Shown here: piece by piece, positions 1 through 29,130 of the stretch
Position numbering within the stretch: position 1 is the first letter of the stretch
Layout: the number at the start of each line of letters is the position of its first letter
Origin: a virus
DNA: 29,130 nt
IMG/VR virus record: IMGVR_UViG_3300012005_000039
Coordinates: 1 to 29,130 of that record
Strand: one strand, 5' to 3'
Made by a program: the position numbers and the translations under genes
The notes under the pieces: model-generated
What the model was told of the DNA's origin: nothing
The model's database searches: none
Seen by the model: the letters and a program-made list of their open reading frames with translations, nothing else

Positions 1-1
1 G

Positions 2-184
2 AACATAAGCAAAGCACTCAAAGCTAAAGAGGGCGTGACTGAAGATGGTAAGAGTAAGTTTCACGTTCGGGTAGGCAAAATGGGCGGCACGATCAGCCGA
101 GGTGGTGGCTTCACTAAGGAAACTGCTCAAAAGTGGGGCAGGGTAGGCGGCAAGATTAGCAGGCGTACCAAGGTAATCAAATGA
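2..184 (+). CDS. KGG-motif small basic protein, 5'-truncated
   Basis: An open frame enters from the left edge and ends at TGA 182-184, giving 60 visible residues. It is very basic and contains two G-K/R-x-G-G units (VGKMGGTIS and WGRVGGKIS) with a GGF segment between them. This resembles the KGG or stress-induced acidophilic repeat family, small basic proteins of unclear function that may bind nucleic acid. The next gene is a paralogue sharing the DGKSK segment, the two GK-GG units and an RRxK end. The stop overlaps the ATG of that gene (ATGA), so the two are probably translationally coupled. The true start lies outside the window. The family call rests on motif memory only. Confidence 0.7.
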   Translation, partial: NISKALKAKEGVTEDGKSKFHVRVGKMGGTISRGGGFTKETAQKWGRVGGKISRRTKVIK

Positions 185-426
185 CACAGACTAAAGCCGG
201 AGCGATAAAAGCTCAAGCAACTGTCTTGAAACGGTATGGCCTAACGGCAGACGGCAAGAGTAAACTACATTCAGAAGCTGGTAAAGTAGGCGGTAAGAAC
301 GGACATAATAGTGGATTTGCGTTGAATAAGAAACTAGCTAGACGGGCGGGAAAGTTAGGCGGTATAGCGTCTGGCGCATCGAGGCGAGCCAAGTTAAGAG
401 TAAACTTAAGTAATGAATCCAGCTAA
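181..426 (+). CDS. KGG-motif small basic protein
   Basis: This 81-residue Lys/Arg/Gly-rich protein has a DGKSK segment near residue 27, a GKVGG unit near residue 35, and a C-terminal stretch (SGFALNKKLARRAGKLGG) that looks like the KGG repeat of stress-induced bacterial proteins. An AAGG sequence about 7 bases upstream serves as ribosome site and supports the ATG at 181. The start overlaps the stop of the upstream paralogue. The end overlaps the next gene by 14 bases, which suggests one polycistronic unit. A nucleoid or DNA-binding role is plausible from charge and family but is not shown. It lies just upstream of the packaging genes. Confidence 0.75.
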   Translation: MTQTKAGAIKAQATVLKRYGLTADGKSKLHSEAGKVGGKNGHNSGFALNKKLARRAGKLGGIASGASRRAKLRVNLSNESS

Positions 427-694
427 ACTATTCTGCGTAAGTTGCAATAAGCATACGTTACACATCTATGCTGTAGACAGATATGTAACGACTTGTAGCA
501 AGTGCGGACATGAGACATCACAGCTTGATAGAACAGATATGCAGAGCAATGTGTTTATAACGCCTAGCGGTAGCGAGGCAACGCTCGTGAAGAATGATAA
601 GAACACAGTAATCTTTTCGGTAGAGGAGGGAACAGAGAAAGGTTATTATGTTTATGATAAGAATAGTGGCTTTGGGGGTGTACAGAAACGGTAG
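413..694 (+). CDS. Zinc-ribbon protein, function unknown
   Basis: A 93-residue protein begins with a compact zinc-ribbon pattern: C8-x2-C11 and C28-x2-C31, the second pair followed by GHE. The remainder is polar and may form a small beta domain. It overlaps the upstream gene by 14 bases and precedes the small terminase by 18 bases. It therefore belongs to the early part of the packaging operon. The ribosome site is weak, as expected for a coupled start. Zinc ribbons of this size in phages are often transcription or translation regulators or DNA-interaction modules. Nothing here identifies which. Confidence 0.7.
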   Translation: MNPAKLFCVSCNKHTLHIYAVDRYVTTCSKCGHETSQLDRTDMQSNVFITPSGSEATLVKNDKNTVIFSVEEGTEKGYYVYDKNSGFGGVQKR

Positions 695-696
695 TG

Positions 697-705
697 TGCT
701 ATTAT
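697..705 (+). promoter_or_regulatory. Possible extended -10 promoter upstream of terS
   Basis: TGCTATTAT matches an extended -10 element (TG-n-TATTAT, five of six to TATAAT). I see no convincing -35 at 17 bp. If used, transcription would start at about 711-713, almost on the terS ATG, giving a leaderless or nearly leaderless message. This is weak evidence. Confidence 0.25.
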
Positions 706-712
706 TCAGAGA

Positions 713-1162
713 ATGAGTAAGGCCATATCCCGCAGCCCTAAATCTAGTATTGAGTTAGTTACTTATCGTCGTCCTGGTAAGCCTAATAAGTTCAACAATC
801 CCGATGAGTTCGCGATACTTGTTGAAGCGTATTTTGAACGATGTGATACTTTACGCGACTTGCCTACAATAACAGGTTTAGCAGTTCATCTTGATACTGA
901 CAGAAAAACATTGTATAACTATCGTTCTAAGGATGAGTATTTCCCCACTATAAAACGAGCATTAGTCAAGTGCGAGGCTGCAATCGAGTCTCGTGCGATG
1001 CAAGGCGGACTCAATGCAACGATGGCAATATTCAGTTTAAAGAACAATTATGGCTGGGTTGATCAATCGCAAATAGACAACACAGTACATTTGCCAATAC
1101 CAATTCTAGGAGCAGTAAGTGTACAGCCAGACAACAGCGACACGCAAAATCTTATCCCTTAA
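713..1162 (+). CDS. terS: Terminase small subunit
   Basis: This 149-residue protein is the DNA-recognition half of the packaging motor. Residues 51-71 (beginning PTITGLAVHLDTDRKT) read as a helix-turn-helix. Residues 99-115 (GLNATMAIFSLKNNYGW) match the conserved oligomerisation-region signature of many phage small terminases, in which an N-x-T-x-A-x-F-x-L-K-N-x-x-G-W core precedes a charged tail. Its 3' end overlaps the large terminase start by 44 bases, the classic terS-terL arrangement. There is no strong ribosome site. A purine run (CAGAGA) sits directly before the ATG. Family assignment is firm; the exact pac or cos specificity cannot be read. Confidence 0.9.
   Translation: MSKAISRSPKSSIELVTYRRPGKPNKFNNPDEFAILVEAYFERCDTLRDLPTITGLAVHLDTDRKTLYNYRSKDEYFPTIKRALVKCEAAIESRAMQGGLNATMAIFSLKNNYGWVDQSQIDNTVHLPIPILGAVSVQPDNSDTQNLIP
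1108..1112 (+). promoter_or_regulatory. Ribosome-binding site fixing the terL GTG start
   Basis: AGGAG lies six bases before the GTG at 1119, inside the 3' end of terS. It is the reason for choosing the GTG start of terL, as no in-frame ATG lies upstream of the Walker A motif. Confidence 0.65.
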
Positions 1163-2393
1163 TAAGCGTATTCAATGTATTGCTGGTGGAACGAGTGCTA
1201 GTAAGACTATTAGCAGTCTGCTTAAGCTCATACAACTGGCACAGACCGATACTCAGCCGAAGCTGTCTAGCGTAGTCAGTGAGACAATGCCGCATCTTAA
1301 AAAAGGCGCAATGCGTGACTTTCTAAACATTATGCAGGTGCATGGCTACTACAAAGACGCGTCGTGGAACAGGTCGGACTTTATCTATACATTTGAAACA
1401 GGTAGCAAGATAGAGTTCTTTAGCGCAGATATGCCGAGCAAGACTCGTGGGCCACGGCGTGACAGATTGTACATGAATGAGGGTAATAACATTAGATGGG
1501 AAGCAGCCGACCAAATGATGGTACGTACTCGTGAGTTGATTATCATTGACTGGAACCCTACCAACGAGTTCTGGGCATACACGGAAGTTATGCCAAACCG
1601 TGACCATGATTTCTTAACACTGACGTACAAAGACAATGAAGCCCTTAGCCAGGAGATTGTTGATGATATCGAGAGTCACAAACATAACAAGCAATGGTGG
1701 CGTGTCTACGGCGAGGGTAAGCTTGGCGAGGTTGAGGGCAAGGTATTTCGTGGCTGGGATATTGAACTGTATGACATACCGCATGAGGCTAAGCTAGAAG
1801 GGCGTGGCCTAGACTTCGGCTATAGCAACGACCCAACGGCACTTATAAATGTCTACAAGTACAATGGCGGCTTTATCTTAGAGGAAGTGTTGTATCAAAA
1901 AGGCTTAAGCAATAAGCAGATAGCTGATGTCATTCTTAACTTAGATAGTCCGCAGTCTACGGTCTATGCCGATAGTAGTGAGCCTAAGAGCATTGACGAG
2001 ATACGCAGCTTTGGCGTGAACATTCAGCCGGCGCAAAAGGGTCAAGGCAGTATTAACCAAGGCATAGCGTTCATGCAAGACCAGCGCATCAGTGTACCTA
2101 AGCAGTCTACTAATCTTATCAAAGAGTATCGCAATTACATGTGGGAAGTAGATCGTGACGGCAAAGTGCTTAACAAACCGATTGACATGTTCAATCATGC
2201 AATGGACGCAATACGTTACCGCATGGAGACTTACTGGCGCAACAGTGGGTCACAGGCCGGTGTGGTTGAGACACTTAGTCCAGCTGACCGTGTGGTGCAT
2301 TCGTTTATAACTAATCCTGAGACTGGCCTAGCTGAGGGCTTTAGTCATAACATGGGCCGGGCTATCAAAGAAAGCATAGAGGGAGACTGGTAA
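1119..2393 (+). CDS. terL: Terminase large subunit (PBSX-type)
   Basis: This 424-residue ATPase-nuclease pumps DNA into the prohead. Walker A is GGTSASKT near residues 23-30, and the Walker B-like segment RLYMNEGNN is near residue 110. The C-terminal RNase H-fold nuclease shows its acidic residues in LDFGYSNDPTAL (about 231), YADSSEPKSIDE (about 284) and NHAMDAIRY (about 360). These are the signatures of the Terminase_3 and Terminase_3C (PBSX) families, and the length is normal. Translation starts at GTG 1119 with AGGAG six bases upstream. The stop TAA overlaps the next ATG (TAATG). All expected catalytic motifs are present, so the enzyme should be active. Confidence 0.95.
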   Translation: MYSQTTATRKILSLNKRIQCIAGGTSASKTISSLLKLIQLAQTDTQPKLSSVVSETMPHLKKGAMRDFLNIMQVHGYYKDASWNRSDFIYTFETGSKIEFFSADMPSKTRGPRRDRLYMNEGNNIRWEAADQMMVRTRELIIIDWNPTNEFWAYTEVMPNRDHDFLTLTYKDNEALSQEIVDDIESHKHNKQWWRVYGEGKLGEVEGKVFRGWDIELYDIPHEAKLEGRGLDFGYSNDPTALINVYKYNGGFILEEVLYQKGLSNKQIADVILNLDSPQSTVYADSSEPKSIDEIRSFGVNIQPAQKGQGSINQGIAFMQDQRISVPKQSTNLIKEYRNYMWEVDRDGKVLNKPIDMFNHAMDAIRYRMETYWRNSGSQAGVVETLSPADRVVHSFITNPETGLAEGFSHNMGRAIKESIEGDW

Positions 2394-2620
2394 TGGCTAT
2401 GATGATAACGATGTATATCTACGCTAGTCAGGAGCCAGCAGTAGAGATGACTTGGTACCACTGCTTTAACTGCAAGCGTGTGCTGTTCAAAGTTAATAGT
2501 AGTCATATCCTAGTCAGCAATGCTTACGGGGCAAGCTTTAAAGACTTACCGCCAAGTAGTAACTACATCGAGTACATTTGTCACTCATGCAAGACTCCCT
2601 ACTCAGTTTTGTTTCAGTGA
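2393..2620 (+). CDS. Com-like zinc-ribbon protein
   Basis: A 75-residue protein has two CxxC pairs, C24-C27 (HCFNCKRVLFK) and C63-C66 (ICHSCKTPY), enclosing a beta-rich middle. The spacing and the CKRVLFK wording recall the Com zinc-finger family of phage Mu translational regulators. That is inference from pattern. The start overlaps the terL stop as TAATG, so coupling is likely. An internal Met at residue 19 (position 2447) is an alternative start that would place the first CxxC close to the N-terminus. Its position between terL and portal is unusual for a regulator. Confidence 0.65.
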   Translation: MAMMITMYIYASQEPAVEMTWYHCFNCKRVLFKVNSSHILVSNAYGASFKDLPPSSNYIEYICHSCKTPYSVLFQ

Positions 2621-2679
2621 TGTATACTACGCACTAAGACAAGCTTTATTTGTCAATCATATCTATAAAATAAGTATTC

Positions 2680-2865
2680 ATGCAACTAATACACTGGCTA
2701 TATATGAACGTCTGGGGCAACTTAGTTGCTACGGTTATCTGGTCAGTACCTCTATGGATGGTTGGCTACTTCAAACTTAAGAAGCAACACGCACGCCATC
2801 AGCAAGAGTTAAAAGACCATATCGACTATAAGTTTAGTAAATTAACAGAGGAGACTACTAAGTAA
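2680..2865 (+). CDS. Small single-pass membrane protein
   Basis: A 61-residue protein has one hydrophobic segment at about residues 10-31 (WGNLVATVIWSVPLWMVGYF), then a basic patch (KLKKQHARHQQ) and a charged helix likely to be a short coiled coil. Its stop overlaps the portal ATG (TAATG), which supports it as a real coupled gene. The upstream ribosome site is poor, and the 59 bases before it are AT-rich. Its function is unknown. A single-span protein in a structural operon could be a minor virion or lysis-accessory protein. Confidence 0.6.
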   Translation: MQLIHWLYMNVWGNLVATVIWSVPLWMVGYFKLKKQHARHQQELKDHIDYKFSKLTEETTK

Positions 2866-5087
2866 TGGGCGTACAATACGATCGCACTTCACCTGTCTAT
2901 GACAACACCACCGTAGATAACATTAGCCAACAGTCCGGTGTGATTGATAAGCTGCCCAGTCTGTCCTTAGACATCTCCGACGCAGATATCATCAAGAACC
3001 TCGACTTCCGTATCAATGAATCACGTGACTACTGGAACGATGCTAAAGGCTTTGACCTTAAGAATGTTCGTAACGAGAACGTTCGCTACCATCTCGGTAA
3101 GATTGACGAGGCTGGCCTGTACAAGCACCAGAAAGCCTATAAAGAGAACCAGATATTCTTAGGCGAAGAGAGTATCACAGCCTATGTCACAGCGCAGATA
3201 GCTGGCCCGGTTGTCATACCAGCTAGTAAGGAAGACCGCAGCAAGCTGTTCGCTGGTGATCTTGAGAAAGCTATTAAGGCGCATGGTGAGGATGTTGTTG
3301 ACCTAGAACGCATCATTGAGTTATCGGTACGTAACATCCGCCTCAAGAGAATTAGCGTTATTAAGTTTCGTTACGACAAGCTTTACGGCAAGCATGGCGA
3401 GATAATCAGCGAGGCAATCAACCCGGAACACATTATCCTTGACAAGAACACCGCATTAGGTGGCAATCCAGCGTTTGTCTGTCACGTGCTGAAGAAGTCG
3501 GTTGATGAACTGCTGGCTGAGTATCCGAGCAAGGCTAAAGAAATACAGAAGAAGCTAGGTATCCAGCGCAAGACCACTAAGCAGATGAGCCAAGAGATAG
3601 CCGTAAGGGAAGTCTGGGTCACACACTACGTAGGTAATAAGCCAGTCGAGGGCGTTGTTTGGTACTTTGAAGACTTGGTGCTTGAGAAAGATCGTAACCC
3701 GAACTGGTTATATGCTAGTGAGAATCTGAACCTGCTTAAGTTCCCTAAGAAGCCGTTTATCTTTGGTAACTTAGTCAACTACGGCGACCACCTGATTGAT
3801 GACACATCGCCAGTTGAGCAGGCTATCGAACAGCAGAAAGTGCTTAACCGGCTCGGTCGGCAGATTGGTGAAGTCGCGGCTAAGGCTAACGGTATGCTGG
3901 TTATCTCAACTGATAGCGGTCTGACTAAGGATGATGCCCAGAACTTAACCGGCGACCCTAACCAGAAGCTGGTCATTAAGACCAACGGACAGGCTGTTGA
4001 CCAGCTAGTACATCAGATACAAGCCCAAGAATTACCTGACTTCATCGCTAATAGTAAGATTGATGCCCGTATGCAGGTTGGCAACTTACTAGGTGCGCCG
4101 ACTGACTTTACAGGTTCGCAGGCTGATGACGGCGACCCGACACTGGGCGAGGTTATGGTTAAGAAGAATCAGTCAAGCGGTATACAGGACAAGATGGTGC
4201 GGGCCATTACCCGTATGTTGGGCGATTACTACGAGTACCTAGTCCAGATGATGATTGTCTGGTACGACGAAGAGCACAGCTTTGTCCATGATTCGGGTGA
4301 CGGTGAGTTTGATTATGTGACCCTGAAGCGTGGCCTGGTTGAAGAGGGCATCCGTGTTAAGGCCGGTAAGCCTGCCAGCCCTGATCGTAGCCGTGTTGAG
4401 GCTATCGTGATGAAGTTACTTGATAAAGAAGCTATTAGCTTACTGGACGCTTACAAGCAACTGCAACTCGATAATCCGCAACAGCTATATGACAACTGGG
4501 CTAAACAGAAAGCTGACCCGATGAGTCTAGCCCGTGACGCACTAGACATTGTTGATGAGTCTGAGGCGTACGTAGTCTATCAAGATATCATGGCAGGCCA
4601 GAAAGTTGATAAAAAAGAGAATCCTGAAAAAGAATACGTCTTGGCCTTGCGTAAGTTAATGCTTAACGATGACTTTATTCACGCTAAGAAAGACAAGCAA
4701 AAGAAGTTCTTAGATTACGTTAACGAGTGTCTGGACAGCTTAGAAGTCCGTACAGAGCTTGACATGGCTACTGATACAGAACCTGCTGCTCAAGCATTAC
4801 GTCCTAGTACACCGCTGCCACCATTGCAGCCACCGATGCAGCCGGGCATGGGCCAACCTGGCATGGGCCAACCTGGCATGGGCCAACCTGGCATGATACC
4901 ACCGCCACAAATGGGTCAACCTCAAGGTATGCCGATGCAAGCTCCCCCTATGCAACCACCCCCAATGATGCCTCCACAAGGCCCCCCGATGGGTATGCCA
5001 CCACAACAGCCACCAATGACACCACAAAGCGTGTTCGCTGGTGGACTACCGCCCGAAGGTAGTATTCAACCGCCCCCTATGGGATAA
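2865..5087 (+). CDS. Portal protein with Pro/Gln/Met-rich tail
   Basis: This 740-residue protein would form the dodecameric portal through which DNA enters and leaves the capsid. Its place between the large terminase and the scaffold, its size and its sequence style support this: an acidic N-terminus; a central region with IINPEHIILD-type and AFVCHVLKKSVDELLAEYP segments; and a long helical stem region around residues 320-350 (SPVEQAIEQQKVLNRLGRQ). Residues about 640-740 form a low-complexity Pro/Gln/Met/Gly tail that includes three exact GMGQP repeats. This tail is not typical of the portal core and may be disordered. I cannot assign a specific portal subfamily with confidence. Confidence 0.85.
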   Translation: MGVQYDRTSPVYDNTTVDNISQQSGVIDKLPSLSLDISDADIIKNLDFRINESRDYWNDAKGFDLKNVRNENVRYHLGKIDEAGLYKHQKAYKENQIFLGEESITAYVTAQIAGPVVIPASKEDRSKLFAGDLEKAIKAHGEDVVDLERIIELSVRNIRLKRISVIKFRYDKLYGKHGEIISEAINPEHIILDKNTALGGNPAFVCHVLKKSVDELLAEYPSKAKEIQKKLGIQRKTTKQMSQEIAVREVWVTHYVGNKPVEGVVWYFEDLVLEKDRNPNWLYASENLNLLKFPKKPFIFGNLVNYGDHLIDDTSPVEQAIEQQKVLNRLGRQIGEVAAKANGMLVISTDSGLTKDDAQNLTGDPNQKLVIKTNGQAVDQLVHQIQAQELPDFIANSKIDARMQVGNLLGAPTDFTGSQADDGDPTLGEVMVKKNQSSGIQDKMVRAITRMLGDYYEYLVQMMIVWYDEEHSFVHDSGDGEFDYVTLKRGLVEEGIRVKAGKPASPDRSRVEAIVMKLLDKEAISLLDAYKQLQLDNPQQLYDNWAKQKADPMSLARDALDIVDESEAYVVYQDIMAGQKVDKKENPEKEYVLALRKLMLNDDFIHAKKDKQKKFLDYVNECLDSLEVRTELDMATDTEPAAQALRPSTPLPPLQPPMQPGMGQPGMGQPGMGQPGMIPPPQMGQPQGMPMQAPPMQPPPMMPPQGPPMGMPPQQPPMTPQSVFAGGLPPEGSIQPPPMG
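4845..4889 (+). repeat. Triple 15-bp tandem repeat in portal gene
   Basis: Three perfect copies of GGCATGGGCCAACCT lie in frame, each coding for Gly-Met-Gly-Gln-Pro. Related degenerate Pro/Met/Gln codons continue to the end of the gene. Exact identity at the DNA level suggests recent slippage expansion. Confidence 0.95.
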
Positions 5088-5119
5088 TAAGTAAATCAAT
5101 TAAAGGAGTACACAGCCCT

Positions 5120-6142
5120 ATGAACGCCACAGAATTACGTGTCGAAGAGGCCATCGCCCGAAACAATATTACTGACGCAGACGAGGTTAAGACTGCCCCA
5201 GTAGTAGCCGATACCAAGCCAGTAGTCGAGGATAAGAAACCAGACGCTAAAAAGCCACCTGAAGAAGATGACCAGCCAATCACGCCCAAGTACGACAAAG
5301 ACGGCAAGCGCATCGAGGAAGTCAAAGAAGACAAGCCTGCTGAGAAGCCTAAAGACGACAAGAAAAAGGAAGACGAAAAAGAGTACACCGCAGACGATGC
5401 CCTAGAGGTCGATGCGCCAAAGACTCCCGATGCACCGATTACTGATGCGTCTGGTATTCAGTTAAGTGCTGCTGAGCAGAAGTATGTGCTTGATAATATT
5501 GGCGAGCCAATGATTATTCGTGGTATTCGTGGCACAGGTGACGATGCTAAAGAGGTTGAGCTAAAGGTCTATGACCCAAGCCAGATACCAAGAGACTTCC
5601 AGTTCGGCAGTCAGGCTGATCTACTTAGTGCTCAGCAAGGCTTTGGCCGTTTAGAGACTAAGGCGCAAAGCTTAGTTGGTGGCTTCCGTAACCAACAGTC
5701 ACAGACCCAAGCAACTGACTTCGAGACCCGTGAGAATGAAGGTATTAGACAGGATGTTGCCGAGTTGCAAAAAGACGGTGACTTTCCGAAGTTCAAGTCA
5801 CAGCCCGGCTCTAAAGGCTTTGACGATGACCCAGCTAGTAAGCAGATGGCTGAAGTACTCGACATCATGGGCAAGCGTAACGACCAGTACATGAAAGAAT
5901 ACCAGCAAGGCCGTCCTTATAAGCATATTGGCTTCAAAGAGGCGTTTGACGTATTTCAGAAGAACGCCAATGTTAAGAAGCAAGACGTTGCCCAGAAGGA
6001 CGAAGACACTGAGCGTAAAGGTATCGCTGATAAAGTCGGTACGTCACGGGGCATGAGCGCCAACAATGTTGTACGCCCAACCGTCAAAGCTGGTACTACG
6101 ACCCGTGACCTGCTTAACAGGATTGATAACGGAGACTTTTAA
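5120..6142 (+). CDS. Head scaffolding protein
   Basis: A 340-residue protein has an extremely charged, Pro-containing N-terminal third (runs of Lys/Glu/Asp, residues about 25-110) and a mostly helical remainder. It sits directly between the portal and the major capsid protein, where scaffolds are found in T7-like and many other phages. No enzymatic motif is visible. A clear AAGGAG ribosome site lies upstream of the ATG. The C-terminal part is mixed-charge with KK/RK groups, as scaffolds use to contact capsid protein. The call rests on position and composition rather than homology. Its stop overlaps the start of the next small gene. Confidence 0.8.
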   Translation: MNATELRVEEAIARNNITDADEVKTAPVVADTKPVVEDKKPDAKKPPEEDDQPITPKYDKDGKRIEEVKEDKPAEKPKDDKKKEDEKEYTADDALEVDAPKTPDAPITDASGIQLSAAEQKYVLDNIGEPMIIRGIRGTGDDAKEVELKVYDPSQIPRDFQFGSQADLLSAQQGFGRLETKAQSLVGGFRNQQSQTQATDFETRENEGIRQDVAELQKDGDFPKFKSQPGSKGFDDDPASKQMAEVLDIMGKRNDQYMKEYQQGRPYKHIGFKEAFDVFQKNANVKKQDVAQKDEDTERKGIADKVGTSRGMSANNVVRPTVKAGTTTRDLLNRIDNGDF

Positions 6143-6294
6143 TGAACTTAAACACCATACTAGCCATCCTAGAACACAAGAAAATCATCACTGAAGATGA
6201 AGCTGTTAAGATAGCCGAGTTTCTGCAAGGTGCGACCCAATCGACGCACTTCGTAGATGCACAGCGAGCCATCAAAACTCTGCTTGACAAATAA
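6142..6294 (+). CDS. Small 50-residue protein, function unknown
   Basis: This short gene begins at an ATG overlapping the scaffold TAA (TAATG) and ends at TAA 6292-6294. The 50-residue product (MNLNTILAILEHKKIITEDE...) is predicted to be helical: an amphipathic helix, a turn, and a second helix after QGATQS. The coupled start and sensible composition make it likely to be real despite its length. It lies between scaffold and major capsid protein and could be an assembly cofactor. No family is recognised. Confidence 0.6.
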   Translation: MNLNTILAILEHKKIITEDEAVKIAEFLQGATQSTHFVDAQRAIKTLLDK

Positions 6295-6298
6295 TAAT

Positions 6299-6327
6299 TT
6301 GCAATACTGCTGATTAGTCAGTATTCT
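6299..6327 (+). promoter_or_regulatory. Candidate promoter for the capsid block (leader copy 1)
   Basis: TTGCAA (6299-6304) and TATTCT (6322-6327) are separated by exactly 17 bp, each matching four of six consensus bases. An inverted repeat (AATACTG 6303-6309 with CAGTATT 6319-6325) fills the spacer and could be an operator. Predicted initiation at about 6334 lies just before the AAGGC motif that is shared with three other block starts. Confidence 0.45.
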
Positions 6328-6337
6328 TGTAATTATC

Positions 6338-6376
6338 AAGGCAACAATAGCCCTCACCGGCATTGTTGTCTTTTTT
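6338..6376 (+). terminator. Hairpin with U-run upstream of the capsid gene (leader copy 1)
   Basis: GGCAACAAT (6340-6348) pairs with ATTGTTGTC (6362-6370), with one G-U pair, followed by six T. In form it is an intrinsic terminator. It may end the scaffold transcript, or act as a 5' leader hairpin for transcripts starting at about 6334. The loop side carries AGCCC, as in the other three leader copies. Confidence 0.7.
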
Positions 6377-6404
6377 AATTTAACTAAAAGAGAAGGATTT
6401 ATAC

Positions 6405-7493
6405 ATGGCTGGTATCACATTTACTGACCGAGTGGTAGACATCACCTATCAGGAGATTCTGCCGAGCGTTGTTGACCAAATCAACAACTCAAACATATTA
6501 ATGGCAAAAGTCTTGAGCAAACCATCCACTTGGCGTGGTGTGACCGAGAACCAACCTATCAGCATTGCTAACAGCACTACCGGTGGTTCATTCTCAGGCA
6601 TGGACACCTTCCCAACGGCTGCTACCAACAACACCCGTATTCTTACTTGGTACGTGGCCGCTTACGAGCAGTCAGTTGTCGTACCCGGTATCGAACGTGC
6701 CGTCAACGCTAACAACGAAAAGCAAGTTTTGCGCCTTCTCGCTACCCGCATGGACGAAGCAAAGATTTCTGCTGCCCAGAACATCGGTGTTATGTTCTAC
6801 GGTGTCGGTGCAGGTAAAGACTTTGACGGTCTTGGCCTGATTGTCGATGCTGGTACGAACAGTGCCGCCTACGCTGGTGTGATTCGTTCTAGCAACGCCT
6901 ACATCAACGGTGACGTTACGACTGTTACTAGTGGTATCGTTACGCTTGACTACTTAAGTAGCGAGTTTGACAACTCTAGCGCGGCTGGTTCACAGGGTGA
7001 AAGCCCAACCATCGGCCTCACCACTAAGGCTGACTGGACTTTCGTTGAAGGTCTGATGCAACCTATGGTACAAGGTCGTTACGAGACTATCGGTATTCAC
7101 GGTTACGACCGTGTTGATGGCGGTACGCCTCCCGGTGGTGTCACTAGCAAAACTGAAGGACTTACCGCATTCGGTGGCTTTAACGCCCTCGTTTACCGTG
7201 GCCGTCCGTTGGTCGCTGATGACAACTGTACGACTGGTACTTTCTTCTGGTTAAACGAACACTACCTTGAGTTTAAGCGCCTGATTGATTCAAGCCTGAA
7301 CCAAATCGGTAGTACTGTTGAAGTAACCGAAGGTTTCTACAAGGACGTTCCAATGCCTAGCGCCTTCCAAATGCGTGAACTGATGAGTCCTGTTAACCAG
7401 TACGGTGAAGTCGGCCTATTAATACTTATGGGTAACTTGATCCACAAGCAACCTCGACGTAACGGCAAATTAATTTCTATCATGAGCAACTAA
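6405..7493 (+). CDS. Major capsid protein
   Basis: A 362-residue protein follows the scaffold and begins MAGITFTDRVVDITYQEILP. The composition is that of a coat protein: beta-rich, low in Cys and even. The central segment ERAVNANNEKQVLRLLATRMDEAKISAAQN resembles the long spine helix of HK97-fold capsid proteins, and it is followed by a GVGAGKDFDGLGLIV strand region. The C-terminal half (about 200-362) has a large-domain look, with YRGRPLVADDNC. The start is supported by AGAAGG eight bases upstream. The fold is inferred, not shown. It heads a transcription block of its own. Confidence 0.9.
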   Translation: MAGITFTDRVVDITYQEILPSVVDQINNSNILMAKVLSKPSTWRGVTENQPISIANSTTGGSFSGMDTFPTAATNNTRILTWYVAAYEQSVVVPGIERAVNANNEKQVLRLLATRMDEAKISAAQNIGVMFYGVGAGKDFDGLGLIVDAGTNSAAYAGVIRSSNAYINGDVTTVTSGIVTLDYLSSEFDNSSAAGSQGESPTIGLTTKADWTFVEGLMQPMVQGRYETIGIHGYDRVDGGTPPGGVTSKTEGLTAFGGFNALVYRGRPLVADDNCTTGTFFWLNEHYLEFKRLIDSSLNQIGSTVEVTEGFYKDVPMPSAFQMRELMSPVNQYGEVGLLILMGNLIHKQPRRNGKLISIMSN

Positions 7494-7514
7494 GCTTAGA
7501 AAGGCAAAGATTCT

Positions 7515-8270
7515 ATGGAAAATGGATATAAAACACTTACCGCTGCTGACCTGAATACCTTTGGTGTGACCCAGTTAGAAGAGTTCGGCGCTTTGGGTAA
7601 GACTAAAGATGGTCGTACTTTTCAGTACACTAAGTTTGGCGGTACGTCAGCTATTTCAGCTGGTCTCGTCTGTACTGGCCCAGCCGCACCGGCTAACTCG
7701 ACTGGTCTAGCCATTACGGCTGTTGGTACTGGTGGACAAGCCACTGGTAACTTGGTCGCCAATTCACGTACTTTGGTTCTGACTAACGGCGCAACCGCTG
7801 TGACTGTCAACCAGTTTCAGTTCTTAGAAATTGTTAGTGCTGCTGACCTTACCTACAGTCTTCGGATCAACGGTAACACTGCAGCTGCTGCTAGTGGTTA
7901 CGTGACTGTCACGTTAGCCGACCCATTGCCACAAGGTGTCACTACCTTGATTCCTGGCACTGATACCGCTAACTTGGTACTGTCAAACTTTAACGGTGCC
8001 AGCCCATCTCTGACCGGTAACGCTCCGGCTGGTGTAACTGTTAACGCTGTTCCTAACAGCGCTACTGTCACTAACTACGGCTGGGTACAAACTGGTGGTA
8101 AAGCATTCGTCAAAGCAACCACCGCCACTATTGGCCTTGGTGTCGCTGTTGACCTTGCCGGTACTGCCGGTTATGTCATCATTGCCGCTGCTACGACTGG
8201 TAACATCGGCTGGGCTAAAGCCTCGGCTGCTAGCGGTACGGCTTCAGTTGTTCTAAACATTAACTCCTAA
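7515..8270 (+). CDS. Probable capsid decoration or stabilisation protein
   Basis: This 251-residue protein lies 21 bases after the major capsid gene, with an AAAGG ribosome site. It is rich in Ala, Thr, Gly, Val and Asn and almost free of Cys and Trp, which suggests a beta-sandwich surface protein. The N-terminal segment DGRTFQYTKFGGTSAISAGLV resembles conserved starts of head-decoration proteins encoded just behind phage capsid genes. The C-terminal portion (about 190-251) forms repeated short strands. No enzyme motifs are seen. The assignment comes from position and composition. Confidence 0.65.
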   Translation: MENGYKTLTAADLNTFGVTQLEEFGALGKTKDGRTFQYTKFGGTSAISAGLVCTGPAAPANSTGLAITAVGTGGQATGNLVANSRTLVLTNGATAVTVNQFQFLEIVSAADLTYSLRINGNTAAAASGYVTVTLADPLPQGVTTLIPGTDTANLVLSNFNGASPSLTGNAPAGVTVNAVPNSATVTNYGWVQTGGKAFVKATTATIGLGVAVDLAGTAGYVIIAAATTGNIGWAKASAASGTASVVLNINS

Positions 8271-8304
8271 AAACAATATTACCCTTTAAGGGGGGGTACT
8301 TAGC

Positions 8305-8805
8305 ATGGCAAATCGCAAACTAGAGAAGTACGTTCAAGTTGTCCGTGAAGACGGTTTGAACACAAACAAAGCAGCTACCTTTGGTAGTACTGTGGCAATA
8401 ACAGGTGTATTGACTGCGACCGGTGGAATTGCAGTATCGGGTGGAGTTACGGGAGTAACCTCTCCTGTTGTACAGAGCGCATTAGTCGGTGCGACAGTTG
8501 TATTAACCGCCGCACAATCTGGTGGTACTTTTCAGAACCGTGCGACCAGTGGTAGTCCATCTTGGACGCTACCAACGGCTGCTAATGGTCTAGAGTTTAC
8601 CTTTACGACTGCTAGTACTACAGCTGGATTTACCGTTACAGGCGGGACTGTTCACGCTAAGACTGCGGCCACAGGAACAGCGGTTAGTGGTACTACACTA
8701 ACAAACACCCAAGCTACAGCAGTAGTTGGCGATGCAATCACACTAGTATGTGATGGTACTGCTTGGTGGGTTACTGCTCAGACTGGTATCTTTACCGCAG
8801 CTTAG
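8305..8805 (+). CDS. Structural protein, decoration or head-fibre-like
   Basis: A 166-residue protein with a charged N-terminal anchor (MANRKLEKYVQVVREDG) leads into a Thr/Gly/Ala/Val-rich beta domain. The SPSWTLPTAANGLEFTFTTAS core is followed by a VGDAITLVCDGTAWWVT end. Such anchors followed by small beta domains are typical of virion surface proteins. A G-rich ribosome site (AAGGGGGGG) precedes the ATG. It is followed by a strong hairpin at 8834-8861, so it probably ends the capsid transcript. The specific role is unknown. Confidence 0.65.
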   Translation: MANRKLEKYVQVVREDGLNTNKAATFGSTVAITGVLTATGGIAVSGGVTGVTSPVVQSALVGATVVLTAAQSGGTFQNRATSGSPSWTLPTAANGLEFTFTTASTTAGFTVTGGTVHAKTAATGTAVSGTTLTNTQATAVVGDAITLVCDGTAWWVTAQTGIFTAA

Positions 8806-8833
8806 CGTAAGCTAGTAGAGACACTGCGAGAAC

Positions 8834-8861
8834 AAAAGAGGCTCCGAAAGGGGTCTCTTTT
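8834..8861 (+). terminator. Hairpin terminator after the capsid block
   Basis: A 12-bp stem (AAAAGAGGCTCC with GGGGTCTCTTTT, including G-U pairs) is closed by a GAAA tetraloop. The T-run is inside the stem rather than after it. The A-rich left arm makes it potentially bidirectional. Confidence 0.7.
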
Positions 8862-8877
8862 GCTTGGTAAGCATATG

Positions 8878-8886
8878 TGTTATATT
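8878..8886 (+). promoter_or_regulatory. Possible extended -10 promoter
   Basis: TGTTATATT fits TG-n-TATATT just downstream of the 8834 hairpin and upstream of the gene at 8960. The -35 region is weak. AACAGCCC follows at about 8905, partly echoing the leader motif of the other block starts, but no U-run hairpin is present here. Confidence 0.35.
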
Positions 8887-8959
8887 TAGCGTACATGAAA
8901 CAACAGCCCTCTAGCAGGCCAATCATATCCTCTTTTGTGGCATTAATAGGGAGTTATCA

Positions 8960-9502
8960 ATGCCATTAGTAACCAAAACAGCGACGAACGATGTAAAGCC
9001 GTACGGTACACAGCCAAACACTAATCAGATGTCCTTTCAGGAACGCCTGATGGAACGGTTTAAGGCTCACGAATACGTCAAAGTTATTAATGTCGATGAT
9101 GAGCCGTACATGTGGCAGTACATGCCTGAAGCTAACGAAGAGTACGAGTACACAACCGATGGTATGCACCGTCATACTCGCCGCTCTGAACCTGAAATCT
9201 GGGAACTAGGAGCCGGTGAGACGGATGTCATTGTCGGTGGTAACGCTTACCTGATGATTGAAGGACTTTACAAGAAACTAACCGCTAAAAAAGTACTGGC
9301 TAAGGTAGAGTTTAAGCCGGGCGTGGCTAGAGCTTTCAACTACGCTGATGGTACTCAGCAAGACTACTGGATTGACCGTATTCTAGTTGGTAAAGAAGTA
9401 CCTAGCTTTACATCAACAAGCGTCGCAAAGCTTCCTGAAGGGGGCGAGAGCTATGAACCAGCCAAGCGTGGCCCCGGCCGACCAGCTAACCAGACGGTCT
9501 AG
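8960..9502 (+). CDS. Unknown protein with C-terminal AT-hook-like motif
   Basis: A 180-residue acidic protein starts at ATG 8960 behind an AGGGAG ribosome site. The body is mixed alpha/beta, with YMWQYMPEANEEYEYTTDGM and HRHTRRSEPEIWELGAGE segments. The last 14 residues (EPAKRGPGRPANQTV) contain the RGPGRP core of an AT-hook, a minor-groove DNA-binding motif. The tail is encoded in DNA that also codes in another frame for the start of the next protein (9453-9502). It lies between head and fibre genes, so a head-completion or DNA-contacting internal head role is possible. I recognise no family. Confidence 0.65.
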   Translation: MPLVTKTATNDVKPYGTQPNTNQMSFQERLMERFKAHEYVKVINVDDEPYMWQYMPEANEEYEYTTDGMHRHTRRSEPEIWELGAGETDVIVGGNAYLMIEGLYKKLTAKKVLAKVEFKPGVARAFNYADGTQQDYWIDRILVGKEVPSFTSTSVAKLPEGGESYEPAKRGPGRPANQTV

Positions 9503-10283
9503 GGAACTAGACGCTCGGGAAGCTTACCTCGTAACCCGTGAACAACTGGCCGAACAACTAGAGGCTGATATAGCCCAGCTAAATACTCGTTTTGAACTAC
9601 AAGATAAGCAGTTTAGCACTCTGAGCAGTGAGTTACGCAGCCGTCAAGACCTAATTGACCAACATACTAAACGGATAGCCAGCATGGAAGTCGATTATGA
9701 CCGACGGACAGCCGATTTGAAGGCTAAATACATAGAATCGCAACAACGGCAAGACTTACTGCTCCAAGCAGCCAAGCAAGAGCTGGATACTGTTAAACTG
9801 TCTATCCAAGAGCGTGAAAAGTATGCCAAACGGCAAGAGTTTGCGATTAACGACCAAGCCGAAGCGGGCAATACTCGACTCCGTGGTATTGACTACGAGA
9901 TTACCGAAGCCAAGCATGTGCTAAAAGAGAGTAAGTTAGCTTTGCATGACGTAAGCGATAATCTTAAAGTGCTTACAGTCGATTTAGACCAGGCTAGAGA
10001 TGATATGGAAGTAGAAATCAACCGTTTGCAAGCTGGTGTTGATACAAAACAGTCTGAGTTAGACCAATTACAAGCAGATGTTGTTGAGCAGGAATCGCAA
10101 CTTGTCATAGTTACTAACAGAACTGCCGAACAGCAGACAGAAATAGATAAAAAGCTTCGTACACTAGACGTAAAAGAGCGTGAAATCATGGCGAAACGTG
10201 ATGCGCTGCAACGTGAAGAACTAGACATGGCCGAGAAGCGTCATCGTCAGACTAGCAGAGATCGACTTTATAACGTAGAATAG
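9453..10283 (+). CDS. Long coiled-coil protein
   Basis: A 276-residue protein begins MNQPSVAPADQLTRRSRELD, and nearly all of it after residue 15 is heptad-rich, charged helix (Glu, Gln, Lys, Arg, Leu), predicted as a continuous coiled coil with short breaks near residues 120 and 150. The frame stays open upstream to 9387, but I chose ATG 9453 because a GGGGGCGAGAG purine run precedes it and it limits the overlap with the previous gene to 50 bases. It contains no Cys and little aromatic content. In a virion block, a rod of this length could be a fibre shaft, an internal core protein or a tail-length element. Confidence 0.65.
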   Translation: MNQPSVAPADQLTRRSRELDAREAYLVTREQLAEQLEADIAQLNTRFELQDKQFSTLSSELRSRQDLIDQHTKRIASMEVDYDRRTADLKAKYIESQQRQDLLLQAAKQELDTVKLSIQEREKYAKRQEFAINDQAEAGNTRLRGIDYEITEAKHVLKESKLALHDVSDNLKVLTVDLDQARDDMEVEINRLQAGVDTKQSELDQLQADVVEQESQLVIVTNRTAEQQTEIDKKLRTLDVKEREIMAKRDALQREELDMAEKRHRQTSRDRLYNVE

Positions 10284-10288
10284 GCGTA

Positions 10289-10600
10289 ATGTCTAATCGC
10301 TCAGGTTCGCCTTACTCTGCACCACGAGATGCTAACCGTGTGCCTTTTTTACTGGCTGCTAGTACAACTGATGGTATTACGCCTGTTGTTTTAGAGGCTG
10401 ACCCTACTACGCACCTGTTGCAAGTATCTAGTTCATCATCAGTAGCACTTAAGCCTACGACCTATGACACTATGACGTATACCTCTAATACTACGAGCGA
10501 TGTTTATGTATATACATTGGCAGGCGTTACAAAAGCAACTCAAACCGTGAACTACACCGATTCTACTAAGGCCGTGATAACTACAGTAGTCTGGAGCTAG
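10289..10600 (+). CDS. Small virion protein, function unknown
   Basis: A 103-residue protein is Thr/Ser/Val rich, with ADPTTHLLQVSSSSSVALKPTTYD in the middle and a beta-like C-terminus (VYTLAGVTKATQTVNYTDSTK). It begins six bases after the coiled-coil gene, and its stop nearly abuts the tail-spike ATG at 10602. The composition and position suggest a small adaptor or N-terminal docking protein for the spike. I recognise no family. Confidence 0.6.
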   Translation: MSNRSGSPYSAPRDANRVPFLLAASTTDGITPVVLEADPTTHLLQVSSSSSVALKPTTYDTMTYTSNTTSDVYVYTLAGVTKATQTVNYTDSTKAVITTVVWS

Positions 10601-10601
10601 G

Positions 10602-13073
10602 ATGGGCACTGTCTTTGATCCATTGCTTGGACAGTTGCGTACTACTGACCCGAATAAACGCACGACCCGCTTCATAGTTGCCCCTTTCGGCGATACCCGT
10701 CCAGCTGACTACACCTGTGCCAATAACACCGCTAATGACGTCGAGATAAACGCGGCCATAGTGGCCGCCAACGCCCTGACTAATGGCGGTATTGTTGACC
10801 TGCTAGACGGTACATTTACTCTGGGTGCGTCAGTCGTGCCGCTTAATAATGTTTGGCTAAGGGGTCAAGGCATGTTCCAGACTAAGGTGACGACCGTCAG
10901 CGGTTCAACCTTTGGCATACTGGACAACTATAGTACTTATAACTCAACTACGCCCTACACTAACGGCATTATCTCCGACATGGAACTCGATGGCAGTAAC
11001 ATGCTCAACACCAATGGTAAAAAAGGCTTCAACGCTTCCTCTCTTAAAGACTGTAAGTTGATGCGCCTCAACGTCCACGACACGACTGCTACCGGCCTTG
11101 GGGCTGATGATTATACCGGCGTGACTATTACCGAGTGTATCGTCCAGCGTTGCGGTTTCAGTAAAGTCGCTGCTATCACCGTTATGGCCTACACCGCTAA
11201 TACGTTCTCTGCGACTACCGGTACAGCCCACGGTTATTCAGTTGGCGATTACATTGTCATAACCGGTATGGTGCCGGTGGGGTACAATGGTGTCTTCAGG
11301 GTGACTAGTGTACCGACGACTACTACTTTCACGGTTGATACCAGCAACAACTCCGGCAACTTACAGCTATCCGTAAACCCCGGCACAGCTACCACTTTTG
11401 GCCAGATTTCTGCCTCAATTCTAGGCTGTAATGGTATCGGTATCGCCTCCGGGTCTAATACTGCCGAATACATGGTGATTAGTAATAATATCTGTATCGG
11501 CAACCAGAACAACAACTTCTTAATCGAGGCTGATAACGTCGGTACTGGAAATACAGCTTCCTACATCTTCTCTGATAACATCTCGATTAACGGCGGCCAA
11601 GCTGGCTACCGCAACACAGGTACGCCAAACGTCCAGTTCAACAATAACTATGATTATGGGTCGTTGATTAGTTGTTTCGTTGGGGTAACCAATATCAGTA
11701 AGACTCTGACGGCTTCCTCGTGGACAGCTTCAGTAGCTACTTATACCACTAGTGCCGTCCATGGCTTCTCGGTTGGGCAGTATGTCACGGTCTCTGGTGT
11801 TACCCCCGCCGGTTATAACGGCTACTTCTATATAGCTAGTACGCCGACTACTACAACCTTTACCGTAGCTATGGCGGTTGACCCGGTTGGAGCCGGTACG
11901 GTTTTTGGCAGTTCCCAGGTCGTAGGGCATGCTGTTGACGGTACGCAGATCAACCACAACGTCTTCACCAATCCTATCCTCTATGGTATCCAGATTTTCG
12001 CTCACTCCGACGGCGTTAGTGCTAGGGGTAATACGATTAAGAATGGCACTTTCTACGGTATCTACGCTGGCAGCGGTTACGGCACGATTGCTGGCAACCG
12101 CATCTACGGCAATGGCTATGACGGCATCGAGATTATCACTGGCGGTAACTACCAGCCGCTCGACTGTCTGGACGTGTCCGGCAACCTTATCTATAACAAC
12201 GGTACGCTAGACGCTCTCCATGACGGCATCAACGTTAACCCTAATGCTAACACCCCTATTACTAACCTGACACTGGCCAATAACCACTGTTTCGATAATC
12301 AGAACACCAAGACCCAGCGGTACGGTATCTATCTGCGAAGCGGTAGTGCCCTGGCTAACTGTAGCGTCGTCGGCGGCGCTCTGTCTGGGAACTTGACTAA
12401 CCCGATACTCATATCAAATACCAGTACAACAATCTCAGTTTTAGGTGTTTCTGGCACCAGTAATGTTGGTTTTAGCCTCGGTACAGTTAATAGTTTAATC
12501 GTCACCACTCCAAGCGGTGGCAACGCTACCTCACTAGCCATTACTCAGAGTGATACTACTAATAACCCAACGGCTGAACTCATCACGAACAACGGTACAG
12601 GCATGGGCTTAGATATTATCCAAAACGGAATTCTGGCTTCTAACAAATTTGCCCTGTACGTCAACAGTAATGCTGTCAATACCAACTCACCTTTAGTTTG
12701 GCTTCGGTCAACTAATGCTAGTACCACTGGAGCTACTTTAAAAGTAGATAACGCTGGAACGGGTCCAGGACTAGATGTTAAGACTGGAGGTGTGTTAATT
12801 GAGGCTGGCAGTCTAACGCTTACTACTGGCAACAAATTAAGTATAGGCACCGGCACGAATGCTTCTATCGGAACTGCTGTGCTAGTAGCTGGTACGGTAA
12901 CCGTTTCAACAACTGCTGTAACAGCTAATTCAATCATTATGCTAACTTGTCAGCTAGTCGGTGGAACAGTAGGGGTACTATCTAAAGGTACTGTAGTAGC
13001 TGGAACATCTTTTGTAATCAATAGTTCAATTGCTACTGATACTAGCACTATCGGTTGGATAATTATTAACTAA
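10602..13073 (+). CDS. Beta-helical tail spike or fibre
   Basis: This 823-residue protein has an N-terminal segment (residues about 35-90, with ANDVEINAAIVAANALTNGG and DLLDGTFTLGASV) that is the usual start of a pectate-lyase-type right-handed beta-helix. Asn/Gly-rich coils follow (SNNICIGNQNNN, NNGTLDALHDGINVNPN). Two copies of an inserted domain lie at about 190-267 and 363-438. Each reads HG[YF]SVGxYxxxxGxxPxGYNGxF and then TPTTTTFTV-like. The last 75 residues (about 750-823) resemble a C-terminal domain common at the ends of phage tail proteins. It probably binds and may cut host surface polysaccharide; no catalytic residues are identified. GGAG upstream supports the start. Confidence 0.8.
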   Translation: MGTVFDPLLGQLRTTDPNKRTTRFIVAPFGDTRPADYTCANNTANDVEINAAIVAANALTNGGIVDLLDGTFTLGASVVPLNNVWLRGQGMFQTKVTTVSGSTFGILDNYSTYNSTTPYTNGIISDMELDGSNMLNTNGKKGFNASSLKDCKLMRLNVHDTTATGLGADDYTGVTITECIVQRCGFSKVAAITVMAYTANTFSATTGTAHGYSVGDYIVITGMVPVGYNGVFRVTSVPTTTTFTVDTSNNSGNLQLSVNPGTATTFGQISASILGCNGIGIASGSNTAEYMVISNNICIGNQNNNFLIEADNVGTGNTASYIFSDNISINGGQAGYRNTGTPNVQFNNNYDYGSLISCFVGVTNISKTLTASSWTASVATYTTSAVHGFSVGQYVTVSGVTPAGYNGYFYIASTPTTTTFTVAMAVDPVGAGTVFGSSQVVGHAVDGTQINHNVFTNPILYGIQIFAHSDGVSARGNTIKNGTFYGIYAGSGYGTIAGNRIYGNGYDGIEIITGGNYQPLDCLDVSGNLIYNNGTLDALHDGINVNPNANTPITNLTLANNHCFDNQNTKTQRYGIYLRSGSALANCSVVGGALSGNLTNPILISNTSTTISVLGVSGTSNVGFSLGTVNSLIVTTPSGGNATSLAITQSDTTNNPTAELITNNGTGMGLDIIQNGILASNKFALYVNSNAVNTNSPLVWLRSTNASTTGATLKVDNAGTGPGLDVKTGGVLIEAGSLTLTTGNKLSIGTGTNASIGTAVLVAGTVTVSTTAVTANSIIMLTCQLVGGTVGVLSKGTVVAGTSFVINSSIATDTSTIGWIIIN

Positions 13074-13103
13074 TATAGTACACTACCACCATAGGCAAAA
13101 CAT
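13074..13103 (+). promoter_or_regulatory. Leader copy 2: candidate promoter plus AGGC motif
   Basis: TATAGTACACTACCACC is followed by ATAGGC. The possible -10 is TACACT (13079-13084), with a poor TTGGAT -35 at 13055-13060 (18-bp spacer). Nearly the same string (TATAGTACA, TACCACC, AGGC) recurs at 19401-19425. The sequence directly precedes a hairpin and the gene at 13150. Confidence 0.45.
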
Positions 13104-13131
13104 ACAGCCCGACTCCTTTCGGGTTGTTTTT
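13104..13131 (+). terminator. Hairpin with U-run (leader copy 2)
   Basis: ACAGCCCGA pairs with TCGGGTTGT (nine pairs, one G-U) around a CTCCTT loop, followed by TTTTT. It has the form of an intrinsic terminator for the spike gene, but it also sits in the short leader of the next gene. ACAGCCC and GGGxTGTTTTTATTT are shared with leader copy 3. Confidence 0.8.
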
Positions 13132-13149
13132 ATTTAACAGGAGAATCTA

Positions 13150-13512
13150 ATGAGTTATACACAAAGCGGACTAAAACAATCAACCCCACTAGGTGGGTCA
13201 GTAACAGACGGCAACCGGGTAGCATTAACTGGTTCAGCAAACTACTTTCAAACAGTAGATATTACAGGTACGCCTAACGCATCCCCACTAACAGTCAACA
13301 CAACGGCTACGCTGCTTGTACCGCTTAACGCAGTATCGCTTACTATCATCAGCACTACGAACGCCTTGCAAGTCTCAGAAGACAGTACTTCAAGCGCATC
13401 GTTTAGCATACCGGCCGGGCAACAGGTCACTGTACCTTGTGCTCGTCAGGCTAATATCTATCTATCAGCTGCAGCAAGTACGGTTTGCAATTTCTTTTTT
13501 AGCTGCTATTAA
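13150..13512 (+). CDS. Small beta-rich structural protein
   Basis: A 120-residue protein is rich in Ser, Thr, Val and Ala, with a jelly-roll-like pattern of strands (TLLVPLNAVSLTIISTTNALQVSED, SFSIPAGQQVTVPC). It ends in an aromatic/Cys segment (NFFFSCY). Proteins of this composition beside fibre genes are usually virion surface or spike-associated proteins. The AGGAG upstream at about 13138-13142 supports the ATG. It opens a new block after the hairpin at 13104-13131. No family is recognised. Confidence 0.6.
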   Translation: MSYTQSGLKQSTPLGGSVTDGNRVALTGSANYFQTVDITGTPNASPLTVNTTATLLVPLNAVSLTIISTTNALQVSEDSTSSASFSIPAGQQVTVPCARQANIYLSAAASTVCNFFFSCY

Positions 13513-13522
13513 CAGAGGATAA

Positions 13523-13810
13523 ATGATGGCTAAAAGCGTAACATCTTGGAACAGTAGTAGTAAGAGTACTAGCCCGTGGGCGACCGTTACTAAAAGTGGG
13601 TCGGCGTGGGTTAATAACGTGGTCAAGAACCAGACCAGCTTTACGGTAACACCCCGTACACCTAGTAGTTGGGCTAATGAATCTATGCAACTAACGCCTT
13701 ACACATACGATGACGCAACGATTACCTACGACAATTCTTATACCTATGACTACTTGCAGATGGTCACGAACACGACTAACAATAAGAATGTTACAGGGTG
13801 GGCTAACTAA
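13523..13810 (+). CDS. Small Trp/Ser/Tyr-rich structural protein
   Basis: A 95-residue protein shows repeated S/T-x-W units at the N-terminus (TSWNSSSKSTSPWATVTKSG) and a Tyr/Asp/Thr-rich stretch (TPYTYDDATITYDNSYTYDY). AGAGGA lies before a double ATG at 13523/13526, either of which could start translation. The next gene starts with GTG immediately after its stop. The aromatic-polar repeats suggest a fibre-linker or receptor-contact element. No family is recognised. Confidence 0.6.
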   Translation: MMAKSVTSWNSSSKSTSPWATVTKSGSAWVNNVVKNQTSFTVTPRTPSSWANESMQLTPYTYDDATITYDNSYTYDYLQMVTNTTNNKNVTGWAN

Positions 13811-14623
13811 GTGTCATTTCCAGCAAGCCTTGATAGCATTCCACAGCCCGGTGCTGGTAGTCTTACTAACAATCCATCGCATGCTGGCACCCATGTACTC
13901 GAAATAACGGCTATTCAAGCTTTAGAGGCAAAAGTAGGTACTGGTGCTAGTACGCCGGTTGCAAGTACTCTGTTACGTGGTACTGGAACGGGTACTACTG
14001 CCTACGCACAAGCTGTATTGACTACTGATGTTGCTGGTACTTTGCCAGTTGCTAATGGGGGCAGTGGCGTAACTAGTTCTACTGGTACAGGTAGCGTGGT
14101 ACTGTCTACTTCGCCTGCGCTTACTACGCCAACTGGTATTGTCAAGGGTGATGTTGGACTAGGTAATGTTGATAATACTAGTGATGCTACTAAGAATGCT
14201 GCTACGGTTGCGTTGACTAATAAGACTATATCAGGGGCTAATAATACACTAACGAATATTGGTGGGAGTGCGATTACTTCCTATTCAACAAATAGGGGGA
14301 ATAACGGCAGTAATATAGCCGAGACAGTTGCTAAAGTACAAACAGGTTGGGTTGCGACACAAGGCAATGGTACTGGGGCTGCCGGTGGAACAATTACCTT
14401 CCCCGTTGCCTTCACTAATGTACCCATAGTTACTATTACTTTCGGCGGTGATACGGCTGGTGTTACCGCTACACTGGGTGCTGGTGGTGCAAATGTCAAT
14501 GGTGCCTGGGCTATCGCCAAAAGCCTAACTACTACAGGGTTTGCCTGGACTGTTAACACATCTGGCGGTACTTGGTCAACTTCCAATACTGTGTATGCCC
14601 AGTGGACGGCTATCGGTGCCTAA
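13811..14623 (+). CDS. Tail fibre-like protein
   Basis: A 270-residue protein starts at GTG 13811, directly abutting the previous stop. Residues 1-40 hold a short helical segment (VLEITAIQALEAKVG). A Gly/Thr/Ala-rich shaft follows, carrying VLTTDVAGTLPVANGGSG and the GLGNVDNTSDATKNAATVALTNKTI motif widely seen in phage fibre shafts. The last 90 residues are a beta domain ending TVYAQWTAIGA, a typical trimeric receptor-binding tip ending. The role as a fibre is inferred from these motifs. Confidence 0.75.
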   Translation: MSFPASLDSIPQPGAGSLTNNPSHAGTHVLEITAIQALEAKVGTGASTPVASTLLRGTGTGTTAYAQAVLTTDVAGTLPVANGGSGVTSSTGTGSVVLSTSPALTTPTGIVKGDVGLGNVDNTSDATKNAATVALTNKTISGANNTLTNIGGSAITSYSTNRGNNGSNIAETVAKVQTGWVATQGNGTGAAGGTITFPVAFTNVPIVTITFGGDTAGVTATLGAGGANVNGAWAIAKSLTTTGFAWTVNTSGGTWSTSNTVYAQWTAIGA

Positions 14624-14625
14624 AT

Positions 14626-14712
14626 ATGAAATATCTACTTCACAAATTTGGATTATGTTACAAGGCACGCAGAGGCTATGAGTGTTATGGTAACACCGGC
14701 GAATGCAAGTAA
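14626..14712 (+). CDS. Possible 28-residue Cys-containing basic miniprotein
   Basis: ATG 14626 to TAA 14712 encodes a 28-residue basic peptide (MKYLLHKFGLCYKARRGYEC, then YGNTGECK) with three Cys. It starts two bases after the stop of the fibre gene and ends before the adaptor gene. The composition is not random-looking: CYKARRGYECYGNTGEC resembles a tiny zinc knuckle. There is no clear ribosome site, so coupling to the upstream gene would be needed. It may equally be a chance frame. Confidence 0.35.
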   Translation: MKYLLHKFGLCYKARRGYECYGNTGECK

Positions 14713-14743
14713 TGATATACAATAACCCCATAAGGACAAACAA

Positions 14744-15640
14744 ATGCTAACTTTCACCCAAGGATACACCAGAAGTAGCGATATAGTCGGCATTAGCCCA
14801 ACGACAAACAGCCTAGCCCTAACAAACCTAAAACAGGACGCTAATCAGGCTGTTAGAATCTTCAAGAACGCCAGCCGTCGCTACTGGACACGTAAAGAGG
14901 TTACGACTAACCTAGTCGCCTCACAAGCCCGTTACACGTTCCCGCAGGACATGGTACGCATAACGACTGTCAAAGTAACCAGTGGCGGATTAACCCTGCC
15001 AGTGACGCTTGTAGACTCTGAGGAGATGTGGAACCGCTTAACACTCGTACCGGCTATGACTGTCGGCATACCTACGACAGGCTTTGTACGGGGGAAGAAT
15101 GAGTTAGAACTCTACCCAGTACCATCTGCTAATGCTACTAACGGCTTGATTGTTTCTTACGAACCACGCTTAAAAGATATGTCTCTCGATGACGCTACGC
15201 CAGCGATTAATGTTACTAATGGCTCGGTTACGGTAGCATCATCAGCACTGTTCAACGCTAACATGGTCGGTATGAGTTTACAGGTAACAGACGGCAGTGA
15301 TGGTAACTGGTACCCAATAGTCGGCTACACAAGTTCCAGTTCCATTACGCTTGAGAATGTCTACCTAGGGCCAACTAAGTCCGGGGTAGCAAGTCTGATC
15401 GGTCAAGTACCAGATATCCCAGAGGATTATCACATGGCTATGGTCTACTTCCCTGCTTACAACTACTACTTAAAGCGTAAAGACGCTGCTACGGCAGCCG
15501 GTTACAAGCAACTGTTTGAAGACTTACTGATACAGTATAAAGAGGTTTACGCTGCTAAGAGTACTGGGCAGATTTTGCAGTCGTTAGATTCCTACAGCTA
15601 TAACTTGTTTGGTATTCCCCCTACAGGAATGACAGGTTAA
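14744..15640 (+). CDS. Head-to-tail adaptor (gp11-like)
   Basis: This 298-residue protein has the layout of tail tubular A or adaptor proteins of short-tailed phages. The N-terminal helices carry NLKQDANQAVRIFKNASRRYW. A beta core follows with SQARYTFPQDMVRITTVKV. The C-terminal helical hairpin reads IPEDYHMAMVYFPAYNYYLKR and then AATAAGYKQLFEDLLIQYKE. The last is a frequent signature of this family, where the helix docks on the portal. AAGGA precedes the ATG. It is followed at once by the nozzle-like gene, as gp11 and gp12 are in T7. The assignment is by sequence style and context. Confidence 0.75.
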   Translation: MLTFTQGYTRSSDIVGISPTTNSLALTNLKQDANQAVRIFKNASRRYWTRKEVTTNLVASQARYTFPQDMVRITTVKVTSGGLTLPVTLVDSEEMWNRLTLVPAMTVGIPTTGFVRGKNELELYPVPSANATNGLIVSYEPRLKDMSLDDATPAINVTNGSVTVASSALFNANMVGMSLQVTDGSDGNWYPIVGYTSSSSITLENVYLGPTKSGVASLIGQVPDIPEDYHMAMVYFPAYNYYLKRKDAATAAGYKQLFEDLLIQYKEVYAAKSTGQILQSLDSYSYNLFGIPPTGMTG

Positions 15641-15643
15641 ATA

Positions 15644-17758
15644 ATGGCAGGTAAAGGCCCCGGCGACACCAATAAGTTCCTGATTAATATGGCAAGTTTC
15701 GAGGGCGGTCAGTCGATCGACTTCAAAAATGGCGTGTCTAACTCGTTCTACGCTTCTGAGGGGCTAGATTTCCGCAGCAAAGCTAGTCAGATGTCCGTCT
15801 TGCCGGGCTTGGCAGCCGTGTCTGGCGCAAGTGCCGTACTAGTAGACTTGCCAGTTGATATGGTACAAGACCCCACTGGCAATCGCTGGCTAATCGGTAA
15901 TGCTGGAAATCTGTACAAGTTAGATACTAGCAACACTCTGACTAAGGTTGCCACCACTACAGAGACAAGCGGTTACGGTATCGTTTATAACCAGCTGTCA
16001 GACTTCCTGTATATCACAGGCCAGCAGAGCGTCAGCATGTACGGGCCACTAGCTAGCAGTCCAGCCTTAAAAGACGCTCAGTTTGGTAAGTCGGCTAGTA
16101 GTGCTAACGGAGTGGTTAACTTATACAACTCAGTCTCGACTAACTATGACGGTGCCGCCCGTAATAACATGCTTAACTTAGCCACTACGCAGGGCGTGAC
16201 TGCTACCAGTCAAGTCACAACTAATGCGACTTCCCTTTTCTACACCACGCCGACCAGCATACCGGCCGAGACTGTCCTAACTGGCAAGTGTCCGTTTGCG
16301 CCTGATTTAGAGCCGTTCTACTCGATAGCTGTCTACGTAGACACTGTTGGTACGGGTAATGTCACGTTAACGCTTCACGATGGCTTTAACAGGTCACTGG
16401 CAGCAATTACTATCGCCCACGCTAGTCTGACAACCGGCTATAACGAGTTTGTGTTTGCGGCACCCGGTATCCGGTCATTTACAGGCGCAATTCAGTCTGG
16501 CCTGTCGGCTGCTTATCACTGGCATATTACCAGCACCGTGGCCGATACAAAGGTGCGTACTCTAACAACCGTAGACTTAAGTACTGCTGACATGATTTTG
16601 TTTAACTACCGCATGGTCAAGACTAATAATGGCTGGCACCCTGCGACCATCTTTACGGGTAATGTTTTCCTGCTGTGTGTCGGTAACGGTCAATACTTGA
16701 GTACTTACAACTTTAGCAATGACGCTAACCCTAGCAACAACGTCTGGCAACGGGAGCGCTTTCCTATCGACGCTGGCTATGAAATCTGCGGCCTAAGTCA
16801 AAACAACCAGTACCTAGTAATCGCTGCCGAGAAGCGCAGCGTTAGCAGTACCACCAACAACTACCAAGAGGGTGCGCTGTACTTCTGGGATGGTCAGAAC
16901 GCCAGCTATAACTTTAAGATAGTTATACCGATGGGCGCACCGTACAGCGTCTATACGTTTAACAATATTACCTACTTCATAGCTGCCGGTGCGCTGTATG
17001 CGTGGGGCGGTGGTCAGCAGGTCATCAAAGTACGGCCGATTGCTTACCAGAATACTGACTATCTTGGTACGACCGATACGACAATTGTTAACCCTCACAT
17101 GATGGCCCCCCGTTACAACCTACTCATGATAGGTTATCCAAGCGTCACTACTAACGTCAACCTCAAGTACGGCATTTATTCCTGGGGGGCCGTGGAACTG
17201 ATTTATCCTAACAGCTTCGGTTACAGCTATGCGCTAGGCAATGCTACCTACAACTACTCGGCAACTAATAACTTGCAAATCGGTATGGTGCAGAACTTCG
17301 TCGATACGATGTATGTGTCGAGTCGTAAAACAGTAGCTGGTGTCACGACTTACTATCTTGATATGGTTAACAACAGTTCCCCGGCCGCTTCAGTCTTTAG
17401 CTGGACAAGTTTAATCTATGACGGTGGCGTGCGCTATAAGCAGAAGAATGCTGGCCGTTATAAGGTTAACTTCTTACCGTGGCCCGCTAATGCTACTCTG
17501 ACGGCATGGGTTTCTACTGAACGTGGCGCACAGATTAGCGCTGACCCGACTACAAGTACCGCCTACTCGCCTGCGACTGGTGATACGAGTATTGTTATAG
17601 ATGTTGAGCCAGGACGCTTCTACGAGGCCCAGTGGGGCTTCACAGGCACTTGTAGCAGTCCGGCAACGATACCTACTATTACCGGCATCGTTTACGAGAT
17701 TGACCCCCTAAATTCTGAGGAAGATGTACGTGTCGATGACCAGCGAGAGGGAAGTTAA
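15644..17758 (+). CDS. Tail nozzle-like protein (gp12-like)
   Basis: This 704-residue protein begins MAGKGPGDTNKFLINMASFEGG, followed by residues such as SVLPGLAAVSG and NRWLIGNAGNLYKLDTSN. These give a beta-propeller-like pattern of short strands as in tail tubular B or nozzle proteins. A jelly-roll-like insertion lies at about residues 205-310 (YSIAVYVDTVGTGNVTLTLHDG), resembling carbohydrate-binding-type domains. The C-terminal third returns to propeller-type strands. It sits three bases after the adaptor stop and overlaps the next gene (TAATG). The exact boundaries of domains are estimates. Confidence 0.65.
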   Translation: MAGKGPGDTNKFLINMASFEGGQSIDFKNGVSNSFYASEGLDFRSKASQMSVLPGLAAVSGASAVLVDLPVDMVQDPTGNRWLIGNAGNLYKLDTSNTLTKVATTTETSGYGIVYNQLSDFLYITGQQSVSMYGPLASSPALKDAQFGKSASSANGVVNLYNSVSTNYDGAARNNMLNLATTQGVTATSQVTTNATSLFYTTPTSIPAETVLTGKCPFAPDLEPFYSIAVYVDTVGTGNVTLTLHDGFNRSLAAITIAHASLTTGYNEFVFAAPGIRSFTGAIQSGLSAAYHWHITSTVADTKVRTLTTVDLSTADMILFNYRMVKTNNGWHPATIFTGNVFLLCVGNGQYLSTYNFSNDANPSNNVWQRERFPIDAGYEICGLSQNNQYLVIAAEKRSVSSTTNNYQEGALYFWDGQNASYNFKIVIPMGAPYSVYTFNNITYFIAAGALYAWGGGQQVIKVRPIAYQNTDYLGTTDTTIVNPHMMAPRYNLLMIGYPSVTTNVNLKYGIYSWGAVELIYPNSFGYSYALGNATYNYSATNNLQIGMVQNFVDTMYVSSRKTVAGVTTYYLDMVNNSSPAASVFSWTSLIYDGGVRYKQKNAGRYKVNFLPWPANATLTAWVSTERGAQISADPTTSTAYSPATGDTSIVIDVEPGRFYEAQWGFTGTCSSPATIPTITGIVYEIDPLNSEEDVRVDDQREGS

Positions 17759-18078
17759 TGCAACCTAACAGTCAAGCCAATACGCTAGCAGCCAATACTA
17801 CCGGTGCGCCAATGGAGATGTACACGGCGACCTTTGGTAACATGAACTTTCAGATTGCCCCGAGTATGTCTGGTAAGGTTAGTAATACCTTTGGTACTGT
17901 TCCCTACGTATCATTAGAAAGCATTATCTACGCCCAGCAGATGCAAGCCCAAATGAGTCCGACTAACATTGTCAGTGGACAGAATAGCGGTCAACAGAAC
18001 ATCCAAGGTAGTACCACGATACAAGACTCTAACGGTCAAAATCGTATGGTGATGGGATTTTCACCCTCAGGATTTTAG
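17758..18078 (+). CDS. Small Gln/Asn/Met-rich tail protein
   Basis: A 106-residue protein starts at an ATG overlapping the nozzle stop (TAATG) and ends flush against the next ATG. The Gln/Asn/Ser/Met-rich composition (QQMQAQMSPTNIVSGQNSGQ) suggests a flexible virion component. No family is recognised. Coupling on both sides supports it as real. Confidence 0.6.
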   Translation: MQPNSQANTLAANTTGAPMEMYTATFGNMNFQIAPSMSGKVSNTFGTVPYVSLESIIYAQQMQAQMSPTNIVSGQNSGQQNIQGSTTIQDSNGQNRMVMGFSPSGF

Positions 18079-18912
18079 ATGGCTGTCGATAACAGGAGTA
18101 CGAACGCTCAACCGACTAATGTAGGCTTTAAGATAAGCAAGCCGGGCTATGATGCTAACAAGACGGCTGGTAATAATCTAATCTTTAGTTCTAGTTGGCC
18201 GAGTTTACCGATAGTCTTTGAAACAACCATAACCAATCCTATTACGAGCATGTCAGGTACTGCTACCATTCTGCATAACCTCAAGTATCCGCCGTTAGCT
18301 TTTATATGGGCTTATGGGCCGGATTTAAGCGGTATCGGCAATGTTGAGCGTCGCATAATGAGTATGCTGGCGGTTGATTCTAATACTATCTATTTGACAG
18401 ATGCTAACTATGCCACTGATTCAGATTTCCTATACACGTCTACGAAGTTACATATCAAGTGTTTCAGAGTTGATTTAAGCAAAGATATTGATTATATTCT
18501 TGCTCCTGGCGATACCTATAAAATGCCCTACGACCCTAACTTTGGTATTAAAGTAGTCAAACCGCAGAAAGACATTAATAGCAAGGACATGCGTGATTTC
18601 GCTGTGCACTCCCGTTGTCAGAGTCCGTTAGTGCTGGCCGTTAAAACAGAATCTACATGCAATCCAGCTAATCCAACGATTGTCCAATATACCAGTAAAT
18701 ATCAGTTCCCTGTCTGGTCATACGGCTTTGTTAAGTCAACAACAGGTCATTATAAGATAGCCTCTTTTGGTGGCGAGGCGTATCCCACGACTTACTGTAA
18801 TGGTATTCTAACGGAGATTTCTTTTAGTAGTAGTGCTGGTGATAACGGTGCTACTCTCGTAGTATTACGTGACCCGATGTTTGCCGCAGCACAGAAAACG
18901 ATACAATACTAA
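18079..18912 (+). CDS. Tail-associated protein, paralogue A
   Basis: A 277-residue protein has an N-terminal unit VGFKISKPGYDANKTAGNNL followed by IFSSSWPSLPIVFETTI, and then an ILHNLKYPPLAFIWAYGP segment. The next gene has recognisable counterparts of these units, so the two look like diverged duplicates. A longer C-terminal part (about 160-277) adds Cys-containing beta segments. The start abuts the previous stop, with AGGA upstream. The role is unknown; the HNLxYxPxAF element is the kind of strand found in small virion surface domains. Confidence 0.6.
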   Translation: MAVDNRSTNAQPTNVGFKISKPGYDANKTAGNNLIFSSSWPSLPIVFETTITNPITSMSGTATILHNLKYPPLAFIWAYGPDLSGIGNVERRIMSMLAVDSNTIYLTDANYATDSDFLYTSTKLHIKCFRVDLSKDIDYILAPGDTYKMPYDPNFGIKVVKPQKDINSKDMRDFAVHSRCQSPLVLAVKTESTCNPANPTIVQYTSKYQFPVWSYGFVKSTTGHYKIASFGGEAYPTTYCNGILTEISFSSSAGDNGATLVVLRDPMFAAAQKTIQY

Positions 18913-18913
18913 T

Positions 18914-19405
18914 ATGGGAACACAAGACTATGGAATATTAATAACTGCACCTGGCAGTGATACCAGTTCCGCTACGGGTGGTCAGGTACTAATGAATACG
19001 TCTAATCCTTTTTTTAAGATGGACACCCAAGTACCTACGTCTTTCCAGTCAATCGTGTTGCTTATAACTACCGACCCACCTGAACCTGTTTATCCAGTAA
19101 TGAACAGATATACAACGGTTGCTAGTTTTCCTCATGGCTATAATTATGTGCCAGCTATTGAGGCACTTTTCACTGTTACTTCGGCTGCGCCTGCTACTAA
19201 CCTTTACCAGCAATATTTTCAGGATACTGGACTAGTAGCCGCACAAACAGTTGATGATGGTGCCACCCTATATTGCGCTGCTAATGCTACTAACATATAT
19301 TTTATAATTCAAAAGTTTAATGATGGTATAGGTAGCGCTAATCTGTTGACAGGTCTTGCTCTACAGATTAGTTTGCATGTATTTGTTGAAGGGGTTGGAA
19401 TATAG
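18914..19405 (+). CDS. Tail-associated protein, paralogue B
   Basis: A 163-residue protein starts at ATG 18914, one base after the previous stop. The frame is open upstream to 18869, but that would add 15 basic residues overlapping paralogue A, so the shorter form is preferred. N-terminal DYGILITAPGSDTSSATGGQ and then FPHGYNYVPAIEALFTV match the corresponding parts of paralogue A. The rest is hydrophobic beta. It ends just before leader copy 3, so it is the last gene of the tail block. The function is unknown. Confidence 0.6.
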   Translation: MGTQDYGILITAPGSDTSSATGGQVLMNTSNPFFKMDTQVPTSFQSIVLLITTDPPEPVYPVMNRYTTVASFPHGYNYVPAIEALFTVTSAAPATNLYQQYFQDTGLVAAQTVDDGATLYCAANATNIYFIIQKFNDGIGSANLLTGLALQISLHVFVEGVGI

Positions 19406-19425
19406 TACAATTACCACCAAAGGCC
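19383..19425 (+). promoter_or_regulatory. Leader copy 3: candidate promoter plus AGGC motif
   Basis: TACAAT (19406-19411, five of six) has a weak TTGTTG at 19383-19388 with a 17-bp spacer. TACCACCAAAGGCCA follows directly, as in copy 2. Part of it overlaps the end of paralogue B. Confidence 0.45.
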
Positions 19426-19453
19426 AACAGCCCATTCTAATAGGGCTGTTTTT
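19426..19453 (+). terminator. Hairpin with U-run (leader copy 3)
   Basis: AACAGCCC pairs perfectly with GGGCTGTT over eight bp, with loop ATTCTAATA, followed by TTTTT. Only six bases separate the U-run from the ATG at 19460, so no Shine-Dalgarno fits between. It is either the tail-block terminator or a leader structure. Confidence 0.8.
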
Positions 19454-19459
19454 ATTTAT

Positions 19460-20428
19460 ATGAACCCATCAATCGCCGCACAAGCAGCACAGGCCGCCAC
19501 CCGAGGCAACCAGATGTTAGCTGACGATAACAGCAAAGCCGCTGGTTACAGTGACCAATATAACAACTTCTCCAATCAAGCCACCGCCGCCAATCAAGCC
19601 GTCAAAGACCAAACTTCCTATATGCAGGGCGCAGGTAACGCTGGTAATCAGTACACGAGTAACTTAGCAACTCAAGAGGGTAATCTTGGTTATAATCCAG
19701 CCCAGATGACCGCCGCCACTAATAACCTTAATCAGTCTACTGGTGCATTGTCGGCTTACTCGGACTTCGCTAACACTGCTGCCTCTAAGTGGGGCCAGAA
19801 TGCCGGTGGATTTGCAGCTGCTAATGCTGGTGCGCTTAATGGTTTAAACAATAACATCGCTTCTAACCAGCAAGTCGTTAACGGACAGATGGCTAAGTAC
19901 ACCGCTGCTCAGACTGGTGCAAACCAGTACGCCGGATTACAGGTACAGAGCCAACACGAAACGATGGCAGGACTTCAGAACGTCTTTACCAACGCCTCCA
20001 ATCAGCGTGACAGTGCCGGTTCGATGATGAACTTCTACAATGATTTAGCTCAGAAGCAGGGTGGTTTAAACGCTACTCAAGCGTCCTTATATGCTCAATC
20101 TCAGCAAGCCTACACGCAAGCCCAGACTAACATTGCTCTGGCTTCACAGGCTTACGCAACTGCTAAGAATCAACTGGCGCAGGCTGGTTATGCTGGGGCG
20201 CAGACTACTGGACAAGGCCAAACAAACCAAATGAATGCTGCTTATATGAACAGCCAAGCTTATAAAAATCAACTAAACGCTGCCGGTATACAAACATCCG
20301 GTGGTGGTCTATCCGTAGGGAATATCTTGCAACCCAGTATGAGTGGTAGCCAATTACAGGGCGGTAACGGCATGCAATTACAAGGGTCAGGTGCTAATCT
20401 TCAGGGTAGCAATATGAGGCTTCAATAA
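19460..20428 (+). CDS. Probable internal virion (ejection) protein
   Basis: This 322-residue protein is extremely rich in Ala, Gln, Asn and Gly and nearly lacks Cys and Trp. It is mostly predicted helix (MNPSIAAQAAQAATRGNQML at the start; SLYAQSQQAYTQAQTNIALA further on). The C-terminal tail has repeated LQGSG/LQGSN units (GMQLQGSGANLQGSNMRLQ). Position after the nozzle and this composition match ejected internal core proteins of short-tailed phages. No Shine-Dalgarno precedes the ATG. A later in-frame Met at residue 19 is an alternative. Its stop overlaps the next ATG. Confidence 0.6.
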   Translation: MNPSIAAQAAQAATRGNQMLADDNSKAAGYSDQYNNFSNQATAANQAVKDQTSYMQGAGNAGNQYTSNLATQEGNLGYNPAQMTAATNNLNQSTGALSAYSDFANTAASKWGQNAGGFAAANAGALNGLNNNIASNQQVVNGQMAKYTAAQTGANQYAGLQVQSQHETMAGLQNVFTNASNQRDSAGSMMNFYNDLAQKQGGLNATQASLYAQSQQAYTQAQTNIALASQAYATAKNQLAQAGYAGAQTTGQGQTNQMNAAYMNSQAYKNQLNAAGIQTSGGGLSVGNILQPSMSGSQLQGGNGMQLQGSGANLQGSNMRLQ

Positions 20429-22434
20429 TGAATCCTCTAGCAATGCAACAGAACCCATCGGCCTTAAGTCAGATCAATATACCGCAATCCTCTGGTATTG
20501 GTGACGGCCCGATAGCTGGTACTATGGCGCAGCAAGGTGCAACATCTGGTGGTGGCTCTCCTCAGCAAGGTAATGGCGGTAACTGGTTTACGCACCTCTT
20601 GCCTACTGCTGGTGGTATCTTGGGTGGTATTGCTGGTCTTCCTCTAAACGCTCTCGACGCTGTATCTGGCGTTGGTGGTACTGCTTTGAATATTGGATTA
20701 GCCGGAGCTGGTTCAGCTGCTGGCAAAGCCTTAGAGAATAAGTTAGAGGGTAAGGGTCTCGGCAACGGTGTTGCTCTAGCTGGTGGTGAAGGTGCTATTG
20801 GTCAGGGTGTTGGTGGGCTGATTGGTAAAGGTATTGGCGGTGTCGCTGGACTTGTCGGTAATGCTGGTAAGAATATGGCAGCCGATCAGGTTGCTAAAAC
20901 TGGTGCCGAAGACCTTATAAGTAATACAGCTAACGCCTATAAAGACGTTAAGCCTGCCCTACAATCACTCTATAACGCTAAAGACTCAATCGCTCACGTT
21001 AATAATATGGGTTTTGACGGCACTAATCCTGCTAACTTGGTACATGTCGCCAATACTACTAATGACGCTCTTAACGGCGTTCTAAACAGCTCTCTGGCTG
21101 ATTCTGGCCCAGTTAACCTAAGCCACTACACTGATCTTATTAAAAACCAACTAGCTAAAGTTGACCCTAACGGTAACTTGCTTGGCTCGTATGACCCTGT
21201 AGCGCTTGCCAGAGGCAAAATAGGGGCTAGTAATTCACCAGCTGCTAAACTACTGTCACAGCTTAACGACATGGGCGCTGGTGTTGCTAAACAGAACTCT
21301 GACCCCGAAGCCCTGCGTAAGCTAACCACCAACCTTTATAACGCTGCCCAAGACGCTAAACCGACTGTTACTGCTGCAACTGGCGCAATCGATCCAGCTC
21401 AACGGGCTGCTTATAGCGTTATCAACGGTCTGCGTAATGACGTTAAAAGTGCTTTGTATGATCGTCCAGTAGTCAATGAAGCCCTACAAAAAGCTGTCGG
21501 CAATCTAACTCCTGAAGACGTTGGCGGCTCACAGGCATTAGCTGACCACATTAACGGTATTATCAGTCAAGCTGGTAACGGTACGGAATCTGGCGCACAG
21601 CATATCCTTAGTAACATTAGTAAGAATATTGATATCAATAATCTTGGTAAAGAGGGTCAAAAAGTTGGTCAGATCGTAACCTCAACTGGTGGGCAGGCTC
21701 GGGCTGCTACGGCTGCAGGGCTTGATGAGTTACCTAACGGTAATCCGCTAGAAGATATAACAGGTCACGCCCTTAATGGCGGTGGCGTTCTTGGTACGGC
21801 TGTAAAAACAGTCCAACACGCCGCTCAGAATCCTGCTATCCTTAACACCCTCTCCCGTATGGGCGCACTGACAGCTAAGATTGCCCCGGCTGCTGGTGTT
21901 GTTGCTGCTACCTCGCCCAACCTAGCCGCTGACCCGCTAACTAATGGTGCCTCCGTTACGCCCGGTGGTACAATGGGTTCAACTATTAACGGCGCTAACG
22001 ATGGAACCGCTATGCAACCACAACAAAACCCCGAACAGCAACTAATTGACGCAATGCGAACACAGGCTATCCTAGCTCCTGGCCTAGCCGGTCAAAGTGG
22101 TGCGACTTCATTTATGCAGAGTCTTGCGCCAATGCTACAAAAGAATCAAATGCTATCGTCTGAAATGGCAGGTCTACCAAGCATGTACGCTAACGCTGGC
22201 GGTGCTCAAGGTACTGGCGGTATACTTAGCCAACTATGGGCTAAGATCAATCCAGCCTCTGCTGCAGGTCAGTATGACGCACAACGACAAGCACAGGCTA
22301 ATCAACTGGCTCAAGCGCTTGGAATCACCCCACAGGCTGCTGAGGGTCTATTACCTCAGATTATGGGTAACAGTGCTACCTCTGGTACGCAACAAGGTAT
22401 CCTTGGCAGTATGTCAGGTCAACTACTACGATAG
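20428..22434 (+). CDS. Large Gly-rich protein, probable ejection protein
   Basis: This 668-residue protein has a Gln/Gly-rich N-terminus. Residues about 52-148 form a long Gly/Ala/Leu/Ile block with many glycine-zipper-like repeats (WFTHLLPTAGGILGGIAGLP, GVGGLIGKGIGGVAGLVGN), which could insert into membranes. The middle is soluble helix (about 155-500). The C-terminal part is Gln/Met-rich (LLPQIMGNSATSGTQQGILG). No lysozyme or transglycosylase motif was found. It follows the smaller Ala/Gln-rich protein by TAATG. The pair resembles internal core proteins that form the DNA-ejection channel. That role is inference. Confidence 0.6.
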   Translation: MNPLAMQQNPSALSQINIPQSSGIGDGPIAGTMAQQGATSGGGSPQQGNGGNWFTHLLPTAGGILGGIAGLPLNALDAVSGVGGTALNIGLAGAGSAAGKALENKLEGKGLGNGVALAGGEGAIGQGVGGLIGKGIGGVAGLVGNAGKNMAADQVAKTGAEDLISNTANAYKDVKPALQSLYNAKDSIAHVNNMGFDGTNPANLVHVANTTNDALNGVLNSSLADSGPVNLSHYTDLIKNQLAKVDPNGNLLGSYDPVALARGKIGASNSPAAKLLSQLNDMGAGVAKQNSDPEALRKLTTNLYNAAQDAKPTVTAATGAIDPAQRAAYSVINGLRNDVKSALYDRPVVNEALQKAVGNLTPEDVGGSQALADHINGIISQAGNGTESGAQHILSNISKNIDINNLGKEGQKVGQIVTSTGGQARAATAAGLDELPNGNPLEDITGHALNGGGVLGTAVKTVQHAAQNPAILNTLSRMGALTAKIAPAAGVVAATSPNLAADPLTNGASVTPGGTMGSTINGANDGTAMQPQQNPEQQLIDAMRTQAILAPGLAGQSGATSFMQSLAPMLQKNQMLSSEMAGLPSMYANAGGAQGTGGILSQLWAKINPASAAGQYDAQRQAQANQLAQALGITPQAAEGLLPQIMGNSATSGTQQGILGSMSGQLLR

Positions 22435-22461
22435 ACTAGCGTTTGTCGTGGCGGCGAAGTT

Positions 22462-22611
22462 CTAGGACAGCGCCAAAAGTAAGGGTACTAATATAGCAAG
22501 CAAGCCGAGAATCGGATTCAAGGCAAATGCTCCAATGATAATTAAGCCCCAGATGATTAATGTTAGCCACGCTTGAGCATTTTGTTCTTTGGTTGTATTA
22601 ACTGTTGACAT
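22462..22611 (-). CDS. Small two-span membrane protein
   Basis: A 49-residue protein is read from ATG 22611 (MSTVNTTKEQNAQAWLTLII). It has a short polar N-terminus and two hydrophobic segments, WLTLIIWGLIIIGAFAL and PILGLLAILVPLLLALS, separated by a NP turn. The frame extends to a TTG at 22647, but the ATG is preferred. No clear Shine-Dalgarno is seen. It converges with the long Gly-rich gene, with only 27 bases between stops. A holin-like or membrane-regulator role is possible but unsupported. Confidence 0.5.
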   Translation of the reverse strand: MSTVNTTKEQNAQAWLTLIIWGLIIIGAFALNPILGLLAILVPLLLALS

Positions 22612-22705
22612 ACCAATGACTGTAGCACAAGCATAAAGAATATGCAAGCGGGGCAGGGAACTAAGCTAGACTTTATAAGCGGTTTGTAATAAGATGATAT
22701 TAAGT

Positions 22706-22729
22706 ATTGTCTTCAGAGAATAAGACAAT
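22706..22729. repeat. Inverted repeat plus direct-repeat copy
   Basis: ATTGTCTT (22706-22713) and AAGACAAT (22722-22729) form a perfect 8-bp stem. The motif TGTCTTCAGAGA inside it (22708-22719) is repeated exactly at 22812-22823, 104 bases away. These could be protein-binding sites. A further short palindrome, ACTGAC-T-GTCAGT, is at 22757-22769. The region 22612-22859 holds no convincing gene. Confidence 0.6.
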
Positions 22730-22782
22730 TGCCCACATTTGGAGCTAGGTACCAGCACTGACTGTCAGTTTAATAAATGTGT

Positions 22783-22811
22783 AAAAAAATCCCCCAAGTC
22801 TTAGTTGGGGG
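22783..22811 (-). terminator. Minus-strand terminator hairpin
   Basis: CCCCCAA (22791-22797) and TTGGGGG (22805-22811) form a 7-bp stem. On the minus strand it is followed by A and then seven T (from A-run 22783-22789), the form of an intrinsic terminator for leftward transcription. It could end the leftward chaperonin transcript after it has crossed the plus-strand gene at 22860. Confidence 0.75.
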
Positions 22812-22829
22812 TGTCTTCAGAGATACCTC

Positions 22830-22835
22830 TATACT
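22830..22835 (+). promoter_or_regulatory. Possible -10 element for the gene at 22860
   Basis: TATACT (five of six) has TTGGGG at 22805-22810 as a weak -35 with a long 19-bp spacer that overlaps the minus-strand terminator. Low support. Confidence 0.25.
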
Positions 22836-22859
22836 ACCACGGGTAGAAAGTAGTCACAA

Positions 22860-23135
22860 GTGGATTTTACAAACCACAGATACGCGGAGCTACAGTACAG
22901 TACTGTAAATAACAAATTAAACTACAGTACTGTAGCTACAGTAGCTCCCGAAGTTGTACTTAGTAACATAGTGGACTTAATTAAAAACCCAGACTACAAA
23001 CCATATTACTCAGCGCAGCTCAAGAAGCTCGGAGCTGCGCGGTTTATGGAATTGGCAAACAAGGCTAGGGCCGGGAGTGAAACCCCTCACGTGCTATTTA
23101 AGTGGTTCCTAAATAACCCTGAGCAAGTTAAGTAG
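22860..23135 (+). CDS. Unknown 91-residue protein, opposite strand to its neighbours
   Basis: The frame runs from GTG 22860. The N-terminal part contains a repeat-coded YSTV...YSTV segment caused by DNA palindromes. The C-terminal half (VDLIKNPDYKPYYSAQLKKL through ARFMELANKARAG to HVLFKWFLNN) looks like a genuine small helical domain. A start at GTG 22970 would give 55 residues and leave the palindromes upstream as operator sites. No good ribosome site decides between them. Its 3' end overlaps the minus-strand gene at 23128 by eight bases. No family is recognised. Confidence 0.55.
   Translation: MDFTNHRYAELQYSTVNNKLNYSTVATVAPEVVLSNIVDLIKNPDYKPYYSAQLKKLGAARFMELANKARAGSETPHVLFKWFLNNPEQVK
22889..22945. 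repeat. Cluster of perfect palindromes (operator-like)
   Basis: TACAGTACTGTA, a perfect 12-bp palindrome, occurs at 22896-22907 and again at 22923-22934 (27 bp centre to centre). The second is followed directly by GCTACAGTAGC (22935-22945). The clustering at the start of a gene is typical of binding sites for a dimeric repressor. Confidence 0.75.
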
Positions 23136-23409
23136 TTGGCGTAACCGTAATAGCAGGCATCAGCGTGACAGTCAGTACCTTGTCATCTTTTTGCAGGTCT
23201 AGTTCAAACTGTAGGTCGACACCCTCTGGGTAGCCAAGACGGGTAGTAGCAACGTAGAACAGAAAGCCCGACATAATCCGCTGACCCATTGTGTGATACT
23301 GCAACGTTAAGTTTAATAGCTTTAAGTAGTTGATTTCTGCGTCGGTTAAAACGTGCTTAACAGCATCTTCGTTATCAGTCTTTAATGCCTTATTTTTCAA
23401 ATCGCCCAT
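23128..23409 (-). CDS. Unknown 93-residue protein
   Basis: The protein begins MGDLKNKALKTDNEDAVKHV behind a clear AGGAG ribosome site. The N-terminal half is helical (LTDAEINYLKLLNLTLQYHT), and the C-terminal half forms strands (VDLQFELDLQKDDKVLTVTL). It is the last gene of the leftward chaperonin operon, two bases downstream of the preceding gene. The function is unknown. Co-transcription with GroEL may mean a virion-assembly or stress-related accessory protein. Confidence 0.65.
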   Translation of the reverse strand: MGDLKNKALKTDNEDAVKHVLTDAEINYLKLLNLTLQYHTMGQRIMSGFLFYVATTRLGYPEGVDLQFELDLQKDDKVLTVTLMPAITVTPTT

Positions 23410-23411
23410 GA

Positions 23412-23663
23412 TTATCTCCTCTTACTTATTTCTTCTGAAGTTGGTATAAAGCCGTATGCTTCGCTGGCGCTCTCTTCCGGGTATGCAGAAATGAAGTCCT
23501 GATTGGGTGTGCCATCTCTGTTAAACGGAGGAATTAATTCCCATTGGTGGTCAGCTCTTTGTCGGTCATGATCCGAATTTTTCCAAACACTAGTAGGGCG
23601 GGGAACTGCGTCTTGCATTATAGCGTTACCTTTAACATATTTGCCATTGATTATCTGCCCCAT
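23412..23663 (-). CDS. Unknown 83-residue polar protein
   Basis: A polar protein, MGQIINGKYVKGNAIMQDAV..., carries a central RPTSVWKNSDHDRQRADHQW segment and a WELIPPFNRDGTPNQDFISA segment. I associate the arrangement of a basic strand followed by PFxRDGxPNQDFI with small phage proteins of unknown function. The start overlaps the stop of the upstream gene (TAATG), with GAGG in front, so it is coupled. No fold is recognised. Confidence 0.65.
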   Translation of the reverse strand: MGQIINGKYVKGNAIMQDAVPRPTSVWKNSDHDRQRADHQWELIPPFNRDGTPNQDFISAYPEESASEAYGFIPTSEEISKRR

Positions 23664-23950
23664 TACAAGCCTCGACCCTCTTTTTCAATGGCCTGTTCCG
23701 CCTCCCACTCGATACGCTGTGGAGTTTTCGATTCGATGAGTCCTGTAACGGTATCTGTCTCACTGATTTCTCGGGGCGGGGTATAGTCACCCATAGTGAC
23801 TGTTGGCTTAGGCTCTGGTATCAGTCCTGCTTGGTCAGCCTTAAGCGTTCGTATTTTGTCTACTAATGTACGTGTATAAAAACCCAGCCAATAGCTAGCA
23901 GTACAGCTAACAAGTACAACAAGTAGAGATACCAGAACGTATGCATCCAT
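23663..23950 (-). CDS. Membrane-anchored protein following groEL
   Basis: A 95-residue protein has an N-terminal membrane segment (YVLVSLLVVLVSCTASYWLG, residues about 4-24). A basic helix (RTLVDKIRTLKADQ) and a Pro/Glu/Thr-rich tail ending EWEAEQAIEKEGRGL follow. It starts at an ATG immediately after the groEL stop (TAAATG). The Cys in the membrane segment is not a clear lipobox. The topology could be N-out, with a cytoplasmic tail, or the reverse. Its place directly behind a chaperonin gene is unusual and gives no obvious function. Confidence 0.65.
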   Translation of the reverse strand: MDAYVLVSLLVVLVSCTASYWLGFYTRTLVDKIRTLKADQAGLIPEPKPTVTMGDYTPPREISETDTVTGLIESKTPQRIEWEAEQAIEKEGRGL

Positions 23951-25486
23951 TTAGTCTTTTTTCTCATCACGGTCAACAAGTATAATTCCGCTACTAGTGG
24001 TCAGCAACTTAGCCGCTACAGATGCAGCATTAGTAATAACTTCTTTGACAACTAATGCAGGGTCAACCACGCCAGCTTTAATCAGGTCAACTGGCTTGTC
24101 GGTCACTTTACGCAGATTGAAGCCGTAGTTAAGCGGTGCTTCCTGGACAAGTGTTAAAAGTTTCTCTGAGTTATAGCCACCGTTACTAGCAAGCTGCTTA
24201 AAAGGTGCTTCAAAAGCCTCTGTAAAACCGACATTTAAGCGGGCAAGGGTAGTACCACCACCCGCTACTATGCCGTCCTTGAGTGCGGCTTGTGAGGCTG
24301 CTACCGCATCAATTACCCGGAGCTTTACTTCTCTTTGTTCGATTTCGCTTGCTCCACCAACTCTAATAATTGCTACTTTGCCAGTGAGCCAGCTAAGTCG
24401 CTTACGGATCATTTCAATGTCAATCGGACTACTAGCCGCTGCTAGTTGTATCTGCAAGTCTTTCACACGCTTGTCTACAGCCTCTGTGGCGCCGTCTGAG
24501 CCGAGTAAGGTCGTACTACTGGTACTTATCACTACTTTGGCAGCAAAGCCCAGCATATCGGCGTTAAACTCGTAGGCGTTCAAACCTTCAGTGATAACGG
24601 TTGCGCCAGTCAGTAGGGCTAAGTCTTCTAAGAAGAAGTTACGTGACTCATAGGGCGGGTCAACAATACTGACAATCATCTTGTTACTAAGCCGTTTCTG
24701 GACTAGGTAGGCAAGGGCATCACCGATAACTGACCCGATAACGACAATCTCTTTGAACTTATCTGGGATAGCCTCGAAGATTTCGTCGGCCTCGACCTGT
24801 GACGATAGTTGCTTATCGAGTATCAGAATTGGTACGTTGAAGTGTTTACTCTCTAGGTTGGCCGGGTCTTTGGCTAGGTAGGCTGAGATTAGACCTTTAC
24901 GGAAGTAAAAGCCTTCAACAATCTCGTTATAGATACCACGACCAGCAAAGTCTTCAATGGTCACTCCCCCGTCAGCTCCGATTGAACCAATCGTATCGGC
25001 TACTAACTCGCCAATAGCATCGTCACCTGAACTAGTTGTGGCAACCTTAGCCAGCATCTTCGGATTAAGAGGTAACTTGATGCGGTCTATCTCAGCGACA
25101 GCTTTATCGGCGGCATCGACAATCTGCCGACTGACGACCATCTGATTATTACCAGCAGCCACCAGCTTACGGCCAGCCGTGTAGAAGTGATAGGCAAGAA
25201 TGACACTAGCAGTAGTACCATCGCCGACACTGACATCTGACCGCTTACTGGCTTGGGTAGCAATGGCAGCGGTGGCGTTTTCGATAGCATCTTCAAACTT
25301 TAGCTTACGGACGTTGTTCACACCATCTCGGCTTATCTCTGGGTCGCCATACGGGTACTCTATAAGGGCATTACCAGCATTCGGGCCGTATGACTCTTTG
25401 GCGACGTTATAGACCTTTAGAAAGCCGCTGTGTATCTTAGCGTGTAGTTCGTCGCCAAATACTACATCTCTAGTTAATTTTGACAT
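23951..25486 (-). CDS. groEL: GroEL-like chaperonin (Cpn60)
   Basis: This 511-residue group I chaperonin is read from ATG 25486. An upstream in-frame TTG at 25510 is rejected, because AGAGG precedes the ATG and MSKLTRDVVFG matches GroEL beginnings. Conserved nucleotide-pocket pieces are present: ESYGPNAG (31-38), ISRDGV with Asp54, GDGTT (88-92), the VIDAV Asp just before DGIVAGGGTTLARL, and GVVDPALVVKEVITNAASV near the end. The apical helices (QVEADEIFEAI, DALAYLVQKRL) keep the hydrophobic pattern that binds substrate and co-chaperonin. All three domains are represented. The C-terminus ends DRDEKKD without the usual GGM tail. It presumably folds phage proteins, possibly capsid protein. Confidence 0.93.
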   Translation of the reverse strand: MSKLTRDVVFGDELHAKIHSGFLKVYNVAKESYGPNAGNALIEYPYGDPEISRDGVNNVRKLKFEDAIENATAAIATQASKRSDVSVGDGTTASVILAYHFYTAGRKLVAAGNNQMVVSRQIVDAADKAVAEIDRIKLPLNPKMLAKVATTSSGDDAIGELVADTIGSIGADGGVTIEDFAGRGIYNEIVEGFYFRKGLISAYLAKDPANLESKHFNVPILILDKQLSSQVEADEIFEAIPDKFKEIVVIGSVIGDALAYLVQKRLSNKMIVSIVDPPYESRNFFLEDLALLTGATVITEGLNAYEFNADMLGFAAKVVISTSSTTLLGSDGATEAVDKRVKDLQIQLAAASSPIDIEMIRKRLSWLTGKVAIIRVGGASEIEQREVKLRVIDAVAASQAALKDGIVAGGGTTLARLNVGFTEAFEAPFKQLASNGGYNSEKLLTLVQEAPLNYGFNLRKVTDKPVDLIKAGVVDPALVVKEVITNAASVAAKLLTTSSGIILVDRDEKKD

Positions 25487-25769
25487 CTTCAAAACCTCTA
25501 ATATCTTCAAATTTTATAAAGCAAAACTGTTGACCATCACGCTTAATACGTGCGCCCTCTTTATATTCCTCGAAGTAGACTCGCTTACCAATAAACATTT
25601 CCCACATATGCTTTATGCCATCAAAACTTGCTGCTGGTATAGCTACTACTATCCCATTGGTACGGGTTTGATACTTGCCTTCTTTTACTTCGACTCTATC
25701 GAGTTTGATGAGTACACAATCGTTTACGGGAATAAGAGAGTGCTGGGCTGGTGTTTGGCCTGTGTGCAT
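25470..25769 (-). CDS. groES: GroES-like co-chaperonin (Cpn10)
   Basis: This 99-residue protein aligns by eye to GroES. SLIPVNDCVLIKLDRVEVKE corresponds to the first strand (PLHDRVIVKRKEVE). KYQTRTNGIVVAIPA is the mobile loop, with the IVV tripeptide in place of IVL. IGKRVYFEEYKEGARIKRDG and FCFIKFEDIRGFE match the C-terminal core. The roof region is altered (ASFDGIKHMWEM). It overlaps groEL by 17 bases, in the normal groES-groEL order. No Shine-Dalgarno is visible, and the predicted transcript starts about three bases before the ATG, so the message may be leaderless. It should cap the neighbouring chaperonin. Confidence 0.85.
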   Translation of the reverse strand: MHTGQTPAQHSLIPVNDCVLIKLDRVEVKEGKYQTRTNGIVVAIPAASFDGIKHMWEMFIGKRVYFEEYKEGARIKRDGQQFCFIKFEDIRGFEDVKIN

Positions 25770-25775
25770 GTTGAC

Positions 25776-25808
25776 TTGATAATACTATAAAACACTGTAA
25801 AATTACAA
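25776..25808. promoter_or_regulatory. Overlapping divergent promoters
   Basis: Plus strand: TTGATA (25776-25781) and TAAAAT (25798-25803), each five of six with a 16-bp spacer, serve the lysis block (leader copy 4). Minus strand: TTGTAA (25808-25803) and TATTAT (25784-25779), 18-bp spacer, serve the groES operon. The -10 of each lies on the -35 of the other, so only one could be occupied at a time. Confidence 0.55.
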
Positions 25809-25823
25809 CTATTAAGGCACGTA

Positions 25824-25853
25824 GCCCCATACCATTTAGGTTTGGGGCATTTT
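25824..25853 (+). terminator. Leader hairpin before the lysis block (leader copy 4)
   Basis: GCCCCATACC pairs with GGTTTGGGGC (nine pairs, one T-T mismatch) around ATTTA, followed by ATTTT. It lies within the predicted 5' leader, about 14 bases from the start, preceded by AAGGCACGTAGCCC as in the other leader copies. No plus-strand gene lies directly upstream, so it is unlikely to be a simple terminator of preceding transcription. Confidence 0.6.
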
Positions 25854-25868
25854 AAAAAGGAGAATCCA

Positions 25869-26006
25869 GTGGCTAAGTCACCATCCGAAGTACTCAAAAA
25901 GACCAAACAGACAGATGAAAAAGAGAATAAAGGCGAAGATAAAGACGATAAAAAACCTCGTAAAAATGCAATGCTTAACTGGATTGCCAAGAACAAAAAA
26001 GGCTAG
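25869..26006 (+). CDS. Small highly charged 45-residue protein
   Basis: GTG 25869 with AAGGAG at 25857-25862 (six-base spacing) opens a 45-residue frame ending at TAG 26006, two bases before the endolysin ATG. The product is almost entirely Lys, Glu and Asp (KKTKQTDEKENKGEDKDDKK) with a short C-terminal helix (NAMLNWIAKNKKG). The excellent ribosome site and spacing make it real. It could be a lysis regulator or translational lead gene. No family is recognised. Confidence 0.7.
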   Translation: MAKSPSEVLKKTKQTDEKENKGEDKDDKKPRKNAMLNWIAKNKKG

Positions 26007-26008
26007 AT

Positions 26009-27379
26009 ATGTTTGCTCAAATCAATTACCAGCAGAGACTTGGTAACAGTGGTCTAACGCTTGCCGAGGCCGGTTGTTTTGTAACGGCTGACGCTAACCT
26101 ACTTGAGTCTGTCGGCATAAATGTTGACCCGGCTACTCTTAACCAGTTCTATATTGACCACGGCGTATATGCGTATGACGCTACAGATAGGGCTAACGAT
26201 GACCTATTCTGGGGTTCGGCTAGTAAGTATGACGGCCGCCTAAAGCTTATCGCTACCGGTACGTCAGGCTGGCCTGATAGCAACTTGGCAGAGGTACGCT
26301 TCCATTATCAGAGTATCAGTCACCCGTGGCTTGACGCTGCTAATACCCGTCCTAATATGATTACTCACTTCTGTAAGGTTGATGACTGGAATAGTCAGCT
26401 GATCGTTGACAGCTGGGATGGTAAGGTTAAGAGTCCTGGCCCATACGGACAACCGACCGGCTGGGCTATATTTAGTTTCGAGCAACCTGCCCCACCGCCT
26501 CCACCACCCGTAGAGGTACCCGTCGTAGTTGCCCCAGTAGAACCACCGCCACCCCCTGCTCTGCCCTACGCCCCAGTCGTTGCCCCATCGACCGCTCCAT
26601 ACGTACTGGTTAAAGACGTACTCGGTTACGGCACTGCTACTAACGCTGGCAATCACGCCAACCCTGTCGCAGACTTGCCAGAGGGTGATTACTACATCTT
26701 TAATACTTATCCGAACCGTCCTGACTTAATTAACATTACTAAGACCGCTGGACGACCGGGTGATGTTACGACCAATCAAGGTGGTTGGATTAACACGGCC
26801 GATAACGTCATAGTTCCTGAAGTTGTTGTACCCCCGCCAGTCTTGCCACCAGCTAACTATGGCGGCGTGACTCGGACCGATACCAGTACACCTGTACCTG
26901 TATTAGTAGTTACCCCACCACTACCCACAGAACCGTTACACGTTGAAGCACCGACTAGCCCAGCCCTGCAAGTTGAACCAACCACTAATACCAATGCTTG
27001 GAAAACTACCAATAGCCCGTTACAGCTAGACAGAGCTGTCCAGTGGTTCGAGTCACGCAACAGCCAAACTATCCAGATACACGATCTAGACCAAAAAGGT
27101 TCAGCCGTACCATTAAAGCCATACACAGCAGTACCGTTAGTAAGTGTGTTTGAAAAAGATGGTATCCGTTACGGTCGGACGCAGAAAGTCGCTAACGCTA
27201 ATCTATGGTACGGCGTACCAATGAGCATCCTAGTACCAGAAAATGACATCTTCGGCACCGCTAAGACAATCGCTGAACGGGCCTTTACGCACAGCCTGAA
27301 ACTATCCGATGGGCCAGCTATCATGCTCGGTAAACTGGAACGCTTTATTGACGGTATTAAACAAACAAGGAGAAAGTAA
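26009..27379 (+). CDS. Modular endolysin, C39-like peptidase plus SH3-like domain
   Basis: A 456-residue protein begins with YQQRLGNSGLTLAEAGCFVT, the start of a papain-like C39-type peptidase: Gln8/9, Cys23, His120 (MITHFCKV) and Asp134 (LIVDSWDG) fit the catalytic set. A first Pro-rich linker (about 160-200) leads to an SH3-like repeat (YVLVKDVLGYGTATNAGNHA to GGWINTADN). A second Pro-rich region (about 270-335) and a C-terminal domain (about 335-456) of unknown fold follow. Its place before a holin-like gene supports a role in cell-wall cleavage. AAGG lies before the ATG. No signal peptide is visible, so export would rely on the holin. Confidence 0.75.
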   Translation: MFAQINYQQRLGNSGLTLAEAGCFVTADANLLESVGINVDPATLNQFYIDHGVYAYDATDRANDDLFWGSASKYDGRLKLIATGTSGWPDSNLAEVRFHYQSISHPWLDAANTRPNMITHFCKVDDWNSQLIVDSWDGKVKSPGPYGQPTGWAIFSFEQPAPPPPPPVEVPVVVAPVEPPPPPALPYAPVVAPSTAPYVLVKDVLGYGTATNAGNHANPVADLPEGDYYIFNTYPNRPDLINITKTAGRPGDVTTNQGGWINTADNVIVPEVVVPPPVLPPANYGGVTRTDTSTPVPVLVVTPPLPTEPLHVEAPTSPALQVEPTTNTNAWKTTNSPLQLDRAVQWFESRNSQTIQIHDLDQKGSAVPLKPYTAVPLVSVFEKDGIRYGRTQKVANANLWYGVPMSILVPENDIFGTAKTIAERAFTHSLKLSDGPAIMLGKLERFIDGIKQTRRK

Positions 27380-27834
27380 TGGACAGATATATTAACCTAG
27401 CGCATCAGGTATATGCATACGCATTAAGCATACCGACCAGCAGTTACTACACGTTCGGCTTGATAGCCGGTGGCGCAATTGCCTCTAGCGGTCTTGTCGA
27501 GCTGTATAAGCGGCATTACAACGTCAAGAAGCAAGAAGCCCTAGCTAAGAACGCTACGGCCTACCTACTGACCGCTGCGTCGTTTGTGTTCACGTTTGCG
27601 GCTGGCGTAATCCAGTACGGTAGCGTTAACCCTAACTTCCTAGGCAGTCATACGCTACAGGTAGTCGGTTTCGCGTTTGTGATTTACCACTTTGGCATGA
27701 GTGCCGGATATAAAAAGATAGCAAAAATAGTAGGAAGCTGGGTGTCAAATGCATCAAGTTATAAGGCGGAAACTGCAGCAATCCCTGCTGTACCTGTTGA
27801 GCCAGTCGTTACACCAGTAGACCCGTTAATCTAA
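27379..27834 (+). CDS. Holin-like membrane protein
   Basis: A 151-residue protein has three hydrophobic segments, at about residues 23-43 (YYTFGLIAGGAIASSGLVEL), 58-79 (ATAYLLTAASFVFTFAAGVI) and 90-111 (HTLQVVGFAFVIYHFGMSAG), then a Pro/Val-rich tail. Such a layout next to an endolysin fits a class I-type holin, which would open the inner membrane. It overlaps the endolysin stop (TAATG), with AAGGAG upstream. Its last nine bases overlap the convergent minus-strand gene. Confidence 0.65.
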   Translation: MDRYINLAHQVYAYALSIPTSSYYTFGLIAGGAIASSGLVELYKRHYNVKKQEALAKNATAYLLTAASFVFTFAAGVIQYGSVNPNFLGSHTLQVVGFAFVIYHFGMSAGYKKIAKIVGSWVSNASSYKAETAAIPAVPVEPVVTPVDPLI

Positions 27835-28047
27835 TATAGAACTGATTAGCGCACAGTCACCGATACGACAATCATTAGCCGACTGTCGGTGCTGTTGCTT
27901 AACGTGTCCGTGAATCAGTCTGCCCCGTTCACTACGTATAAAGGCGTAGACTATCTTCTCGAAATGATTAACTGACCACATAATAGCGTGGACAATCGAA
28001 TAAAGTACCAGTGAAGTGACTATCTCATTAGTAGTTATTAGAATCAT
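27826..28047 (-). CDS. Small unknown protein with hydrophobic N-terminus
   Basis: A 73-residue frame begins MILITTNEIVTSLVLYSIVH. It has one hydrophobic segment at the start and a basic His/Arg/Gln-rich rear (FIRSERGRLIHGHVKQQHRQ). It is 21 bases downstream of the spanin-like gene in the leftward block. No Shine-Dalgarno is apparent, and its 3' end overlaps the holin-like gene by nine bases. It may be real, but support is modest. Confidence 0.45.
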   Translation of the reverse strand: MILITTNEIVTSLVLYSIVHAIMWSVNHFEKIVYAFIRSERGRLIHGHVKQQHRQSANDCRIGDCALISSILD

Positions 28048-28068
28048 GTTTTTGTTTTTAAGTTGTTA

Positions 28069-28380
28069 TTACTTACAAGCGTTGACGGGTACGGTGACTA
28101 AGCCACGGGTAGCTTTAGCTTGGGCTAGTGTTAAAACATAGTCACAAACAGCCTTTTTATCACTAGTCAGCTTAGTAATAGTAGCGGTCTGAACGGTTGA
28201 TAGTTCGACTCTTGCCTTTTCTGCGTCACTGGCAATCTTAGCGACTGCGGCATTGTGCTGGTTTACGCTTACTCTGTGTTGCTCGTACCTGACAGCTGAA
28301 TAGCTAAACAGGGCTAGGGCAACTAGCAAGCTTAAAGTTAATAGTGTGAATGATTTTTTGGTTGTTTTACTCATAAGCAT
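28069..28380 (-). CDS. Spanin-like single-span protein
   Basis: A 103-residue protein has a Lys-rich N-terminus, one membrane segment (FTLLTLSLLVALALFSYSAV, about 11-30) and a heptad-like helix (NAAVAKIASDAEKARVELST). Two Cys follow near the C-terminus (AVCDYV and NACK), a possible disulfide. This is the layout of inner-membrane Rz-type spanins, and the gene is close to the endolysin and holin. An alternative ATG two codons in (28374) is possible. The function is inferred from architecture only. Confidence 0.55.
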   Translation of the reverse strand: MLMSKTTKKSFTLLTLSLLVALALFSYSAVRYEQHRVSVNQHNAAVAKIASDAEKARVELSTVQTATITKLTSDKKAVCDYVLTLAQAKATRGLVTVPVNACK

Positions 28381-28388
28381 AATATAAC

Positions 28389-28625
28389 TTACTTGCTATC
28401 CAACTCCAATTCTTTATCAGCCTTAGCCTGTTCTTCCTTATATATATCCCGCCAACGTTCAATCGTGGCACGAGCTACTTTGAAAGCCCGTGCCAGATTT
28501 GATACGTTGACTTCAGCCTCGACTAGGATAGCGAAGACTTTATAGCCTAGCCCTCTATGTTTGCTCTGCGTACCTTGCAGATAGACCTCAAGGCCATCGT
28601 CAGATATGCGTTTATGTTTAATCAT
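28389..28625 (-). CDS. Helix-turn-helix protein
   Basis: This 78-residue protein has a central VEAEVNVSNLARAFKVARAT followed by IERWRDIYKEE, a well-formed helix-turn-helix with the recognition helix on VARATIERW. The N-terminal stretch (MIKHKRISDDGLEVYLQGTQ) is basic, and the C-terminal is a charged helix. AAGGG lies before the ATG. It lies between the Gly-Tyr protein and the spanin-like gene. It may be a small transcription regulator or a DNA-packaging adaptor. The target is unknown; the palindromes at 22889-22945 are one candidate. Confidence 0.65.
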   Translation of the reverse strand: MIKHKRISDDGLEVYLQGTQSKHRGLGYKVFAILVEAEVNVSNLARAFKVARATIERWRDIYKEEQAKADKELELDSK

Positions 28626-28669
28626 ATTACTTACCCTTATAACAGATTATGGATTGCTTGTACATTAAA

Positions 28670-28924
28670 TTACCAGCCGTCGCCGTAGCCGTAGCCGTAG
28701 CCGTAGCCGTCGCCGTAGCCGTCGCCGTAGCCGTCGCCGTAGCCGTCGCCGTAGCCGTAGCCGTAGCCGTCGCCGTAGCCGTAGCCGTAGCCGTAGCCGT
28801 CGCCGTAGCCGTTGCCGTAGCCGTTGCCGTAGCCGTAGCCGTAGCCGTCGCCGTAGCCGCCTTTAATACCAGCGGTTTGGCTATCTTCGCCTAGGCTAGC
28901 AACTATGTGAGTTGCTAAGGCCAT
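28670..28924 (-). CDS. Gly-Tyr dipeptide-repeat protein
   Basis: An 84-residue protein has a 22-residue unique head (MALATHIVASLGEDSQTAGI, then KG). It is followed by a Gly, 30 X-Gly dipeptides and a terminal Trp. X is Tyr 20 times, Asp eight times and Asn twice. The start ATG overlaps the stop of the upstream gene (TGATG), strong support that this strand, not the Ala-Val frame opposite, is coding. No family is certain. I recall similar low-complexity Gly/Tyr/Asp proteins beside related phage genes, but this is unverified. The tail may be disordered or sticky. Confidence 0.7.
   Translation of the reverse strand: MALATHIVASLGEDSQTAGIKGGYGDGYGYGYGNGYGNGYGDGYGYGYGYGDGYGYGYGDGYGDGYGDGYGDGYGYGYGYGDGW
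28676..28855. repeat. Hexamer minisatellite, 30 units
   Basis: About 180 bp of GCCGTN (read on the plus strand) varies only at the last base (A, C or A/T-type). On the minus strand each unit is (T/G/A)ACGGC, coding Tyr, Asp or Asn followed by Gly. Slippage can add or remove units in frame. Confidence 0.95.
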
Positions 28925-29130
28925 CAGGATAACTCGCTATCCCACTTTTTGTCGTCACAGGTAACAGTGGCAACAACTGTTAAAATGTGGAACTCAACAT
29001 GGCCCGCTTTATCTAATTTAGTGCCTGCTTGCTTACCAGCTAACGCCAGTTCGCCCAAGCCTTTAGTTGTTCCCCATTGGCGAATAACATAGGCATTTTC
29101 TAGGGTGCAGATATCATCTTTTTTAGAGTA
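28924..29130 (-). CDS. Unknown phage protein, 5'-truncated (DUF6948-like?)
   Basis: An open frame enters from the right edge on the minus strand and ends at TGA 28926-28924. The visible 68 residues contain CTLENAYVIRQWGTTKGLGE, then LALAGKQAGTKLDKAGHVEF, and VATVTCD, a beta-rich pattern. From memory it resembles the C-terminal half of the DUF6948 family of small phage proteins, but this was not checked. The stop overlaps the start of the Gly-Tyr protein, so the two are coupled. Its start lies outside the window. Confidence 0.6.
   Translation of the reverse strand, partial: YSKKDDICTLENAYVIRQWGTTKGLGELALAGKQAGTKLDKAGHVEFHILTVVATVTCDDKKWDSELS

Follow-up and report, generated by a model that had tools for sequence, protein, structure and literature searches.

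The Gly-X array open reading frame (ORF) near one end of a tailed-phage record is a real gene; it is the second half of a two-gene phage cassette and one copy of a cassette that is widespread among phages. The gene ahead of it encodes a small protein that is confidently predicted by structural modeling to be Sm/LSm-like by fold, and comparative sequence evidence makes it very probable that the array ORF is translated together with this partner. For the pair we favor a putative self-associating, condensate-type role, to which we give a probability of roughly 0.45. The window, meaning the whole 29,130-nucleotide stretch analyzed here, is a linear IMG/VR record (IMGVR_UViG_3300012005_000039); its genes for a terminase, an SU10-type portal, and an adaptor mark a tailed phage.

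On the minus strand of the window, the array ORF (28670 to 28924, ATG to TAA) encodes 84 amino acids, namely, a 22-residue head, MALATHIVASLGEDSQTAGIKG (28859 to 28924, minus strand), followed by (Gly-X)n. The repeat itself (28673 to 28858, minus strand) has a TRF score of 300, the top repeat score in the window, and consists of 31 hexamers: 20 GGCTAC, 8 GGCGAC, 2 GGCAAC, and 1 terminal GGCTGG encoding Gly-Trp. A sequence-only reading of the same DNA had described a 30-unit X-Gly tail with 20 Tyr, 8 Asp, and 2 Asn residues; these residue counts are correct, and the number of units is 31 with the terminal Gly-Trp. Its description of a hexamer with a single variable base also holds, the pattern being GGC-NAC (N is T, G, or A) throughout except in the last unit. 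The TGATG overlap with the neighboring gene to which it had drawn attention lies at 28922 to 28926 (minus strand), where the A of the array ATG is the final base of the partner gene's TGA, so that stop and start share one base; overlap or near contact of the two genes is conserved in the family. The partner gene occupies 28924 to 29130 (minus strand), with its 5' end beyond the contig, and the window holds just its last 68 codons. No Rfam families were found in positions 27800 to 29130, and matches to Pfam TrAA12 and KRTAP and to serine-rich NCBIfam entries reflect composition only and fall below the cut-off. A diversity-generating retroelement target, which would show adenine-directed changes along the whole variable repeat, was also considered and rejected, because variation is confined to the first base of codon X and the second-position adenine is constant except in the last unit.

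A chance origin of the array ORF is excluded by a syntenic homologue in a related phage, L003, whose GroEL was found at 74% identity in a GroEL search and whose gene order is that of the window. The L003 array ORF (L003:4525-4845) has the same head core, IVASLGEDSQ, carries 41 units that are mostly Gly-Asn, and likewise ends in Gly-Trp. The partner gene is complete in L003 (L003:4194-4523, 109 amino acids), and its product shares 91% identity with the window's fragment.

When the array protein itself served as the tblastn query for confirmation, 0 of 600 pattern-found stretches were confirmed, probably because of low-complexity masking. This problem was avoided by using the upstream partner protein as the query in place of the low-complexity array. 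Partner homologues occur in 115 records of Rheinheimera "Barba" phages, in Rhodobacter phage RcapNL, in Eggerthella phage PMBT5, and in uncultured phages, and a profile scan of IMG/VR found 197 relatives, of which the best 80 were examined. A first scan of these 80 loci detected a Gly-X run downstream of the partner at 75, and at the remaining 5 the contigs stop 1 to 69 nt past the partner gene. Contigs ending right behind the partner (L152, L182, L192, L196, and L220) suggest that arrays break short-read assemblies and that the cassette is undercounted. In a strict recount of the 73 IMG/VR loci with an identifiable partner stop, an array ORF lies no more than 300 nt downstream at 70 loci, arrays occur 0.9 to 2.4 kb downstream at 4 loci, and 0 arrays were found in 103 kb of upstream flank. 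These IMG/VR counts describe the best 80 of 197 relatives from the profile scan and, for the pattern scan, the matches listed.

Named phages that infect Rheinheimera, Rhodobacter, and Eggerthella show the same pairing. Among 84,980 bacterial and archaeal species, there were 14 partner-family matches, mostly on metagenome-assembled contigs, with a Gly-X-rich ORF at 11 of the 14 (2 of these 11 degenerate and distant), and we regard the partner family as essentially viral. Several tandem head-plus-array genes stand behind a single partner gene in L175, L189, L195, and L197. The nameable neighbors of the cassette are mostly recombination, replication, and DNA methylation genes, each match covering few loci. 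An accessory block, as the location had first been described, fits loosely; in relatives, the pair is surrounded by genes for recombination and replication.

Coupling to the upstream gene is conserved far beyond the window phage in which it had been proposed. The array ORF usually begins before the partner gene has ended; starts 15, 18, or 21 nt ahead of the partner's last base are common, and SD-like bases precede 39 of 54 overlapping array starts. The context of the partner's invariant C-terminal Trp codon yields ATG or GTG in 70 of 73 loci, a supply of start codons that is partly automatic because Lys codons end in A or G. At three loci (L019, L158, and L198), partner and array are joined in one reading frame. 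The L019 fusion combines a clear DUF6948 domain (Pfam E value of 1.1e-22, 80.4 bits) with 43 Gly-X units, and in L158 and L198 the partner is joined to shorter arrays that are degenerate or less regular. Two DUF6948-type proteins related to L019 (L237 and L238) have an array ORF directly behind them. The fusions are an argument for joint action of the two products and for translation of the array. Translation, which had been proposed from the start overlap, is further supported by retention of the Gly-X frame despite different synonymous codons.

The partner family matches Pfam PF22253 (DUF6948, a phage domain of unknown function) weakly, with 32 of 60 members at an E value of ≤0.01 and a best value of 1e-5. 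Against a gathering cut-off of 27 bits, the RcapNL homologue reaches 22.5 bits, and the L003 partner has no match at an E value of 1. The branch to which the window belongs falls under the gathering score and is therefore called DUF6948-related, whereas L019, L237, and L238 have DUF6948-type domains accompanied by arrays. An AlphaFold2 model of the full-length L003 partner, based on a 60-sequence alignment, has a pLDDT of 89.5 and predicts a five-stranded Sm-type barrel, from which the fold of the window fragment is taken. The top 50 Foldseek matches to this model were nearly all Sm/LSm proteins, including PDB 3by7 (Sm-like, from an uncultured source; E value of 2.8e-4), which was also the best match in VIA-align at a modest Z score of 8.7 (rmsd of 2.6 over 72 aligned residues). 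The resemblance to Sm/LSm proteins, archaeal SmAP among them, extends to the Gly-x4-Gly spacing, with the Sm1 form RG-x4-G present in 60 of 60 partners. However, the RNA-contacting signatures Sm1 Asp-x3-Asn and Sm2 Arg-Gly are not conserved in the partner consensus, a helix is inserted between strands 3 and 4, and no sequence match of the partner to a solved Sm protein was found. Weak PDB sequence matches to an SSB (3tqy; E value of 0.31) and an acetyltransferase (1s3z; E value of 0.04) were set aside because the fold search points elsewhere.

Although the heads of the array proteins are short and variable, 35 of 59 contain the motif E-x(1,2)-[QH], present as EDSQ in the window, compared with a mean of 9.4 and a maximum of 19 in 1,000 shuffled trials. 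Such a motif, recurring next to a constant partner, suggests that the head may dock on the Sm-like protein. A leader followed by a Gly-rich repetitive core is also the layout of microcin-type precursors, and a short recurrent head ahead of a Gly-rich repetitive part could thus mark a precursor peptide that is modified or processed. We consider this very improbable, as no modifying enzyme was seen among the constant neighbors, the constant neighbor is instead a predicted Sm-fold protein, and the array is fused to that protein in three loci.

Across 63 arrays, position X is occupied by Tyr, Asp, Asn, and Ser at frequencies of 0.39, 0.30, 0.16, and 0.08, respectively. Among 63 nonredundant arrays adjoining a partner, the first base of X has a mean heterozygosity of 0.544, compared with 0.092 and 0.073 for the silent third bases of Gly and X, respectively; in all but one of these arrays (62 of 63), the first base of X is more variable than the third Gly base (Wilcoxon P value of 7e-11). 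A simple neutral simulation, in which units were gained and lost and mutation was uniform under a Tyr/Asp/Asn constraint, gave 0.51 and 0.61, with no excess for the first X base; this is a crude model, and the observed excess may owe something to codon preference. Which silent bases are fixed (CC, CT, AC, or GC) depends on the array, with Gly-X retained, which indicates that they are homogenized within an array and not dictated absolutely. The sole amino acid-changing base is the variable one, which points to selection on the residue mixture. The simplest reading is that fast turnover homogenizes the units while selection keeps Tyr mixed with Asp, Asn, or Ser. A C-terminal Trp is present in 12 of 71 array proteins, and Trp is rare elsewhere.

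The strong uniformity of five of the six hexamer positions could also be read as the mark of a microsatellite or structural element at the DNA level, with an accidental open frame and no protein use, and the opposite-strand Ala-Val frame of the window (28649 to 28894, plus strand) is open as well. We disfavor this explanation and rate its probability as minimal, since silent positions differ between arrays while Gly-X is kept, the start, SD-like bases, and overlap are conserved, and fusions exist. We judge the Ala-Val ORF itself to be a consequence of the repeat rather than a gene; its wobble positions fit the variable base, but it depends on GGC-NAC codons, and the frame is lost in arrays with other synonymous codons.

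Unit number varies in 6-bp steps, in agreement with the earlier expectation of length variation. Among seven sampled Barba isolates whose 1,182-nt flanks are identical, the array exists in six alleles, each with 29 or 30 units, and two more distant Barba isolates carry 34 and 36 units; these are short-read assemblies, the 125-bp paired reads of the 2019 Barba genomes are shorter than the array, and single alleles are provisional. L153 and L154 share 900 of 900 upstream bases and have 22 and 27 units, respectively. With the same short-read caveat, near-identical genomes that differ in unit number are the hallmark of a variable-number tandem repeat of the contingency type. The order of units as well as their number differs between viruses with identical flanks. 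All observed changes in unit number are multiples of 6 bp, which keeps the reading frame, and an on/off phase-variation locus was rejected for this reason. Downstream of position 2824 in L213, an array is interrupted by a short out-of-frame stretch, RWLRQLR, before the Gly-X frame resumes, reflecting either an assembly error or a compensated frameshift.

The tail of the L158 fusion is predicted to be disordered, with a pLDDT of about 48 to 65 and no secondary structure. Judged by this model and by composition, the tails resemble the disordered, low-complexity, aromatic and Gly-rich sequences of condensate-forming proteins. Prion-inspired (X-Tyr) peptides such as Ac-GYGYGYG-NH2 have the same dipeptide chemistry and self-assemble, the synthetic GYGYGYG peptide forming amyloid-like fibrils (PMC11093263, PMC10510724), so that a Tyr-Gly tail is plausibly sticky. 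These data come from short capped synthetic heptapeptides without Asp, whereas natural tails mix Tyr with Asp, Asn, and Ser. Sticky Tyr-Gly chemistry, the disordered L158 tail, and recombination and replication neighbors together lead us to favor an Sm-like scaffold with a self-associating tail that may gather nucleic acid or recombination proteins. The first gene would supply a small DUF6948-related protein with a predicted Sm/LSm-type barrel, and the second, translationally coupled gene would supply the disordered Gly-X tail behind its short head motif. The head would dock on the Sm-like protein, Tyr residues of many tails would attract one another weakly, and Asp, Asn, and Ser scattered between them would hold the assembly soluble or dynamic. 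The pair may thereby form a nucleic acid-associated cluster or condensate in the replication or recombination phase, and unit number, shifted by slippage or recombination in frame-preserving 6-bp steps, could tune its stickiness.

The fibril chemistry of GYGYGYG peptides (PMC11093263) and the silk-like alternation of Gly-X would also accommodate ordered fibers or sheets, either silk- or amyloid-like, serving as a structural polymer or glue. Tyr is systematically diluted by Asp, Asn, and Ser, which should oppose such order, and the L158 tail is predicted to be disordered, making fibers improbable. The main rival is instead a tail that acts as a soluble, disordered, multivalent bait on the Sm-like scaffold and binds or titrates a host regulator, nuclease, or defense sensor, in which case rapid array change would mirror an arms race. 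Tail disorder in the L158 model, fast allele turnover against identical flanks, the maintained residue mixture, and the location among early recombination and replication genes and DNA methyltransferases are consistent with a bait. However, an ordered tail motif would then be expected to be conserved, yet residue order is freely reshuffled, and phages whose hosts differ widely share one tail chemistry; we therefore consider a bait rather unlikely.

A broader form of the self-associating role is that many phages carry a ribonucleoprotein (RNP)-condensate cassette, in which a minimal Sm-type nucleic acid-binding protein and a coupled, fast-evolving Gly-Tyr/Asp/Asn polymer would bring together the phage's nucleic acid and its recombination proteins, and repeat number would be a material property open to rapid adjustment. 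We offer this extension tentatively and with some doubt. The array protein may be a phage counterpart of the sticky tails by which RNA-binding proteins are drawn into droplets. Yeast Lsm4 combines an Sm-type domain with a Q/N-rich low-complexity tail that is implicated in P-body and RNP granule assembly (PMC5087693). The likeness is one of layout, and we claim no homology; relative to Lsm4, the phage tail is composed of Gly-Tyr/Asp/Asn, is usually the product of its own coupled gene, and has a variable number of units.

Gly-X arrays also occur outside the cassette. Among the matches listed in the pattern scan, the partner is present at 54 of 96 arrays with at least 400 nt of upstream sequence; the approximately 44% without a partner lie within other proteins or contexts, which suggests that Gly-X tails also serve other proteins. 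Some Gly-X arrays are degenerate. Another small phage domain, with a motif like D-I-I-R-A-G-A-C-x-x-G-V, carries a Gly-X tail in the same ORF in L015, L025, L093, L095, L110, L114, and L032, and arrays lie within or ahead of unrelated phage proteins in L035, L055, L043, and L070.

The literature searched contained no description of Gly-Tyr repeat phage proteins, no link of DUF6948 to a Gly-X array, and no mention of DUF6948 itself, and the word "repeat" is absent from the Barba phage paper. The arrays are of low complexity, are filtered by search programs, and often lie at contig ends, an annotation blind spot that conceals a conserved phage system; array proteins are annotated as "hypothetical" or even as "lamprin." The cassette offers a small, cultivable test of viral low-complexity protein use in Rheinheimera and Rhodobacter phages; the pairing is established by fusions that occur in nature, and near-identical isolates with different array lengths supply a series ready for use. 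Homogenized silent positions set against a maintained residue mixture also give an unusually clear indication that selection acts on what a disordered protein is composed of.

Elsewhere in the window, a phage-encoded GroEL (519 amino acids) and a GroES-like protein are found at 23951 to 25769 (minus strand). A beta-helix protein at 10602 to 13073 (plus strand) has a K1-lyase_C C-terminal domain (Pfam E value of 1.2e-22) and is a likely tailspike. A perfect 15-bp tandem repeat of 3.4 copies at 4845 to 4895 (plus strand) encodes GMGQP repeats in the Pro/Met/Gln-rich C terminus of a portal-like protein.
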